From positions 1 to 64,000 of the forward strand of contig JAWBQJ010000002.1 of NCBI GenBank assembly GCA_038845865.1: a stretch of 64,000 nucleotides of DNA, written 5' to 3'. This document shows, one piece after another, positions 1-64,000 of this stretch. Both the position numbers and the translations under genes were made by a program. Every line of letters begins with the position of its first letter. Positions within the stretch are counted from its first letter, which is position 1. The stretch comes from Desulfurococcaceae archaeon (GTDB lineage: Archaea > Thermoproteota > Thermoprotei_A > Sulfolobales > Desulfurococcaceae). The notes under the pieces are model-generated. The model saw nothing but the letters and a program-made list of their open reading frames with translations, was not told the DNA's origin and made no database searches.

Positions 1-2165
1 TGACTATGCCTCCGGCGGCTCCTCCTACAACACCAACTCCAACACCTACACCCACACCAACACCTACAACTCCAACACCCACACCTACAACACCCACACC
101 CACACCAACCACCCCAGTACCCACGACTCCTACCACTCCGCCACCAGCACCCAAATACCAGTTGCACACAACCGCGCTGATCATCATCGCTAACGAGGAA
201 TTAACGCGCATACAGTTGTACAAGGCAGGTGTAGCAGACATAGCAGCCATCACACCTGCTAGGTGGAAAGACCTTAATGGAACGCCCGTTAATGGGTTCC
301 ACTTAGTATTGGAACCAGACCCCGCGAAGCCCAGGCTAACCATACAGCATATTATCATAAACACGATGAGAGAGCCATTTAACATACCAGAGGTTAGGCA
401 GGCACTTGCATGGGCCGTACCGTACGATACCATTCTTTCGCAGATATTTGGAGGACTATACACAAGGCTGTACACCATTGTACCCAAGGGGATGCTAGGA
501 TGGACTGATTATAACATTGTTAAGTACGAATATGACAGAGCAAAAGCCATGGAAATAATTAACGCGCTTAAAGGAAAGGGATTCGATCCCTCAAAATACA
601 CTATAACAGTAATTTACAATCTAGGTAACACGGCCAGAGCGCAGATCGCTGCGTTATTGCAGAACGAGTGGACGAGGCTTGGCTTTAAAGTCTACGTAGA
701 GGTTTACAGCTGGCCAGAGTACTTGGATAAAGTAGACCACTTCAACTTTGACGTAGCATTACTAGGCTGGATACCGGACTACCTAGACCCAGATAACTAC
801 CTCATGCCGTTCGTATGGGGCGGGGCCGAGTTCAAGGATTTGAAGTACTGGGAGAACGTTACGCCGGGAGACGTTGGTAAGTACCTATCCAAGGTTGAAA
901 GGGTTGTTGATACGCCAAACTACGTTGTAGTAATTGGACCACAAGGTACCGGAGCCGCGTACACGGGACCGACAAACAAACCGCTACTCGTGGTGGGCTA
1001 TGTATTAGATGAAGAGAAGACAGCGAAGAACTGGGAGAACCCCGTATCAATGGTCACTATCGGCGCACCGGGCTGGAAAGACATACCTGCAAGTGCCCTG
1101 TGCAAGATATCCCAACAAATACTCGATCCGAAGATTAGAGAAGCTGTAATAAACGCGGCCGTCATAGTGTTCAACAACGAAGCACCGATGATAATGATGG
1201 GCCAGGCAATAACCGGGAGAAACTATGGTAGCTGGGTTCTAAACATGTACTACCCATTAACGAAGTTTGCAAGATACGATCTCGTCTACGAAGATCCCAA
1301 CGCACCCGTAGTTGACACCGGTGTACTAGGCATAAAGAACGACCCCTCAACCTTCGTCCTGGCGTACTTCGGCTGGCCCGATACCTTCGACCCAGCTAAG
1401 AGCTACGAGAGCTTCGGCTGGGAGATCTTCGACCAGATCTACTCGAAACCTATAACGTACTACTATGAAAACACGGAGCCCGAACCTGAACTGGCAGTAG
1501 CGTGGGCTTTCAGCAAGGATGGCATGGAGCTCTACCTCGTAATTAGGGGTAACGTCGTAGCGTACGATCCATGGAACAAGAGAACCTACCCGATCGACGC
1601 CACTGACGTGCTATTCAGCTTGTGGAGAGCCGTGAGACTAAACCTGCCCGGAGGACCTCAATGGATGATTAACAATTTCGTTGACGTTAACGCATCGCAG
1701 GTACTAACCGAAGACGAGTTCTCGCGGATACTTCCACAGGGATTAATTGCAGTATACCACGGTAGAAGCGTCGAAGTTAAAAGCATACAAGAACTACTCT
1801 CCGTGTTCGGTTACAGCGGCCCCACAGCTGGTGTTGTTAAACTACAAATGTTATTCCCATACTCACCTATACTACACATATTAACAACAGCTGTGGCAAG
1901 CGTCATTCCAATGGAGTACGCGCTTGCTGAAAACTATGAGGCAGCTATAAGGGAATCCAACTACGGCAAGAATCCGGCCGCATGGGCTAAATACGTTATC
2001 GAAGGCGAAGAGGACGCAACATATAGGAGGCTAAAAGACTACCCAGTGTCAACCGGTCCGTACTACGTTGAAACGTACATGGAAGACGCGTACATAGTCC
2101 TGCGAATTAACCCGTACTACTGGAACGCGACACTCTGGGAGCAACTATACGGGTATAAGCCTTAG
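1..2165 (+). CDS. ABC transporter solute-binding protein, family 5 (5' partial)
   Basis: Secreted peptide-binding component of a di/oligopeptide ABC importer. The frame is open to the left edge; the first ATG (6) begins a Pro/Thr-rich stretch with no signal peptide, so the true start probably lies outside. Counting from that ATG, residues 2-50 are a Pro/Thr linker. Residues ~51-415 match the C-terminal half of SBP_bac_5 (FNIPEVRQALAWAVPYD, then YEYDRAKAMEIINALKGKG). Residues ~425-719 match the N-terminal half (FGWPDTFDPAKSYESFGWEI, EPELAVAWAFSKDG, DATDVLFSLW, then STGPYYVETYMED and INPYYW at the very end). The halves are therefore in reverse of the usual order, suggesting a tandem or permuted architecture. 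The permease and ATPase genes follow. The family is sure; the architecture is inference. Confidence 0.88.
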   Translation, partial: TMPPAAPPTTPTPTPTPTPTPTTPTPTPTTPTPTPTTPVPTTPTTPPPAPKYQLHTTALIIIANEELTRIQLYKAGVADIAAITPARWKDLNGTPVNGFHLVLEPDPAKPRLTIQHIIINTMREPFNIPEVRQALAWAVPYDTILSQIFGGLYTRLYTIVPKGMLGWTDYNIVKYEYDRAKAMEIINALKGKGFDPSKYTITVIYNLGNTARAQIAALLQNEWTRLGFKVYVEVYSWPEYLDKVDHFNFDVALLGWIPDYLDPDNYLMPFVWGGAEFKDLKYWENVTPGDVGKYLSKVERVVDTPNYVVVIGPQGTGAAYTGPTNKPLLVVGYVLDEEKTAKNWENPVSMVTIGAPGWKDIPASALCKISQQILDPKIREAVINAAVIVFNNEAPMIMMGQAITGRNYGSWVLNMYYPLTKFARYDLVYEDPNAPVVDTGVLGIKNDPSTFVLAYFGWPDTFDPAKSYESFGWEIFDQIYSKPITYYYENTEPEPELAVAWAFSKDGMELYLVIRGNVVAYDPWNKRTYPIDATDVLFSLWRAVRLNLPGGPQWMINNFVDVNASQVLTEDEFSRILPQGLIAVYHGRSVEVKSIQELLSVFGYSGPTAGVVKLQMLFPYSPILHILTTAVASVIPMEYALAENYEAAIRESNYGKNPAAWAKYVIEGEEDATYRRLKDYPVSTGPYYVETYMEDAYIVLRINPYYWNATLWEQLYGYKP
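24..150 (+). repeat. Pro/Thr-coding low-complexity repeat
   Basis: Short imperfect repeats of ACACC/ACTCC codon pairs encode an alternating Thr-Pro linker inside the solute-binding protein gene. Such linkers are common in archaeal surface proteins and are probably extended and O-glycosylated. Confidence 0.85.
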
Positions 2166-2257
2166 ATTTTGGCTTTTTCATCTGTACCTATTTTCTCCCT
2201 TCCACCTCTACTCCAGTTCAATTTAGATAAACCGGCCCCAAAACCCCCTCTTCGTAC

Positions 2258-2267
2258 CTTTATAAAC
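2258..2267 (+). promoter_or_regulatory. TATA box of dppBCDF
   Basis: CTTTATAAAC sits about 65 bases before the dppB start, predicting a transcript start near 2290 and a short leader carrying GAGGTGG (2312-2318). T-rich DNA after the binding-protein stop (2166-2205) could end the upstream transcript, so the permease/ATPase operon may have its own promoter. Confidence 0.55.
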
Positions 2268-2326
2268 TGTCATGTCAATTAGGTATAAGCAGATATCGGT
2301 AAAGGTATGCAGAGGTGGCGTTGTAG

Positions 2327-3385
2327 GTGGGGTTGGGGAGGTTCATTGCAAGGAGAATAGTCACGTTTATACCAACCCTGATAGGGGTCCTGCTTCTCAC
2401 TTACATGATCGCATATGCCATTCCAACCGACCCCGTCAGGGCGTGGGTTGGGGAGAAACTACTAAATCCCGAAACCCTCGAACGCGTGAGGGAGAAGTAT
2501 AAGTTTAACGCGCCGTGGTACGAGCAGTTTACCTTCTTCGTGCAACAACTACTTACAGGGCAGCTGGAAGACCCCGTAAGGCACAGAAACGTGTTTACAG
2601 AAATATATTCGAGGTTCACGGTTACTGTTGAAATAGCGGTGATCGGGTTCTTATTCCTGGTGGCGATAGGGCTTCCACTGGGTGTACTGGCGGCCGTTAA
2701 AAAGGACTCACCAATAGACTTCGCCGTGAGAGTAATGGCGCTCGTAGGTAGCTCGCTCCCCGCATTCGTACTCTACTACTTCTTGATACTATTACTATTC
2801 GTTTACTTCAGGACGACGTACCTTGCAGGTATACCGAACGTTTCCCTCGCCTGCAGGGAATTCATATCAGGGATACCGAACAGTGTGCCCGTGCTCGGAA
2901 ACGTAGTATCGGCCATAGGGTCCGTACCAATGTTCGGGGCCATGATGTGCAACGAGTGGTGGGTTGTCGGAGAAACATTCAAGCGCTTCTACCTGCCGGG
3001 CCTAGCACTAGGCCTTTTAAATGGAGGCTTCATCGCGAGAATTACGAGAAACAGCCTCCTCGACGCCCTTAGCTCCGAGTACATACTATTCGCAAAGGCC
3101 CGGGGACTGCGCAAACTCACAGTCTGGAAGCACGCTCTTAAAAACGCCATGGTACCCGTCGTAACGGTGCTCGGGCTAAACTTCGGCGGCCTCCTGTCCG
3201 GCGCGATCATAGCCGAGACGGTCTTCAACATTCCGGGTATAGGCAGGTACATGTACGAGTCCATTACGAGGCTAAACTTCCCCGTGATCATAGCGTGCAC
3301 GTTCCTGATAGCGTTGATTTACGTTACGGTAAACTTAATCGTAGACATCCTGTACGCCGTGATAGACCCGAGAATCAGGTATTAG
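2327..3385 (+). CDS. dppB: Di/oligopeptide ABC transporter permease DppB
   Basis: Inner-membrane permease (352 aa) of the peptide importer. An N-terminal membrane segment (~10-32) is followed by a large extracytoplasmic loop and the BPD_transp_1 domain (~100-350), typical of DppB/OppB. The EAA loop that docks the ATPases is visible as AKARGLRKLTVWKHALKNAM, followed by GGLLSGAIIAETVFNIPGIG. The GTG at 2327 is the only usable upstream start because a TAG codon directly precedes it in frame; GAGGTGG lies 8 bases before. The loop between segments 4 and 5 has two cysteines and is long. First gene of dppBCDF. Confidence 0.93.
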   Translation: MGLGRFIARRIVTFIPTLIGVLLLTYMIAYAIPTDPVRAWVGEKLLNPETLERVREKYKFNAPWYEQFTFFVQQLLTGQLEDPVRHRNVFTEIYSRFTVTVEIAVIGFLFLVAIGLPLGVLAAVKKDSPIDFAVRVMALVGSSLPAFVLYYFLILLLFVYFRTTYLAGIPNVSLACREFISGIPNSVPVLGNVVSAIGSVPMFGAMMCNEWWVVGETFKRFYLPGLALGLLNGGFIARITRNSLLDALSSEYILFAKARGLRKLTVWKHALKNAMVPVVTVLGLNFGGLLSGAIIAETVFNIPGIGRYMYESITRLNFPVIIACTFLIALIYVTVNLIVDILYAVIDPRIRY

Positions 3386-3395
3386 GTGGTAGAAA

Positions 3396-4493
3396 ATGCT
3401 TGTGTACAGGATCTTTAAGAGCCTTATATGGCTGTACGCGGGGCTCAGAGAGAGGGTATCACCAGGCTGGATGCAGAAGAACTCATCTAGAATAAGGGAA
3501 TGGGAGCTAATGGCCTATGCCTACAGCAAATCCCCGGTTGGCGTGCTTGGAGGTACAATGGTATTCGTAGTATTCATACTAGCCGCTATAGGCCCGTTTA
3601 TATCGTGGGAGCCTTACTGGGAGTACAAGATAATATATGACGAGTCTCTACGATATCAGCCTCCATGCTTGCCACCGTGGTGCACAGATAGACCAATCTT
3701 CGGCACAGACGAGTGGGGTAGAGACGTGGCAGCGATGTCGCTCTACGGGTTCAGGATCTCGTTCGTAATATCAATAGTAGTGGTGTTGCTCGGGGCCCCG
3801 CTAGGCATAGTTCTTGGGCTCATAGCCGGCTACAAAGGCGGCATAGTAGACGAAATCGTCATGAGAGTAACGGATATATTTCTCGCGTTCCCAGGACTGG
3901 TACTGGCCATAGCGTTCGCGTCCGTGCTTCCACATAGAATTAGGGGCTTCTTAGAGGAGAATGTCGTGGCGAGAACGGTGTTATCGGCCCTCTTCGGCCT
4001 TAGGGAAAAGGAGTACGGACAGCTGGCCGCGCTGATCTCCATCTGGTTCGCCATGGTCATAGTATGGTGGCCGGGCTACGCGCGAATAATACGTGGTAGC
4101 GTCTTATCAGTTAGAGAAATGCCGTTCATAGAGGCGGCGAAGCTATCGGGGCTATCCACGTGGAGCATACTCTTCAAGCACATCCTGCCAAACGTGCTGT
4201 CTCCCGTAATAGTCATGATGACGTTTGATATTGCCACGGCAACGCTATTTGCAGCCGCCTTATCGTTCCTCGGGCTTGGACCGCAAGAACCGGTCCCGGA
4301 GCTGGGGTTCTTGATCTCCAAGGCAGGTCAGTTCTTCCCGGAAAGAAGTACGCACGTCGTAGTGTACTTAGGCCTAATACTTCTAACAATGGCGCTTGGC
4401 TGGAACCTGCTAGGAGATGCCCTGAGAGACATCTTGGACCCCCGAACCAGGAGGGCTATAGAGTACCGCGAGGAGAAGGAGAAGAAGGGGTGA
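3396..4493 (+). CDS. dppC: Di/oligopeptide ABC transporter permease DppC
   Basis: Second permease subunit (365 aa), pairing with DppB. The N-terminal OppC_N segment crosses the membrane at ~47-70. GTDEWGRDVAAMSLYGFRIS opens the permease domain, and the EAA motif reads EAAKLSGLSTWSILFKHILP. The C terminus has the family hallmark LGWNLLGDALRDILDPR. An insertion in the middle (~165-195, charged, between membrane segments) is longer than in bacterial DppC. Ten bases separate it from dppB; AGGTGGT precedes the ATG. Confidence 0.93.
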   Translation: MLVYRIFKSLIWLYAGLRERVSPGWMQKNSSRIREWELMAYAYSKSPVGVLGGTMVFVVFILAAIGPFISWEPYWEYKIIYDESLRYQPPCLPPWCTDRPIFGTDEWGRDVAAMSLYGFRISFVISIVVVLLGAPLGIVLGLIAGYKGGIVDEIVMRVTDIFLAFPGLVLAIAFASVLPHRIRGFLEENVVARTVLSALFGLREKEYGQLAALISIWFAMVIVWWPGYARIIRGSVLSVREMPFIEAAKLSGLSTWSILFKHILPNVLSPVIVMMTFDIATATLFAAALSFLGLGPQEPVPELGFLISKAGQFFPERSTHVVVYLGLILLTMALGWNLLGDALRDILDPRTRRAIEYREEKEKKG

Positions 4494-4500
4494 TGCCTCG

Positions 4501-5511
4501 GTGTCCGAGGCGTTTAGCCTAGGCGAAAACGAGGTCTTAAGAGTGGTAGACCTGGAGGTGAGGTTTTACACCTATGCCGGAGTAGTACACGCCGTCTCCG
4601 GCGTATCTTTTTACGTCAAGGAAGGTGAAGCGGTTGCCCTAGTAGGGGAGACAGGCTGCGGTAAAACAGTTACCACCAGGGCTATTACGAGGCTCATAGA
4701 GTCCCCCGGTAGAATAGAGCGTGGCATGGTTTTATTTAGGCGTAGGAATAAAAAAGTCGTAGACCTCCTCAAGATCAGCGATGAGGAGCTGAGGGAAATT
4801 AGGGGTAATGAAATAGCGTACGTGTTCCAAGACCCCACCTCGGCATTAGACCCTCTCTACACCATTGGCTTTCACATACACGAAACGGTTACCGCGCACA
4901 AGTCCAAGATCAGTAGAAAGGAGACCTTGAAGTACGCTGTAGAATTACTGAGGAAAGTACTAATACCGAGCCCGGAGGTCAGGGTCAAGAACTACCCCCA
5001 CGAAATGTCTGGGGGTATGAGGCAGAGAAGCGTAATTGCAATAAGCCTGTCGAACATGCCCAAGCTACTAATAGCGGACGAGCCAACGACAAATCTCGAC
5101 GTAACTATCCAGGCACAAATCCTAGACTTGGTGAGAAGGCTTCAAGGGGAGTTTAAGATGGGCATAATACTGATTACCCATAACCTAGGCATAGTGGCCG
5201 AGACCGCTAACAGGGTGTACGTCATGTACGCTGGTAAAGTGGTGGAAGAAGGGCTTGTAGACCAGGTTTTCTACAACCCGCAACACCCATATACAAGATT
5301 ACTTCTACGTTCTGTTCCAAACCCGCTAAGGAGGATCGAGAAACTCGAATCCATTCCAGGAGTAGTACCGTCGCTCATAAATCCCCCGAAGGGGTGTAGG
5401 TTCCACCCGCGCTGTCCATTTGCCACCGGAAAGTGTATAGTCGAGGACCCACCAGGATTCGATATAGAGAAGGATCACAAGACTTTTTGCTGGCTCTTGG
5501 AGAAGAGGTAG
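4501..5511 (+). CDS. dppD: Peptide ABC transporter ATP-binding protein DppD
   Basis: Cytoplasmic ATPase (336 aa). Walker A GETGCGKT is at 49-56, followed by the Q-loop (YVFQDPTSALDPLY), the signature MSGGMRQR, Walker B LLIADEPTTNLD and the H-loop in ILITHNLG. The C-terminal oligo_HPY extension (NPPKGCRFHPRCPFATGKC plus a later Cys) supplies four cysteines, a pattern known in some DppD proteins to bind a [4Fe-4S] cluster; that role here is inferred. GTG start seven bases after dppC, with GGTGATG upstream. Confidence 0.93.
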   Translation: MSEAFSLGENEVLRVVDLEVRFYTYAGVVHAVSGVSFYVKEGEAVALVGETGCGKTVTTRAITRLIESPGRIERGMVLFRRRNKKVVDLLKISDEELREIRGNEIAYVFQDPTSALDPLYTIGFHIHETVTAHKSKISRKETLKYAVELLRKVLIPSPEVRVKNYPHEMSGGMRQRSVIAISLSNMPKLLIADEPTTNLDVTIQAQILDLVRRLQGEFKMGIILITHNLGIVAETANRVYVMYAGKVVEEGLVDQVFYNPQHPYTRLLLRSVPNPLRRIEKLESIPGVVPSLINPPKGCRFHPRCPFATGKCIVEDPPGFDIEKDHKTFCWLLEKR

Positions 5512-5524
5512 ATAGGTGTAGCAG

Positions 5525-6496
5525 GTGAGCTCGCCGGATACATTAATTCAAACCATTGACTTGAAGAAGTACTTCGGCGTCAGGGGATCTTTTAGGAAAA
5601 AGGTTAAGGCCGTTGACGGCGTGTCCCTCAACATTAAGAGAGGTGAAACGCTAGGAGTCGTCGGCGAGAGCGGTTGCGGTAAGTCCACCTTAGGCAAGAC
5701 GATCCTTAGGTTACTAGACCCCACTTCCGGTAAGGTGATCTTCGAGAGTAGGGACGTCACGAAGGTCAAGGGTGGGGCTCTTCGAGAATACTGGAGAAAT
5801 GCGCAAATGGTCTTCCAGGATCCCCACACGAGCTTAGATCCGAGGATGACTATTGCTAGCACGCTGCTAGAGCCGATCAGGCAGTTTAAAATTGACGTGG
5901 GGGATGAAGAAGAGTTCCTCGTTAAGCAGATGGAAGTGGTGGGTCTTGGAAGAGAACACCTATACCGGTATCCCCACGAATTGTCAGGTGGGCAGAAACA
6001 ACGAGTCGCGATCTTGAGGGCCATCATCACTAGGCCCAAGTTCATCGTCTTGGACGAGCCAACATCGTCTCTAGACGTGTCCGTGCAGGCGCAGATCTTA
6101 GAGCTGTTGAAAGACCTGCAGAAGAAGTTTAACTTAACGTACTTGTTCATATCGCACGACATAGCCGTAGTAAAATACATGAGCAATAGAATGGCTGTAA
6201 TGTATCTTGGTAAAGTAGTGGAGCTGGGGCCTGCAGACACCGTTTTCGAAAGCCCGCAACACCCGTACACGCAGTTCCTACTAGCAGCCGTCCCGGTACC
6301 GGACCCCAACATTACTAGAAGCAGGAAGAAAATGCTAATACAAGGAGAACCACCGTCACCAATTAATCCGCCACCTGGTTGTAGATTTCACCCGAGATGC
6401 CCACATGCAATGGACATATGTAAGAGATCTGAGCCACCATTGGCTATGATAGGAAATAGTCACTGCGTTTACTGCTGGCTTTACGCAAAGAAATGA
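5525..6496 (+). CDS. dppF: Peptide ABC transporter ATP-binding protein DppF
   Basis: Second ATPase (323 aa), expected to form a heterodimer with DppD. Walker A GESGCGKS is at 47-54, then VFQDPHTSLDPRM (Q-loop), ELSGGQKQR (signature), FIVLDEPTSSLD (Walker B) and FISHDIAV (H-loop). The C-terminal domain again has a four-cysteine pattern (GCRFHPRCPHAMDIC and a final Cys). GTG start 13 bases after dppD with a GGTG element just before. Last gene of the operon. Confidence 0.94.
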   Translation: MSSPDTLIQTIDLKKYFGVRGSFRKKVKAVDGVSLNIKRGETLGVVGESGCGKSTLGKTILRLLDPTSGKVIFESRDVTKVKGGALREYWRNAQMVFQDPHTSLDPRMTIASTLLEPIRQFKIDVGDEEEFLVKQMEVVGLGREHLYRYPHELSGGQKQRVAILRAIITRPKFIVLDEPTSSLDVSVQAQILELLKDLQKKFNLTYLFISHDIAVVKYMSNRMAVMYLGKVVELGPADTVFESPQHPYTQFLLAAVPVPDPNITRSRKKMLIQGEPPSPINPPPGCRFHPRCPHAMDICKRSEPPLAMIGNSHCVYCWLYAKK

Positions 6497-6561
6497 GTAC
6501 CCCATACAGTCATCAGGCACATCGGCTAGCCTAAAGCTAGGTGAATTTTGCCATTCTAATA

Positions 6562-6572
6562 CAGTTTTTTTA
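6562..6572 (+). terminator. T-run after dppF
   Basis: A run of seven T at 6565-6571 lies about 65 bases after the dppF stop. Archaeal RNA polymerase ends transcription on such T-tracts without needing a hairpin. The tract touches the stop codon of the convergent gene on the other strand. Confidence 0.45.
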
Positions 6573-7940
6573 ACTGACCGCTACACGGCTCCCCGCTCTT
6601 CTGCGGCTGAGTAGTGAAGGACCCACTATGATCGTGAACACTATTAGCGTTACCGCCAACCCCACCCACCAGTACCTTGGCGTCCTGGCTGGTCTACCAA
6701 CTTGACTAGCTTGAGGCGTGAGGGTAATTCGGGGTTGCTGCGTAGTCAACTCGGTATAGCTGGTTGTGACGGGTGGCTTGGTTGTCGGGGCCTCGGGGCT
6801 GGCTGTAAACGTGCTTGTAAGGTTCTCGAACTCCACGGGCTTTAGTGCGAGTATTGCCCAGCCCGTGAACTGAGCATACTGGTACCAGCCTGCAAAGTAG
6901 AGGACACCTCCACTGCACGCTAATTCTCCGGGTTCTAGATACACCTCGGTTCCCCTCGCGCTACGCAATGGCGAGGACCCCGCTAATTCTAGGTCTCCAC
7001 TATATGCCTCGACGTAGTAGTAATGGTAGCCCGTCACCGGGTATTTCTGCACCCGATTGACCGCGAAGATGTATCCATCCATGTAGCAGATATCTAGGAG
7101 CTTACCGGGCCCTTCACGCTTCGGGGCCTCTTTGATCACCAAACCCTCGGGACTAACCTTAGCTAAACTATCGCTTCTAACTATGTACGCGTAACCCCCT
7201 TCACTGAAATCCACGGTAAGCCCTCCAACATTAAAAGCAATTAAGGTGTTAAGGTCCTCGTTAAACAAGGTGGTCCTGTTATATCCTAGTACCCACAAAT
7301 GCCTGGTAACAGGGTTCAGCCTTACGGCGTTGCCTTCATGAGGTAGATTGACGCCTTTAACCACTTCCAGCTCGGCAGGGTCTACTACTTCGAGCCGGTA
7401 CTCCACGTTGTTACCGGTACGTACGTACGTGGTTACGTATACCCTTTCACCGTCAGCCTCCACGGCTAATACACCGCTTTCAACACCATAGTCGAACAGT
7501 GCTTTCTTCAACAGCGTGAGGTTCGAGCTCAAGGCCATTAAGAACCCCACACTCCTGGTGAGGTCTGGGCGCTGGAATACGCCGGCAACGTACAACGTGC
7601 TTCCGCGTAATATGCACCTCGAACTGGTAACTCGGGCCTCTTCTTCCCAGTAGCCAAGTAAAATCCCAGTGCCTCTCTCCCTCATTTCAACCCTCAGGTA
7701 GTGTTTGAAACCCACACTCTTACCTTCAGGTACCGTCTTGTTACCGACCACGTAGAGCACCTCACTGGATATTGCCGTGCAGTGTACGTAGGCAGAGTAG
7801 CTTTCCCTATCTAACTGAGCCCACAGCTCCTCGAAAACCACGCCTTTAGTAGCGCTCAGAGTAGGCATAAGTAATAGCAGTACGAGCGTAGCGGTGATTG
7901 TTTCAGCGAGCTTCACTTTCAACGAGACACCGTGCTCCAT
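6570..7940 (-). CDS. Secreted membrane-anchored protein, unknown function
   Basis: 456 aa. An N-terminal hydrophobic signal segment (~12-30) leads to a ~340-residue extracellular region with repeated short beta-rich units (for example VYVTTYVRTGNNVEYRLEVV, YFAGWYQYAQFTGWAIL) that may form a propeller. A Thr/Pro-rich stalk (~380-420) follows, then one membrane helix (WVGLAVTLIVFTIIVGPSLL) and a short basic tail (RRRAG). This layout fits an archaeal cell-surface protein displayed outside the cell. It converges on the peptide transporter operon but no functional link is visible. The propeller idea is tentative. Confidence 0.8.
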   Translation of the reverse strand: MEHGVSLKVKLAETITATLVLLLLMPTLSATKGVVFEELWAQLDRESYSAYVHCTAISSEVLYVVGNKTVPEGKSVGFKHYLRVEMRERGTGILLGYWEEEARVTSSRCILRGSTLYVAGVFQRPDLTRSVGFLMALSSNLTLLKKALFDYGVESGVLAVEADGERVYVTTYVRTGNNVEYRLEVVDPAELEVVKGVNLPHEGNAVRLNPVTRHLWVLGYNRTTLFNEDLNTLIAFNVGGLTVDFSEGGYAYIVRSDSLAKVSPEGLVIKEAPKREGPGKLLDICYMDGYIFAVNRVQKYPVTGYHYYYVEAYSGDLELAGSSPLRSARGTEVYLEPGELACSGGVLYFAGWYQYAQFTGWAILALKPVEFENLTSTFTASPEAPTTKPPVTTSYTELTTQQPRITLTPQASQVGRPARTPRYWWVGLAVTLIVFTIIVGPSLLSRRRAGSRVAVS

Positions 7941-8024
7941 GTCTAAAAGTACGTAAAGATGCTATAAAGCCTAGTGCGCTTAAAGCCTGTTAACTAAGCA
8001 ATCAACGTGCATAGCTGGCCGCTA

Positions 8025-8768
8025 CTAGTTCAAGTTCTTACCGAATTTCATCTCCTTCACCCAGCTCGGTAATCTCCCGACCTCTATGACGTAATCTACT
8101 TCGATGTTCAGGTCCTTGTTGAACTCGTGTCTAATGAGTACACTAACATCTGCTTCCGCGAAAGCGGGTATATCGCTGGCAGTATCGCCGAAATATACTA
8201 CCGTGTCAACCTCTAAGAGAGCTTTTAATACCCTAACTGCTTCGCGCTTACTTCTCCTAGCCACGTGCACGTCAACGTATTCTGCGAAGTTACCCCACTC
8301 CGCGATGTCGTAAACCACTAAACCTCTAGCAAGTGCTTCACTAATGAACACTTCGAGGTTGGCTGGTTTTCCCGCATCCTTAAACCAGTAAACACTCATA
8401 CCCAACGGGACACCAGTTAGCGTCCTGCCGAAGATGGCTCCTACTCTATCGCCTAGAATGGTCTTAACCTTAGATGCGAGATCCTCGATTGCCCTCGGCT
8501 TAACCCCTCTGTACACCTCTTCGTCCAGGACAACGTAGCCTCCTCCGTGCACTTCTAGCCCAAATACACATGCATAGCCATCTAAACCCGGTACCTTTTC
8601 GTAGAGGAATGGGCAATCCCTTCCACTTATAACAGCTACTTTAAAGCCCTCGTTTTGAAGACTTTTAATAACCGATATCAGCTCTGGGTAAACACCACTA
8701 CTTAGGGGGCTCGGCGTTATTGGGGCCAGCACGCCATCGTAGTCGAAAAACAACGCTATGTTTTTCAA
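8025..8768 (-). CDS. HAD-family phosphatase, trehalose-phosphatase (OtsB)-like
   Basis: 247 aa soluble hydrolase. Motif I FFDYDGVLAPITP (nucleophile Asp) is at ~7-19, motif II VISGRD at ~45-50, and motif IV YFGDTASDIPAF near 205-216. The cap region with GLEVHGGG and the overall length match the trehalose-6-phosphate phosphatase branch of the HAD superfamily. That family removes phosphate from trehalose-6-phosphate, but no trehalose-phosphate synthase is seen in the window, so substrate is inferred from family only; other sugar phosphates are possible. The ATG at 8768 is followed directly by MKNIALFFDYDG, as expected. Confidence 0.78.
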   Translation of the reverse strand: MKNIALFFDYDGVLAPITPSPLSSGVYPELISVIKSLQNEGFKVAVISGRDCPFLYEKVPGLDGYACVFGLEVHGGGYVVLDEEVYRGVKPRAIEDLASKVKTILGDRVGAIFGRTLTGVPLGMSVYWFKDAGKPANLEVFISEALARGLVVYDIAEWGNFAEYVDVHVARRSKREAVRVLKALLEVDTVVYFGDTASDIPAFAEADVSVLIRHEFNKDLNIEVDYVIEVGRLPSWVKEMKFGKNLN

Positions 8769-8837
8769 ACAGGCTTCACCTCCCTATTTAATGTAGCGGG
8801 TGGTGCATTACTTGTCGCCGCCTCTTCAGACACGCCA

Positions 8838-9467
8838 TTAAGCTACTTCAAGTAGCAGTTTCTTTACAAGCCTTCTCAGCGCTTCCTTGCCAACGCCGAG
8901 TACCGGCTCTCCGTGACTCGGCATAACGTTTTCAAAAGCTAGATCTAATAGAGACGCTATTGCGATTCTGTTCTTGTAGGGATCATGAGAATACTGGTGT
9001 GGTATTTCGTTAAGCTCGCCGCGCTCCTCGTACACTAGGTCACCGACAAACAAAGACTTTGTTTCGGCATCGTAAAGACAGATACTGCCTGGTGTGTGAC
9101 CGGGAGTATGCACAACCCTGAGAGGGCCTATAAGGGCCCCCTCCTCCACCACTAAATCGGCCTTGATGCCGGTGGCACCTTCAATCGCCGGTACTTCAGC
9201 TCTATGTGCTACTACCAGCGCCTTTGTCTTGCCCTTTAACGGGTAAAGCCCGCCCACGTGATCTCTGTGAGCGTGAGTTACGATTATGTACTCCACGTCG
9301 TTAAGGCTCCTGTTCATGTCCTTGATGTACTCCACTAAAACATCGGAGTCGCCATTCATCCCGGCATCGACTACTATGAGGCCACCTCCATACTCAACAA
9401 TGTAAATGTTGGATACCCTTCCGCGGACTAGGTGAATGCCTTTTAAAACACGCCTACCGGTAACCAT
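8838..9467 (-). CDS. Metallo-beta-lactamase-fold hydrolase
   Basis: 209 aa. The zinc-binding motif THAHRDHVGG (64-73), TPGHTPG (His 124), GDLVYEE (Asp 143) and SHGEP (His 185) give the complete HxHxDH-H-D-H metal set of the glyoxalase II-like MBL superfamily. The substrate cannot be read from sequence; glyoxalase-II-like thioesterase or a general MBL hydrolase are both possible. The ATG at 9467 is about 26 bases from the TATA-like palindrome at 9488, consistent with a leaderless transcript. Confidence 0.87.
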   Translation of the reverse strand: MVTGRRVLKGIHLVRGRVSNIYIVEYGGGLIVVDAGMNGDSDVLVEYIKDMNRSLNDVEYIIVTHAHRDHVGGLYPLKGKTKALVVAHRAEVPAIEGATGIKADLVVEEGALIGPLRVVHTPGHTPGSICLYDAETKSLFVGDLVYEERGELNEIPHQYSHDPYKNRIAIASLLDLAFENVMPSHGEPVLGVGKEALRRLVKKLLLEVA

Positions 9468-9487
9468 GGAGCATACCCCGTGCTTTG

Positions 9488-9499
9488 TTTAAATTTAAA
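9488..9499. promoter_or_regulatory. Palindromic TATA element, MBL hydrolase promoter
   Basis: TTTAAATTTAAA is a perfect 12-base palindrome centred ~26 bases before the MBL hydrolase ATG, fitting a TATA box for a leaderless mRNA. Because it is symmetric it could in principle be read in both directions. Confidence 0.5.
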
Positions 9500-9610
9500 T
9501 CACCCGGAATAATTAAACGTAACCGAACCACCAGACCCTTCGAGCAGCTCGCATCCGCTGTCACAACGTTAATTACCGCTTCAAACAATGTAACAACATC
9601 GGTGATGTGA

Positions 9611-9814
9611 GTGCCCATAGTAGTGGTCTACATGTGGAGTGGTATTTCAGAAGACGCCAAGAAGAAGATCATCAGTGGAATCACGGAGATATTCGAAAAA
9701 CTAGGCATACCGAGAAATGCCGTTGAAGTGGTGGTAGTCGAGGTGCCAAAGGAGAACTGGGGTATAGGTGGAGAGCCTGCAAGCGAGAAGTTTAGACAAG
9801 TACAGCCCCCCTGA
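9611..9814 (+). CDS. 4-oxalocrotonate tautomerase family protein
   Basis: 67 aa. After removal of the initiator Met the protein begins with Pro, the general base of the tautomerase superfamily (PIVVVYMWSGISEDAKKKII). Length and the beta-alpha-beta pattern fit a 4-OT monomer. The natural substrate is unknown; many archaeal members are orphan. GTG start at 9611 follows GGTGATGTGA, so the ribosome site and start are close. Stands alone, divergent from the MBL hydrolase. Confidence 0.82.
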   Translation: MPIVVVYMWSGISEDAKKKIISGITEIFEKLGIPRNAVEVVVVEVPKENWGIGGEPASEKFRQVQPP

Positions 9815-9906
9815 TGCCGTAGGCTAATTAGTAAAAACTCCTGCACGGAAAAGAGTATTAGGAGTAGAAAGCAACGTGTTTAAAACGTCCTGAAATGACT
9901 TGGCCA

Positions 9907-10947
9907 TTACAGGTTTTGCTTCAAGACCCTTACTACATTTTCGTATGCTATTTTGGATAGGTCCCTCTCCGTGAAGCCCTTCTCCGAGAGCTTTTGGTAG
10001 AGTGCCGGTAGCTTATCTATGCTTTCAAAGCCCTCCGGTGCCGGCAAACCCAGTAGCCCGAGAAAGTCTGTCCCGATCGCCAGTATGTCGGTGCCGAATG
10101 TCTCTCCGACATACGAGAAGTGCTCTACGAGGTCATCTATCGTTGGCCTGGGCTTAGTGGATACCAGGCTACCTATTGCGGAGATCCCCAGTACCCCCCT
10201 ATTCCTGTACAATAGCTCTAAAACCTCGTCGTCGACGTTACGGGGCTTGTTAACTATTTTGCGGACGTTCGCGTGGCTTATTATAACGGGCTTCTTCGTC
10301 GTGTTCAGTACGTCAATCATCGTTTTCTTGCTCGCATGCGCGAGGTCTATGATGATTCCCAACTTGTTTGCCATCTTTACGAGCTCTTCGCCATCGGTGG
10401 TCAACCCTACGTCTTTACCAACGGCACAGCCAGTGGCGTATTTGTTCATGTAGTTCCATGTTAACCCAAGGCTTCTCAATCCGAGTTTCTTAAATAGTGT
10501 CAGGTCGTAGGGGTCGTCTACGGCTTCCGCGCCTTCGAGGTGCAGTACAAAGCACAACCCCTCTCCAGCTAGACATCTTTCAATGTCCTCGACGCTTTCA
10601 GCTATTTTAACGCCATAAACTTCGCTCATCTTATAGTACACTGTAAAGTGCTCCCATACAACACCTTGAGGTATGCGGTACTTCGTTGCCGGTAGCCACT
10701 TACCGTACAGCTCCATGAGTTTTCTGGATTCTTCCGGGCTAAAACTCTCAATGCCTGGAAAAACCGCGGCGAATACCACACGCACGTTGCCTTTGCGGTA
10801 CTTTGGTAAGTCTGCCTCTCGTCGAGGTAGGTCTTCGCCAAAATCACCAAGTGGCAGACCACCACCGTGGTAGAGGTAGTAGGCGGAAATATCCTCGTGG
10901 AGGTCTATCGAAGGAGGTAATGAGGTTTCTCCACTCACGCGAACCAC
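9907..10947 (-). CDS. Membrane dipeptidase family protein (peptidase M19)
   Basis: 346 aa TIM-barrel zinc dipeptidase. DLHED (His17, Asp19) takes the place of the usual DxHND metal motif. The bridging Glu is in HLEGAEAVDD, and the second-metal histidines are in IIDLAHAS and IISHANVR. The family hydrolyses dipeptides, which would suit cytoplasmic use of peptides imported by the Dpp system 3.4 kb away; that link is inference. No signal peptide, so likely cytoplasmic. Confidence 0.87.
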   Translation of the reverse strand: MVRVSGETSLPPSIDLHEDISAYYLYHGGGLPLGDFGEDLPRREADLPKYRKGNVRVVFAAVFPGIESFSPEESRKLMELYGKWLPATKYRIPQGVVWEHFTVYYKMSEVYGVKIAESVEDIERCLAGEGLCFVLHLEGAEAVDDPYDLTLFKKLGLRSLGLTWNYMNKYATGCAVGKDVGLTTDGEELVKMANKLGIIIDLAHASKKTMIDVLNTTKKPVIISHANVRKIVNKPRNVDDEVLELLYRNRGVLGISAIGSLVSTKPRPTIDDLVEHFSYVGETFGTDILAIGTDFLGLLGLPAPEGFESIDKLPALYQKLSEKGFTERDLSKIAYENVVRVLKQNL

Positions 10948-11075
10948 CCACCATACAATATAACTTTAAACGCCGTTCACCTTATTAAACCACTTAGCTA
11001 GGCGATCCAGCCCTAGTTGTCGCCGATTTCGCAGGGAAGCCCACTATGTTGTAGTCGCTGCTCGCACATGTGTTG

Positions 11076-11723
11076 CTAGTGTTGTCTTAACAACGAGCTA
11101 CTTCGAAGCCTCCTTAAGAGCGCATAGTAGGCTGCTACTGTTAACCGCGAGAGCGGTATAGCTAGGCACAGCTTCACGGCATCCCACAATACAAAGGGCA
11201 TTATTCCAGTCACTACGGCTGTTAAGAACGCCTGTAAGGGGCTAATACCCCTTACGAGCACATACCACGTTGCAAGCCATGAAGCGCCTAAGGCATATAT
11301 GGTCATTAATTGAGCTGAGCCTGCGAGTAGCCCTCGCCTGGCCGATAGTGTCCCTTCCGGTAGTAGTTTACCAGCTATTAATGTTCCCACCACGAAGCCG
11401 GCGATGTACCCAAATGTCGGTGACAGCACATATGCTAAGCCTCCGCCATATGCGAAAACGGGTAGCCCTGCTAAACCCAGCAAGATATATGTAGCTATGT
11501 ACCTCCACGCCCGTGCACCGTGCATAAACAACAGGTAGTGGAGGGCCATTGTCTGGAGAGTGAAGGGCACAGGAGTGAATGGGGCTATTACCTTGATCCG
11601 GGCACTTAAGGAGAGCGCTAGCACGCTTGTAGCGGCGTACACCAATTCTCTCAGGGTAGCTCTCAGGCGACCGCGGCTCCTCGCAGTAATTACGGGAACT
11701 ACCAGTTGCTTTTTTCTCTGCAC
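11076..11723 (-). CDS. bioY: BioY family biotin transporter (S component)
   Basis: 215 aa, about six membrane helices. Family hallmarks: APFTPVPFTLQTMA near 48-61, then YILLGLAGLPVFAYGGG and SPTFGYIAGFVVGTLIAG. BioY is the substrate-capture subunit of ECF-type biotin uptake. No ECF ATPase or T component is nearby, so it either uses a shared module or works alone. The first ~25 residues are basic and may be an over-extension of the start. Confidence 0.88.
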   Translation of the reverse strand: MQRKKQLVVPVITARSRGRLRATLRELVYAATSVLALSLSARIKVIAPFTPVPFTLQTMALHYLLFMHGARAWRYIATYILLGLAGLPVFAYGGGLAYVLSPTFGYIAGFVVGTLIAGKLLPEGTLSARRGLLAGSAQLMTIYALGASWLATWYVLVRGISPLQAFLTAVVTGIMPFVLWDAVKLCLAIPLSRLTVAAYYALLRRLRSSSLLRQH

Positions 11724-11790
11724 AGATTACCACCACCAAGCCCGTATCGTAGCAGAGGCTATAAAGTACCGTGGGTTATGGTAGCCCGGT

Positions 11791-12675
11791 CTAATCCACG
11801 TGTTCGCCCGGCTCTACGTGCACCGTTGCCTCGTAGCCCAGTTTCTTTTTAATAGCTTTTTCAACCGATGTGGCTATGTCATGTGCCTCTTTTAGCGTCA
11901 TGTTACCTGGTAAGTTCATGTGTAATGTGACCTCTACGTGATTTCCATACCTGTGGAAGTGGACGTGGTGAACCCTCTCAGCAAGAGGATGCGCTTTACG
12001 GATAACTTCTGCAAGTTTGTCCAGCTCTACTCTGCTCGGAGCTTTACCTAACAGCTCGCTTGAAGCATCATAAATTACCTTACCAGCTGTCACGAAGATT
12101 AATACCGATATAGCGATGCCAAGGACCCCGTCAAGCCACCAATAGTTTTTACCAAGGTATATCGATAGCGCTAGTAGACCCGTGGCGGCGGAGTCGCTTG
12201 CGTGGTGCCACGCATCGGCTACGATGGGGCGGCTTTCGCGGCTAGTACCGAGCCTATATGCCCACATTGTCAGGCCGGCTTTGGCGAGTGTGAAGGCTAC
12301 GAGTGCTATTACAAGCAAGTCTGAGTACTCGAGAGGGATACCCGACACTAGTTTTTCATAGCTCGCCGTCATGAAATTGTACGCCACTACGCCGAGTAGT
12401 ACGCCTATGATTACTCCGCTTATGAGCTCTGCACGCCCATGTCCAAATGGGTGCTCCCCGTCCGGCGGCTTATCGGCTATTCTATAGCCAATGATTAGCA
12501 CCATGGAGGTAAGAGAGTCCGAGAGCGTGTGGAAAGCGTCTGCCGTAACTGCTATGGAGTTGTACAATGTACCTAAGTAGTATTTCACGAAGAAGAAGAT
12601 GGTGTTTACTACTGTCGATACTACGCCCTCGGCATATGCAGCCCTCTTCTTAGAACTCCACTCTGTGGTATGCAA
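11791..12675 (-). CDS. CDF family divalent cation transporter
   Basis: 294 aa. Six predicted membrane helices and a cytoplasmic C-terminal domain. The metal site pairs are TADAFHTLSDSL (helix 2) and ADAWHHASDSAATG (helix 5), and HPFGHGRAELI is the conserved loop between helices 2 and 3. The C-terminal domain (~210-294) has the His-rich ferredoxin-like fold of ZitB/FieF proteins (HHVHFHRYGNHVEVTLHM). It exports Zn, Fe or similar ions by proton exchange; specificity cannot be read. A TATA-like GATTTATAGG lies upstream (12716-12724). Confidence 0.92.
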   Translation of the reverse strand: MHTTEWSSKKRAAYAEGVVSTVVNTIFFFVKYYLGTLYNSIAVTADAFHTLSDSLTSMVLIIGYRIADKPPDGEHPFGHGRAELISGVIIGVLLGVVAYNFMTASYEKLVSGIPLEYSDLLVIALVAFTLAKAGLTMWAYRLGTSRESRPIVADAWHHASDSAATGLLALSIYLGKNYWWLDGVLGIAISVLIFVTAGKVIYDASSELLGKAPSRVELDKLAEVIRKAHPLAERVHHVHFHRYGNHVEVTLHMNLPGNMTLKEAHDIATSVEKAIKKKLGYEATVHVEPGEHVD

Positions 12676-12725
12676 ATGTACACGCCTCCGGACACGCTTC
12701 TACTAGTTTAATAGCCTATAAATCC

Positions 12726-12756
12726 TTTAGAATTAGTTTAGAATAGTCAAATTCTA
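12726..12756. promoter_or_regulatory. TAGAAT half-sites upstream of the CDF gene
   Basis: Direct repeats TTTAGAAT at 12726-12733 and 12737-12744 (11-base period) are followed by an inverted copy ATTCTA at 12751-12756, giving a TAGAAT-6-ATTCTA inverted repeat. They lie just upstream of the TATA-like box of the CDF gene, where an archaeal activator or repressor could bind. A role in metal control is speculation. Confidence 0.35.
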
Positions 12757-12819
12757 TTACAGTAATAAGGTAATAAAAGTGTTATATAGAATATGATTGC
12801 GGGATCTCCGCACGCTGCC

Positions 12820-14178
12820 TCATACGTCTATGTAGTAAAAGACTTCGGAGGGGGTTGGGTAAGACGATACTCTCCTCGATTCTTCTCTCTTCAGCTCTAT
12901 GTACGCTTCCAATAGTTCATCTACGAATACCGGTTTAAGCCACTCATTATCGCATTCAAGCTCATCTAATGCCTCGTCAAGGCTCCGTGGCAGTTCCCGT
13001 ATACCTAGCTCTTTTCTCTTACTCTTTGGCATTTTGTAAACGTTTTCTTCTACGGGGTCTCCTGGGTCTATTTTCTTCTTAACTCCATCTAGCCCTGCGA
13101 GCACGATTGCCGGGACAGCTATGTAGGGGTTCGCGCCTGGGTCTGGCGGCCTATACTCTATTCTCGTAGAGTTTTCAGTCACCGCGTAACCCGGTATTCT
13201 TATAGCTGCGCTCCTATTACCCTTACCCCACACTAAGTATACTGGCGCTTCATAACCGGGTACGAGTCTCTTATAACTATTAACGGTGGGGTTGGTGAGC
13301 GCGGCCAGTGCTCTGGCGTGCTCGAGTAAACCACCAATAAAATACCTTGCTTCTTGACTTAAACGGTATGTGTCACTAGGGTCGTAAAAAATGTTTCTTT
13401 CACCATGCCACAGACTTACATGTACATGCATTCCGCAACCGTTATCCCCGTGTATGGGCTTAGGCATGAAGGATGCGACATATCCTTTTTTATGTGCTAA
13501 TGCTTTAATGACGTACTTCACGGTCTGAACGGAGTCCCCCAAGTATGTCGCGGAACCACCTCGAAATATCACTTCGTGTTGCGAGGAACCCGCCACTTCG
13601 TGGTGTATTGCCTCGATGACCACGCCAAAAATCTTTTCAAGCATCTCAGCAACTTCTATTTTGAAGTCTTCGAACCTGTCCTTGGGGTATGGTGCGTAAT
13701 ATCCCTCTTTAAGCCTATTGAATGGGGCAGTGCAACTCCAATGAGCTTCAGAACTCGTGAACTCTAAGCTCTGTTTCCAGGCGTCAAGGACCACCGTAAC
13801 CTTGTCGAACAGGAAGTATTCTAGTTCAGCTGAAACGAAGAGCCTTAAACCCGTGTCGGCAAGTAGCTTGTCTAGTTTTTCCGCTGTGTACCTAGGATCT
13901 CTACTAAACCTTTCACCGCCAAGGTAGACAGCGCATATAAGTCTGCCCGCCCGGTTCTGCCATGGTACCTTGGCAAACGTCTCGGGCACGGGCCTCAGGA
14001 CTAGGTCACTTTCTTCTACGCCCGTGAATCCCTTAACACTGCTACCATCTAACTTTACAGCAATACCGTTGGAGAGGATCTTTGCTGGCATTGTTATATG
14101 CCTCAGGTAGCCTGAGAGGTCTGTGAATTGAAAGTGGACCCAGTCAACCCCGCTATCTTCTACTTTACGAATCAACAT
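12820..14178 (-). CDS. glnA: Glutamine synthetase (type I)
   Basis: 452 aa. Makes glutamine from glutamate, ammonia and ATP. The beta-grasp N domain begins WVHFQFTDLSGYLRHITMP. The catalytic domain shows ELEYFLFD, HHEVAGSSQHE, NGCGMHVHVSLW, the ATP/Glu loop NPTVNSYKRLVPGYEAP, RSAAIRIPGY and RIEYRPPDPGANPY. The region corresponding to the bacterial adenylylation site (KSKRKELGIRELPRSL) lacks the Tyr, as in the alpha-type archaeal enzymes. A TATA-like CTTAAAAA (14245-14255) and GGTGAT precede the ATG. Confidence 0.94.
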   Translation of the reverse strand: MLIRKVEDSGVDWVHFQFTDLSGYLRHITMPAKILSNGIAVKLDGSSVKGFTGVEESDLVLRPVPETFAKVPWQNRAGRLICAVYLGGERFSRDPRYTAEKLDKLLADTGLRLFVSAELEYFLFDKVTVVLDAWKQSLEFTSSEAHWSCTAPFNRLKEGYYAPYPKDRFEDFKIEVAEMLEKIFGVVIEAIHHEVAGSSQHEVIFRGGSATYLGDSVQTVKYVIKALAHKKGYVASFMPKPIHGDNGCGMHVHVSLWHGERNIFYDPSDTYRLSQEARYFIGGLLEHARALAALTNPTVNSYKRLVPGYEAPVYLVWGKGNRSAAIRIPGYAVTENSTRIEYRPPDPGANPYIAVPAIVLAGLDGVKKKIDPGDPVEENVYKMPKSKRKELGIRELPRSLDEALDELECDNEWLKPVFVDELLEAYIELKREESRRVSSYPTPSEVFYYIDV

Positions 14179-14289
14179 TTCGCTGTATTTTCCAACCCTA
14201 TCACCTAGTTCAATATTACACCGCTGTTATATACAGGTGTGGGTTTTTAAGCGCTCCGAGTTATAGGCTTTATAAAGAATTAGAGGGCA

Positions 14290-15117
14290 CTACTCCACAG
14301 TGCTCCTCGCATTGCCTTGCTGTGTCTTTGCCTCCAGCTTCGTAATTAAAGCCGTTAACTTTTGTATTTGCTGGTTTAACGAGTGTAGCGTACCCTGAAG
14401 AGCTTTAAACTGGTCTTCGAGCGCTCTAACCACTTCGACAAGCTTTCTGCTTTCTTCGAGCGCGCTGGTAATGCTCTGCCTGTGTAACAGTATTTGCGCC
14501 ACGCGCTTAACGGTATTGTACTTACTGGCCCACCTGGGTACGATGTTCTGCTTTTTCAGCTCCTCTATTCTCTTGGCGAATACCGATACATCTACACCTA
14601 GCTTCCCCGCGGCCTCGTCTACTGTTGTAGACGTGTAAATAGCATTCAGTATTTCGAAATGCTCCGGTTTTAGCTGTGGGCTGTAGCCATAGAAGACTTC
14701 GAGGTAATCTGTGAGAGTTTCCTCAATGACTTCTCTAACAATGGTGTATATCTCTTCGCTCTCTACGAGGAAGACGTCGGAGAGTTGAATTACCCTCACG
14801 CCAAGCCTTTCGGCAAGCTCCTTCGCGGCGTCGTCCGCAAACCCCTTACACACGACCATGGGCCTAGTCCCCACGAGCAGTGCATTGACGTAGGCTTGCC
14901 TTATACCGCTTACATCTATTTTACCGGCCTTGACCTCGACCGCGTACAGCTCACCAGCGCTGTCGGCCACTATTACGTCGATCTCCCCGACCTCTACACC
15001 CCCCAGCTCTATTTTCTTACCCACCTCGAGAACCCTGTACCCAAGTTCCTCGAGAACCCCTAAAGCTATTTTCTCGCTCGCAATCCACTTCCTCCGCGGC
15101 GAAAGCCCGGTGCCCAT
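14290..15117 (-). CDS. PD-(D/E)XK nuclease-like protein with HTH and coiled coil
   Basis: 275 aa. Residues ~8-115 resemble a RecB/Holliday-type PD-(D/E)XK domain: GEIDVIV followed by LYAVEVKAGKID gives the D...ExK catalytic pattern. Residues ~150-215 look like a helix-turn-helix (EILNAIYTSTTVDEAAGKLG), and ~220-270 form a coiled coil (ALEDQFKALQGTLHSLNQQI). Many crenarchaea carry such a protein, whose role (repair or restriction-like) is not settled. Nuclease activity is inferred from motif only. Confidence 0.75.
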   Translation of the reverse strand: MGTGLSPRRKWIASEKIALGVLEELGYRVLEVGKKIELGGVEVGEIDVIVADSAGELYAVEVKAGKIDVSGIRQAYVNALLVGTRPMVVCKGFADDAAKELAERLGVRVIQLSDVFLVESEEIYTIVREVIEETLTDYLEVFYGYSPQLKPEHFEILNAIYTSTTVDEAAGKLGVDVSVFAKRIEELKKQNIVPRWASKYNTVKRVAQILLHRQSITSALEESRKLVEVVRALEDQFKALQGTLHSLNQQIQKLTALITKLEAKTQQGNARSTVE

Positions 15118-15282
15118 AAGCTCTCAAGCCCAGCACACAAGTAGGTATTCACCACATCCCTAATATAGACCCGATCCAGCACTACGGGATCTTGAAAATG
15201 CTTATTAGACAGCGCCATCCATTACTGTTTCCGATGCATTTCAAAGGGGGGATCGTGTACGGGGAGGTGCTGCATTGATCTA

Positions 15283-16035
15283 TTGTCAGCGCTGGTACTG
15301 TTAATACTGGTGATCCCACCGATCCAGGCATCTGCGAGCTCCCTACCGAGTCTTAATTACTATGTGGTTTACGACCCGGTCGAAGACGAGGGCTTGATCG
15401 TAGTAGATTCCACAATAAACATTACAGGCTGCGAATTCGTAACGATCCCAGTAGCGATTATTGGTGAAAGCGCGGAGTTTAGGCTATTAAACTACACCGT
15501 AAAGGGAGATCTACTAGTAGACGGCGTGGACTACAACGAAGCTGGTTATGTGGAGTTGCTGGGATGCGGTAGTGGTATGGTCTCGCTACTGCTAAGCGCC
15601 AGGAGCGTCTTCGAAGAACACGGCGTTTTATCGTACAGCACGCTCGTTGATACCAACTCACTAGAGGAGCTGGGGGCTCAAGTAAAGATTGTGGTTAGAG
15701 TAACTGGTAACTACTCGATGGCATCCGAGCAGGTGGGTAACGTGAAAGTGTACGTGAATGAGTCCGAAGGGATGGTGGAAATAGTTGGCTACGGGTTAGT
15801 GTTCTTAACGTTCCACGCCGTACTTGAGGAGACTACGCTGACAACGGCGCCGACGCCTTTAACGTCGTTAATTACGGTAAAGCCATCACCACACACCACT
15901 CCATTAACGGAGGCTACTAAGCCCCCGGAAACACTGGGCCCTCGTGAATCTCCATTAAACTCGCTAGTAGCCGGAATACTCGTGGCCGTGATAGTAGCTG
16001 CCGTGGTAGTATTTATTAGGAAGAGGAAGAAATAG
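15283..16035 (+). CDS. Secreted membrane-anchored protein, unknown function
   Basis: 250 aa. An N-terminal signal segment (LVLLILVIPPIQASAS) is followed by a beta-rich extracellular domain (~20-185), a Thr/Pro stalk (~187-222) and a C-terminal helix (VAGILVAVIVAAVVVFI) with RKRKK tail. The layout is the same as the protein at 6570-7940, but the ectodomains are not obviously alike. TTG start at 15283; GGAGGTG at 15263-15269 is 14 bases upstream, rather far, so the start is uncertain. Confidence 0.68.
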   Translation: MSALVLLILVIPPIQASASSLPSLNYYVVYDPVEDEGLIVVDSTINITGCEFVTIPVAIIGESAEFRLLNYTVKGDLLVDGVDYNEAGYVELLGCGSGMVSLLLSARSVFEEHGVLSYSTLVDTNSLEELGAQVKIVVRVTGNYSMASEQVGNVKVYVNESEGMVEIVGYGLVFLTFHAVLEETTLTTAPTPLTSLITVKPSPHTTPLTEATKPPETLGPRESPLNSLVAGILVAVIVAAVVVFIRKRKK

Positions 16036-16153
16036 GTGCGAGCAATTCAAATCCTCAGGAATCTGTTACCTCCTACAACCAGTTGACACACCGCCCTTTA
16101 AACTGCATTTTCCTCTAAGTAGTGGGGTTGCTAGGGGTTAAAAATAGCTCCTT

Positions 16154-17104
16154 TTACCATGTTACGTAAGTTATCTTAATGGATTTACTCACTTCATCCA
16201 ATAGTCTCCAGTCTTCGTACGACAGCTCCCAGCCCGCTGCACCGGCGTTTTCCTCAACCTGTCTCGGGTCCTTGGCACCTGGTATCGGTACTACCGTGGG
16301 GCTAAATTTTAGTAGCCAGTTTAGGGCAACCTGTGCAGGGGTTTTACCGTATTTCTCTGCGAGTTGTTTAAGGGCGTTAATGAGGTTTCCGGCCTTCTTA
16401 AAGTTCTCTGGGTGGAAAACTGCGTCTCCACTCCTTAGGTCGGTAAACTGTGGTGGGTTCTCGGGCACGTACTTGCCCGTTAGAGCGCCCTTAGCTAGCG
16501 GGCTCCACGCCATGAACGTTAAGTCATTCGCCTCCGCGTACGGTATCAGCTCCGCTTCCGCCCAGCGTTCTAGCAAGTTAAACCTGTACTGCATGCTAAC
16601 GATGTCCGTGAATGAGAAGTACGATCTCAGCTCTTCGACCAGCACAACCGGGTAGTTACTTACCCCGATATAACTGACTTTACCCACGGCAACTAGGCGT
16701 TCCAGTGCCCTAGCGTAAGATGCCGTGGGGTAGTTGTGCCAGCATGGTGGCCAATGTAGCTGCAACAAGTCTATGGAATTGACACCGAGCCTCTTGAGAG
16801 ACCTATCAACAGCCCGGAAAACATCGTCGGGGTTTAAGAACTCTCCCGGTATTTTAGTTGCTATCACTAGCTCGTCCCTCTTCAAGCCGAGGTCTCTGAG
16901 GGCCCTTCCAATGAACTCCTCGCTCAGCCCTCTACCGTAAACCATTGCTGTATCTATAAGGTTCATACCGAGCTCAGCCGCCTTGGCTATAACGGCCTTG
17001 GCAACCTCGTAGTTTACAACACCCCAGGACTCACTAAATTGCCACGTACCTAAGCCGACTCTAGAGATCTTCACATCGCTCCAACCGAGGTTTACGTAAT
17101 CCAT
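16154..17104 (-). CDS. Aldo/keto reductase
   Basis: 316 aa NAD(P)H-dependent TIM-barrel oxidoreductase. LGWSDVKISRVGLGTWQF opens the barrel. The catalytic Asp and Tyr are in LIDTAMVYGRGLSE, Lys in ELVIATKIPG and His in LLQLHWPP. The C-terminal cofactor site is VVPIPGAKDPRQVEENAGA. The subfamily resembles YajO/IolS-type reductases; the substrate is unknown. Confidence 0.9.
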   Translation of the reverse strand: MDYVNLGWSDVKISRVGLGTWQFSESWGVVNYEVAKAVIAKAAELGMNLIDTAMVYGRGLSEEFIGRALRDLGLKRDELVIATKIPGEFLNPDDVFRAVDRSLKRLGVNSIDLLQLHWPPCWHNYPTASYARALERLVAVGKVSYIGVSNYPVVLVEELRSYFSFTDIVSMQYRFNLLERWAEAELIPYAEANDLTFMAWSPLAKGALTGKYVPENPPQFTDLRSGDAVFHPENFKKAGNLINALKQLAEKYGKTPAQVALNWLLKFSPTVVPIPGAKDPRQVEENAGAAGWELSYEDWRLLDEVSKSIKITYVTW

Positions 17105-17174
17105 GGCGAGTCAACCCGTGAAAACAGTAAGGTGTTGAGAGCAAATAAACTCGTACTGATCAGCTCTTGGGGGA

Positions 17175-18206
17175 CTACCGCGTCTTAAACCTCTCCTCGA
17201 GCTGGACCATTCCTCGGGGGTGATAGCCCAAAGCCTCCCAGTAACCTTCACTATAGTCTCTCGTGAACACCATTCTAGTAATCCACTTAGCGCTTTTCCA
17301 GCCGTAGAGGTGAGGTATGACGAGCCTTGCTGGGTACCCGTGTAGCACGTCAAGGGGCTTACCGTTCATCTCCAGTGCGACGATCGCATCCGATGCGTAA
17401 ACCTCGATATACGGAAACACTGTCGAGTAACCATCAGCCCCTTCCACGTAGACCCAGTTAACGCCTTCTTTCGGTACAACTAATTCCGCTATCCTGGCCA
17501 GTGGTACGCCTGCGAACTTAACAGACTTTACACTCCAACCAGTCACGCAGTGGAAATCGGTTTCGACGTCTACTACACCGAGCTTGTAGAGGTCGAGTAA
17601 GGAAAGCTCTACGGCATTTCCCACTTCACCTTCCACCCTCAAAGTCCACTTCGAGACGTCTACTCGCGGAACACCCAAGATCGCGTAAACCACTGGAATG
17701 TCGATGTAAACTTGGCCGGGGGGAATGCCTTCACCGCCTCCACACGTACCTTTACCCAGCTTCTCGATTACGGGATCGTACTTTCCAACGCGGCTTTTAA
17801 TCTCAACATCCGTCCCGATAGGTATCGTGAAGAGAATTCTAATGAGCTTTTTACCCCTGACAACCGCTCTAATGCCAATGTACTGCCTACCGTTGATGAA
17901 TAACCTGAATTTGTGTAAGCTATGGGTATAGCCTATCGGCTCGCTGGATTCGAAAACAATGTCGTAATAATGTATTCCCTGAAAGCTCAGAACACGTGCT
18001 ATAACTCTAGAAATGAGGTCGCGCAATTCATTAACGCCGCTTACAGCTAGGCCTTCCACGGGACAGTCAACGACCTTGCTAATGCCTTTCATTAATAGCC
18101 CACTACTACTAGTCTCATAACAAAAGCCTATGCTCAAACGTGGACACCACGGGCCAGTTGTACTGGGGTGCACCTGGTCCCACGTATTAATTGACAGCGC
18201 GGACAC
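17175..18206 (-). CDS. Sulfite-oxidase-fold molybdopterin oxidoreductase with N-terminal extension
   Basis: 343 aa. Residues ~165-335 match the catalytic domain of the sulfite oxidase/YedY (MsrP) superfamily: DFHCVTGWSV carries the molybdenum-binding Cys, followed by VKFAGVPLARIAEL and HGYPARLVIPHLYGWKSAKW. The first ~160 residues are not part of that fold and hold a small beta-rich domain (LFINGRQYIGIRAVVRGKKL) and a CGGGEG turn. No signal peptide or Tat motif is seen, so it is probably cytoplasmic, unlike MsrP. The start may instead be the Met near residue 39 (18092). Confidence 0.78.
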   Translation of the reverse strand: MSALSINTWDQVHPSTTGPWCPRLSIGFCYETSSSGLLMKGISKVVDCPVEGLAVSGVNELRDLISRVIARVLSFQGIHYYDIVFESSEPIGYTHSLHKFRLFINGRQYIGIRAVVRGKKLIRILFTIPIGTDVEIKSRVGKYDPVIEKLGKGTCGGGEGIPPGQVYIDIPVVYAILGVPRVDVSKWTLRVEGEVGNAVELSLLDLYKLGVVDVETDFHCVTGWSVKSVKFAGVPLARIAELVVPKEGVNWVYVEGADGYSTVFPYIEVYASDAIVALEMNGKPLDVLHGYPARLVIPHLYGWKSAKWITRMVFTRDYSEGYWEALGYHPRGMVQLEERFKTR

Positions 18207-18441
18207 TAAATAGTGTTACCAGTTACCTTGAACACGCCTCTAGAGCCTGCTGGGCCTCCAACTAGCTACTTAGATGCTTTAACGCGCCTAGAGGGTGGGG
18301 CCTGAAGGGCTTCCTACTGAGAGGTGTTCCACGATTTTCCAGGATAGCTGGAGGTTGAAACCTCGTTTTGACTATTCTACCCCTAAATCGCGAGCCTTTC
18401 TCCATGCACTGAACGCCGTGAAGGCCTTACACACGTGTCCC
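18207..18441. other. Intergenic stretch, no gene seen
   Basis: Between argH and the molybdopterin enzyme gene. No convincing ORF, tRNA or clear repeat was found. A small frame on the plus strand (18295-18489) runs antisense into the end of argH and has no recognisable content. Confidence 0.5.
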
Positions 18442-19884
18442 CTAAAAATCCGACGCGCCCTCTACAAGCACTCTACTACATTGACTTAGATTACTGCTTA
18501 GGTGTTTAACCATCTCCAAGTCGTCCTGTAACCGCCTCTCTGCACTGTCTATCATTTCCCCCAGCACCTCTTCTACGGGCTTTAGCTTGTACAACATCCA
18601 TGCATTTACCCAGTCAACGCCGTACTTAGCGAGGAATTCCTCCAGCTGCTCGGCATGCTCCGTCATACTTACCTGGAGCACCCTGGCTAGTTCCATGTAA
18701 AGCTCCCTTACCGGTATGCCCGTATCGATAGCTATGTACTCTATTAAGTCGCTACTCCAACAAGGCTTATCGATGAGGGAGGCCTTTATTCCCTCCTCAT
18801 CCAGTTCTAATCCGCCAACGAAGTCCTTGACTACATCGAGGGTGTTCGTGACATCGTTCAAGGCTTCAAAGAAGTAGATGTTCATTTCCTGGAAATCGAG
18901 ATTGTAGCCGTAGGGTACGGATTTATACGCTGCAAGTAGAGACGTTAACACACCTATGACTTTAGATGCCTTGGCACGGGCGATTTCTAGGGTTACGAGG
19001 TTTCTTTTATGGGGCATTATGCTACTAGTCGATATGTGGTTTCTCGGTATCCTAACCCCTCGCTGGATCGTGGTCGTGAGTAGCATCGAATCTTCCGCGA
19101 ACCTGCCGACCTCGGCCATTACCATGGCCAGTAAGGACGCCATATAGAGGAGGAAAAGCCTCGAGCCCGTGGCGTAATAGGGAGGCAGGGGCTCAGGAGA
19201 GAAGCACAGGTTCTTTGAAAGTTCACCTGTGTTAAGTTTAACGATGGTTCCAGCAGCCGCTCCGGAGCCAAGGGGGTTTTGGTTTAGCAGGTTCAAGCCC
19301 TGGGTCATTAGCGCACATATATCGGCAAAGGCCTTTTCATATGAGAGAAAATATATTGAGGCGTTACCACACTGAGCTACCTGCCCATGAGTGAAGAAGG
19401 GGAAAAGAACGCCCCTATACTCTAGTGCCTTGCCGACTAATATACCCCTGAGCTCTAAGAGCTTTACCAGTATTTCGAGCAACTTGTCTCTTAGCGCAAG
19501 CCTCAAGGCGGCTGCAACGTGGTCGTTTCTGCTTCTACCTATAGCTATGCGTCCCGCCTCGGGACCCACCGCGTCGTGAAGGTACGCTTCGAGAGCCTCA
19601 AACACGTCTTCGTACATCTCGCCCTTGCTCTTCACCCAGCTATAAAGCTTTTCACCATTGCTCCTGGCAATGTCCACTAGCTCCTTTGCCACGCGCTTGG
19701 CCGGCTCTACTCCTACCACTCCCTTTTTAGCTAGTTCCTTAACGTGAGCGAGCATGACCATGGCTACATACTTGGCTAGGACTTTGTCGAAGTCGAGACT
19801 AGACACGTACCTGTCTGTGACTTCCTTCGATTCTCCACCTACGAAGAACTTATACTTCCTCATTGCGGCTAAGACCTCTGACAC
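18442..19884 (-). CDS. argH: Argininosuccinate lyase
   Basis: 480 aa. Splits argininosuccinate into arginine and fumarate, the last step of arginine synthesis. Superfamily signatures: AIGRSRNDHVAA, NPLGSGAAAGT, and SSIMPHKRN with the catalytic Ser loop. Cytoplasmic homotetramer by family. The frame overlaps the end of argG: the start at 19884 gives 35 bases of overlap, and the in-frame ATG at 19863 (MRKYKFFVGG) would give 14. Co-transcribed with argG. Confidence 0.94.
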   Translation of the reverse strand: MSEVLAAMRKYKFFVGGESKEVTDRYVSSLDFDKVLAKYVAMVMLAHVKELAKKGVVGVEPAKRVAKELVDIARSNGEKLYSWVKSKGEMYEDVFEALEAYLHDAVGPEAGRIAIGRSRNDHVAAALRLALRDKLLEILVKLLELRGILVGKALEYRGVLFPFFTHGQVAQCGNASIYFLSYEKAFADICALMTQGLNLLNQNPLGSGAAAGTIVKLNTGELSKNLCFSPEPLPPYYATGSRLFLLYMASLLAMVMAEVGRFAEDSMLLTTTIQRGVRIPRNHISTSSIMPHKRNLVTLEIARAKASKVIGVLTSLLAAYKSVPYGYNLDFQEMNIYFFEALNDVTNTLDVVKDFVGGLELDEEGIKASLIDKPCWSSDLIEYIAIDTGIPVRELYMELARVLQVSMTEHAEQLEEFLAKYGVDWVNAWMLYKLKPVEEVLGEMIDSAERRLQDDLEMVKHLSSNLSQCSRVLVEGASDF

Positions 19885-21055
19885 TCAGCGCCGTCAAGGC
19901 GTAAAGCCCGTGAATATTTATGAAGCCCCGGGCCTCCTCGTTGCTTGGATACCATCCCGTATCATAGTCTATCAGTTCTCTCGAGTATAGCGAGTAGTCA
20001 CTTTTCCTCCCTACGACTATTAGGGAGCCTTTAAGCACCTTAACCCTCACTTCTCCCGACACGTAGCGGTTCATGGAGTCTATAACCTTCTCTAGATGAC
20101 TCCTCATCGGATCGATCCACAGTCCCTGGTAGACCAGGTCACACCACATCCCATCAACCATTCGCTTAAATCGAAGTTCTCTAGGCGTTAAGACCATTCT
20201 TTCGAGGTCTTCGTGGGCCTCGATCAAAGCCAGCGCAGCGGGGGCCTCGTACACCTCTCTACTCTTCAACCCCACAACCCGGCTCTCGATGAGGTCTATT
20301 CTACCGAACCCGCGGCTACCGATCGCCTTGTTCAGGTACGTGACCATTTCCACGGGGCTTACCTTCTCTCCGTTGATCTTCGTGGGAATGCCCTTATCGA
20401 ATTCTATGGTCAAGTATAGAGGTTCGTTGGGAGATTTCTCTGGCGACACGGTCCACTCGAATACGTATTCCGGGGGCTCAGCGTATGGGTCGTCTAGTTC
20501 TCCCCCTTCTATGCTCCTAGACCACAGGTTTTCGTCAATGCTGTACTTCTTGTGCGTTACTGGAACATCGAATCCGTTCTCCAGTAGAATTTTAATGCTA
20601 TCTTTTCTCGTGAGCTTAAACTCTCTCACCGGCGCGATGATCTTCATATCGGGTTTTAGTAGCGCTTTCAGCGATAAGTCAAACCTGACCTGGTCATTGC
20701 CTTTACCTGTACACCCGTGAGCTACGGCATTTGCGCCCTCCTTTACGGCTATTTCTGCGACTTTCTCGGCTATGAGGGGTCTTGCAAGTGCTGTTCCCAG
20801 AGGATACTTGCCTTCATAAAGGGCATTGGCCTTCACGGCCTTGAACGCGTAGTTCTCGACGAACTCTTTTTTCGCGTCTATTGTGTAGTGTTTAGCGGAC
20901 CCGAGCTTGTACGCCCTTTCCTCGACTCCCTTTAATTCCCCCTCCTGGCCGACGTCAACGGTCACTGTGATCACCTCTGCACCATACTTCCTCCTCAACA
21001 AGACTAGTATCGCGGATGTGTCCAACCCTCCCGAATACGCTAATACGACTTTCAT
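19850..21055 (-). CDS. argG: Argininosuccinate synthase
   Basis: 401 aa. Joins citrulline and aspartate with ATP to argininosuccinate. The N-type ATP-pyrophosphatase loop AYSGGLDTSAIL is at 6-17, with AHGCTGKGNDQVRFDL and SIDENLWSRSIEGG further on. First gene of an argG-argH operon. The ATG is about 28 bases from the centre of a TATA box (21080-21087), predicting a leaderless message. Confidence 0.96.
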   Translation of the reverse strand: MKVVLAYSGGLDTSAILVLLRRKYGAEVITVTVDVGQEGELKGVEERAYKLGSAKHYTIDAKKEFVENYAFKAVKANALYEGKYPLGTALARPLIAEKVAEIAVKEGANAVAHGCTGKGNDQVRFDLSLKALLKPDMKIIAPVREFKLTRKDSIKILLENGFDVPVTHKKYSIDENLWSRSIEGGELDDPYAEPPEYVFEWTVSPEKSPNEPLYLTIEFDKGIPTKINGEKVSPVEMVTYLNKAIGSRGFGRIDLIESRVVGLKSREVYEAPAALALIEAHEDLERMVLTPRELRFKRMVDGMWCDLVYQGLWIDPMRSHLEKVIDSMNRYVSGEVRVKVLKGSLIVVGRKSDYSLYSRELIDYDTGWYPSNEEARGFINIHGLYALTALSVRGLSRNEEV

Positions 21056-21079
21056 GCACTACAACCTGCCATTGTACAG

Positions 21080-21087
21080 TTTAAAAG
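21080..21087 (-). promoter_or_regulatory. TATA box of argGH
   Basis: Minus-strand CTTTTAAA centred 28 bases upstream of the argG ATG. A second TATA-like run (GTATAAAATAC, 21108-21117) lies further upstream. Confidence 0.5.
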
Positions 21088-21119
21088 GTACTAGCAAGGT
21101 AACAGTATTTTATACCTAG

Positions 21120-21415
21120 CGAAACGGATGTAACGCCAGTACGCGTAGGTGTTCTAAGCGTGAGTCCTCCCGCTTAGCGTACAAGCAACCTTCACGCCAC
21201 AAGTATCGCTGAGCTTACTTCGGTTACCTTCAGGTAGCTCACCGCCCTCTCAAATTATTGAGGTCGGGAGCGTTAGTACCTATTAACTGGAATGCTGTCT
21301 CGCGCTAGCGTGTATAGAGAACTAGAAGTACTTTGAACCTGGCTCCGCGCCCTCTCCATCACTAGAACGCTATAACGGCGTACTCTAGTGAATTTATATG
21401 ATACTTCAACTATGC
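21120..21415. other. Intergenic stretch, no gene seen
   Basis: GC-balanced DNA between argG and the broken glycosylase gene. I see no ORF, RNA gene or strong repeat here; it may include the lost promoter and 5' part of the pseudogene. Confidence 0.4.
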
Positions 21416-21436
21416 GATGAAGGGGCTTTTAAGGAG

Positions 21437-22065
21437 ATGGGCGTGGACTACAAGCTCGCGGGAATCGTTGCTACCGGATTTGGAACAACTAATTCTACGT
21501 GTACTTATCCCGGGACGCTGTCAGCCTAGCGGTAGTCAGCCACGACGACAGGCACAGGATCTACTCGGAGGCTAGCTTTAAGCGGGGCTGGAAAATGCTC
21601 CATGGCATTGTAAAGAACTACGACGAGAGGGTAGTAGTGGAGGGTAGAGAAGTGGAAGTGATGGAGCCACCAAACCCGGTAGAAGTACTAAAAGGCTTCG
21701 AAAAGTCCTAGAATACGTTGAAATGGCCCCAGTAGTGGAGACTGAAAAGGAGTTGAAAAGAGTAAAGGGCGTAGGGTGCTACACGGCTAGACCGACCTTG
21801 GCGCCTGCCACGGGGAGGTACGAGTTCCCGCCCGTGAACAGGTGGCTTAAAGGGATGGTAAGTGTCGTTTATGGGATTGACGAGCATCTCGTCAAGGAGT
21901 ACTGGGTTAAGAAGTAGGGCAGGTAGTTTGCACTAGCAGCAATAGCTACAACTGTGGTGCTGAACGCGAAGCCGCTGACAGCCACCCTTAAGAGGATCAG
22001 AAGGTATGAGCTTCTACCCAAGCTCAGCGTTATGCCCTCACCGGTCAATATGACCGCGTTTTGTG
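21437..22065 (+). pseudogene. Broken HhH-GPD DNA glycosylase
   Basis: Remnant of a base-excision-repair glycosylase spread over three frames. Frame 1 (from 21437) reads MGVDYKLAGIVATGFGTTN. Near 21485 it shifts to FYVYLSRDAVSLAVV...EVMEPPNPVEVLKGFE, then near 21700 to EYVEMAPVVETEKELKRVKG. The helix-hairpin-helix is LKRVKGVGCYTA, and the segment FPPVNRWLKGM has Asn where the family has its catalytic Asp. Two in-frame TAG codons (21915, 21921) interrupt before FALAAIATTVVLNAKPLTAT and a conserved-looking tail. Two frameshifts, two stops and the Asp loss argue for real decay rather than a single sequencing error. Confidence 0.72.
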
Positions 22066-22068
22066 AAG

Positions 22069-22896
22069 TTACTTGAGCTCTGAGAGCACTACGCCTTTGC
22101 CCGGTACAATGTCCAGCTTGAATGCTGTCTTCTTGTGGTTGGTCACCCTCATCTTCTTGATGATCATGTATCGCCTCACTTCCCTGGTAGACTCGACGTC
22201 TTCCATCCAGAGGTGGAAGACGCCATCAGCTATGTGTTCTAAGCCAAAGCCGAAGGTAGACCTAGTCGTCATCGCGTACTGGGATACCAGGTAAGCAGTA
22301 ACGTTTTCTCTGTGGGTAGCTATTTTCAGGTCATAACTGTACTTCCTGGCCATCGCCGGCTTATCGGCCCAGAACGCGCTTAGAGAATCTACTATTAACC
22401 TAACGTGCTTGTATGGGGACTTCGCTTTTTCGTCTCTCAGAGCGCCGAGTACCCTGTAGGCCTCATGTATGGCCGCAATGAGCGTCTGAATGTCCAGTGC
22501 AGCGTAACGCCTCTTTTTAGTCGTCTCTGCTTCCTGTTGTGCTTGCTCGGTTATCTGCCTTGCTATTTTAAGCAATCCGAAGATGTCCACTACCACTATG
22601 TCCGGGGTCTCGGTGAGCTCCTGCCTGCTCGATATGTCGTGCACTCTATACGACTCGAAGTCCATGTTGAACATCTTCGCCTGCCTCACTATATCACGGA
22701 ACTCCGCCTCGGTGGTTACGTACACGACGGGGTCGCCTGCGAGGAGGCCAGCCCACGCGAAGTGCATGCACACGATGGACTTACCTGTACCCGGTTCACC
22801 GGTTACGGCAACCCAGCTTCCCTTAGGTACCCCTCCCTCCAGGGCCTCGTCCAGGGTACTTATACCCGTCGATACTCTTGCTAGACTACTAATCAT
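22069..22896 (-). CDS. KaiC/RadA-like RecA-superfamily ATPase
   Basis: 275 aa, a single KaiC domain. Walker A GEPGTGKS is at 33-40, the catalytic-Glu strand VYVTTEAEF follows, and Walker B is HVRLIVDSLSAFW. The domain opens with RVSTGISTLDEALEGGVPKG, the usual GID-like start. Archaea encode many single-domain KaiC homologues; proposed roles are in signalling and regulation, and none can be assigned here. A TATA-like CTATAATTTA lies just upstream (minus strand, ~22910-22925). Confidence 0.88.
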   Translation of the reverse strand: MISSLARVSTGISTLDEALEGGVPKGSWVAVTGEPGTGKSIVCMHFAWAGLLAGDPVVYVTTEAEFRDIVRQAKMFNMDFESYRVHDISSRQELTETPDIVVVDIFGLLKIARQITEQAQQEAETTKKRRYAALDIQTLIAAIHEAYRVLGALRDEKAKSPYKHVRLIVDSLSAFWADKPAMARKYSYDLKIATHRENVTAYLVSQYAMTTRSTFGFGLEHIADGVFHLWMEDVESTREVRRYMIIKKMRVTNHKKTAFKLDIVPGKGVVLSELK

Positions 22897-23137
22897 TGCA
22901 AAACCACACCTATACTAAATTATAGCGAATGCGGCTGAAAAGCACAGTGCACCGGGATACGGCGCTAACCGGTGTACTCGTAGACCGGCCTCGCGGGGTA
23001 AGCTCAAGCGTGAGTGCCTTTGCCGCCACGGCATGCTAGTGCCGTTCTCATACTAGTCGTAGCCGATAGCGCTATACGCCTCTATCAACTAGCACGCTAC
23101 CCCCTTACCCTACCGGTTTCTCGCAAGAACTGCGTGG

Positions 23138-24046
23138 TTAGTGCTTGGCTTTCTTCCTACTCTTCGGAAATAAGGGGTATATTTTAACGTCGACGTGGTA
23201 TATGAGCTGGGACTCTGCTTGTATGATCTTGACCACTTTCTTTCTAATCCTGTGTACGGTGGAGATCCTCGTACTCGGTTTTACGCCTATCTTGGCCTCT
23301 ACTACGTAAAACGAACCTATCTTCCTAGCAGCAACGTCGTTTACGACCACGTCATGGCACTCCTCGACTAGCTTCTTGTACAACTTCATGCTTAGCCCGT
23401 GATCCACATTTGCCCCTGTAACAGTCTTTGCGACGTCCTTCAGCACCTCGACGAGGCTGTGCACTATGAACATCATTAAGATGAACACAAATAGTATTTC
23501 CAGGTTAGCGCTATGGGTGTAGGCGACAACGGCTATGCCGAGCGTTGACACGGCCGAAGCCACTAGGTCTAGGAGTGCATGGACGTAGTCCACTTTGAGG
23601 ACTTCGAGGCCGTACCTCTCGTAGTTTCTCTTCTGCACCAGGAATGCCAGCAGTGTGAAGACTCCGCCGATAGCCGTGCCAACGGCCGGTAACGAGTTCA
23701 CTGTGGTTATGGAGCTCGCGGAGTACTCTATCACTAGGTAGTTCGCGAAGGATACCACGTAGATGCCAAGCGCGATCGTTATGGAGAGCAACATCACTGC
23801 GCTTTCAAGCACGAGCACGCCCCAAGGAAAGCTCTTCCTAACCCGTATGGCGTAGTAGACCGCTACTAAGGCAAACACTTCGAAGACCGTGTCCACCGCC
23901 CAGTGCACGATATCGGTTAGCAGTATTATGCTACCCCACACCGCGAATACTACTAGTTCGAGTACTAATCCCGTTACTGAAAACAACACTGAAAATGTGA
24001 ACCCCCTGTAGGCGCCCTTTAACCCGGAAACCACGTCCGCGTTCAA
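23138..24046 (-). CDS. Cation efflux (CDF) family protein, divergent
   Basis: 302 aa with six predicted helices. Metal-site motifs are present in both expected helices: LLTDIVHWAVDTVFEV (helix 2) and VDYVHALLDLVASA (helix 5), each D-x3-H-x3-D spaced like CDF proteins. The loop motif HPFGHGR of the first CDF gene is absent, so this is a different branch. The C-terminal soluble domain (~225-300) has the beta-alpha-beta pattern (SFYVVEAKIGVKPSTRISTV). It may move a divalent metal, but specificity is open. Confidence 0.82.
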   Translation of the reverse strand: MNADVVSGLKGAYRGFTFSVLFSVTGLVLELVVFAVWGSIILLTDIVHWAVDTVFEVFALVAVYYAIRVRKSFPWGVLVLESAVMLLSITIALGIYVVSFANYLVIEYSASSITTVNSLPAVGTAIGGVFTLLAFLVQKRNYERYGLEVLKVDYVHALLDLVASAVSTLGIAVVAYTHSANLEILFVFILMMFIVHSLVEVLKDVAKTVTGANVDHGLSMKLYKKLVEECHDVVVNDVAARKIGSFYVVEAKIGVKPSTRISTVHRIRKKVVKIIQAESQLIYHVDVKIYPLFPKSRKKAKH

Positions 24047-24203
24047 GGCGTACCACCTACTATGAGCTTGAACGTTAAGTATGGCGTGGTAGAGCGTGCG
24101 GGTAAGCCGGTTATGGCTAGTGCGAGGTGAGCTAATGACTACTCGTACTCGTTTTATTGAAATTTTCCCTATTAAACGCTTTAAGCCCTTAATGAGGTAG
24201 AAA

Positions 24204-25037
24204 TTAGACCTTGGGAAAGAAGTGCTTGCACCTGCATGCGCGATCTCTAATGCACTTTCTGAATATGAGCTCCGCTATGGTTGAAGCGTAGTGTTGTATT
24301 TCAGGGGGCATCCTATCCAGCTTGATCAGCGTGCTACTGGCTATTCTCACGGCATGGTCTAGGTCCTTCGCGTAGTACTGCTCTACCAGGATGGCCAACG
24401 CATCTATTACTTCCTCATCTAGGTTACTGCCCCTCTCGAGCACACTGCTCGCAAGCTCTCCCAGGATCTTCGCGAAGAGGACTACGTCAAGGGCGTCAGC
24501 TACGTCTATTGCCTCCTCGTACAGTTTCATCTTAAGAGACCTAACGAGGAGTAACTGAGTGTAATTGAAGTCCATGGCCAGGTCATGGAGCTCCCCTTCA
24601 CGCCTCATCATTTTCTTGAACAGCTCGCAAAGCTTGACGAGCAGGGAGGCATGGTCTATGCCAATATCCGGGAACACCACTGTGTGGTACTGGCCTTCCG
24701 GGCTTGCTATGAACACCATCGAGGGTAGTTCCTCCTTCAATGACTGCAACAGCTTGATGGCCTCGTCGTAGCTCGCCTTCAACTTAATGTTTGTTATGCC
24801 CTCCAGGAACGCGGCTTTCAGTTTCGCGGATGCGACGGTATTAGCGCCCTCGATCATGATCTGACCCCTTGCCAGCTCGTCCTCCTTGAGAGGGGTGATT
24901 ATGATCTTCGCGCCGCTGTAAAACAGCTTAACCCTGTCTCCGTGCTTCAGCCCCAGCTCCCTGATCCACTTGGATGGCAGGACAACCGCACTGGAACGAG
25001 GGCCTATTCTCATAATCTTCCTAGTTTCCGACTCCAT
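24204..25037 (-). CDS. AbrB/SpoVT-PhoU fusion regulator
   Basis: 277 aa from the ATG at 25037. Residues 3-45 form an AbrB/SpoVT swapped-hairpin DNA-binding domain (RKIMRIGPRSSAVVLPSKWI, ELGLKHGDRVKLFY). Residues ~115-265 are helical and PhoU-like. Archaeal AbrB-PhoU proteins are linked with phosphate-regulated control by homology. The frame extends upstream to 25118, but a TATA box (25066-25073) lies inside that extension 30 bases before ATG 25037, so the shorter start is preferred and the mRNA is probably near-leaderless. The tail has a CRCKH cysteine pair plus an earlier Cys. Confidence 0.87.
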   Translation of the reverse strand: MESETRKIMRIGPRSSAVVLPSKWIRELGLKHGDRVKLFYSGAKIIITPLKEDELARGQIMIEGANTVASAKLKAAFLEGITNIKLKASYDEAIKLLQSLKEELPSMVFIASPEGQYHTVVFPDIGIDHASLLVKLCELFKKMMRREGELHDLAMDFNYTQLLLVRSLKMKLYEEAIDVADALDVVLFAKILGELASSVLERGSNLDEEVIDALAILVEQYYAKDLDHAVRIASSTLIKLDRMPPEIQHYASTIAELIFRKCIRDRACRCKHFFPKV

Positions 25038-25065
25038 AAATAGTGGTCCCTGCACCACGCTTGAG

Positions 25066-25073
25066 TTTAAATA
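25066..25073 (-). promoter_or_regulatory. TATA box of the AbrB-PhoU gene
   Basis: TATTTAAA on the minus strand, ~30 bases upstream of the chosen ATG. It decides the start codon: the in-frame start at 25118 would lie upstream of the promoter. Confidence 0.6.
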
Positions 25074-25309
25074 CAAGCCGTTATTATACTTGCTCTGCCC
25101 GTAATTACATGTAACCATGCGTATAGACCGCTTTGAACGTTACCGAGACCAGTACTAATCGTTACCTCGGCGTGCAGCGCCTTTCACGCTAATAACGAGA
25201 TTTTAGGAGTTCTCCTGCAAGGATACTACTCAACACTTCCCGCCGTTAATGCATGCCAAGAGTGTGAAGGTGAGAGAAGAGAAAAATGTCTTGTGTGCTC
25301 CGGGCACTT

Positions 25310-26410
25310 CTACGGGGCTATTACCATCCTGCCTACGTACTTTCCCCTATGCATGGTTTCGAATGCTTCGTTTATCTCGTCTAGTTTCCACCGCTTGGTT
25401 ACCATTTCCTTGTACTTTATGAGGTTTTTCTTGGCCAATTGAACGACTTCCCTGAGATCTGCTACGGAGCCCCAGTAGCTACCCATAATTATCCACTCTC
25501 TTAGTACGAGGTCAGGTATTGAGAATGAGCCCTTAATCCCACCGAGGCCTACTAGCACGTATGCTCCGTTTGGGGCGAGTACATTCACGTACGTCGATAC
25601 GGTGGTCTCTGCACCCACGAAGTCAACTACCGCTACTACCTTCCTCCCGCCCGTAGCCTTCCTCACGGCTTCAACGGGGTTTTCCTTCTTAGCGTTAATT
25701 GATGTGTGTATTTTGGGGACTACCTTGTGGGCAAACTCTAAGGCCTCTTCTTTAACGTCTACTACCACCAGGTTCAGGTGCGGTGTTAGTACGTTAACGT
25801 ACTGTGCTCCGAAGGTCCCTAAACCCCCAACACCTACCACCACTACGAAGTCGTCTGGTTCAGTGAAGTGCCTGGTAGCCTCCACGGCCTTCTTGACAGC
25901 CCTGTAAGGCGTTAAGCCAGCATCAGTCAGTGAAGATGCCGCTACGAGGTCTTCAAGTCCTTCAGCCGGTACCAGGTACCTGTAGCTAGGTACTAGGAAG
26001 TACTCGGAGTAGCAACCACCGTGAAGGCCCAAAGACCCATCCCACATAGGTGATGCCTTAGTGGCTAGAACGTTTTCACCCCTTAAGGTATAGATGTCCT
26101 CTTCTACGTAGTACGCTCCCTGGACTAGCACGGGCAATCCGATCTTGATATAGTCTGGAACGGCGTCTCCCCTATCTACTACAATGCCGGAGGGCTCGTG
26201 ACCTAGAACACAGGGCTTTACCTTGGGTATTCCCGGTAGTTCTCCAAGCCATATGTGGAGGTCCGAGTGGCAGAGGCCGCAACCAGCCGTCTTGACCAGG
26301 ACCTCTTCACCGCTTATTTTAGGAGCCCTCACTACCTCGATCCTAAACGGTTGTTTATATTCGTAGAACACAGCTGCCCTATACTCCTTCACTACCTGGG
26401 TGGAACCCAT
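25310..26410 (-). CDS. Zinc-dependent alcohol dehydrogenase
   Basis: 366 aa medium-chain dehydrogenase/reductase. The catalytic zinc ligands are in AGCGLCHSDLHIW (Cys) and CVLGHEPSG (His, Glu). The NAD(P) Rossmann motif is VVVGVGGLGTFGAQY. The lobe that normally holds four cysteines for structural zinc is replaced by a Cys-free segment (QGAYYVEEDIYTLRGENVLA). Family members oxidise alcohols or reduce aldehydes. ATG 26410 is favoured because GGTGGGTGG sits just before it; GTG 26416 is in frame but overlaps that site. The promoter has paired operator-like repeats. Confidence 0.92.
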   Translation of the reverse strand: MGSTQVVKEYRAAVFYEYKQPFRIEVVRAPKISGEEVLVKTAGCGLCHSDLHIWLGELPGIPKVKPCVLGHEPSGIVVDRGDAVPDYIKIGLPVLVQGAYYVEEDIYTLRGENVLATKASPMWDGSLGLHGGCYSEYFLVPSYRYLVPAEGLEDLVAASSLTDAGLTPYRAVKKAVEATRHFTEPDDFVVVVGVGGLGTFGAQYVNVLTPHLNLVVVDVKEEALEFAHKVVPKIHTSINAKKENPVEAVRKATGGRKVVAVVDFVGAETTVSTYVNVLAPNGAYVLVGLGGIKGSFSIPDLVLREWIIMGSYWGSVADLREVVQLAKKNLIKYKEMVTKRWKLDEINEAFETMHRGKYVGRMVIAP

Positions 26411-26430
26411 GTCCACCCACCATAACCCTA

Positions 26431-26492
26431 ATGTACTTCTTCATTATAAATGTACCGTTATTGCCGGTACATATACATACATACAAGTACAT
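26431..26492 (-). promoter_or_regulatory. ADH promoter: TATA box and nested GTACAT inverted repeats
   Basis: The TATA box is TTTATAAT (minus strand, 26443-26450). Around it lie two nested perfect inverted repeats: inner ATGTACCG (26450-26457) / CGGTACAT (26465-26472) with a 7-base spacer, and outer ATGTACTT (26431-26438) / AAGTACAT (26485-26492). All four arms share ATGTAC/GTACAT. The inner repeat covers the BRE position directly upstream of TATA and the outer one straddles the start site, a layout expected for tight transcriptional control. Confidence 0.6.
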
Positions 26493-26676
26493 ATAAGCTG
26501 GCACGGTTAATTTAGCTTAAAGCGAGGACGCGAAATCCGCCCAGCCCCTCCTGGAATAGCATTAGGAGGCGGTACCCAACCCTCCACCACTCTACACGAA
26601 CTCGTCTACCACGCCATTACTAGTGGAGTTATTAATACTCCTCTAAGTAATTTCTTACCATGTAGCCAGGCACTTA

Positions 26677-26751
26677 GGGCCCGTCGCCTAGCCAGGATAG
26701 GGCGCCGGCCTCCGGAGCCGGAGGACCCGGGTTCAAATCCCGGCGGGCCCG
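26677..26751 (+). tRNA. tRNA-Arg (anticodon CCG)
   Basis: A 75-base cloverleaf. Acceptor strands GGGCCCG and CGGGCCC pair fully, with discriminator G. The D arm is GCC...GGC, the anticodon stem is CCGGC/GCCGG around loop CTCCGGA (anticodon CCG), and the T arm is CCGGG-TTCAAAT-CCCGG. No CCA is encoded and no intron is present. A TATA-like TTATTAATAC lies ~45 bases upstream. The accessory region begins immediately after it. Confidence 0.95.
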
Positions 26752-27211
26752 CAACCCTTTACTCCACTTGATTAAAGATCGCTCCAGCGTTCCCGGACTC
26801 GCCGAATCCCGGAAATTCACCCGTGGGAGACCCCTGCTGCGTTTCAACGCACCAGCAACATCACTCACCTCTATAGGCACTGTTAAGGTGTAGATCAAAG
26901 CCAACAGCTCTGGTAGAAGCGTACTCTTGCTCTATCTGATAGCTATCCTACTAGCTATGAAGTCTCACAAGATTTTTTGAAAATAGTGAATATCTCTCTA
27001 GGTTAAAACCAAAGTCCCTGATTCTCTACTCACACCAATAGCTTAATTTAGGGGAAGAGCGTCTTCATAATCTCGAAGCTCCCCATTTAAAAGCTAATTG
27101 CTTTACTCCGGCTCTCCGTACTTACAATGGGTTACCCTGCATTATTGCATGCTAGGTGATCGATGCAGTAATTAGATACACATATTAAAGTCATGTTAAA
27201 GTCGTGTACCA
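26752..27211. other. Gene-free stretch after tRNA-Arg
   Basis: 460 bases without a supportable gene. Composition shifts to AT-rich from about 26930. Just before the P-ATPase gene there is a short direct repeat, TTAAAGTC twice (27184-27203), within a likely TATA region. Confidence 0.45.
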
Positions 27212-29574
27212 ATGATATATCTAGGCATCAGCAATGAAAAGGTGAGTAGAATAAGTATGTATAAAGGTTTAACGAGTGAAGAGGTCCTCGTGAGGCTTAA
27301 AACTTACGGTCCTAACAAAGTACCTGAGAGGAAAGAGAACATAGTGTTAATTTTCTTAAAGAAATTTACAGGGTTAACACCATATACTATAGAAATAGCA
27401 GCTTTGATCTCTTTTATCTTGGGGAAATACGTCGATTTCGCTATTATGGTTTCACTGCTTCTCGTAAACTCTGTTATCGGCATCTTCCATGAGTATAGGG
27501 CCGGTAAAGCCGTTGAGATGCTTAAATCAAAATTGAAGGTAGCCGTGAAGGCTTTGAGAGATGGTAGATGGATCGACGTTATCGCTGAAGACATTGTTCC
27601 AGATGATATCGTGAAGATCTCCATGGGCGATATAGTACCCGCTGATGGTGTTATCATGGAGGGCTCTGTAGTTGTCGATGAGTCAGCGTTAACAGGGGAG
27701 TCTATACCGGTTGAGAAAAACGTTAACGACACCGTTTACGCTGGAACTACTGTTGTTAGAGGCGAAGCCTTAGTTAAAATAACTGCAACAGGTGTTAGAA
27801 CCCGTTTCGGCAGAACAGTAGAATTAGTTCAAATAGCGAAGCCTAGGCTTTTAATAGAAAAGATTACTAATAGTATAACCAAGTGGCTTCTATTCATGGA
27901 CTCTTTCTTCATAATTCTAGTTTTAGTCAAACTTATCCTAGTAGGGCTTAGCGTACTGGATATTCTACCTTTCACTTTAACACTACTACTAGCCTCAATA
28001 CCCATAGCTTTACCAGCTATGACTACGATAACCCTTGCTCTTGGAAGTGTTGAGCTCGCTAAAAATGGCATAATTGCTAGAAGACTTGAAGCAGTAGAAG
28101 CGGCTTCCATGATGAATATTATATGCTTAGATAAAACAGGCACAATAACTGAGAACAGAATAGCGGTAAGTAAAGTAATACCATTGAGTAGTGAGTATAA
28201 CGAGAAAGATATTGTTCTATACGCTGCTCTAGTATCCGAAGAAGTTACAAAAGACCCCATAGATAACGCTATAAGACAGAAAGCCAGGGAGATGAGTATT
28301 GATGTAGGTATCGCTAAAATTCTAGAGTTTAAGCCGTTCATGCCGGAAACAAAGAGAAGTGAAGCAATTATTCAGTTAGGAAATAGAAAAATAAGGAAGG
28401 AGCACCCCAAGCACTTCTTCAACTAGCAAGTAACAGTGATAAAGAAAGTATTGAAAGAGTTGTAAAAGCGCTTGGTGATGAAGGTTTTAGACCATTAGCA
28501 GTCGCATTAGAGACTCAACAAAGTGATGTTAAGATTATTGGTTTACTAGGACTCTACGATAAACCCCGTAAAGACTCTCAGCACTTTATAAAAATCATGA
28601 AGGATCTAGGTGTAAATCCAAAGATGATTACGGGGGATAACATACACGTAGCTAAGGCTATAGCGAGAAAAGTCGGTATTGGAGATAAAGCTGTAAGCTT
28701 AAGAGAGATCTCGAAAGATCAGCTGGACAGGATCATTGAAGATATCGATGTTTTCGCAGAAGTCACTCCTGAAGATAAATACAAAATTGTAGAAGCCTTG
28801 CAGAGGAAAGGGCATGTAGTTGGTATGACAGGTGATGGTGTTAATGATGCACCTGCGCTTAAGAAAGCTGAACTCGGTATAGCTGTCAGCGGAGCTACAG
28901 ATGTAGCTAAATCAGCGGCTTCGGTAGTGCTCTTATCTCCTGGATTGAAAGTAATCGTCGATATTATAAGTCTCGGGAGAACCGCCTATAGGAAAATAGT
29001 TGTTTGGGCTATGAATAAGATTGTTAAGACATTCAGCATAGTGTACTTCGTAGCATTATCGACACTAATTCTCGGGCTTCCAATATTAACACCTACTCAT
29101 ATGATACTAATGTTGTTTCTCTACGACTTCCTAACGCTATCTATAAGCGTTGACGTAGTAAAACCAAGTAAAAAACCAGAGAAATGGAATATAAGAAAAC
29201 TAACAATAATATCGACTATTCTTGGTATCGTAAAACTCGTGGAGCTATTTACGGCACTATACATAGCAAAACTCGTAAATTTACCATATCCGCAAATGCA
29301 GAGCTTCATCTTCTACATACTTCTCCTCGCCGGGCTTTTGAACATATTGAACTTTAGGGAGACAGGGCCATTTTGGAGTTCAAGACCAGGTAAGTACGTG
29401 TTATTAGCTATAACAGTAGACGGCGCGATAGCAACGATCCTCATATGGAAAGGGATAATAATACCAGCGTTACCTTTAAATATTATAGCATTAGCGTTAA
29501 CCTATATTGTAGCTACATTTCTAGTTACAGATGCAGCTAAGATCGCTGTATTCAAAGCCTTTAACTATACATGA
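27212..29574 (+). pseudogene. Frameshifted P-type (H+-type, P3A) ATPase
   Basis: A proton-pump-type P-ATPase split by one frameshift. The first part (27212-~28395) has the N domain YKGLTSEEVLVRLKTYGPNK, the actuator motif DESALTGES and the phosphorylation motif LDKTGT. The frame then ends in HPKHFFN. Reading one base back restores KEGAPQALLQLASNSDKESI, the conserved nucleotide-binding KGAP motif, and continues through MTGDGVNDAPALKKAELGIA to the C-terminal membrane helices. The break lies at GAAAAATAAGGAAGG (~28386-28400). Everything else is intact, so this is a recent lesion, an assembly error or, less likely, programmed -1 shifting. Confidence 0.85.
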
Positions 29575-30064
29575 AGTTTTCATAACGCATACTATTCACA
29601 CGATCTTTCGAGACCCTATCTACAAAGGAGTAGAAAAGCTATTCTTCTACGACATCAGGAGAAATGTAAATTTTACACTATTGAGGAGGTTACATAAGGG
29701 TTTAAACAAAGTGAACTCTATGTGGTGTTTACACGGAGTCTATTTTCGCCACAAAGAGGTCTCCTTTCGAGCAGCTCACCGTTCTCCCAGTATATTCAGG
29801 GTAATATTTCATCCATAGATCACCGCTCTCATCGAATGGAATTAATTGTACATTAAAGGAGTCAAATGTTTTTGAAATAAGCACAGGACCTGCTGGACAA
29901 GGAGATTGGAGAACAGGAGCTTGGATAAAGCAAAACACTTAATTTACTTCATTTTCTTTTCTTGTGGGTTGTTGTGATAAGGTGTCTAACGCGTGGAAAA
30001 CATTGATGAATAATAGGGGTAACTCGAGTATAAGTGAAACCCAGATCAGGTTCTACCAAGTACT
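29575..30064. other. Gene-poor stretch between P-ATPase remnants
   Basis: Nearly 500 bases. A 31-codon plus-strand frame (GTG 29982 to TAA, MSNAWKTLMNNRG...) follows a GATAAGG site and might be a leader or the lost N terminus of the next broken ATPase. The only longer frame is the weak minus-strand ORF listed separately. Confidence 0.35.
29729..29938 (-). CDS. Possible small protein, unknown
   Basis: 69 aa, no family recognised. The C-terminal part (FDESGDLWMKYYPEYTGRTV) has the look of a folded soluble protein rather than random translation, but it could be the tail of a truncated gene. No good ribosome site is seen. It converges on the P-ATPase pseudogene. Confidence 0.25.
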   Translation of the reverse strand: MFCFIQAPVLQSPCPAGPVLISKTFDSFNVQLIPFDESGDLWMKYYPEYTGRTVSCSKGDLFVAKIDSV

Positions 30065-30850
30065 GAGGAAATACTAATTTTGTCCGTTGAAAAGCTTCTT
30101 TTACGTTTGAAGTCACCGTTAAATGGGCTTACCTCTGAGGAGGCGAAAAGATGCCTCGAGCTTTTTAGCTATAACGAGCTCCCTACGAGAAAAGGAGAAC
30201 CATTATAGTTGATTTTCTATTTCATTTCAAAAACCCGCTAGTAGTAATCCTCCTTATTACTGGTCTAATTTCTGGCTTTCTCGCAGACATGACAGATATG
30301 GTCATCATATACACCATAGTATTGTTCAGCATAATCGTAGATTTCTATCAAGAACATAAAGCTGAAAGAGAGGCTGAAATGCTCAGACAAAGGGTGGCCA
30401 GAAAGACCACAGCCCTGAGAGATAGAGTCAAGAATGAGATAAAGATCGAGGGGATTGTTCCAGGAGATGCTGTACTTCTCTCAGCAGGTGACATAGTGCC
30501 TGCGGACGCCAGAGTCATAAGTGCGAAAGATCTGCTCACGGATGAATCCGTGTTAACTGGGGAATCTTACCTCGTTGAGAAAACAGATCAGCCGCTAAAG
30601 TCCTACGAACAATTGATAACGAAGTGACGTAACTACCTTTTCATGACTACCTTCGTCGTGAGCAGGACAACAATGGCCCTTGTTGCGAAGACAGGTAGTT
30701 CAACGAAGTATGGGAAAATCGGAAGAGACTTGCAAGGAGAAAGAGTGAGATGGGATTCGAGAAAATTAAGAGAACCCAGCGTGTATATCCTAGGAACATC
30801 TTCGAGGAGCTAGAGATACAGGGGCTCCAGGTGAATTTGCTTTCGAGAAC
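30065..30850 (+). pseudogene. Decayed Mg-type P-ATPase (N-terminal part)
   Basis: Degenerate, C-terminally truncated P-ATPase distinct from the one upstream. LKSPLNGLTSEEAKRCLELF and SYNELPTRKGEP (cation-ATPase N domain) run into a stop near 30207. A shifted frame then gives VDFLFHFKNPLVVILLITG and, at 30289-30627, EIKIEGIVPGDAVLLSAGDI and DESVLTGES (actuator). A third frame adds MTTFVVSRTTMALVAKTGSS, and a fourth EMGFEKIKRT. The order matches MgtA-like ATPases. The phosphorylation domain is missing; the next gene starts where it should be. Confidence 0.75.
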
Positions 30851-30866
30851 CAATGGTAGAGCTGAA

Positions 30867-31187
30867 CTATTCTACTTTTACCAGTTTTGATCTCTGTTTA
30901 TACAGGCTTAGCATATCCTTCTTTACCACGTGTACTTCGAAAGGGTCCTTTATTCCTTTCTCCCACAGTTTCACTAGTACCTTCTCCGGTGATTGATCCG
31001 TGACTACTAGTATGTCTATATCGCTCGACAGCGTGTACGTACCCTCAGCAACGCTACCGAAGAGGTAGACTTCGGCTTTTTCATCCAGTTCCTTGATTAC
31101 CTCCACGATTACCTTAAGGTAGTGCTCGAGGTTTCTAAAGACTTCAGCTCTATGCTTAGCTAACTTCACTAAGAGCCTCTCTGACAA
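30867..31187 (-). CDS. MNT-type nucleotidyltransferase (HEPN/MNT module 1)
   Basis: 106 aa minimal nucleotidyltransferase. The catalytic signature is LFGSVAEGTYTLSSDIDILVV (GSx10DxD; listed positions ~41-61). In HEPN/MNT toxin-antitoxin pairs the MNT protein can inactivate its HEPN partner by adding AMP groups; that activity is known for related pairs and inferred here. It overlaps the HEPN gene upstream by 32 bases, so the two are translationally coupled. It ends FEVHVVKKDMLSLYKQRSKL, like the MNT of module 4. Confidence 0.85.
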   Translation of the reverse strand: MSERLLVKLAKHRAEVFRNLEHYLKVIVEVIKELDEKAEVYLFGSVAEGTYTLSSDIDILVVTDQSPEKVLVKLWEKGIKDPFEVHVVKKDMLSLYKQRSKLVKVE

Positions 31188-31557
31188 CCCTGAACACCTT
31201 ATCCACTACTTCTCTGACCCTCACCACTTCTTCGGCTCTGAAATCTCTCGGCACGTACCTTGAGGTTATGTAGGCGTCTTCGAGTAAAGCTAGTTCTACG
31301 CTATGCTCCACCCACAGCTCTTTAACGTCTTCGTCACCCGTAAGCTCGTGCACCAGTTCGAGTAGCCTTCTAATGCTGTGCGTTCTCGGATAGTCTACGC
31401 CCAGAGAGAGTAGAGCCGCCTTCAAGAGCAATTGGAGGCTTTGCTCGAAACTAAACATCGCTAAGTCATAAAACCCCTTCTCGATCTGAAAGAGGGCAGA
31501 CTCGTAGAAACGCCTAGATCTCTCTAAGAGACTATTTACTTCATCTCGTTTGGTCAA
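31156..31557 (-). CDS. HEPN domain protein (module 1)
   Basis: 133 aa from TTG 31557, all helical. HEPN hallmarks are FSFEQSLQLLLKAALLSLG, YPRTHSIRRLLEL and LEDAYITSRYVPRDF. HEPN proteins of such pairs are often RNases and serve as the toxin. The frame extends to GTG 31572, but GAGGTG at 31565-31570 fits the TTG start better. A perfect inverted repeat sits directly upstream. Confidence 0.85.
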   Translation of the reverse strand: MTKRDEVNSLLERSRRFYESALFQIEKGFYDLAMFSFEQSLQLLLKAALLSLGVDYPRTHSIRRLLELVHELTGDEDVKELWVEHSVELALLEDAYITSRYVPRDFRAEEVVRVREVVDKVFRVVREALSEVS

Positions 31558-31578
31558 CAGTATACACCTCACATGCCT

Positions 31579-31598
31579 AATACTAATGACTTAGTATT
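31579..31598. promoter_or_regulatory. Inverted repeat upstream of HEPN/MNT module 1
   Basis: AATACTA - ATGACT - TAGTATT, 7-base perfect arms with a 6-base spacer, located between a TATA-like CTTAAGAA (31603-31610) and the HEPN start. The position suits an operator for self-repression. Confidence 0.45.
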
Positions 31599-31776
31599 CC
31601 TTTCTTAAGCTTACTACCCACTCCCAGCGCTAATTCAAACACACGAGGTCTTTGCATATCAATGTAGTTCATTTAATGACTAACAGTAGAAGAACACGTA
31701 TTCGTCGAAGCCGTTCCAATACACTACGAGAACCTACAACTGTTTTAAAACACACACCACTCTTACCGCCTTGTAG

Positions 31777-32045
31777 ATGAAGCAATCCACCAGAGTGATT
31801 AGCGTTTTGGTAAGCGCTTCCCGCTTGAGCTTGCCAGTTAGGAGGGGTTTACGTAGACTGGCGCAAAGAGGTGATGAAAGATATCGATTCGCAACAAACC
31901 TTCCCGAGCTTATCGTTGAGGAGGCTAGGAGGCAAGCTTTGGAATAAGGGAGAGCAACGTGTTTGTTGCAACGCCAAAGATAGTCTTGAAAGTTGATGGT
32001 AGAGTCCATTCCCCTAACGCAAAGCTAAGGGCTAAGCTAGCTTGA
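31777..32045 (+). pseudogene. Possible TnpB N-terminal relic
   Basis: From ATG 31777, MKQSTRVISVLVSASRLS runs to NLPELIVEEARRQALE and a stop near 31944. The adjacent frame then reads RESNVFVATPKIVLKVDGRV before another stop. The pattern (helix ending in A-R-x-A, then a beta strand starting PKIVLKVDGR) resembles the N-terminal part of IS1341-type TnpB, but the match is from memory of the family and weak. The C-terminal TnpB relic at 32200 is on the opposite strand, so they would be different copies or rearranged halves. Confidence 0.3.
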
Positions 32046-32184
32046 AGGCCAGCTAGAAGTAGAACGACAAACATACATGATAACAGTTTTACCTATCACA
32101 ACTGGATAAACCACTCTTCAACTCTTCACCGACTAGATCGGTTTTAAAGTTGAGAAAAGAGCTAGATCTTGAAATCTCCACTCT

Positions 32185-32300
32185 GACCTCCTCCCCGCCC
32201 TAAAGTACGGGGGTTCCGGGGAGGTTTAGGGCTACATTCCAGGCTCTCGCCGGGTTCGGCTCTGCACCCGAGACCGGGCGCACTACTCCTACCCCGCATG
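32185..32300 (-). ncRNA. Omega-RNA-like (TnpB guide RNA scaffold) 3' end, relic
   Basis: Minus-strand RNA would end in a hairpin with stem CCCCG (32208-32212) and CGGGG (32193-32197), then GAGGAGGTCAG. This conserved end is the usual right end of IS200/IS605-family tnpB elements in archaea, where the tnpB 3' end and right end form the omega (re)RNA. Bases below ~32182 would be the guide. The stem is short and interrupted (UACUUUAGGG loop), so it may be decayed. Confidence 0.45.
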
Positions 32301-32559
32301 GTGCTGGCACCTGGGCGGAGCCAGAAGCAAGCCCTGGCTTATCAAGCTTCAAGCAACTCGATATACCCACTGCGGCTACGGCCATAGAGTAACCATGACT
32401 GAGCGCTACAGCAAAAGACTCTAGTAACACCAGTAGAACTAAACCCACCAGAATGCAATCCGCAGACTTAGAGTACAGTAGTTTTACCCACGGATACGCT
32501 AGCCAGTTCTCACATATTGACGTCTGGAGGTACATCGGGAGGTTGAGCTCTGCTTGCAA
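32200..32559 (-). mobile_element. TnpB (IS1341-type) C-terminal relic
   Basis: An open frame whose end, LSHGYSMAVAAVGISSCLKL followed by a Gly/Pro/Ala-rich tail and NPARAWNVALNLPGTPVL, resembles the zinc-finger-to-C-terminus part of archaeal TnpB (normally HGYSMDRDVVAA-NI), with the DRD acidic motif lost. It runs into the omega-RNA-like right end. The N-terminal part of this frame is not TnpB-like. No RuvC active sites remain, so the element is dead. Confidence 0.45.
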
Positions 32560-32700
32560 AGACTACCGCTCCACCACTGCTTTAAGCCCCACTGAAGGCC
32601 ATTAGCGTGGTTTTAGAGGCTGACTCGCCGAGCACCAAGGTGTTTACGCGCTAAGAGCTTGTTCTCGAAGCCGCTCGATAGAATATAGCTTCCAGGAGGT

Positions 32701-33096
32701 TTAAGTAGGGGAGATCATAGTCCACGTTCTCCCCTGCCTAGCATACCTGCTCCTCACTTCCTTATAGATGTTCATCACCTCCTTCAGAAAATCTGTGTCT
32801 TCGAACAGTATCTTTCCTTCTTCTAGTATCTCGATAATGAAAGTGCTACCTTCTCTAAGCTTTTTAAGAAAGCTTTCTGTGTTAAAGCCGATTGGATGTA
32901 CTCTCGCGAAGCCGATGTCGCGAAGTACTGCGAAGCAGTCTCTCGGGTCTCTGGGGAGGTCGTCAGCAACTACGAGGACGTCTATATCGCTCCAGTCTGT
33001 GTAGTCTCCTCGCGCTCTAGACCCAAACAACACTACTAGTCTCAGCTTTAACTTGCTCCTATAGCTTTCTACTAGGTTACTTAACTCACTTAACAG
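32701..33096 (-). CDS. MNT-type nucleotidyltransferase (HEPN/MNT module 2)
   Basis: About 131 aa if begun at CTG 33096. The signature LFGSRARGDYTDWSDIDVLV gives the GS...DxD active site. Conventional starts exist only inside the motif (GTG 33036, TTG 33033), which would delete the first strand and helix. The frame upstream (SELSNLVESYRSKLKLRLVV) is clearly part of the fold and reaches back over the HEPN stop codon, so a non-standard CTG start, coupled to the HEPN gene by an 11-base overlap, is the best reading. Confidence 0.8.
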   Translation of the reverse strand: MLSELSNLVESYRSKLKLRLVVLFGSRARGDYTDWSDIDVLVVADDLPRDPRDCFAVLRDIGFARVHPIGFNTESFLKKLREGSTFIIEILEEGKILFEDTDFLKEVMNIYKEVRSRYARQGRTWTMISPT

Positions 33097-33469
33097 TAGA
33101 CTTCACCCAATCAATTATCTTACTCATGCACGAAAGACACCTTTCCGCATCTTCCTTCGTGTAGTAATCTGATGGAGTCCCTTCATCATAGACGTCTGGG
33201 TACCTTGATGGAATGTAGTGCTTGTCTAGGTATAGAACACACTGCTTAATCTCTTCTGGAACCTCAACTAGTGCTTCAGATAGGAGGAACAGTAGCGAGT
33301 GACCTCTCCTCTCTTTGTGAAGGTAGTTTAGAAGGGCTTTAATAGCCTTCTCGGCAGCTTGGTGAGACTCAAAGCATGCTTCTTCAAATATGCCTTCACG
33401 GTAATTAGCTAAAGCTGACATGGCGTTTCTCTCTGACTGCTTCAACCAATCCCTAAATCGAGAAACCAT
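33086..33469 (-). CDS. HEPN domain protein (module 2)
   Basis: 127 aa helical protein. FESHQAAEKAIKALLNYLHK, RGHSLLFLLSEAL and LDKHYIPSRYPDVYDEG are the HEPN signatures. Upstream partner of the MNT gene and likely the RNase-like component. A perfect 8-base inverted repeat lies 27 bases upstream of the start. Confidence 0.87.
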   Translation of the reverse strand: MVSRFRDWLKQSERNAMSALANYREGIFEEACFESHQAAEKAIKALLNYLHKERRGHSLLFLLSEALVEVPEEIKQCVLYLDKHYIPSRYPDVYDEGTPSDYYTKEDAERCLSCMSKIIDWVKSTVK

Positions 33470-33495
33470 ATTTACCGCCGCTTAAGCTACTCAAT

Positions 33496-33522
33496 GTTTA
33501 ATAACCTGGATAGCTATTAAAC
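33496..33522. promoter_or_regulatory. Inverted repeat upstream of HEPN/MNT module 2
   Basis: GTTTAATA (33496-33503) and TATTAAAC (33515-33522) are perfect inverted arms around 11 bases. The left arm also provides a TATA-like sequence at the right distance for the HEPN start, so a bound protein would block transcription. Confidence 0.45.
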
Positions 33523-33712
33523 TAAACCGTTCTGCGGCCTCTAACATCTTTATCGCCGACTAATCGGTTTCGCAGAAGGATCCATCATCTTTACAGCCCC
33601 TGAATGCCAGACCTCTACTGGAGCAAATAATCTAAGGATCATCTATGGCTAAATGTGGTTAGCAAGTCTTATATTATTCGAAAAATAGCCTTTAAACAGG
33701 GTGGTTATCGGA

Positions 33713-34213
33713 ATGTCCAAGAAGCTTTGCGAACCCTACGCCCTTCTACTTCGTAGACTTCTCGATGTAGCTATAGAGAGATTTGGTAGCGAGCTTATCT
33801 CATTTGTCGTGTACGGCTCTGTTGCTAGGTGCGAAGCTGGTAAGGAGAGCGATATAGACGTTCTTATAGTTTTGGAGAACCCCCCTAAGAGCAGGTTGAA
33901 GAGGCAGGAGCTGTTTATGTGGGTAGAAGAAGGCGTTGAGGAGGAGGTCGAGAGACTTAGGTCCCAAGGGTATAGTGTTGATTTTTCGCCTATTATAAAA
34001 AGTGTTAACGAGGCGAAGAAAGTATCGCCGGTTTATCTAGACATGGTTGAAGATGCTGTGGTACTGTATGATAAAGAGAACTTCTTTACAAACATCTTGA
34101 ACAACCTCAGAGAGAAACTTAAAGAGCTTGGAGCAGAGAGAGTAAGATGTGGTAGAAAATGGTATTGGAGACTTAAGAGAGACTACAAATTTGGTGAGGT
34201 AATAGAACTGTGA
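33713..34213 (+). CDS. Nucleotidyltransferase-domain protein (HEPN/MNT module 3)
   Basis: 166 aa. VVYGSVARCEAGKESDIDVL is the MNT active site, here in a longer protein with a C-terminal helical extension (~115-166). ATG 33713 is chosen because GGTGG lies 8 bases upstream; GTG 33701, which is in frame, overlaps that site. A TATA-like CTTTAAAC is at 33689. It overlaps the following HEPN gene by four bases (GTGA). Gene order is MNT then HEPN, opposite to the other three modules. Confidence 0.85.
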   Translation: MSKKLCEPYALLLRRLLDVAIERFGSELISFVVYGSVARCEAGKESDIDVLIVLENPPKSRLKRQELFMWVEEGVEEEVERLRSQGYSVDFSPIIKSVNEAKKVSPVYLDMVEDAVVLYDKENFFTNILNNLREKLKELGAERVRCGRKWYWRLKRDYKFGEVIEL

Positions 34214-34635
34214 ACAACGTATCTATGGCGCAATCCTACTTAAAGCAGGCTGAGGAGAGAATCCGGCACGCAAAGGAAGCACTTGAAGGAGGCAACTATC
34301 CGTACGTAATTAGGCAGTGTCAAGAGTCGGTTGAACTACTTCTTAAAGCAGCGCTAAGATTAGTTGGTGTTGAGGTGCCGAAATGGCATGATGTAGGACC
34401 TGTTCTCAGAAGAGAAGCGCAGAGGTTCCCCGAATGGTTTCAAGTTGAGATACCCATATTAGCGCGCATATCAAGGAAGCTACGCAGAGAAAGAGAACCC
34501 TCTATGTATGGAGATGAGGAAAGCGGCATTCCACCTGACGAGCTCTATGATAGATTCGACGCGGAAGAAGCACTTAACTACGCGTCAAAGGTTTACAGCA
34601 TAGTACTTAAGCTAATCCAGCAACACAAAACCTAA
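34210..34635 (+). CDS. HEPN domain protein (module 3)
   Basis: 141 aa. SYLKQAEERIRHAKEALEGG, QCQESVELLLKAALRLVG, WHDVGPVLRREA and FDAEEALNYASKVYSIV match HEPN proteins of the archaeal type. The GTG overlaps the MNT stop; an in-frame ATG six codons later is also possible. Pairs with the upstream MNT. Confidence 0.85.
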   Translation: MNNVSMAQSYLKQAEERIRHAKEALEGGNYPYVIRQCQESVELLLKAALRLVGVEVPKWHDVGPVLRREAQRFPEWFQVEIPILARISRKLRREREPSMYGDEESGIPPDELYDRFDAEEALNYASKVYSIVLKLIQQHKT

Positions 34636-34673
34636 ACCGCATTTGCTTATCCTAAAGACTGCCTGCATGTTGT

Positions 34674-34860
34674 TTAGTTTTTGGTTTTTCTGGTTATCTG
34701 GGTTACTTTAAGGGATTTCAGGTTTAATCCTAGGTATTTTGCTGTGAGCATGTATGCAGATGCTGTGTGCTTGTCTAATCCCAGCTCTCTTGATAAGTAG
34801 CCACCGGTTAGGTCTACTGAGTAGCCTTCTAGTGCTGGCGCTGGTAGACCGGCTATTCCT
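34674..34860 (-). pseudogene. 3' fragment of an unknown protein gene
   Basis: An open minus-strand frame preceded by a stop and lacking a normal start. It encodes APALEGYSVDLTGGYLSREL, GLDKHTASAYMLTAKYLGLN and a basic end. The regular helix-turn-helix feel of the middle part suggests a DNA-binding tail. No family recognised; a truncated gene is the simplest reading. Confidence 0.35.
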
Positions 34861-34968
34861 CACCCAGTAGAGACTAGTGAGTAGTTAGATGTTTTACGCC
34901 GAGCTTCAGCATAACTTTTACTTGGAAATAAGCCCAGCTTCTTATTCTTAATAAGCGGAGGTGGTTGA

Positions 34969-35418
34969 ATGACTTCTACAACTGGAGGATTCTTCGTGGG
35001 ATTCGGGCTTTGTCTACTCCTAGTCAGCCTTGGAGCTTCAGCAGCCTTAGGTCAGTATTATAGCCAAATCATGGAATGGAGAGGTGAGGTTGAACGGGTA
35101 TACAATATCACACACTCTCCAGATTATCGGAGTGCGATAGATGCTTTGGACGCCTTGTCGCCGTATGCAACCCAAATAGCAGACGCGCTACCCTGGATTG
35201 GACTAGGATGGCTCGCTGACTATATTAGGCGGATCCCAAGGGCTGCCACCTTCATGAGGCAGGTTTACAATTCAAGCGAATCCGCTTACTACGCCATGCA
35301 AGCTGTTGAGGTGACACCAGTATACTTGCAGTACGGTATGATCTCTGGCCTCTTCCTGATAATCGTAGGCATAATCCTTGTAGTGAGGACGAGAAGAAAA
35401 GGTCGGACCTTAAGATAA
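34969..35418 (+). CDS. Small bitopic membrane protein, unknown
   Basis: 149 aa. A hydrophobic N-terminal segment (GGFFVGFGLCLLLVSLGASA), an external helical region (~28-110) and a C-terminal membrane helix (MISGLFLIIVGIILVV) with basic tail RTRRKGR. GGAGGTGG precedes the ATG by 7 bases, and TTCTTAATAA upstream may be the TATA region. No family recognised. Confidence 0.72.
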   Translation: MTSTTGGFFVGFGLCLLLVSLGASAALGQYYSQIMEWRGEVERVYNITHSPDYRSAIDALDALSPYATQIADALPWIGLGWLADYIRRIPRAATFMRQVYNSSESAYYAMQAVEVTPVYLQYGMISGLFLIIVGIILVVRTRRKGRTLR

Positions 35419-35448
35419 CCCATTATGCTTACAACATTACTATGAGCC

Positions 35449-35673
35449 TCAGTAATCTTTCAGAATTTCGGGATGCTCCTCAAGGACTTTTAAAAATCCC
35501 TTGCTAGCGATATCGTGAACACTTATGCCCTTCTCGAGGAAGAATTTTTCAATAGTCCTTTTATCCAATCCAAGAACCCTCGCTTTAGCCCATACCTTCC
35601 ATGGATTATCTTTATGGGCTTTAGCGAAAGCCAACCATAGCTTGATCCTCATATTCAGGTTTAGGTTTTTCAT
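35449..35673 (-). CDS. Small basic helical protein, unknown
   Basis: 74 aa from ATG 35673 (TTG 35682 is also in frame). MRIKLWLAFAKAHKDNPWKV and VLGLDKRTIEKFFLEKGISV look like helix-rich, possibly HTH-like content. The start is ~40 bases from a TATA-like TTAAATAAA (minus strand, ~35712). No family recognised. Confidence 0.55.
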   Translation of the reverse strand: MKNLNLNMRIKLWLAFAKAHKDNPWKVWAKARVLGLDKRTIEKFFLEKGISVHDIASKGFLKVLEEHPEILKDY

Positions 35674-35905
35674 CGAGCTCAACGCTCAATGGTTATGCCT
35701 TAAATGTTTATTTATTTAACATTAAACAAATATTTCCCTTCATTTATGCCAATTTTTAAGCCTTAAGCGTGCTACCTGTCTCGGAAAGAGCCTTATTCTG
35801 AGTACTTTAACAAGCTCTTCCTCCAGCTTTGGGTAACTCCCTCGCATTAGAAAGTATAGATAAGCCTGTAAGCTTTTCTATCAGCATTAACTTTAGGGTG
35901 ATGGT
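35674..35905. other. Intergenic stretch with a possible gene remnant
   Basis: On the minus strand a 35-codon frame (ATG 35847 to stop at 35740) reads MRGSYPKLEEELVKVLRIRL and ends basic. It looks coding-like but is too short to name. The rest is AT-rich promoter-like DNA. Confidence 0.25.
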
Positions 35906-36052
35906 TTGGCTGACAAGTTCTATTTTGTAAAGTGTAGTGTAATGGGATATAGGTATGGAGCACCAGTATTCTGCCCGCTAGGAAAAGACAAGGATAAGAT
36001 AAAACAGCTACACGGAAAAAGAGTCTACGCGTTAATCATAGCGGAAGAGTAA
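35906..36052 (+). CDS. 48-residue protein, possible AbrB-like fold
   Basis: TTG start at 35906 after AGGGTGATG, stop at 36050. The protein reads MADKFYFVKCSVMGYRYGAP, then VFCPLGKDKDKIKQLHGKRV and YALIIAEE. Strand-turn-strand character and the ending GKRVYALII resemble swapped-hairpin AbrB-like or DUF2080-type small proteins of archaea, but this is a loose impression. Below the length at which ORFs are usually reported. A good ribosome site and coding-like composition support it. Confidence 0.5.
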   Translation: MADKFYFVKCSVMGYRYGAPVFCPLGKDKDKIKQLHGKRVYALIIAEE

Positions 36053-36090
36053 GTATCAGGTGATGTAAATTAATATGAAACTCAAAACAG

Positions 36091-36288
36091 TTGCACGAAG
36101 CGATGGATTTAATTAAGGCGGGATTCATGCTCGGGAGAGCTCTACACCACATCCAGGATGGAGCGCCTCAAACACATCTGACTGAGGAATCTATACACCT
36201 ACCACATCTAACCAGGCTTAAAGAGGCTACGAAAGAATTAAAGGCGCTGGAATTCCTCCTGCTCGTCTCCATAATACTTGATTGCTGA
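36091..36288 (+). CDS. Possible short protein or gene fragment
   Basis: 65 aa, TTG start, no clear ribosome site. AGFMLGRALHHIQDGAPQTH resembles the LGxALHxxQD helix of zinc-dependent phospholipase C/S1-P1 nuclease-like proteins, suggesting a leftover piece of such a gene. The end runs antisense into the ferredoxin gene, so only about 36091-36240 is likely to mean anything. Confidence 0.3.
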   Translation: MHEAMDLIKAGFMLGRALHHIQDGAPQTHLTEESIHLPHLTRLKEATKELKALEFLLLVSIILDC

Positions 36289-36477
36289 TGAGGGGCAGAT
36301 TTTCTGGCAACCCCTGCACAGCTCAACGCAGTTATCCGGTTTAACCACCACCGGCTTCCCGTCAGCGCCTATATCGAACACCCCGTGCGGGCAGAAGTTA
36401 TAGCAGGTTAAGCACCCACTGCACTTCTCGTAGTCTATTACTGGATACCAGTTCCTAGTCAAACCTAAACACCTCAC
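36238..36477 (-). CDS. 2[4Fe-4S] ferredoxin
   Basis: 79 aa. Two cluster motifs: CSGCLTCYNFCP (~19-30) and CVELCRGCQKICP (~49-61), the second with an extra residue (CxxxCxxCxxxC). Small electron carrier. It overlaps by 4 bases with the HdrA-like gene upstream, so both are made together and ferredoxin is a likely redox partner. The rest of an Hdr complex is not encoded nearby. Confidence 0.88.
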   Translation of the reverse strand: MRCLGLTRNWYPVIDYEKCSGCLTCYNFCPHGVFDIGADGKPVVVKPDNCVELCRGCQKICPSSAIKYYGDEQEEFQRL

Positions 36478-36836
36478 GTACTCAGAGCATCCTCAATAGC
36501 CTTGATGGCTTCCTCAGTACTCATGTTCCTTATTTCAACACCTCTAAACTTAGACTCATCGAAACCTAATTCTCGGAAAACCCATCCAAACATCTTCCGC
36601 TGCATTACTGGATCGCAGCCAGCCACTATAACCCTCTCAACGTCCCGGTTACCGCTCAGCAACGCCCTCCAAAAGTTATCGCCATCGGTTGCGCAGAGTT
36701 GCGGGTGAATCACTACGAAGTCAACTTTCTTATTCCTTCTGAAGTGGTTAATTACTTCAAAAACATTCATCTTATGAAACGACGGACACGTGCCTTGACA
36801 AACGCAAACGATTAAACCCTTCATGTGTACCGCCAT
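36474..36836 (-). CDS. Stand-alone HdrA N-terminal-like redox protein
   Basis: 120 aa. The N terminus GLIVCVCQGTCPSFHKMNVF, the middle HPQLCATDG and VERVIVAGCDPVMQRKMFGW follow the N-terminal domain of heterodisulfide reductase subunit A (VCxCG...C...AACSPxxHxxxF). The flavin and ferredoxin domains of full HdrA are absent. Conserved cysteines (five) could hold an Fe-S cluster. Predicted leaderless from the ATG at 36836, 28 bases after a TATA box. Function is unknown; an electron-transfer pair with the ferredoxin is inference. Confidence 0.65.
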   Translation of the reverse strand: MAVHMKGLIVCVCQGTCPSFHKMNVFEVINHFRRNKKVDFVVIHPQLCATDGDNFWRALLSGNRDVERVIVAGCDPVMQRKMFGWVFRELGFDESKFRGVEIRNMSTEEAIKAIEDALST

Positions 36837-36860
36837 TTATACGGATACATGGTATACTCA

Positions 36861-36868
36861 TATATAAA
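36861..36868 (-). promoter_or_regulatory. TATA box of the HdrA-like/ferredoxin operon
   Basis: TTTATATA on the minus strand, centred 28 bases from the ATG, the classic spacing for a leaderless crenarchaeal transcript. Confidence 0.6.
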
Positions 36869-37025
36869 CCTTCCACACCGTAGTACTCTATCTGAGATTG
36901 AGTTATGAAATAGCCTCCTGCGCTTCTAACGATTAAACCAGCTATCACTAACGCTATTGAGATCTTTGAAGCATCTACTTTCAAAAAATACTAAGAAGTA
37001 CGTAAAGTAGTGATACAGAGGGGGT

Positions 37026-37850
37026 TTGAATGAGGAGAAACCCGGTTCAGTCTTAGTTATGCTGACCTTAGCTTTAGGTTTAATGGTGCCCTCCGGATCG
37101 CTCAGCTTAGGCGATCCACGCAACCGATTCTCGCTCCAGAAAACTTCACAGTTACTTCAGGCGATAGCCTTACGTTTACAGCCACCTTGCTTTTGGATGG
37201 CGTATCCCTGGCTGGTAAAACCATCATCTTCTCGGCTACTCTTGGGATCATTAATCCATCCGTAGGTGTGACGGACGCCAACGGTAAGGCTTCGTTTGTC
37301 TACACGGCTCCGCAAACTAGTTGGGATCTACGTGAACATCACAGCCACCTTTGCTGGCTCTTCGCAATACGAGGGCAGTACTGCGGTTGCCTCAGGAATT
37401 GTTGAGCCTGCGCCTTCGCTAACACCTCTACCAACACTTCCGTCGATAACCCTTATAGGGACTTCATTCGCCGCTCCTGAAACGCTGGAGGATGATATAT
37501 CCTCATACAGGAACTCCACTCCAAGTGATATTATGAAGGCACTGCCAACCAGTTTACCTTCAGAAGCCTTCCCGCTGGCAACTAATGAAAGCCTCTACTT
37601 GGTTTTTGCTGAGCAAAGCGGTAAGGGCTCAGCCAAAGTGGATGGTTGGCTTTTGCCGACGCACATTCAGCTTGCAGGTTTAAACATAGCTGCTGTTGCT
37701 GCTAAACAGGTCACCTTTGTGAAAGAAGGTCCACCAACAACTCTTAGTAAAATCTTAGCAAATCCAGAAGGTTTTCATATTCCAACATTGTTTGTACAAC
37801 ACACCACAAAGCTTATAAAGTTCACCGAACTAGCGGAGCCATCCCACTAA
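37026..37850 (+). pseudogene. Frameshifted secreted Ig-like domain protein
   Basis: Three collinear pieces. A signal peptide (VMLTLALGLMVPSGSLSLG) is in one frame. From ~37125 a second frame gives ENFTVTSGDSLTFTATLLLD and GVTDANGKASFVYTAPQTS, an Ig-like (Big-type) fold. From ~37318 the first frame returns with VGIYVNITATFAGSSQYEG, a Pro/Ser linker and a C-terminal domain ending at 37850. The two shifts compensate. ATG 37030 after GAGGGGG is a natural start (MRRNPVQS) but is in yet another frame, so a third shift near 37050 is likely. Surface protein in decay. Confidence 0.65.
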
Positions 37851-38079
37851 TTATGGCGATGACGCCTAAGACTGTGAAGGCTACCGGAATAACTATAGGC
37901 GCCAGCATACAAACCCCAAGCAAGAACAGTCCAGCTAAAGCCAGCAGGGGCATCTTAGGATTCCAACGACAAAAATGAGGATTTCCTTCAGCATTTCTTA
38001 GCCTCCTTTTAGGTATAAGTTTCTGAAGCCTACACACGCATTTAGACGGTGGTTTAGAGCTGGGCAATCGCAGGAGCAA
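37822..38079 (-). CDS. Possible small membrane protein
   Basis: 85 aa with two hydrophobic stretches in the second half (MPLLALAGLFLLGVCMLAPI, IPVAFTVLGVIAIISGMAPL) and a basic first half. No family or ribosome site recognised; the basic half may not be translated and the real start could be the Met before PLLALAG. The end overlaps the pseudogene on the other strand. Confidence 0.35.
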   Translation of the reverse strand: MLLRLPSSKPPSKCVCRLQKLIPKRRLRNAEGNPHFCRWNPKMPLLALAGLFLLGVCMLAPIVIPVAFTVLGVIAIISGMAPLVR

Positions 38080-38467
38080 TCTACTGGCTTAGAAGAAGGA
38101 AGGAGAAGTAGGGTAATCCCTCCTTCAATTGAAGCGATCGCTTGTTACATGTTCATTTTTCTTTTAATATTCTGGGTAATTTTTCGATTTTGTTTTCATT
38201 TTTGCCACGTATGATGGATGAAAAAGATGATATCCTTTCATTTCGTTTAATAGCTGTTAACCGAAATATCATCGAACACGCAATGAAGAGGTCTCAAATC
38301 ATAGTCTCATAGGTTTCAAAGTCTCAAATGAAAATCGTAGCGCGTTACAATGATGTCGCAATGTGCTATCAAGGTAGTTCAATGTAGCATCATGTTCTAA
38401 ATGGTACTGAGTACCATGTAGCTCTATGCAGTACTGAGTAAAGCCTGGTGAGGCTAGGGAAAGGGGT
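38080..38467. other. Gene-free AT-rich stretch with short repeats
   Basis: No ORF supported. It holds GTCTCAAAT twice (38291, 38321), the palindrome ATGGTAC-TGA-GTACCAT (38401-38417) and a second GTACTGAGTA nearby (38431). These could be a binding site or degenerate element ends; nothing firmer can be said. Confidence 0.35.
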
Positions 38468-38641
38468 TTACGAGCTCGAGCTCAGTAGCTCCAAGACGAG
38501 TTCATATACTCTCTTGAGTTCTCTCGCTAAGAGTTGCCTAACCATGTTACGCGCGCTCGCCGTGTTAATCCCTCTTAAAGCCATCGATAAGACCTTTTCA
38601 TGACAAGTCTTACTTATTCTAGCTAAACAATAATGTCTCAA
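38468..38641 (-). CDS. Possible 57-residue helical protein
   Basis: TTG start at 38641, stop at 38468. Contains HYCLARISKTCHEKVLSMAL and ARELKRVYELVLELL, an amphipathic helical pattern. No family recognised and the ribosome site is weak (AGGAAAAG), so it may be a fragment. Confidence 0.3.
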   Translation of the reverse strand: MRHYCLARISKTCHEKVLSMALRGINTASARNMVRQLLARELKRVYELVLELLSSSS

Positions 38642-38697
38642 TTACTTTTCCTAAGGTGATGCGCTTACTAAACTTTTTCCCCTCTACCCCCTTTAAA

Positions 38698-38865
38698 TCA
38701 TACTAGAACATGTAGGAAAATATCTAGAAAAACTAGCAGTGGGAAGTACAGTCCTTCACCATTATACGCGTCTCTTCCTATACACATGTATAATCCTATG
38801 CCCAGGCCCAGAGCTCCCAACGCGATCGCTACTGCACCTTTTCCGAGCGTGGTGTTAAATCCCAT
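38698..38865 (-). CDS. Small two-helix membrane protein
   Basis: 55 aa from ATG 38865. Two membrane segments: GAVAIALGALGLGIGLYM and LYFPLLVFLDIFLHVLV, joined by a short polar loop (CIGRDAYNGEG). Composition is strongly membrane-like. No family recognised. Lies just upstream of the module 1-like HEPN/MNT pair's downstream end, on the same strand. Confidence 0.45.
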   Translation of the reverse strand: MGFNTTLGKGAVAIALGALGLGIGLYMCIGRDAYNGEGLYFPLLVFLDIFLHVLV

Positions 38866-38933
38866 AGGAGCGGGGAGTGCAGCATCGGAATCTATGAGAA
38901 AAGACTAGAAGAGTACAATGGAGGGAGTCAGTT

Positions 38934-39287
38934 CTACACTTCTACGTAGACGTCTATGAACTTCTTGTACCATTTCTCATATTCTTCTGGAGTTACAATA
39001 TGTACCTGGAAGATGTACTCAAAGCCCGGGTCCTCGAATATCTTCTTGTATAATTTCGCTCTCATCCACGGGTCCCTTGCAAGCTCCGTTACGAGGAGAA
39101 CATCAATATCGCTATCAGGCCTCATTTTGCCACGCACGTAGCTACCAAAGAGCATGGTTCTGCAAGTGGAGTCCGCAGATACGCATATCTCTTTGATCTT
39201 ACCTATATGTGTCATAATGCTCTCTAAGCACCTCTTCCTGGCGAGGTACTTGTGGTAGAGGAAGTCTATGAAGCCTTCTCGAGCCAT
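38934..39287 (-). CDS. MNT-type nucleotidyltransferase (HEPN/MNT module 4)
   Basis: 117 aa. The active site is MLFGSYVRGKMRPDSDIDVL, and the C-terminal part has FQVHIVTPEEYEKWYKKFID. It overlaps the HEPN gene by 22 bases. Sequence style, length and the F-x-VHxV element match module 1, suggesting the two modules share a recent origin. Confidence 0.86.
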   Translation of the reverse strand: MAREGFIDFLYHKYLARKRCLESIMTHIGKIKEICVSADSTCRTMLFGSYVRGKMRPDSDIDVLLVTELARDPWMRAKLYKKIFEDPGFEYIFQVHIVTPEEYEKWYKKFIDVYVEV

Positions 39288-39652
39288 TTAAACACCTCTA
39301 AAAGCCTTTTACCAAGTTCTAAAGCCCGTGTAGCAATCTCGGGATCGTACTCTCTAGGAATATATCTTGACGTAATGTATGACTCCTCTAGAAGGTATAG
39401 TAGCTCTATGTGAGAACCTATAACGCTCTCAAGTTCTTTACTTCCATAGATCTTCACAAGATCTTTAAGTAGACCAACGATCGAGTGGGTCTTTGGAAAA
39501 TCCCCCAGCCTTCTATACAATAAATACTTTGCGTAAAGCTGTATAGCCTGCTCTACGTGGAAGAGAACTAAGTCGTAGTCCCTCCGATCAAAATCATCAA
39601 TAGCATGCCTCAAGAATGACTCAGCTCTTCTACGTAAGATCTCGTAGCTCAC
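39266..39652 (-). CDS. HEPN domain protein (module 4)
   Basis: 128 aa helical. DLVLFHVEQAIQLYAKYLLY, FPKTHSIVGLLKDLV and LEESYITSRYIPREYDPE parallel the module 1 HEPN almost motif for motif. Promoter TATA at 39702-39709 with GTG start at 39652. Likely toxin-like RNase or a dead homologue; no test possible from sequence. Confidence 0.86.
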   Translation of the reverse strand: MSYEILRRRAESFLRHAIDDFDRRDYDLVLFHVEQAIQLYAKYLLYRRLGDFPKTHSIVGLLKDLVKIYGSKELESVIGSHIELLYLLEESYITSRYIPREYDPEIATRALELGKRLLEVFKWLEKAS

Positions 39653-39701
39653 TCGAAACCGCCCTCCTGAAAGTTCTCACAAACACGCTTATAGTCCTCT
39701 G

Positions 39702-39709
39702 TTTATATA
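39702..39709 (-). promoter_or_regulatory. TATA box of HEPN/MNT module 4
   Basis: ATATATAA on the minus strand, flanked by outer inverted arms TATAGT (39690-39695) and ACTATA (39721-39727 region) and inner CCTC/GAGG. The arms are shorter than at modules 1 and 2. Confidence 0.45.
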
Positions 39710-39756
39710 TCGAGGCTCATAACTATATAATCACGTTATTGCAACGGGGCCCGCTT

Positions 39757-40156
39757 TTAATCGAGGATTTCCCGAGAAAAAGCATATTGTAAAGGCGAAG
39801 AAAACTCTCTATGTACAGCACTTTTTAAAGTTCAGATAGTTATTCATGTAGCCGAGAGATTAAAACGAAGAGGTGCAGTAATAAAGCACGTGAAGAAGGG
39901 GTACTTAATAAACTCTGAAAGATCGGTAACGCAAGCGAGATTGCAGGTGCATTAAATTAAATGATCAGCGGGCTTGAGGATCTTGGTGAATCCTCAAACT
40001 ACATGTGGTGATCAGAGTGTTTAAGCCGGGATCCCGGCTCCCCTCACGGCAGTTAAATAATAGTAGCTATGAGTCATTTTCTTTGATTAGCCGATTCCCG
40101 CAGAGTTCTTGATCCACCCGCCTGGTAGTATAGTAGAGGCCTCGTTTACACGGGTA
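39757..40156. other. Gene remnant and palindrome at the end of the accessory region
   Basis: A plus-strand frame with no start codon (~39757-39960) reads ENSLCTALFKVQIVIHVAER and VKKGYLINSERSVTQARLQV, probably a broken gene of unknown family. A perfect 16-base palindrome AGCCGGGATCCCGGCT lies at 40024-40039. CGGGGCCCGC (39745-39754) resembles the 3' end of tRNA-Arg. No intact gene. Confidence 0.35.
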
Positions 40157-41329
40157 CTAGCTGAGGGCTTGTGCCAGGTCTTCTAATATGTCTTCGAGGT
40201 TTTCTAGCCCTAGTGATAGTCTAACTAGGTTTTCCGTTATGCCGAGCTTTCTCCTGGCCTCTTCCGGTATGAATGCTGATACCGATTTATATGGTAGTAC
40301 GGCCATCGTTTCCGTGGCGCCCAGGCTCGGGGACCTCCTGATCACCTTCAATCTGGATAGGAAGGCTACTGTATCCTGGTACGTTGATGCCTTGACCTTG
40401 AAGCTGAGGACCCCACCATAATACTGCCCGCCGAAAAGCTTCTTAGCTAAGTCGTGGTAAGGGCTTGACTGTAAACCTGGGTAATAGACCTCTTCTACTT
40501 TGGGATGGTCTTCGAGGAATTCGGCTACGGCTCTAGCGTTTTCACATGACCTCTTAAACCTCAAATGCAGTGTCTTCAACCCTCTAACCGCCAAGTAGGC
40601 TTCAAAAGGGCTCATTATAGTTCCCAGAACCCTCCTATACTCCCAAAGCTCCGATGCAAGCTTCTTACTCGAGGCAACAACGCCTCCCACTACGTCATTA
40701 TGCCCCGCAATGTACTTCGTAACGCTGTGGACGACCGCTGTCACCCCGTACTTCAAGGGCTTCAGCATGATCGGCGTAGTGAAAGTGCTATCTACTACGA
40801 TCACCACACTCTCATCGATACCCTTCACCAGTGACTCAAGGTCGATGACCTTAACGGTGGGGTTAGTGAGCACTTCTAAAAACACTACTGAAGTGCTTCT
40901 ATCCACGGCTTCGAGGATGGCCTCGGCTGAGGGCCACACGAGCTGGTAGCGTACGCCAGCCTTCTCTCTCAGCACCTCAAGAAACCTTACTGTGGCGCTG
41001 TAAACCTCATAGGGTACAATCACCTTTAAACCCGGCTTCATAAGTAGTAGAAGGGTGTTTGTTATAGCTGCCATACCGCTAGAAAACGCCAACGCGTCTT
41101 CAGCACCTTCAATCGTGGCGATGACCTTCTCGAAGTACCTCACCGTCGGGTTGGATTCCCTGCCGTACTTTAAGACCCTACCAGCATCATCGAGCTTCGC
41201 CAACCCCAAATCCTGGTCAATGTAACCGTACACGACACTGGTGTATATTGGAAAAACACCTGAATCGTACGGGTCCTCGAATAACGGACCTTTAGAGTAA
41301 ATGGTTTCATCCCGCATATCCACGCGCAT
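40157..41329 (-). CDS. Cystathionine gamma-synthase/lyase family PLP enzyme
   Basis: 390 aa. KYGRESNPTVRYFEKVIATI, FSSGMAAITNTLLLLMKPG, VVDSTFTTPIMLKPLKYG and the PLP lysine in HSVTKYIAGHNDVVGG define the Cys/Met metabolism PLP family. Members make or break cystathionine or release methanethiol from methionine; the choice cannot be made from sequence alone. Its gene is divergent from thrB-hom-lysC-asd, so use of homoserine-derived substrates is plausible. Confidence 0.9.
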   Translation of the reverse strand: MRVDMRDETIYSKGPLFEDPYDSGVFPIYTSVVYGYIDQDLGLAKLDDAGRVLKYGRESNPTVRYFEKVIATIEGAEDALAFSSGMAAITNTLLLLMKPGLKVIVPYEVYSATVRFLEVLREKAGVRYQLVWPSAEAILEAVDRSTSVVFLEVLTNPTVKVIDLESLVKGIDESVVIVVDSTFTTPIMLKPLKYGVTAVVHSVTKYIAGHNDVVGGVVASSKKLASELWEYRRVLGTIMSPFEAYLAVRGLKTLHLRFKRSCENARAVAEFLEDHPKVEEVYYPGLQSSPYHDLAKKLFGGQYYGGVLSFKVKASTYQDTVAFLSRLKVIRRSPSLGATETMAVLPYKSVSAFIPEEARRKLGITENLVRLSLGLENLEDILEDLAQALS

Positions 41330-41478
41330 TCACCAAGTGCGCACAAACTACTCCACGGGGAGAGTACACATTACCAGGAACTAATAAAGCTGACACGGCA
41401 CCGTGACGGCGCGCCAGTAACCTAGTAGAGCTTCACCAAGTACACTGAGTATGTACTGCTATTACATGATAGAAAGAT

Positions 41479-41486
41479 TTTTAAAG
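41479..41486 (+). promoter_or_regulatory. TATA box of the aspartate-family operon
   Basis: TTTTAAAG predicts a transcript start near 41505-41510. That is downstream of the GTG (41498) at the head of the thrB frame, which makes the thrB start codon uncertain. Confidence 0.45.
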
Positions 41487-41497
41487 CCTGCCTCCAA

Positions 41498-42532
41498 GTG
41501 ATTAAACAAAACCGTGTATGTGCATCTGAATACCGGGGTGATGGAGGTGCACCCGATGTATTCCATGGCGTAGAGGCAAGACGCGTTACAGTAAGAGCGC
41601 CGGCATCAATAGCTAACTTAGGCCCGGGTTTCGACATACTAGCTATGGCAATAGGTGGGCTTTACGATACCGTTAGCGTAACGGTAAGGCCTGGCCCCGG
41701 AGCAATACACGTCACCTCCGTGGGCTTCAACGTTCCTTCAGGAGAGCTTAACGTTGCCTACGCGGTTACAAGGGAGTTCATCTCTAAGTACGGTATACGT
41801 GGAGTAGACGTGTATGTTGACGTCGTGAAGGGTGTTCCCCCCGCGTGCGGGCTAGGAAGCTCGGGTGCAACGGCTGCAGCTGTGGCATACGCCCTTTCCA
41901 GGGTATTCAACCTCAGCATTAGAGAGGAAGACCTCCTACATTTGGCCGGTATAGGGGAACTGCACGTTGCGGGTTCACTCCACTACGACAACGTAGCGGC
42001 AAGCCTGTTCGGAGGAGTTGTCATCGTTGATCCAGAGTCTAGAGAGGTTTTGAAGTACACTCCTAGAGTGCAGATACCGGTAGCGGTCGTCGCACCACTA
42101 ATTCCCGGGCTACGCTGCGTGAGGAAGACAGAGTATGCGAGGTCCCTACTACCCGAGCACGTAGAGCTCAGCACGCACGTAAGGCAGACCTCGGCGCTGG
42201 CGAGGCTGATCTACGCCTTACTCACGGATAACATAGAGCTTCTGGGGAAGTCCATATCGGTAGACTACATTGCCGAGCCTCACAGGTCGAAGCTTATACC
42301 GTACTATTGCGAGCTAAAGGAACTTGCACTGAGAAACGGGGCACTAGGCTTCAACATCTCGGGCGCCGGCCCCTCAGTATTCTTCATGCACAGAAACACC
42401 GAAGAGGCCAGGACAACCGGCGAACTACTAGTAGAGTTCTTGAAGTCCAAGGGCGTAGACGCCTCCCTCTACGTTTCCACCGTATCTCCAGACGGCGCGA
42501 AGCCCCTAGGTGAGAGCCATGATAAGAGCTAA
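41498..42532 (+). CDS. thrB: Homoserine kinase
   Basis: 344 aa as framed. GHMP kinase: VRAPASIANLGPGFDILAMA (start strand), the ATP loop PPACGLGSSGATAAAVAYAL, and GFNISGAGPSVFFM near the C terminus. It phosphorylates homoserine on the way to threonine. The first ~30 residues (IKQNRVCASEYRGDGGAPD) are not family-like, and no ATG/GTG/TTG is in frame between 41498 and the conserved core. An ATG in another frame (41540, after GGGGTG) would need a frameshift. First gene of the operon. Confidence 0.9.
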   Translation: MIKQNRVCASEYRGDGGAPDVFHGVEARRVTVRAPASIANLGPGFDILAMAIGGLYDTVSVTVRPGPGAIHVTSVGFNVPSGELNVAYAVTREFISKYGIRGVDVYVDVVKGVPPACGLGSSGATAAAVAYALSRVFNLSIREEDLLHLAGIGELHVAGSLHYDNVAASLFGGVVIVDPESREVLKYTPRVQIPVAVVAPLIPGLRCVRKTEYARSLLPEHVELSTHVRQTSALARLIYALLTDNIELLGKSISVDYIAEPHRSKLIPYYCELKELALRNGALGFNISGAGPSVFFMHRNTEEARTTGELLVEFLKSKGVDASLYVSTVSPDGAKPLGESHDKS

Positions 42533-43559
42533 GCTAGTGGTAGTCGGGTTTGGGAGCGTAGGGAGGTCGCTGGTAAAAATCGTAGCTTATAGGGGTAGAG
42601 CTCTAGCTAACAAGTACTCATTAATGCTAAGAGTAGTTGGAGTAGTAGACTCCAAGGGCATGGCCTTCAAGGCCGGTGGCTTTGAAGAACACGAACTACT
42701 AAAACTCTGCGAGCTACCGAGGTCTGGCGTGCCTTTGTTCAAACCTTACGCCAGGGACTACGTAGACTTGGAGGAGCTATACTCCGTGACCCAGCCGGAT
42801 GTGCACGTCGAGTTAACGCCGTCAAATTACGAAACCGGCGAACCCGGGTTGTCAAACATACTGCGTGCTCTAAGCCGCGGGATACACGTAGTTACCGCCA
42901 ATAAGGCACCAATAGCCCTGCACTACGGCGAACTGATGAGCCTTGTAAGGAGTAGAAAAACCGCGTTGAAATTTGGGGCGACTGTGATGGGTGGGACGCC
43001 TTTCATCGAAATGCTTTCCCACATGAAAACCCACGAGATCGAGCGCGTTGCAGGAATACTCAACGCGACGACGAACTACATACTTACAGAAATGCACAAA
43101 AACCTAGTAGACTTCGAAGATGCATTAAACAGGGCAAAAGCCATAGGCGTTGCCGAGGCGGATCCCTCACTAGATATCGAAGGCGTAGACGCGGCTGCCA
43201 AGTTGACGATAATATCACATGTCGTAGGGCGTTCCGTGAAAATGAGTGACGTCGAACGAGAGAGCCTTACCACGGTTAAACTCAAAGACGTTGTCGAGGC
43301 GCTTAGACACGGTTACGTCTTGAAGTACGTGGCTTCACTAGACTTCGAGAAAGGTAAAGCGTCTGTAAAAGTTCTACGCGTGCCCCGAGAGGACTTGCTG
43401 GCTACGGTTGAAGGTACACTGAACTGCGTTAAGGTGAAAACCAGCGTATCCGACCTAGTGCTCGTGGGGAAGGGTGGAGGTGGTTCAGAGACGGCGCACA
43501 CCGTTCTAAACGACGTGTTATCGGTCATCTACGCGCACCCTCCAGGTGATCTTCTGTGA
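42519..43559 (+). CDS. hom: Homoserine dehydrogenase
   Basis: 346 aa from ATG 42519 (GTG 42510 also in frame). The NAD(P) motif VVVGFGSVGRSLVKIV is at the N terminus; VTANKAPIALHYGEL and GATVMGGTPFIEML, then GILNATTNYIL and ADPSLDIEGVDAAAKL, are the catalytic and substrate-binding blocks. Reduces aspartate semialdehyde to homoserine. No C-terminal ACT domain, as in many archaea. Overlaps thrB by 14 bases. Confidence 0.94.
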   Translation: MIRAKLVVVGFGSVGRSLVKIVAYRGRALANKYSLMLRVVGVVDSKGMAFKAGGFEEHELLKLCELPRSGVPLFKPYARDYVDLEELYSVTQPDVHVELTPSNYETGEPGLSNILRALSRGIHVVTANKAPIALHYGELMSLVRSRKTALKFGATVMGGTPFIEMLSHMKTHEIERVAGILNATTNYILTEMHKNLVDFEDALNRAKAIGVAEADPSLDIEGVDAAAKLTIISHVVGRSVKMSDVERESLTTVKLKDVVEALRHGYVLKYVASLDFEKGKASVKVLRVPREDLLATVEGTLNCVKVKTSVSDLVLVGKGGGGSETAHTVLNDVLSVIYAHPPGDLL

Positions 43560-44698
43560 ACGGGGCCAAGCTCTCCGTACTGAAAGTGGGGGGATCGCTA
43601 CTCAGAGACGCGAAGTCCTACATCACAGTAGCCGAGTACACTAAGCGCGCATTCCTCGAAAACGGGTTAAAGCCCATAGTAGTTGTGTCGGCTATGAAGG
43701 GCGTCACGGATCTCCTAATAGGCGTTTCCGAGGGTAATATGGAGGCGATTAAAGAAGTTTCCTACAAGTATGTTGAAGTCGCCAAGGAGCTGAATTCTAG
43801 TTACCTCATTAGAAAAGTGAACGAAGAAATCGAAGACCTAGAGAAGGCTGCCAGGAACCTCGAAACTAGCACGCCCGCTACAAGAGACCTGATACTATCT
43901 TATGGTGAAAGGCTGAGTAAGAACGTGTTCGCGGAGGCGCTCGAAATAGTAGGCGTTAATGCCTACGGGCTTGACGCAAGAGAACTTATCGTGACAAACG
44001 ATGTCCACGGAGATGCCACAGTAGACTACAATGCCACAAAAAAGCACCTAGAGGAGGTATACCCGGTGATAGTTGAAAAGCCCGCCATACCCGTGATCGA
44101 GGGGTTTGTGGGAAAGTCACGTAACGGGAAAATAACAACTCTCGGCAGAGGAGGATCAGACTACACCGCCACGACAATAGCCTCCTTACTCTCAATAGAG
44201 GACGTATACCTCGTCACGGAAGTGGATGGCATCCTGTCCGCGGACCCGAGGTTGATTTCCTCGGCGCGGATTGTGCCCGTAATGGACTACGATGAGGCCG
44301 CGGAGGCCTCATGTCACGGAGTTAAGGGAATTAACCCCAAGACCTTTGAACCACTCAAGGAATTCTACGGCTCAACCGTGCACATCGGCTCGTTGAAGCG
44401 CTTTGGTACTAGAATAGTGAAACAGCTACGAGAAGACGTGGCACAGCCCAAGATACTGGTTTACAGGAACCTTGGAGACCGCCCCTACTTAGCCGTTATA
44501 GGCAGGTGCGTGTGTAGAGCGAGATTTCTAGTCAGTGTGCTAGAGCTCTTAGCTGAAGAAGGTATCGAATTTGCCGGTTTAGAAGTACACGTGAATAAGC
44601 CATCTCTACTCGTTTACTTGAAAACCAGCTTAAAGCCGGGTACCCTAATACATCTACATAAAAAGCTACTTGAGGGAGGTAATGGAGTTGAAGCGTAG
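43556..44698 (+). CDS. lysC: Aspartate kinase
   Basis: 380 aa. KVGGSLLRD opens the amino-acid-kinase domain, followed by VVVSAMKGVTDLL, SYGERLSKNVFAEAL, TTLGRGGSDYTAT and VYLVTEVDGILSADPRL. The C-terminal ~80 residues (YLAVIGRCVCRARFLVSVLE, LHKKLLEG) look like a single ACT-type domain, shorter than the two of many aspartokinases. Makes aspartyl phosphate, the committed step for Thr, Met and Lys. Overlaps hom by 4 bases (GTGA). Confidence 0.92.
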   Translation: MNGAKLSVLKVGGSLLRDAKSYITVAEYTKRAFLENGLKPIVVVSAMKGVTDLLIGVSEGNMEAIKEVSYKYVEVAKELNSSYLIRKVNEEIEDLEKAARNLETSTPATRDLILSYGERLSKNVFAEALEIVGVNAYGLDARELIVTNDVHGDATVDYNATKKHLEEVYPVIVEKPAIPVIEGFVGKSRNGKITTLGRGGSDYTATTIASLLSIEDVYLVTEVDGILSADPRLISSARIVPVMDYDEAAEASCHGVKGINPKTFEPLKEFYGSTVHIGSLKRFGTRIVKQLREDVAQPKILVYRNLGDRPYLAVIGRCVCRARFLVSVLELLAEEGIEFAGLEVHVNKPSLLVYLKTSLKPGTLIHLHKKLLEGGNGVEA

Positions 44699-45752
44699 AG
44701 TAGCAGTACTTGGAGCCACCGGCATCGTAGGCCAGCGATTCGTGTCACTACTAGTTGGGCACCCCTGGTTCGACCTCGTGCTCTTAACGGGATCCGAGAA
44801 AAGCGCTGGTAAGAGCTACTACGAAAGCGTTAAGTGGGTGCTCGAAAAGCCGATGCCCCGTGAGTTAATGGACTACAAGCTCGCGCCGCTTGACGCAGAT
44901 GCTATCGTCAAGGAGTCAGTAGACATAGCGTTCATAGCGCTTCCCCCCGAGGTTGCTCATTCAGTCGAGATCGAGCTCGCTAAGCGCGGTGTTATAGTCG
45001 TGTCTAACGCCAGCCCCATGAGGATGGAGCCCGACATACCCCTCCTAAACCCCGAGGTAAACGCCGACCACGTTGAAGTCGTGGAGTACCAGCGTACACG
45101 GAGGGGTTGGAATGGCTACATAGCCAAGGTACCAAACTGCACAACGTCGATCCTTACTCTCTCCCTGAAGCCTCTAATTGACGAGTTCGGCGTTAAAAGA
45201 GTAGTCGCGTCAACGATGCAAGCGCTCTCTGGGGCAGGGTTAACAGGAATTCCTTCCGTTCTAATACTGGACAACTTAATACCCTACATCGAGGGCGAAG
45301 AAGAGAAGGTGGAAATGGAAAGTCTTAAGATACTTGGCGAGTTAACAGGAAACGGTATAGTGCCTAGCACGAAGCTCGCTGTCTCGGCCAGTTGCCATAG
45401 GGTGATGGTATTAGAAGGCCACACCATCGCCACTTTTGTGGAACTCGAGAAAGGTGTATCTGTCAAGGATGTCGCTGAGGCGATGATGTCGTTTAGAACA
45501 AACAAGATCAGGGGCCTCGGGCTCCCAACCGCGCCTGAAAAACCGATTGTAGTTAAAAAGGAAGTAGATAGGCCGCAACCCCGCTTCGACAGGCTCGAGG
45601 GAAACGGCATGAGCATTGTTGTCGGTAGGATTAGAGAGGACAAGGTACTCGGGGGCGTGAAGTACGTTGTTCTAGGTCACAACACAGTGCGCGGAGCCGC
45701 TGGAACGGGCGTCCTCATAGCAGAGCTACTAGTAGCTAGGAAGCTGGCATAG
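44682..45752 (+). CDS. asd: Aspartate-semialdehyde dehydrogenase
   Basis: 356 aa from ATG 44682, which follows GGGAGGT; TTG 44670 is in frame but lies on that site. VAVLGATGIVGQRFVSLL binds NADP; the catalytic Cys is in KVPNCTTSILTLSLKPL and the His in SASCHRVMVLEGHT. Reduces aspartyl phosphate to the semialdehyde used by hom. Overlaps lysC by 17 bases; last gene of the operon. The archaeal/fungal branch by length and motif style. Confidence 0.94.
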   Translation: MELKRRVAVLGATGIVGQRFVSLLVGHPWFDLVLLTGSEKSAGKSYYESVKWVLEKPMPRELMDYKLAPLDADAIVKESVDIAFIALPPEVAHSVEIELAKRGVIVVSNASPMRMEPDIPLLNPEVNADHVEVVEYQRTRRGWNGYIAKVPNCTTSILTLSLKPLIDEFGVKRVVASTMQALSGAGLTGIPSVLILDNLIPYIEGEEEKVEMESLKILGELTGNGIVPSTKLAVSASCHRVMVLEGHTIATFVELEKGVSVKDVAEAMMSFRTNKIRGLGLPTAPEKPIVVKKEVDRPQPRFDRLEGNGMSIVVGRIREDKVLGGVKYVVLGHNTVRGAAGTGVLIAELLVARKLA

Positions 45753-45975
45753 CGTGTATGCTACATCTGGAAAACCTTCTGCTTCGAGAGAATTTAAAAC
45801 TCAGCACTTTTTATAATGAACCAACCACCTACCCCTCCAACGCGAGTAAATAGGGTACTCGGGTTTTACGGGCTACTAGTCAATGGGTTAGAGCCACTAC
45901 GCAGCGCTTGCTCCTCGACTACTTTAGGGAACCCTACGGCTCCTCTTAGGCTATGAGCACCGGTACACGTGTTTT

Positions 45976-46668
45976 TCACCTAGTGCTCTTTTCAAGGAGT
46001 GCTCTAGCCAACTCATTGTGCTTTACGAGTATGTTGAATGCCTTTAAAAGGTCTTTCTTAGAAACAACTATTACCGTATCGGTATAGCACGACTCTATGT
46101 GAACGATATTAACTCCGTTCTGAGCCAGCACGCTCGTAATGTACGCGACCACGCCAGGTATCCACATAACTTCTGGGGGGCTCACGACCACTATTGCTGC
46201 ATGATCCTCCTGGACTTCTATGATGCCCTCTTCTCCTAGAGCTCTTATGAGCTCTCTCGCAGACTCATCGTCAAGGACTATCGTTGTAACGGGACCGCTC
46301 TGCATAACAGCTAGAAATCTCGCCTTCGAAGAGATCTTCGCAACAGCTGACATTGCGTCTTGGAAGCGGCCGGCACCCACAATGACTATCACTACGCCCG
46401 TTCGCACCTCAATGCGGGATTCTGCGAGGATCTTTAAAACCCCCTTGCTCGGGAAGAACGTCTTCTCCTCCATTCTAGAGCGTAGCCTTATTAAGGCCAT
46501 TTTAATAGACTCTTCCGAAACATCGCGGCCAATGAGCTTCGATACTACGGGCTTTAACCTAGTAGCTACTCTAGAGTAATTTATGATGCCCATTTCAAGG
46601 CATTTATACAGTGAAGGATCGCCCAGTAGTACTTCCCTGACGAGACGGGCTACACTATCTTGTTCCAA
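45976..46668 (-). CDS. ACT-domain protein, possible amino-acid-responsive regulator
   Basis: 230 aa. The N-terminal ~80 residues are helical (SVARLVREVLLGDPSLYKCL, ESIKMALIRLRSRMEEK) and HTH-like. The last ~75 form an ACT domain (PPEVMWIPGVVAYITSVLAQ, NGVNIVHIESCYTDTVIVVS) very like the aspartokinase regulatory domain. It sits convergent to thrB-hom-lysC-asd, whose LysC has a short regulatory region, so sensing a pathway amino acid is plausible. TTG start with GGTG upstream; an upstream ATG (46672) stops after five codons. Confidence 0.72.
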   Translation of the reverse strand: MEQDSVARLVREVLLGDPSLYKCLEMGIINYSRVATRLKPVVSKLIGRDVSEESIKMALIRLRSRMEEKTFFPSKGVLKILAESRIEVRTGVVIVIVGAGRFQDAMSAVAKISSKARFLAVMQSGPVTTIVLDDESARELIRALGEEGIIEVQEDHAAIVVVSPPEVMWIPGVVAYITSVLAQNGVNIVHIESCYTDTVIVVSKKDLLKAFNILVKHNELARALLEKSTR

Positions 46669-46914
46669 TCATAACGCACCTTTCATTATTTGTTTCATAT
46701 ATGGTACAAAGTTAAAAATACTGTTGCGAACGTAGGAAATCGAGTCGTATGTGTCAGGACGCGGTGTATAAGAGTGAAGTGCAGGCATGTGAAAAGGCCT
46801 AAAACCCGGCCGGGAACAGGTAATAGGAAGCGTGCACGAAAACTCCACGTACCATATGCAACTGCATGTCGTTGAAACGCCATGCCAATGTAGCGATCTC
46901 GGCATTCAACCTGC
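46669..46914. other. Intergenic stretch with promoter-like DNA
   Basis: Contains minus-strand TATTTTTAAC and ATATATGA (about 46695-46720), probable promoter elements of the ACT-domain gene. No gene seen; the short frames here on both strands have no protein-like content. Confidence 0.45.
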
Positions 46915-48435
46915 CTATGAAAAATGCTTTTTCATCTCTTCATTTCCTGGCATGTTCAATATGGCATCAATGACGTCTTCGACCTGCTTAGCATTCTTGG
47001 TTCTTGCATCATATAATAGCCAGTTCTCCAGGTGATCCCTTCCACCCTCTAAGAAAGATGAAAGCGCCCATTCCATCCTCATCATTCTAGGTAGGATAAC
47101 CCTCTTCATGACTTTCCCCGGTAGTGGGGTTAGTGGCTTTCTGTGAACGCCTTTACCATCGATCCTTACGGGTATTTCAACTACGACGTTGCCGGGCACG
47201 TCTGGCACTGCATCGAGGTTAGGGATATTTACCTGGAGCGGCACTGGTACTCTAACGACCTTGCCAGCGATTTGTAGCTGTAGTAGGTAACATTCTTTGG
47301 GTTTGTCGTTAACTATGGCATCAATTATCTCGGCTATGGACTCGCCGCTGGGCCTTGGCGCGTATTTACTCGTTAACGGCGTGGTCACGTCTAAAACGGC
47401 CTCTCTCAGTTCCCTGAGCTTCATGGTTAAGTGAGCTAAGTACATCGCCCAGCCAATTTCAGAATCGGGGCCACCGTAAGGGCCGTACCAGTACTGCTTG
47501 GTCTTTAAATCCCAGTGATATTTCCAAGTGCCCCCTCTAACCGTGTCGCCCACGGGCAGGACCCCGAACTCCCTGTACATGTCTATTGCTGCAGGTGACA
47601 GGTCTACGTCGAAGGGGTTGTACGTATATGCCCTCCACGTATCTATGTATTCCTCGGAGAGCGTCCTAGTCCACTCATCGAAGTACCCATAAGCGTCTTC
47701 CCCGGAGTACTTGAACTTAGTAAGCCATATTACGTGGTTGAAACCACTCATTTCTACTTCGAGCTCGCCTAGATTAATTGAATTAAGCACCGCTAAATAG
47801 CATTCGTAAGCGTCCGCGGCGCATGCCTTATTAATGTCCTTACCAAGCCGTTCACGTGCTAGCATTATTCCCAATACCTTTACAGCCTTTAAGAAACCGA
47901 GATGTCCGTGACAGAGTCCTATGTACTTGACTTTGGTTTTCCTCGTCACCAGCGTTGAGAGCTCGAAGATCGGGTTCGCCACGTTTATTAGCCACGAGTT
48001 ATCTGCGAGCTCTTCGACATCTCTAGCCAGATTTAACACTAACTTAAACTGGTAGTAGCCCCAAATGGTGTGGTAATCCGAGACCATGTTCCACTCAACG
48101 CTATTAATGCCCCTGTAGTAACCGTGACGTTCCGAGACCTCTCTCATGCGTTCATAGTACCAGTGGCCACCTGCCATGGCCGAGTTAATTACGAAATCAG
48201 CGTCTTTAACCGCCTCCTCACGGTTCTGTGTCCTGTAGACTCTCACATCGCTCCTCCCGAGCTCTTCAACGTACCTCCTGGCGAAGCCGTAGATCGTGGC
48301 GAGCCTATCTTCGTCTATGTCCATGAGCCATATATCGAGGTTACGTAGACTGTCCTTAATTAGCAGGTCCACAATGACCCCGCTCGACCACACGGCACTT
48401 CCAGCACCTATGAACGCTACCTTGATTCGCTCCAT
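46915..48435 (-). CDS. Glycoside hydrolase family 4 (alpha-glucosidase/galactosidase type)
   Basis: 506 aa NAD- and metal-dependent glycosidase. KVAFIGAGSAVWSSGVIVDL is the Rossmann start; LMDIDEDRLA, NSVEWNMVSDYHTIWG, NVANPIFELSTL and the metal-binding Cys in GLCHGHLGF follow. GH4 enzymes cleave glycosides by an oxidation-elimination path and include alpha-glucosidases and alpha-galactosidases; substrate not assigned. Divergent from the prolyl oligopeptidase gene. Confidence 0.88.
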   Translation of the reverse strand: MERIKVAFIGAGSAVWSSGVIVDLLIKDSLRNLDIWLMDIDEDRLATIYGFARRYVEELGRSDVRVYRTQNREEAVKDADFVINSAMAGGHWYYERMREVSERHGYYRGINSVEWNMVSDYHTIWGYYQFKLVLNLARDVEELADNSWLINVANPIFELSTLVTRKTKVKYIGLCHGHLGFLKAVKVLGIMLARERLGKDINKACAADAYECYLAVLNSINLGELEVEMSGFNHVIWLTKFKYSGEDAYGYFDEWTRTLSEEYIDTWRAYTYNPFDVDLSPAAIDMYREFGVLPVGDTVRGGTWKYHWDLKTKQYWYGPYGGPDSEIGWAMYLAHLTMKLRELREAVLDVTTPLTSKYAPRPSGESIAEIIDAIVNDKPKECYLLQLQIAGKVVRVPVPLQVNIPNLDAVPDVPGNVVVEIPVRIDGKGVHRKPLTPLPGKVMKRVILPRMMRMEWALSSFLEGGRDHLENWLLYDARTKNAKQVEDVIDAILNMPGNEEMKKHFS

Positions 48436-48514
48436 AGAACACCACTACGGTAGCATAATTGGTAGCAACTCTATTAAAAACATTAATGCTTATTGCCTTA
48501 ACCAGGTACAGGGA

Positions 48515-50395
48515 TTGGCTTTGAATGACCCATATAACTGGCTAGAGGACCTAAGGGATCCACGTGTTTTAGAGTTCATCAACAGGAAGAATGCAATTTT
48601 TCGAAGCAGGTTTTGTGAGCTTTCAAGTAAGCTGTCCGGCAGAGTGCTTAAATACTACGAAGTGCCCGTCTTGGTGAACGTTCAGGGTAGCTATAGTGGG
48701 ATATTCGCGTTGTTCAGGGAGAGGAAGGGGTACACAGTATACCTGTATAGGAACTTCGAGAAAACCCGCCTTCTCGACTCCAAGAGCCTGGGTAATGATG
48801 TTATCATCCAGTGGATTAAGCCGAGTACTGATGGAAGGCTACTAGCATACGCCTATTCGCGGGGGACAGATGTAGCTACCGTTAGGTTAATAGATGTCGA
48901 AGCGGGCGAAGAGGTCGACAGGCTTGAGGGATCCATTAACGACATTACCTGGATAAACAAGTACGAGTACTACTACACTAGGTTTTACCGTGAAGGTAGA
49001 ACACCCGATGGTATCGAGGCACCGGCTGAGAGGGTCTTCTTGAGGGAAGCTGGTGGTAAGGAGGAACTAGTGTTCGGAGAGGGCCTTCCAACGCGGTATA
49101 TGGTCAGCTTGGAGAGGAGCATTTACAGCGACAGGGTTTTCATCACAGTTCACTACGGGTGGATCAGGAGTAGTGTTTATGCCGGGAGACTACGCGATCC
49201 CTCGACATGGAGACTGGTGCACGATCCCGGAGAGACCACCGTCTATCCCGTGGAGCACGTTGGCGGGAAGTACGTCTTGATCGTTTATGACGGGAACGGG
49301 CTCGGCAGAATCATTAGTGTAGGTGAAAACGGCGAGGTAGAAGAGGTCGTAAGAGAGGACTCCAAGTATCCTCTCGAAGACGCGGTAATTTACCGCGATT
49401 ACATTATAGCGAACTACCTAGTTGAAGCATCATCTGCGCTGAGGTTTTACGACCTAAACGGTAAGCTAGTTAAGGAAATGCGCTTTGATAAACCCGGTAA
49501 TGTAACGTACTTGCAGAGCCTCGGCGAATATTGCCTGTTTAGGTACGTCTCTTTTAACATACCTTACCGGTTGTACGAGATCAGGGGCGGTGAACTACGC
49601 GTAGTTGACGAGAAGGTTGTGGGGGATGTATGCGTAGAAGAGCTCCTCATAGAGTCGTTTGATAAGACACCAATACACGTATTCCACGTTTACAACTGCT
49701 GTAAGAGAACAAATAAGGCGCTTTTAACCGGTTATGGGGGATTCGGGATCTCACACACTCCAAGGTTTCTAGACTACATGTTAGCATTCGTCGAGGACGG
49801 TGGAGAGTACTTCGTGGCGAACATCAGGGGTGGAGGTGAATATGGCCGTGCATGGCACGAAGCCGGTAGACGAGAAAAGAGGGAAAATGCGTATGGGGAC
49901 TTCATATATGTTATAAAGTGGCTGAGAGAGCAGGGCTATGAAGTAGTTATCCACGGTAGAAGCAATGGGGGATTGCTCTGCGGAGTGATGTACACAAGGA
50001 TACCAGAACTCATTAAGGGTGCTATAATAGGCTACCCGCTACTAGACATGCTGACGTACCACAAGTTCTACATAGGTAAATTGTGGACTCCCGAATACGG
50101 TGATCCCGACGACCCCAAGGACAGGGAATACTTATTGAAAGTATCGCCATATCACAACTTAAAACTAGGTGTAAGATACCCGCCGTGCCTCATATACACG
50201 GGTTTAAACGACGACAGGGTGCACCCGGGCCACGCCCTGAAGTTCTCTGCAAAGCTCGAGGACATGGGCGTTGAGCATTACCTGAGAGTAGAAACCGCCA
50301 GCGGCCACATAGGATCGGACCCTGAGATCCTTGCCAGAGAAGGGGCAGACATCCTGGCATTCGCGTACAGTATCTTAGAGTTGAACCCAGGATGA
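48515..50395 (+). CDS. Prolyl oligopeptidase family serine peptidase
   Basis: 626 aa from TTG 48515 (MALNDPYNWLEDLRDPRVLE is the classic N terminus). The frame runs open much further upstream, but that part is antisense to the GH4 gene. Propeller domain ~80-370, alpha/beta-hydrolase domain ~380-626. Catalytic Ser is in VIHGRSNGGLLCG, Asp in LNDDRVHPGHALKFSAKL and His in SGHIGSD. It cuts after proline in short peptides in the cytoplasm, fitting the peptide uptake and dipeptidase genes. TATA-like CTATTAAAAA at 48470-48479. Confidence 0.92.
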   Translation: MALNDPYNWLEDLRDPRVLEFINRKNAIFRSRFCELSSKLSGRVLKYYEVPVLVNVQGSYSGIFALFRERKGYTVYLYRNFEKTRLLDSKSLGNDVIIQWIKPSTDGRLLAYAYSRGTDVATVRLIDVEAGEEVDRLEGSINDITWINKYEYYYTRFYREGRTPDGIEAPAERVFLREAGGKEELVFGEGLPTRYMVSLERSIYSDRVFITVHYGWIRSSVYAGRLRDPSTWRLVHDPGETTVYPVEHVGGKYVLIVYDGNGLGRIISVGENGEVEEVVREDSKYPLEDAVIYRDYIIANYLVEASSALRFYDLNGKLVKEMRFDKPGNVTYLQSLGEYCLFRYVSFNIPYRLYEIRGGELRVVDEKVVGDVCVEELLIESFDKTPIHVFHVYNCCKRTNKALLTGYGGFGISHTPRFLDYMLAFVEDGGEYFVANIRGGGEYGRAWHEAGRREKRENAYGDFIYVIKWLREQGYEVVIHGRSNGGLLCGVMYTRIPELIKGAIIGYPLLDMLTYHKFYIGKLWTPEYGDPDDPKDREYLLKVSPYHNLKLGVRYPPCLIYTGLNDDRVHPGHALKFSAKLEDMGVEHYLRVETASGHIGSDPEILAREGADILAFAYSILELNPG

Positions 50396-50422
50396 CGTGC
50401 TTTCCATCACCGCTACACACGG

Positions 50423-50445
50423 CAAGCTTTTTACCCCGGCGGGGT
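50423..50445 (+). promoter_or_regulatory. Promoter and palindrome ahead of the antiporter operon
   Basis: GCTTTTTACC (TATA-like, 50426-50435) is followed by the near-perfect palindrome ACCCCGGCGGGGT (50433-50445). Its position between TATA and start site suggests an operator; it could instead be the stem of a terminator for the upstream gene. Confidence 0.4.
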
Positions 50446-50528
50446 GTAAGTATTCCACGGAAAACTAGTCGAAATAAGTAATTTACCGTGCCCAGCACTG
50501 CCTAGTCTGCGAGAGGTGATGCACTAAA

Positions 50529-50822
50529 TTGACGTCAATAGTAAGCCTGCTCTTAGAAGTCATGATGGTGGTATACATGACGTCCGCAGTTCTATTCGTA
50601 CTTAGAACAATTAGAGGGCCCACGGTATTTGACAGGGTGATAGCAGTTGACTCCCTAAGCTACGACTTAGTGGTGTTCATGGCAATGATAGCGCTCTATA
50701 CGGGTAGATACGTCCTGGCTGTCTGCATGGTCCCAATAGCTCTCTGGGCGTATGCGCTGGACATTTACGTTTCCTGGTATGTAGAGCAGAAAGTAAAGGG
50801 TGAAGTACGCTGTGACCTATGA
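50529..50822 (+). CDS. mnhF: Mrp/Mbh-type antiporter subunit F
   Basis: 97 aa, three membrane helices. RTIRGPTVFDRVIAVDSLSY is the MnhF/MrpF hallmark. First gene of a nine-gene operon encoding a membrane cation/proton antiporter module related to the antiporter half of membrane-bound hydrogenases. TTG start after GAGGTGATG. Confidence 0.9.
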   Translation: MTSIVSLLLEVMMVVYMTSAVLFVLRTIRGPTVFDRVIAVDSLSYDLVVFMAMIALYTGRYVLAVCMVPIALWAYALDIYVSWYVEQKVKGEVRCDL

Positions 50823-51192
50823 AGTGCTTGTAGAGGTGGCGAGGTACTTTGGTCTATCACTGCTCGTAGTGGGAGGGGTTTTCGAGATCATAGGTGCGAT
50901 AGGTGTTTTAAAATTACCATCTTTTTACCTCAGGGCTCATGCAGTAACAATGACGGTTGTCGGAGGATCGATAACCCCTCTCATAGGTCTAGCTTCGATC
51001 TCCATAGCTGAAGGAGGTGCGGAGGGGGCATACTTGGCTACCCTATGCGTCATAGTAGCTATCTTAATACTAATTACCGCGCCCACCGGTTCACACGCGT
51101 TAGTTAAGGCATCCATTCTAGTTAACTCCGCTACAAGGAGGTGTTTAGAGAAGAAGGGCAGCGAGGACGGAGATTGGAGGCGAAAGAATTGA
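50812..51192 (+). CDS. mnhG: Mrp/Mbh-type antiporter subunit G
   Basis: 126 aa from GTG 50812 (GTG 50800 is in frame but is itself part of the GGTG ribosome site). GAIGVLKLPSFYLRAHAVTM is the family signature. Three helices. Overlaps mnhF by 11 bases. Confidence 0.9.
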   Translation: MTYEVLVEVARYFGLSLLVVGGVFEIIGAIGVLKLPSFYLRAHAVTMTVVGGSITPLIGLASISIAEGGAEGAYLATLCVIVAILILITAPTGSHALVKASILVNSATRRCLEKKGSEDGDWRRKN

Positions 51193-51458
51193 TCTTTACG
51201 CTCATCGTCGTCCTAGTAGCCTCTGCGCTTTCCGTGATTACGGCGTATCTCATCGTAGCGGAGGACGATCTCTTAGTATCGTGTGTATACCTTGCGCTGT
51301 TCGGAGTGTTCTATGCGTTAATATATTACGCGTTCATGGCACCGGATGTCGTGCTGGCCTACATACCGATATCCTCGATAATCGTTCCAGCAATGTTCTT
51401 TACTGTTCTCAGTAAACTAGGGAAACGGCAGGGGAGGCCGAGAGTTGGACAGCGCTGA
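51189..51458 (+). CDS. MbhD-like (DUF4040) antiporter subunit
   Basis: 89 aa from TTG 51189, preceded by GGAGG at 51175-51179 and overlapping the mnhG stop (TTGA). Three helices; VVLAYIPISSIIVPAMFFTV follows the MAPDVVLAY element typical of the MbhD/MrpA C-terminal region. In Mrp this part is fused to MrpA; here, as in Mbh, it is separate. A longer frame from 51141 is less likely. Confidence 0.78.
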   Translation: MIFTLIVVLVASALSVITAYLIVAEDDLLVSCVYLALFGVFYALIYYAFMAPDVVLAYIPISSIIVPAMFFTVLSKLGKRQGRPRVGQR

Positions 51459-52233
51459 GAAAAGGAAAAACATGTTAATCGCGGTGTCTTTGAGTATACT
51501 CATGCTTACACTTAGCTCAGCGCTTTACATAGGTGGTATTTGGTTTCAACCCCTTATTCGTGTAAGGGCGCTTGCAGAGATCGTTCTCCGTAATGCGTAC
51601 AACCCCTGGAATACCACTTTAACAAGCTACTCCTTAAACGCAGTATCTGCGATCATATGGGATTATAGGGGGTTAGACACTATTTTCGAAACTGCAGTGC
51701 TATTGGTTTCAATTACTGGCGTTACGGTCCTACTAGGTGGAGGGAGGTACACGGGTAACGGTGGAAATCACGGCATGGGTCCAGTAGTAGGGTTTTCCAC
51801 TAAGTTGGTCGTGTTAATTACCTTGCTCATAGCCTTTTCCACCGCTATTCACGGCCACTTAACACCTGGAGGGGGATTCCAGGCGGGCGTGATGCTGGCT
51901 GCCGTTGCCGCGCTCTCCATACCCGTCTTCTCCGTTAAAGCTATTTATGCGAAGGGCTTGAAGAAAGAGGCTTTACTGTATTCGAGGTATCTCATGCTGG
52001 TGCTGATCATCGCTGTCGCCTTACTACCGCTAATGGTTACTCTAAAAGCCGGTAATGCCTACATAATGCAGAACCAGGTCAAGGACGCTTCCACGTTTTC
52101 GCTACCCGCGTGGTTTATTGACACGCCACTCGCGGGATCCGTTTTCTTCTACAATTTGCTGGAAGCGCTTGCAGTTGCTTTAGCGCTTTCATACGCGATG
52201 CTACTACTAATCGAGCTAGGTTCGAGGAGGTGA
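51445..52233 (+). CDS. mnhB: MbhE-MnhB fused antiporter subunit
   Basis: 262 aa. The first ~95 residues resemble MbhE (WDYRGLDTIFETAVLLVSIT). From ~115 the protein is MnhB/MrpB-like: HGHLTPGGGFQAGVMLAAVA. Two subunits separate in Thermococcales Mbh are thus joined in one chain here. TTG start overlapping the previous gene by 14 bases. Confidence 0.82.
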   Translation: MDSAEKRKNMLIAVSLSILMLTLSSALYIGGIWFQPLIRVRALAEIVLRNAYNPWNTTLTSYSLNAVSAIIWDYRGLDTIFETAVLLVSITGVTVLLGGGRYTGNGGNHGMGPVVGFSTKLVVLITLLIAFSTAIHGHLTPGGGFQAGVMLAAVAALSIPVFSVKAIYAKGLKKEALLYSRYLMLVLIIAVALLPLMVTLKAGNAYIMQNQVKDASTFSLPAWFIDTPLAGSVFFYNLLEALAVALALSYAMLLLIELGSRR

Positions 52234-52237
52234 CCTG

Positions 52238-52654
52238 GTGGAGCATCTAGTAGGGTTCGCCCTCGTGACTATACTAATAACGTTTATTGTTAACATTGGA
52301 ATAGCCCTTTATGGTATTTTCGCGAAGCGCTCCCTGATAAAGAAAATCATGGCCCTTGTGATATTCAGCGACTCGATTAACGTACTAGCGATAGCCTTAG
52401 GCTACAGGTCTCCAGCTCGTGCTAGTCCTTCACCGCCCATATTAACCAGCATTCCTAGTAGCCCCAGCGACATAGAAGTCTTCACGAGTACCAGCGTAGA
52501 CCCCCTCCCCCAGGCACTCGTCATAACTGCCGTAGTGATAGGGCTTTCCGTCATAGTGTTTCTGATCAGCTTAGTCGTCAAGTACTACGAACACTACAAT
52601 ACTGTGGATTTAATACTGCGCTCAGAGGAGGGTGCAGATGAAGAAGTTATCTAG
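52238..52654 (+). CDS. mnhC: Mrp/Mbh-type antiporter subunit C (NuoK-like)
   Basis: 138 aa. Three helices of the NuoK type with SDSINVLAIALG and DPLPQALVITAVVIGLSV, the MnhC signature. A ~25-residue Ser/Pro loop (SPARASPSPPILTSIPSSPS) separates helices 2 and 3. GTG start 5 bases after mnhB. Confidence 0.9.
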   Translation: MEHLVGFALVTILITFIVNIGIALYGIFAKRSLIKKIMALVIFSDSINVLAIALGYRSPARASPSPPILTSIPSSPSDIEVFTSTSVDPLPQALVITAVVIGLSVIVFLISLVVKYYEHYNTVDLILRSEEGADEEVI

Positions 52655-53147
52655 TGCACTAGCATTGTCACTAACACTGCTAGTAGTATATACGGCGTAC
52701 ACAGGGCGGATAAGCTCAATCACCCTCGTAACTGGTTTAATCATCTCAGTAACGATTTCGCTACTTCTAGCCAAGGAGCAGACCGTCGGTGTCTCTTTTA
52801 AGCCTAGAAGCATCTTGAAGGCCATTTACCTATTCAAATACTCCTACCACTTCCTGATCACGGAAATCAAGGAACACGCGGAGGTGGCCAAGATCATTCT
52901 AGGCACTGAGACACGTATTAGGCCCGGGCTCGTGGAGATACCTCTCGAAATAGAGTCGGGTACTGCGATGGCTATACTGGCGTTGACGATCACCAATACC
53001 CCCGGTACAATAGCTGTGCACCTAGATGTTAACAAGAAATCCATGATTGTGCACTGGATTAATGTGAAGGTAGACGATCCTTCCAAAGCCAAGGAAATCA
53101 TCGTGGGAAAATTCGAGAATCTTGCTAAAAGGGTTCTCGAACAATGA
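52638..53147 (+). CDS. mnhE: Mrp/Mbh-type antiporter subunit E
   Basis: 169 aa from ATG 52638 (GTG 52632 also in frame). Two N-terminal helices and a cytoplasmic domain; TRIRPGLVEIPLEIESGTAM and LTITNTPGTIAVHLD match MnhE/MbhA. Overlaps mnhC by 17 bases. Confidence 0.88.
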   Translation: MKKLSSALALSLTLLVVYTAYTGRISSITLVTGLIISVTISLLLAKEQTVGVSFKPRSILKAIYLFKYSYHFLITEIKEHAEVAKIILGTETRIRPGLVEIPLEIESGTAMAILALTITNTPGTIAVHLDVNKKSMIVHWINVKVDDPSKAKEIIVGKFENLAKRVLEQ

Positions 53148-54688
53148 TCATAGAGCTCCTCGAGCTCGGGCTCATGCCTTTTATCTGCCTGTTCGTGGCT
53201 ATAATGGTACCGCTATTAAACAGGTTTGCGCTGGGGAGACGTATAAACCCGTATCTAGCTACGTTTTGCTCTGCCCTCTTACCGCTTCTAGCTCTAAGGG
53301 TACACCTAGTTGTACACGAACACGGAGCCGTTACATACAGGTTCGGCGGATTCCCACCACCAATAGGAGTAGTCTATATAGTCGACGAGGTAAGCTCCAC
53401 TCTCGCATTACTAGCATCGTTTGTACTATTCGCATGTATCCTGTACTCTACTTGGATTATTGACCGAGATAGATTATATCTCTTTCACTCCCTCGCGTTT
53501 CTACTGGCTATGGGTGTTTACGGGTGCCTCTATACCGGGGACTTGTTTAACTTCTACGTGTCAGTGGAGCTGGTAGCTGTAGCCAGTTACGCGTTAACCA
53601 CCTTTAACAGCGAGAAGGGAAGAGCGGTGAAGGCAGCCTTCATCTACGGGGTTTTCGGAACGGTAATGACTTCTACGTACTTTCTTGCCGTTTTAATAAT
53701 TTACGGCTCATATGGCACTCTAAACATGGCTGATGTTCGGGTGAAGGTCTGTAGCCCCCACACCATTACCTCATTCTCCAGCGGAATTTACGGTGACATA
53801 ACGCTGACTACCAAGATCTCCATGGCGCTGATTACCTGGGTGCTTTTCTTTAAGTCGGGCATTATGCCGAACCACTTCTGGTTACCGGAAGTATATAGAT
53901 ACGCGCCGCTTCCCGCCGTAGTCCTATTCTCGGCGGCTGCAGACATGCTCGGCGTGTACGGGCTGATCAGGCTGTACTACACCATCTTCACGGAAGAGAG
54001 CATTGTGGGGGGTTTCAGGGCCTCAATGATCTCTATCATGCTAATCCTAGGCGCCATTTCCACGGTCTTCGCCTCTACAGTGGTCATGAGGCAGAGGAAT
54101 TTAAGGAGCCTGGTAGCCTACAGCTCTATAGTGCAGTATAGTCTGGCTCTGCTAGGAATGACCACTGGAGTGCCTGAGGGCATTGCGGGCGCCATACTAC
54201 ACCTGGCTACCAATGCGCTCGGAGACATGCTCGTACTGTTTAGTGCCGGCTTGCTACTAAGCGCTTCCCATATTGTTACAAACAAGGTTATGAGGCTGTT
54301 AATGTACGCTAGTTTCATTACAGGGCTACTAAACCTCTTCGGGGTAATTCCCATACTACCCGGTTTTTGGAGCAAGGCGTTTCTTACACTGGGCTTCATG
54401 AAGGCTAACATACCGGTAGGAGTAGTAGTGGTGCTTGCATCCTCCGGTCTCTGCGCACTAGGTTACTTTACCCTGATAATGCTTCTTCTCAGTAAACGGC
54501 CCGAAGGGATCGCGCTTGCGCGGGGACAACGCAGTAGAAGCTACGTTCCCGTAGTCGTGGTCGTTATCACCCAAATTGCTACAATAGGTCTAGGCCTGGC
54601 ATTAACGTTAGGCGGGTTCAGAGATTTGGTGCTAAGCTACGGTAGAAGCGTTTTTGATAGGAGTAAGTTCTTAGAAGTACTGCCGTAA
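53144..54688 (+). CDS. mnhD: Antiporter-like subunit D (NuoN/NuoM family)
   Basis: 514 aa, about 14 helices, proton_antipo_M domain. GDLFNFYVSVELVAVASYAL, the pump Lys region FFKSGIMPNHFWLPEVYRYA and QRNLRSLVAYSSIVQYSLAL are the expected motifs. Likely a proton/cation channel subunit. Its ATG overlaps the mnhE stop. Confidence 0.9.
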   Translation: MIIELLELGLMPFICLFVAIMVPLLNRFALGRRINPYLATFCSALLPLLALRVHLVVHEHGAVTYRFGGFPPPIGVVYIVDEVSSTLALLASFVLFACILYSTWIIDRDRLYLFHSLAFLLAMGVYGCLYTGDLFNFYVSVELVAVASYALTTFNSEKGRAVKAAFIYGVFGTVMTSTYFLAVLIIYGSYGTLNMADVRVKVCSPHTITSFSSGIYGDITLTTKISMALITWVLFFKSGIMPNHFWLPEVYRYAPLPAVVLFSAAADMLGVYGLIRLYYTIFTEESIVGGFRASMISIMLILGAISTVFASTVVMRQRNLRSLVAYSSIVQYSLALLGMTTGVPEGIAGAILHLATNALGDMLVLFSAGLLLSASHIVTNKVMRLLMYASFITGLLNLFGVIPILPGFWSKAFLTLGFMKANIPVGVVVVLASSGLCALGYFTLIMLLLSKRPEGIALARGQRSRSYVPVVVVVITQIATIGLGLALTLGGFRDLVLSYGRSVFDRSKFLEVLP

Positions 54689-54753
54689 GATTGGTGGAAT
54701 GCGTCAAAGAGTTTATTAGTACTGGGTTGTAATATTAGGAGTGGTCTGGCGGG

Positions 54754-56226
54754 ATGGAACTGTACTGGAAGGCGCTACCAGTAGTTATCATATTAACCGG
54801 CCACATACCTAGAATAGAGGGCTCTGTAACCGGTATCCTGCTTAGAGTCTTCGGATATGCTCTTTTAGGGCTAAACGTAACGTTAGCCGACCCCTTTGCA
54901 GACCTACTACTGGTTTTAACCATTATAATAGGGGCCATAACGACCACCTACACGGTGCACTACTCTCGCTTAAAGTACAATAATCTCAACCTAGTCCCAG
55001 CAGTAGATCTGTTCGCGGTTTCGATGATCCTGGTATTCGCGTCGAAGAGTTTAATAGAGCTAATAACTTTCTGGTTACTAACGGAGTTGGTAGGGTTCTT
55101 CTTGATCGCGTACGACTACATTACGGCGAGAAGCGGCCCAGCCCTTTCCGCGGCCGTTAAGTACTTACTGTTTTCAATGATACCTACAGATATATCCCTT
55201 TTCATAATACTAGCCTTAACGGGGTTTACCGAGGCCTTTGAAGTAGGATTAAAGGCGCTGTCACCGGCGCTTTCACACCCCTTAATCTCCTTCATGGTGA
55301 TAATGGGCTTCTTCGCAAAAGCGGCGATTTTTCCATTACACTTCTGGCTCCCAGATGCGCACTCCGTTGCGCCTTCACCTGCTTCAGCTCTCTTATCGGG
55401 GTTAATGGTGAAGATGGGCGTATATGCACTATACTTGATGTCACACTACCCACTGAATGTAGACGTAGTAGTCACCGCAATGATCGTCTCTGGTGGCTTC
55501 ACTGTCGTGTATGGTGCGCTTCAAGCCATTGTACAGGGGGATATTAAGAGGCTACTAGCGTATAGCACGACATCTAATACGGCGCTAATAGTATTGCTAC
55601 TGGGTCTATACATGTACTCGAAGGACGCCTTATTCCTCGAGGCCTCATTGCTTTACACGCTTACACACGGTGTTTACAAGGCGTCGCTCTTCCTTGACTC
55701 GGGCTTCATTGAGACACTGACCCATGAACGTAACGTTAAAAATCTAGGTTACATCGCGAAGATAAGCCCATTCGAGACCACAACGGTAATTCTCTCGGTC
55801 TTAGTGATGTTTGGGCTTCCTCCATCGGTGGGGTTTCTTGCAAAAGTTTTCCTGTTCAGTTCTATATCGAAGTACCTTGAAAAATCATGGATCTATTTTC
55901 TAGCGTTACTTATCGCATCCACTAAGGTATTCCTTTCCGTGATCTACAATGTGACCTACCTAAAAGCCCACATGAACTCGGGAAGTGGAGAGGCTACCGA
56001 GATCAATGCGAAGGCCCTCACCATGCAACCATACGTCTTCACTACCGTGTCGGTGTCCTTCGTACTCACATTTGTACTCTTACTGTTAAGTTACTCCAAC
56101 TACGTTGAGTTCATTTTATTAAGGAAAATAACCCCCGTTTTGCTCGCCTCACTCGCACTATTCACATTCATCCTCTTCTTCGCGATCGGCCTCCTAAAGA
56201 GAGGCCCAATACGCGAAGAACGGTGA
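54754..56226 (+). CDS. Second antiporter-like subunit (NuoM/NuoL family)
   Basis: 490 aa, about 14 helices. ELITFWLLTELVGFFLIAYD, AKAAIFPLHFWLPDAHSVAP and GDIKRLLAYSTTSNTALIVL are the channel and broken-helix motifs. Related to MbhH/MnhD-type subunits and to the N-terminal part of MnhA. No full MnhA (NuoL plus MbhD/E tail) is present, consistent with an Mbh-like split organisation. Confidence 0.88.
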   Translation: MELYWKALPVVIILTGHIPRIEGSVTGILLRVFGYALLGLNVTLADPFADLLLVLTIIIGAITTTYTVHYSRLKYNNLNLVPAVDLFAVSMILVFASKSLIELITFWLLTELVGFFLIAYDYITARSGPALSAAVKYLLFSMIPTDISLFIILALTGFTEAFEVGLKALSPALSHPLISFMVIMGFFAKAAIFPLHFWLPDAHSVAPSPASALLSGLMVKMGVYALYLMSHYPLNVDVVVTAMIVSGGFTVVYGALQAIVQGDIKRLLAYSTTSNTALIVLLLGLYMYSKDALFLEASLLYTLTHGVYKASLFLDSGFIETLTHERNVKNLGYIAKISPFETTTVILSVLVMFGLPPSVGFLAKVFLFSSISKYLEKSWIYFLALLIASTKVFLSVIYNVTYLKAHMNSGSGEATEINAKALTMQPYVFTTVSVSFVLTFVLLLLSYSNYVEFILLRKITPVLLASLALFTFILFFAIGLLKRGPIREER

Positions 56227-56239
56227 ACCCCGTATTGTT

Positions 56240-57220
56240 GTGTTCCGCAAGCCTCTAGACTTGCCGTTTGGAGTATTTTTAAGCTACTCAGTTACAGCTG
56301 TATCGGTTTTTACAGCACTGCTAGGTGCATTTCTCGGCGAATTTCTCCTCGTCGAGTGCGGGTTCAAGGTATTTACAACTCTCCTAGTTCTAAAGATCAT
56401 CACGAGTAAGCTCAAGACGGTCTTTTATACAGCTACTTTAATGCTAATATTACTTCTACTGTTCTATACATCGGCTACGAATGGCTACCTCGCCGTGTTC
56501 GTCTGCGTGTTGTCCTGCGTTCTTGTATCTACTTATAGTAGTAAAGTGGGAAGTAGGGCGGATGCTTTCCTAGTTCTCTTCAGCTGGTGTTCCGTAGCCA
56601 CAGGTATTTTGTGGCTATCAGTGCCCGATACCATAGTAAAGTACGTGCTCATACCGGTCATACTAGTAACTGCTGTTTTACCTTGCTTAAAGTGTGTGAC
56701 ATGGCGTGAATCAAGGTTATTACGCGTCAGGTTTCCCCAATTACAGGGCATTGAAACCTGGCTCGCTAGAATTAGTTCCATACCCGAACACGTGCATGGA
56801 AGGATCGCAAAAACTAGACTCGCCAGGGTACCTAGGTGGAAGCCTCTAAAAGTAGGGATCAGTGGAGAAGTCGCGAAGATCCTCAATAAGCTGTCATCCC
56901 CGAAAACCGGCCTCCTCGTAAGACCCGTGAGGATAGCACATGCAGTATTTAACGCTATGTTCGAGGGCTCCGTGGCCATGGAGACTTACGTAAACTCCCT
57001 CGTAGGAAGTATCGTAGCTCTCTTAATCGGGTCCACTACTAGGTTTTCTACGGTTGAGAGAAGGATCAGCAATATATTCCACGCCATATCTCTCCATGTA
57101 GAGAGGCTACAGCACGAAGTAGAACGCGCACTACTCTTTTTACTTTCCCTAATGAGTATTTTGCTCCTGGCCGCGATAATTTTCTACATATTATACACCA
57201 CGCGGTTAGCACCACCATGA
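56240..57220 (+). CDS. Membrane protein at the end of the antiporter operon, unknown
   Basis: 326 aa. Four or five N-terminal helices (~10-150), a basic cytoplasmic stretch (~155-225) and a C-terminal amphipathic part (MFEGSVAMETYVNSLVGSIV, LHVERLQHEVERALLFLLSL) ending in a membrane helix. The C-terminal arrangement recalls the tail after the last helices of NuoL-type subunits, so it may be an accessory or split-off antiporter piece. GTG start 13 bases after the previous gene. No database family recalled. Confidence 0.7.
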   Translation: MFRKPLDLPFGVFLSYSVTAVSVFTALLGAFLGEFLLVECGFKVFTTLLVLKIITSKLKTVFYTATLMLILLLLFYTSATNGYLAVFVCVLSCVLVSTYSSKVGSRADAFLVLFSWCSVATGILWLSVPDTIVKYVLIPVILVTAVLPCLKCVTWRESRLLRVRFPQLQGIETWLARISSIPEHVHGRIAKTRLARVPRWKPLKVGISGEVAKILNKLSSPKTGLLVRPVRIAHAVFNAMFEGSVAMETYVNSLVGSIVALLIGSTTRFSTVERRISNIFHAISLHVERLQHEVERALLFLLSLMSILLLAAIIFYILYTTRLAPP

Positions 57221-57412
57221 CTTAGAGGCCTCACAGCGATTACTACCTAGTGCTAGTTTACCGGCTGGCTCTTAACCTACCTATAGGGAGGGGTTACCCA
57301 GCTTCAAGCGCTCTATGCAGTAGGGATCCCCCACATCACCCTTTTCTAGATGTAAAAAGAACCGGCGATAGGAGCAAATTCTACATGAAGAGGGCACTAT
57401 TGGCCCCTTATC

Positions 57413-57691
57413 TCAGAGGAGGCCGTAATCTTCTAACAACGACTTAAGTCTTCGAAGTTCCCGTAGAAGATTTGCACCTTTAGGTGTGAGGGCTATTACC
57501 ACGGAGCCCTTACGTTCATCAGAGGGCACGGTCATCAGCAATCCCTTCTCCGCTAGTTCGTTAAGAATCCTCTTTACTCTGTCGTAAGACAAGTTCACCT
57601 TCAATGAAAGCTTAGTGGGGTTTATTTCTCCCTCTTCATTAATCACCTCTAGCATCTCTAGGACCAGTTCCAGTCGATTACGTTTCTTCAT
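57413..57691 (-). CDS. Winged-helix transcriptional regulator
   Basis: 92 aa. LEMLEVINEEGEINPTKLSL, NLSYDRVKRILNELAEKGLL and the wing with VIALTPKGANLLRELRRL form a compact wHTH, close to the archaeal small regulators of the ArsR/MarR-like type. Last gene of a four-gene operon, overlapping the membrane protein gene by 4 bases. Confidence 0.83.
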   Translation of the reverse strand: MKKRNRLELVLEMLEVINEEGEINPTKLSLKVNLSYDRVKRILNELAEKGLLMTVPSDERKGSVVIALTPKGANLLRELRRLKSLLEDYGLL

Positions 57692-58254
57692 GCCTTAATG
57701 ACCTTGCCCAAGTGGTACACTGCAAACAGCAGCGTTACGAGCATCTTAGAAAGCTCCGAGGCTAGGAGCATGTACACTCCAATACCCAGTGGTATTAGCA
57801 GGCTACTAAGACCTCTCACGAGGTATGCTAGGGATAAAACAGCTAGATAACCCTTCAAGTACCTTCCACGCGCCAAGATGGTAACTAGTAGGGATAACAT
57901 AAACGCCACCATGTCGGGTAACACAATTAGTATTAGAGGAGGAACCAGCGCGAACACCCTTTCCTTACTAGCATATAGAATTGAGCACAGTAACACGAAG
58001 AACCCGCTTGAGGCTAAGGACGATGAAAGCGTATATAGCGTTAATGAAAGCCTCGGTTCAGGCACTAAGACTGATAGCGACGAAGCCACGTGCCCCGTAG
58101 CTAGCATGGCGAAAGTCATGGAGAATAAAACTACATACCCCACCTTAATTCTCAGGTAAAGAGTGAGGAACTTGAACGAGATGTAAAAGAACAGCGCGGA
58201 GCACACCGCGTTCAAGGCAACTAGTAGAAGCTGATACGCGTCCAAGACATTCAC
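57688..58254 (-). CDS. Multi-pass membrane protein, unknown
   Basis: 188 aa, six predicted helices (for example LLLVALNAVCSALFFYISF, LIPLGIGVYMLLASELSKML). Its helical layout resembles small archaeal sensor-like membrane domains, and it ends with YHLGKVIKA. Overlaps both neighbours by 4 bases (TGA/ATG type), so it is tightly coupled to the wHTH regulator; a membrane-sensor and regulator pair is possible. Confidence 0.75.
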   Translation of the reverse strand: MNVLDAYQLLLVALNAVCSALFFYISFKFLTLYLRIKVGYVVLFSMTFAMLATGHVASSLSVLVPEPRLSLTLYTLSSSLASSGFFVLLCSILYASKERVFALVPPLILIVLPDMVAFMLSLLVTILARGRYLKGYLAVLSLAYLVRGLSSLLIPLGIGVYMLLASELSKMLVTLLFAVYHLGKVIKA

Positions 58255-58736
58255 CTAAATTTCTTTACCGCATAGTACACTTCACCGTCAATTCTTGCCT
58301 CAACGATGACGTACACTTTACCTTTGTGCGTTTCGAAGACCTCCGCTAGCACCACAACATTTTCCCGTGAAATTAACTGTCTTAACTGGTTCCTAGTCAC
58401 CACTCTACCAGTATTTTCCTCCCGGTAGAGTGGTAATAGAACGAAAAGAGCAGGCTCATTTCTATCTAGCCTGTGAACATAAACTACGTGGTTGAATCCT
58501 TTAACCGTGAACCTGTTAATGAGCTCCTTGCCACGATGCATGCAGTATCCCATAGAGCCCACGAGAAATGGAGGAGGTTTAACGAGCATGTCCTCTAGAA
58601 TGTTTTCTAACCCTACTTCACTTTCATTAGTAGCGGGGTAGGTGTAATACACGAGGAGGGGGAAGAGGAGCGCAATTACTGCGGAAACCGCTATTAGCAG
58701 AACGAGTTCAGGCTTATTCGTAGGCACACCTAGCAC
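58251..58736 (-). CDS. Membrane-anchored protein, unknown
   Basis: 161 aa. One N-terminal helix (LVLLIAVSAVIALLFPLLVY), then a ~130-residue presumably extracellular domain with MGYCMHRGKELINRFTVKGF, YVHRLDRNEPALFVLLPLYR and a beta-rich end (KVYVIVEARIDGEVYYAVKK). GTG start; a GTG four codons later is also possible. Second gene of the unknown operon. No family recognised. Confidence 0.7.
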   Translation of the reverse strand: MLGVPTNKPELVLLIAVSAVIALLFPLLVYYTYPATNESEVGLENILEDMLVKPPPFLVGSMGYCMHRGKELINRFTVKGFNHVVYVHRLDRNEPALFVLLPLYREENTGRVVTRNQLRQLISRENVVVLAEVFETHKGKVYVIVEARIDGEVYYAVKKFR

Positions 58737-58794
58737 CTACACGTTATTCTAAAGAAATAAAGGGAGTTACTTAAAAACAATAATTGCACAGATG

Positions 58795-59052
58795 TTACGT
58801 ACACGAACACCTACAACTGGGCATTTCCAGTACCACGTGATATGCTAGTAGCATTGCACTACCGTTCTCTATGTCTACCAAATAAGCGTAGATCTCCGTA
58901 CTGTTAGTTAACGTAACTATGGCCTGCGTGGCTTTTAGTGTAACATCGCCGTTACCGGCTACATGCACCTTTATTAGCGGTTTAATGCCCATAACGCTAA
59001 AACCTTGACTTAGTAGTTGTACTGTCCCCAAGTTGGACTCCAGCGTACTCAT
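58795..59052 (-). CDS. Small protein, unknown, Cys-rich C terminus
   Basis: 85 aa. MGIKPLIKVHVAGNGDVTLK, QAIVTLTNSTEIYAYLVDIE and LLAYHVVLEM suggest a beta-sandwich; it ends CRCSCT. No signal peptide seen, yet the sequence style (NST, beta-rich) looks extracellular, so the true start could be further upstream. First gene of the operon, with TATA-like CTTAAAAG near 59089-59096. Function unknown. Confidence 0.55.
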   Translation of the reverse strand: MSTLESNLGTVQLLSQGFSVMGIKPLIKVHVAGNGDVTLKATQAIVTLTNSTEIYAYLVDIENGSAMLLAYHVVLEMPSCRCSCT

Positions 59053-59172
59053 TATGGTTGAATTATACGCGTTAGGTTCATAACCGCTTTTAAGAGTAGC
59101 TCTCTAAATGAGAGTCTCCAAGAGAGCTAGCATACATCCTGCACTGTATTTGACGATAAGGCTAGGTGGAAA

Positions 59173-59180
59173 GTATAAAA
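59173..59180 (+). promoter_or_regulatory. TATA box of the nucleotidyltransferase gene
   Basis: GTATAAAA, ~37 bases before the ATG at 59212, predicting a leader of about ten bases. Confidence 0.55.
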
Positions 59181-59211
59181 TCGGCCAGGTAGAAGAATAT
59201 AGTGAGAAATC

Positions 59212-60471
59212 ATGCCTGGGCCCCGCGTATCCCTAATCCCCGTGGGAGGGGAGGCTATCAGGCTTCGGCCCCTCTCCGTTGGTACATCGAAGGCCTTAAT
59301 CCGCGTTCTTAATAGACCTATCCTAGAGTTCATAGTTCTCGAACTCGTAGTAAACAACGTTGAAGAGGTGTACGTCGGGGTCAGAGGGTATTATAACTAC
59401 AAAACAGTATACGACTACTTTAGGGAAGGCTACTGGATCAAGGCTAAGTACCCTTTCGTAGGCCGTGATGTCAGGATCAGGTACATGCCCAGGTACGAGA
59501 CGTCGGGGAATGCGGAGGCCGTGAAAATCCTCGTAGACTACTACGACATTAGAGAGCCGTTCCTCGTTGTACAATGTGATAACTTGTTTAAACTAGATAT
59601 TGGTAAGGTGTACGAGCTCCACAGGAGCGTGGGAGCCGACATGACCATAGTACTCAAAGAAGTCGAGGACATCACCGGGTTCGGAGTGGCCGTGCTCGGC
59701 GCTGACAGTAGGATTGTAAAGTTCGTGGAGAAGCCCGAACCAGAGGAAGCTCCCAGCAAGTTAGTTAATACCGGGATCTACATAGTAGAACCCACGGTAG
59801 TGGAGTTCTTCGATGACGCCCGTGGACGGGAACTATTGAAAGCGGGTAAAACGGATTTTGGAAAGGACATCATTCCAAAGTTAATAGAACTCGGCTATAA
59901 GGTTTACGGCTACATCATGAAGGAGGGCTACTGGTTTGACGTAGGGACGCCGGAAAGGTACCTGGATGCCATGAAGTACCTGTTATACAACGGCGACCGC
60001 AGGATCCTCGAAGCGGAGGAAAAGCTACCGGGGGTCTTCATGCAGGGTAAGTCTAACAAGTCTAAGACGTTGCACGAGGCTATCATTAACAAGGTGGGCA
60101 AAGGCCTAGTGCGGCTCTCGGGTAGGCTACTGATAGGGAGGCACACGATCATCGGCGAAAAGGTCTCCATAGAGGACTCCAGTATTGACAACTACTGCAT
60201 AATAGGCTCCAACGTTCATATATCCGGCTCGGCCATAATGGACCGGAGCTTCATTGAAGACAACGTGATGGTATTAAACTCAATTATCGGTAGACACGTT
60301 CACGTGGAAAGGGGCGCAGTCCTAGTTAACAGCTATATAGGGGACAACGTTCACATCGGTGCTAATAGCAAGTTAGTAAACGTGAAGGTGTGGCCTCATG
60401 AAAAGGTGCCACCAAGTGTTCACATAGAGAACTACGAAATTAAGTCGTGGTTATTCAAGGAGGTACTGTAA
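59212..60471 (+). CDS. Sugar-1-phosphate nucleotidyltransferase with left-handed beta-helix
   Basis: 419 aa. NTP_transferase domain ~1-245: LIPVGGEAIRLRPLSVGTSK replaces the usual GGxGTRLxPLT...PK, with VQCDNLF (metal Asp), FGVAVLGAD, VEKPEPEEAP, NTGIYIVEP and GYWFDVGTPERYLDAMKYL. Residues ~295-400 are hexapeptide repeats forming a beta-helix. The family makes NDP-sugars (GDP-mannose, dTDP- or UDP-glucose). Mannose is suggested by the GH130-like gene nearby, but the nucleotide cannot be chosen from sequence. Confidence 0.85.
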   Translation: MPGPRVSLIPVGGEAIRLRPLSVGTSKALIRVLNRPILEFIVLELVVNNVEEVYVGVRGYYNYKTVYDYFREGYWIKAKYPFVGRDVRIRYMPRYETSGNAEAVKILVDYYDIREPFLVVQCDNLFKLDIGKVYELHRSVGADMTIVLKEVEDITGFGVAVLGADSRIVKFVEKPEPEEAPSKLVNTGIYIVEPTVVEFFDDARGRELLKAGKTDFGKDIIPKLIELGYKVYGYIMKEGYWFDVGTPERYLDAMKYLLYNGDRRILEAEEKLPGVFMQGKSNKSKTLHEAIINKVGKGLVRLSGRLLIGRHTIIGEKVSIEDSSIDNYCIIGSNVHISGSAIMDRSFIEDNVMVLNSIIGRHVHVERGAVLVNSYIGDNVHIGANSKLVNVKVWPHEKVPPSVHIENYEIKSWLFKEVL

Positions 60472-60572
60472 GTAGTCTCGTGAGAGGCCCCGGTAGTGAC
60501 GGGTTAAGTATCAAGCACCACTATCATTCACATAATATATACTTGCTCGCGGGATTACTTTTTGGTGGTTCC

Positions 60573-61091
60573 ATGAAGGTTGCACTAGTCTATTACTCCA
60601 AAACGGGTAATACGGAGCTCGTGGTTCACGTGCTGAGAAAGGCCCTTGGTGAACGGGGTCTCCAAGTTGACGTGTACAGGGTTCGGCCGGTTGAAGAGTA
60701 TTCTAGGCCCCTCCACGTCAACCTCAGGTTACTGTACGATACCATTATGCGTAAAGGTACAGATGTGCTTTACGAGCCGGAAAGGCCCAGACTGGAGGAC
60801 TACGACGTGGTAATAGTTGCCTCCCCAGTATGGTACTTCACACTTGCCCCTCCCATCCAAGAGTTCTTGAAGGGGTGTGGGTCTAGGAGGCCCTTGATCG
60901 TAGTAACTACGAGCGTGTTAGGGGTTAGCCCCGAGAGAATTGGGGAGGTTGTCCGCGAACTATACGGTTTTAAGCCATTAATGTCTCTGAACATAAGGAT
61001 ACCGGTACTTCGTGATGCCGAGAAATTAAAAGAGCACGTTAACTACGTTGTCGAGTTACTCATCGAAATGAAAGGTAAACCTGTAAATTAA
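60573..61091 (+). CDS. Flavodoxin-like protein
   Basis: 172 aa from ATG 60573, preceded by GGTGGTT; the frame is open from 60447 but the added part is not protein-like and includes the promoter (ATAATATATAC, ~60533). LVYYSKTGNTELVVHVL is the FMN-phosphate loop; IVASPVWYFTLAPPIQEFL and VVTTSVLGVSPERIGEVVRE follow the flavodoxin fold. Likely an FMN electron carrier or NAD(P)H reductase. Confidence 0.82.
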   Translation: MKVALVYYSKTGNTELVVHVLRKALGERGLQVDVYRVRPVEEYSRPLHVNLRLLYDTIMRKGTDVLYEPERPRLEDYDVVIVASPVWYFTLAPPIQEFLKGCGSRRPLIVVTTSVLGVSPERIGEVVRELYGFKPLMSLNIRIPVLRDAEKLKEHVNYVVELLIEMKGKPVN

Positions 61092-61139
61092 CCGGTAATG
61101 GGGCGTATTCCCACGCCTTGACGTGGAAAGGGGTTGCTG

Positions 61140-61147
61140 TTTTATAT
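61140..61147 (+). promoter_or_regulatory. TATA box of the glycosyltransferase gene
   Basis: TTTTATAT, ~40 bases before the GTG start; AGGTGGG (61169-61175) gives the ribosome site. Confidence 0.5.
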
Positions 61148-61182
61148 GCATTGTCTCCAAAGAAACTAGGTGGGAGTGAAGC

Positions 61183-62349
61183 GTGCATGTAGTGTTTGTT
61201 TCTAGGATGCCGCCAGTAGCTTGCGGCATAGCTGAGTACTCTAGTATGCTTTTAACCGAGCTGGTAAAGCTACCGGGATTAAGTGTTATTGCGTTAGGCG
61301 GAGATATGATTGAATATCCATTAGGGTACACGTATAAGGATGTCTACTCGGGTATAAGTGTGAAAAACTGCTTTAAGGGAGGAGATCTCTCTTACGTGGA
61401 TAATTGCCTCGAAAACCAGGATCGCCTAGACGTCGTCCATATACAGCACGAACTGGGTATTTTCCCCGATGCCATTGCACTTGCATCGTTCATGAAAAAC
61501 GTAAAATCGCGCGGTGTAAAACTAGTGCTAACAATGCACACGGTAATCCACGCGCTGGGTGGCGAGAACTTAGTAGGTATTCAAAGACTCCTAACCGGTA
61601 ATAGTGATGCCGTAGTGGTTCACAGCGTAATTCAAGAGCAAGAATTGCTGAGGCAGGGTACCCCGCCTGAAAAGATCTACATGATACCGCACGGTACGCT
61701 AATAAACCCTTACTTAAAGGAGCCTAGATCGAGGCTACTGGAAGAGCTACCGCTACCTCGGGATGTTGAAAACAAAAAGTTGGTATCGGTAATAGGCTTC
61801 GTTAGAAGCCGTGACAAGGACTACATTCAGGTGATCAAAGCTGTCGACACTCTCGCGCAGAGGTACGACGTTAAACTAGTAGTCGCGGGCATGCCTAGAA
61901 GAAAAGACGCGGGAGACGTGCTTCTCGAGGAAAAAATAGAGCAGGTAGCGAGGAAAGGCGGTAATGTTTACTTTTTAGAGGGTTTTCTCGACAGAGCACT
62001 TCTACTTAAACTATTAGCAGTTTCAGACATCGTCACCATACCTATCGTAGAGCAGCGCAGTTACCCGATCAGCGTGAGCGGCGTGTTCCACCTAGCAATC
62101 GGTAGCCGGAAACCGGTAATCTGTACCAGGGCACACAAGCTCGTTGAGTGCAACTTACTCGCACCAGAACTAACGTTGCGCGTGTTCACAGTGGAATACC
62201 TCGTGAAGAAGCTCGAGGAAGTCCTGGAGGAGTCCGAGGGGGTTAAGCGGGCTATTAACAGGTTGTGGAACTATGCTCTTGAAACGCGCTGGGACGTCAT
62301 TGCGCGGAAACACTACGAGCTTTATAGAGAGCTGGTGCCTGAGCGTTAG
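61183..62349 (+). CDS. Glycosyltransferase family 4-like
   Basis: 388 aa GT-B enzyme. VFVSRMPPVACGIAEYSSML (acceptor side), VVHIQHELGIFPD and LVLTMHTVIH in the first domain; MIPHGTLINPY, SVIGFVRSRDKDYIQVIKAV and VTIPIVEQRSYPISVSGVFH (EX7E-like region) in the donor domain. Transfers sugar from a nucleotide sugar, likely for glycans or a compatible solute. The stop overlaps the convergent GH130-like gene by 4 bases. Confidence 0.87.
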   Translation: MHVVFVSRMPPVACGIAEYSSMLLTELVKLPGLSVIALGGDMIEYPLGYTYKDVYSGISVKNCFKGGDLSYVDNCLENQDRLDVVHIQHELGIFPDAIALASFMKNVKSRGVKLVLTMHTVIHALGGENLVGIQRLLTGNSDAVVVHSVIQEQELLRQGTPPEKIYMIPHGTLINPYLKEPRSRLLEELPLPRDVENKKLVSVIGFVRSRDKDYIQVIKAVDTLAQRYDVKLVVAGMPRRKDAGDVLLEEKIEQVARKGGNVYFLEGFLDRALLLKLLAVSDIVTIPIVEQRSYPISVSGVFHLAIGSRKPVICTRAHKLVECNLLAPELTLRVFTVEYLVKKLEEVLEESEGVKRAINRLWNYALETRWDVIARKHYELYRELVPER

Positions 62350-63446
62350 TAGAGTCTACCCCTATCGAGGGCGCTCATGAGCTCCGAGAAATCCACTAAC
62401 CCAAACCCGATCATGTAGTCCGCAGCCCCATAGGAGATCACGACGTTACCATCTACGATCTGTGCACCTGCGGGAAACACCGTAAAAGGCCTGTCACCGT
62501 AGAGTTCGTAGGGTGTTCTAGGCTCCATTATGTAAAATGGCGTAACGGCATTTACGACAACGCCGTCACCGGCGTAAGTCAGTTCTACCCCGAGGACTCT
62601 ATACGCGCCTATATCCCTGTCAACTCCGTGCACCAGTAAGACTGCTCTACTACTGCTTATGGTGATGGGCACTGCCCATCCAAGCTTCGATTCGAAGCTC
62701 GCTGGGGGCATTACCTCGATAGTGTTCTCAGAGACTGCCTTGCATGGCGTGCTCTCACATTTACTCGGTAGAACCACCTCGCTCACCGCTAGGTGGTAGG
62801 TGTTAGTCACTAACCTCGGGCGGTGGAACAGTAGTAACCTTCCAGCGAGCCTCGCCATGAATGCGTCTTTATCGTGGACAACCCACTTCCTCTCTTCATC
62901 CTTTAATACGTGCACGTACTGCTTAGACCAATATCTATGGTTGTTTTCGGGAGTCGCTGTTATTGGTAAAACGCTTTCAGGTGCGGCGGGCTTCTGGAAG
63001 TAGTTTACATTTCTGCCAGCGTACGTCATGTATATCTTGCCGTTCAGAGCGTAGACGCGCGGATCCTCGCAACCCCATATATCGTACCTAGTTGAGGGGT
63101 ATACTGCTAGTTCCGACGAGTAATAGTTTATGCTTATGGTCCCCTCAAGTATGTCACTTAGCGGTACTTCCATTCTGGTAATCGCCGATACGTAAAGGTA
63201 GTAGCCTACGATGATCCTCGCATAGATTTCCGCGATGTCGCCACTTTTCACTATGAACGAGGGGTTAAAGATTGCCACCGGGTTAGCTATGGGGTGATTA
63301 TTTATGAACACTTTAATGGGAGGAAGCGTTCCAAGCCTCTTGACCATGTCTTTGGTCTCAAACTTCCTAATTTCAACGACTTCACGGTAACCTATAGCTT
63401 TATGCCACAACTCCAAGTATAGCACCCTACATTCTACTTGTCTCAT
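62346..63446 (-). CDS. GH130-like glycoside phosphorylase
   Basis: 366 aa five-blade propeller. IANPVAIFNPSFIVKSGD, WGCEDPRVYALNGKIYMTYA, RYWSKQYVHVLKDEERKWVV, LLLFHRPRLV and VISYGAADYMIGFGLVDFSE match GH130 (mannosyl-glycoside phosphorylases): the catalytic Asp in CEDPR and the closing YGAAD are clear. Family members cleave beta-mannosides with phosphate to mannose-1-phosphate, which could feed the nucleotidyltransferase three genes away (inference). Confidence 0.85.
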   Translation of the reverse strand: MRQVECRVLYLELWHKAIGYREVVEIRKFETKDMVKRLGTLPPIKVFINNHPIANPVAIFNPSFIVKSGDIAEIYARIIVGYYLYVSAITRMEVPLSDILEGTISINYYSSELAVYPSTRYDIWGCEDPRVYALNGKIYMTYAGRNVNYFQKPAAPESVLPITATPENNHRYWSKQYVHVLKDEERKWVVHDKDAFMARLAGRLLLFHRPRLVTNTYHLAVSEVVLPSKCESTPCKAVSENTIEVMPPASFESKLGWAVPITISSSRAVLLVHGVDRDIGAYRVLGVELTYAGDGVVVNAVTPFYIMEPRTPYELYGDRPFTVFPAGAQIVDGNVVISYGAADYMIGFGLVDFSELMSALDRGRLY

Positions 63447-63532
63447 TTACAGGTTTTAGGGAATAGAGCGAGAGGGTTTACGTGTTGGTAATGCAGTAGC
63501 GTCGACGGGTAAGCCCGGTCCAGGTCGCGCAT

Positions 63533-64000
63533 CTATGCGTACCTCGCAAATTCACCGGCATACTGGAATAGCACTGGTATACCCCCTGTGTGCAGAAACA
63601 TGACTGTTCCCCTAATCTCACCTTTTTCGGCAAGGTCGATGAGCCCATACATGGCTTTAGCCGTATACACCGGGTCCAGTATTAGCCCTTCAAGCAAGCC
63701 TACGGTTTTAATGGTTTCCACGACCTCTTTCGTTATTACACCATAACCACCAAATGTGTAGTCTTCGTACACCACTACGTCATCGTCGCGTACCTTGATG
63801 TCTACGCCCAGTAACCTTGCAGTTGAAGCCGTTAGCTCTAGGATGCGTTCATGCATGGTTTTAGCACTACGGCCTACTGATATGCCTAATACTCTAACGT
63901 CTTCGGCGCCTGCCAGCCTCAAGCCGAGCACCAACCCAGCCTGGGTAGCCGTCGTCCCTGACGCGTGCACTATGTAGTGCGGTTTAATTCCATGCATGTA
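63533..64000 (-). CDS. D-cysteine desulfhydrase/ACC deaminase family PLP enzyme (partial)
   Basis: The C-terminal ~155 residues are visible; the gene continues past the right edge. HASGTTATQAGLVLGLRLAG is the PLP-phosphate loop, then LLEGLILDPVYTAKAMYGLI and VMFLHTGGIPVLFQYAGEF are typical of the family, which releases ammonia, pyruvate and H2S from D-cysteine or deaminates ACC. The PLP lysine lies outside the window, so function cannot be refined. Confidence 0.87.
   Translation of the reverse strand, partial: YMHGIKPHYIVHASGTTATQAGLVLGLRLAGAEDVRVLGISVGRSAKTMHERILELTASTARLLGVDIKVRDDDVVVYEDYTFGGYGVITKEVVETIKTVGLLEGLILDPVYTAKAMYGLIDLAEKGEIRGTVMFLHTGGIPVLFQYAGEFARYA

Follow-up and report, generated by a model that had tools for sequence, protein, structure and literature searches.

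A 64,000-nucleotide stretch of DNA from a Desulfurococcaceae archaeon (hereafter the window) carries a gene pair, recurrent across archaea and some bacteria, that encodes a small stand-alone homologue of the HdrA N-terminal domain together with its own 2[4Fe-4S] ferredoxin. We propose, with a probability of about 45%, that this pair is a ferredoxin-linked Fe–S redox module that acts under metal(loid)/thiol stress and was ancestrally under ArsR-type control in the wider clade of the window; the stress role is our best-supported guess, and arsenic is a candidate substrate or inducer. HdrA domains have so far been studied within electron-bifurcating complexes. If true, a widespread free-standing HdrA domain with an extra ligand would show how such complexes could be built up from autonomous redox parts or fall apart into them, and anaerobic metal(loid)/thiol defence would gain a candidate enzyme linked to ferredoxin. 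The pair was undescribed in the literature searched, where most subscription papers were outside coverage.

The two open reading frames (ORFs) span 36238–36836 and overlap by 4 nt (GTGA), which, together with the family-wide pairing described below, upholds the coupling proposed in the initial annotation; both ORFs are real, but their strand had to be corrected to minus (Table 1). The promoter had been called leaderless. The start codon common to the relatives corresponds to window position 36824 (MKGLIVC), and several relatives carry just upstream of it the hexamer GGTGAT, which we take to be Shine–Dalgarno-like. Given this shared start, the relatives' hexamer and the position of the TATA box, it is likelier that the first protein of the window starts at ATG 36824, has 116 aa and is preceded by a leader of ~14 nt, so that its mRNA is probably not leaderless.

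Table 1 Features of the gene pair and its surroundings in the window
Feature	Position	Strand	Remarks
HdrA-N-like Fe–S protein gene	36474..36836	minus	120 codons from ATG 36836, stop included
2[4Fe-4S] ferredoxin gene	36238..36477	minus	79 codons, GTG start, stop included
TATA-box-like TTTATATA	36861..36868	minus	aligned with relatives
GGCGGT at the site of the relatives' GGTGAT	36829..36834	minus	ribosome-binding-site-like
Decayed ArsR-operator-like palindrome site	36839..36860	minus	TGAA-N6-TTCA here in G078, G057, G446, G452 and G032
arsR start stub	36161..36198	minus	GTG at 36198-36196; rest of arsR deleted

The first protein shares ancestry with the HdrA N-terminal domain. No Pfam family matched the 120-codon protein at E ≤ 1, and in NCBIfam it aligned to three HdrA models over model positions 3–102 of ~770 only (E 5e-4 to 2e-3). 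With a family profile or by fold comparison the relationship is far from chance: three HdrA sequences were the sole matches of the sequence profile to the PDB at E ≤ 0.1, and the AlphaFold model, built on a 46-member alignment, was confident (pLDDT 89.9, pTM 0.84) and retrieved seven HdrA chains from the PDB by Foldseek (E 8e-6 to 8e-5; next match E 0.01), the VIA fold comparison giving Z 12.1–14.1 for HdrA and 7.3 for the next best. The restriction of the match to the first HdrA domain, as originally described, is borne out by these data, and no other family fitted better, the only strong PDB folds being those of HdrA. The fold shared with the HdrA N-terminal Fe–S domain (PDB 5odc, 7bkb/7bkd, 8rvu/8rvy and 9sfi) extends over 114–116 aligned residues at 22–23% identity, and four of the five cysteines of the family have equivalents there. 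In contrast to HdrA, the family protein stands alone at ~116–120 aa, lacks the FAD/thioredoxin-reductase domain and the inserted and C-terminal ferredoxin domains, has an extra cysteine (C17) and a separate ferredoxin gene, and has no HdrB/C adjoining. Two further candidates were rejected: HypC, which gave weaker and partial matches (NCBIfam E 0.008; PDB 2ot2, E 0.07) and was absent among fold matches at E ≤ 0.001, and a remote homology between the HdrA-N-like protein and DGC, whose GC...C motifs look alike by eye (hhalign probability 1.5%).

Every one of the 46 aligned members has C13, C17, C48 and C74, and at least 90% also have C11; the AlphaFold model places all five in the loops after strands 1, 2 and 3. 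The HdrA N-termini used for comparison, 18 distinct sequences in 19 rows (L002 and L093 both representing the organism's own gene), have equivalents of C11, C13, C48 and C74 and an isoleucine in the C17 column; the 176-aa L157 ORF, which is no HdrA N-terminus, was excluded, and the alignment of L154 stops at the last cysteine owing to a spurious extension. C17 therefore occurs in 46 of 46 family members and 0 of 18 HdrA N-termini, and the members form a family of their own. In published work, one ligand of the HdrA N-terminal cluster, Cys197, is supplied by another subunit (PMC9012536); the stand-alone protein contains no counterpart of the domain that bears it. Since C17 is invariant here and HdrA borrows a ligand from its partner, C17 may replace the borrowed ligand and make the putative cluster of the stand-alone protein self-contained.

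The assignment of the second protein as a 2[4Fe-4S] ferredoxin was confirmed by eight conserved cysteines in two four-cysteine cluster motifs and by Fer4 matches. It shares this dicluster Fer4 fold family and the eight cysteines with HgcB and other 2[4Fe-4S] ferredoxins, but HgcB, its best NCBIfam match, scored 46.3 bits, below the curated cut-off of 99, and it is further set apart by a second motif of the form CX3CX2CX3C and a W-Y conserved near the N-terminus. The ferredoxin lies within 50 nt of the first gene on the same strand at 49 of 57 mapped loci, downstream in 43 and upstream in 6, with 15 overlaps. The exceptions are L023, where no ferredoxin was found; L029, where an antisense ORF hid the first gene in gene calling, yet the two are adjacent; L067, L084 and L124, in which the copy is a fragment or the ferredoxin is more distant or below threshold; and L085, L123 and L091, which are broken or partial copies. 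Because pairing is kept while gene order varies, these loci argue for a functional pair of HdrA-N-like protein and ferredoxin. At L091 (genome G032) the first gene is in two pieces ~5.8 kb apart, and an insertion is likely.

Of the 398 genomes from the window's phylum, 48 matched a 20-member profile at E ≤ 1e-8; reading the match table by eye, we assigned short family ORFs to 34 of them (31 full-length and 3 fragmented, in G032, G153 and G133), the other 14 being HdrA-like (E 1e-8 to 3e-12) and nearly all in ORFs of more than 600 aa (189 aa in G177). Nine strong matches were found among 99 relatives, the window's own genome included, with the copy in G032 split and that in G007 full of stops, and an intact copy was present in none of seven other genomes of the same genus, two of which are <80% complete. 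Other phyla have the family too: 15 of 115 genomes carry it in the phylum to which a Thermococcaceae genome belongs (three partial or split), 2 of 251 in that of a Mesolinea genome and 2 of 29 in that of an Altiarchaeales-labelled genome, each of the last two counts including the named genome. An exact peptide pattern scan of a species-genome collection returned at least 18 named loci, the names being partly MAG labels open to misbinning. Plasmid and viral-contig collections gave no match to the pair. The tRNA genes near some loci differ in kind and give no support for a single integration site.

Its homology to the HdrA N-terminal domain raises the question of whether the protein is an accessory subunit of HdrABC or of another bifurcating complex, docked where the HdrA N-terminal domain sits, and the window's genome does contain an apparent HdrABC–Mvh cluster. 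This cluster (L093, C2:239471-246251) lies on the same contig ~203 kb from the pair and comprises HdrB, HdrC, the [NiFe]-hydrogenase large and small subunits, an MvhD-like protein and HdrA, with HdrB called by PF02754, HdrA by profile and the others by eye. The statement that no HdrB/C or hydrogenase is near thus stands for the surroundings, no Hdr or hydrogenase gene being seen among the listed ORFs at 30000–43000, but not for the contig. Elsewhere, no PF02754 (HdrB-type) domain was detected at E ≤ 1e-5 in 24 of 51 carrier genomes, none of the PF02754 matches listed fell within 8 kb of the pair, and a scan of the 57 loci found no CCG-like motif and a long HdrA-like ORF only at L064. The neighbourhood survey of homologues that had been suggested as a check therefore places no Hdr cluster beside the pair, with PF02754 judged among the matches listed. 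Together, these observations hold that the pair is independent of Hdr clusters family-wide, and, as a docked domain would have no need of C17, we consider the accessory-subunit explanation improbable.

In the wider clade of the window, the pair adjoins a gene for an ArsR-type regulator. A homologue of the G078 regulator, which itself scores above the NF033788 cut-off, is adjacent to the pair in G078, G451, G024, G057, G446 and G452, and in G032, where the copy is split, it adjoins the half with the ferredoxin. In the 18 genomes searched, no homologue at E ≤ 1e-5 was found in the window's genome (G000), G012, G051, G445 or G041, nor in G002–G005, which lack the pair, or G007, which holds a remnant; in G282 the pair has no adjoining arsR and an arsR-like gene lies elsewhere (E 8.3e-17). 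An inverted repeat, TGAA-N6-TTCA, occurs within 70 nt upstream of the start codon in six of seven copies with the clade's arsR (G451 being the exception) versus one of six others (G282), although independent losses are few and the four arsR-less copies near the window form one clade. The repeat closely follows the TATA-like box in all but G024, in which it directly precedes the start codon. Published work on ArsR/SmtB sites describes 12-2-12 or 6-2-6 repeats over the promoter or start site (PMC8790569, PMC5658604). The relatives' promoters thus show the pattern of ArsR operons, an ArsR/SmtB-family gene with an inverted repeat as putative operator. This candidate operator rests on the shared core and not on a free palindrome search (arms 7, spacer 2), which gave small p values for G078 (0.003) and G452 (0.007) only. 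The seven clade regulators have one cysteine near the N-terminus and one in a PLPVC/PLPTC motif, and a CxC motif is found in 17 of 26 neighbouring ArsRs. In the window copy the core repeat is absent, and arsR persists only as a stub. A different palindrome-like element, of the type CATTTGAAAATATTTTTAAATG, precedes the first gene by ~48 nt at Thermococcus-type loci (L016–L018 and L116–L123); the scan that revealed it used shuffled controls of the mononucleotide type only.

The adjoining arsR would also suit a redox or metal sensor, in which the Fe–S protein acts with ArsR or another regulator and donates no electrons to a substrate. A dedicated ferredoxin speaks against this explanation, as does the persistence of the pair without arsR at Thermococcus-type loci and in the clade of the window, and we regard it as very improbable.

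In the window, the DNA of the pair is 84–91% identical to that of G078, G051, G012 and GXS (L014), in blocks of ~0.7–1.1 kb whose flanks gave no match, with a synonymous divergence of 0.11–0.56. By comparison, homoserine dehydrogenase is only 60% identical to that of G051 and 54% to that of a same-genus genome, a comparison that rests mainly on G051, G041 and G002, 6 of 11 genomes having no match at E ≤ 1e-10. The low synonymous divergence of the pair against the divergent homoserine dehydrogenase indicates that a short cassette was spread by recent horizontal transfer. The arsR-less copies of the window, GXS, G051 and G012 retain ~38 nt of the start of arsR followed by a common, unrelated sequence; the stub was recognized by blastn in GXS, G051 and G012 (E 5e-4 to 0.02), the stretch in the window alone being too eroded. 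Because stub and following sequence are shared, arsR was probably deleted once, before the spread.

The initial annotation placed the pair in an island where other genes are breaking, a claim that we tested in part: a truncated P-type (E1-E2) ATPase ORF at 30289–30624 (PF00122 positions 4–65 of 181) and the arsR stub after the pair agree with it. The window's own pair might then be a passenger heading for decay, since arsR is gone, both the operator and the GGTGAT hexamer have eroded and neighbours are truncated, as the broken copies in G032 and G007 would exemplify. Yet both ORFs are intact with all cysteines kept, and dN/dS is 0.09–0.29 against the four relatives, which indicates that the proteins are kept under selection; decay is thus an improbable account. 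Four nucleotidyltransferase/HEPN-type pairs also flank the ferredoxin pair, at 30867–31572, 32701–33469, 33701–34635 (by Pfam) and 38934–39652 (by eye).

Compared with 20 control stretches, each of 14 kb and taken from the same genomes, and using neighbour profiles derived from the loci themselves, ArsR was enriched near the pair (24/57 loci versus 0/20; Fisher p 1.4e-4), as was DGC (22/57 versus 0/20; p 3.4e-4). NifX-like (12/57), OsmC (11/57) and CcdA-like (7/57) genes had no counterpart in controls, nor did the PF04060 Fe–S protein (7/57; p 0.11); UroD-like (6/57) and Lrp-like (8/57) genes each occurred in 1/20 controls. In a less circular test, curated families were counted genome-wide in the 51 carriers, with positions transcribed by hand and Thermococcus relatives not independent. 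ACR3 above cut-off had 19 copies in 17 carriers and lay within 8 kb of the pair in 9 of these 17 (0.17 expected), that is, in 9 of 51 carriers, far above chance, but within 2 kb in one genome only; DGC had 46 copies in 28 carriers and lay within 8 kb in 20 (0.43 expected) and within 2 kb in 18. It speaks against a stress role that, above cut-off, ACR3 is absent from 34 of the 51 carriers and DGC from 23, the window's genome having neither. ArsG above cut-off at L028 and an ArsC-like protein below curated cut-offs at L121 suggest that some loci lie in arsenic-type surroundings. The L076 'ACR3' of the locus-derived profile proved to be a general BASS-family protein (52 bits), and as some other such tags fall below cut-off, we prefer the curated genome-wide counts. 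The partner of the pair had been called unknown; the window copy indeed has an arsR stub only, whereas elsewhere recurrent companions are an adjacent ArsR-type regulator, DGC or an arsenic-resistance neighbourhood. Like ars operons, the pair has an ArsR-type regulator and an operator-like repeat, with ACR3 or ArsG nearby in several lineages, but ACR3 is missing from most carriers and, to our knowledge, neither of the two proteins has been counted among ars components.

These neighbours could instead reflect Fe–S/sulfur homeostasis, the pair feeding electrons to the assembly or repair of clusters or to the handling of persulfides, with DGC, SufBC-, Mrp-, NifX-like, OsmC- or TusA-like partners, and arsenic genes being near since both are thiol-related. 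DGC adjoins the pair in many loci, the NifX-like and OsmC counts fit, a TusA-like ORF is seen by eye at L007, and Thermococcus-type loci, mostly without an adjacent arsR, carry SufB/D- and SufC-like genes that are oriented divergently to it, a setting that also counts against the stress module. Against the homeostasis role, Mrp is not enriched (6/57 loci versus 1/20 controls; p 0.41), Suf-like genes were noted only at Thermococcus-type loci, and ArsR and ACR3 are nearby in lineages without Suf or Mrp neighbours. We consider such a role possible, if on the unlikely side.

In the stress module that we favour, the ferredoxin would pass low-potential electrons to the small Rossmann-like HdrA-N-related protein, in which C17 would allow an own [4Fe-4S] cluster without a second-subunit ligand and leave a fifth cysteine near the site; the pair would then probably reduce disulfide, persulfide or metalloid–thiol species under metal(loid)/thiol stress. 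The ancestral operon in the wider clade of the window would have joined the HdrA-N-like and ferredoxin genes to arsR, whose ArsR-type product would have repressed the operon at TGAA-N6-TTCA near the TATA box, and the window copy, putatively acquired horizontally and having lost arsR and operator, is probably expressed without ArsR control. A bolder and rather doubtful extension sees in the pair a metalloid/thiol reductase of anaerobes, so far unnamed and driven by ferredoxin. In this view one HdrA-type domain with its own fourth ligand would work outside an electron-bifurcating enzyme and, together with a dedicated ferredoxin and a repressor responsive to thiophilic metal(loid)s, would make up a mobile detoxification operon that has moved among distant archaea and bacteria. 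As such a reductase, it would use the non-ligand cysteine as a reactive thiol beside the cluster; ferredoxin:thioredoxin reductase has a somewhat similar reactive thiol next to its cluster. The predictions on regulator, operator and cysteines are each open to direct test.

Loci of the f18 type stand beside Mrp-like and DGC genes, which again counts against the stress module. At L077, L080 and L081 the pair has two to five tandem DGC-domain genes downstream and, after these, a GcvH-like gene of the lipoyl-carrier type, with ACR3 upstream of the pair in two of these three loci.
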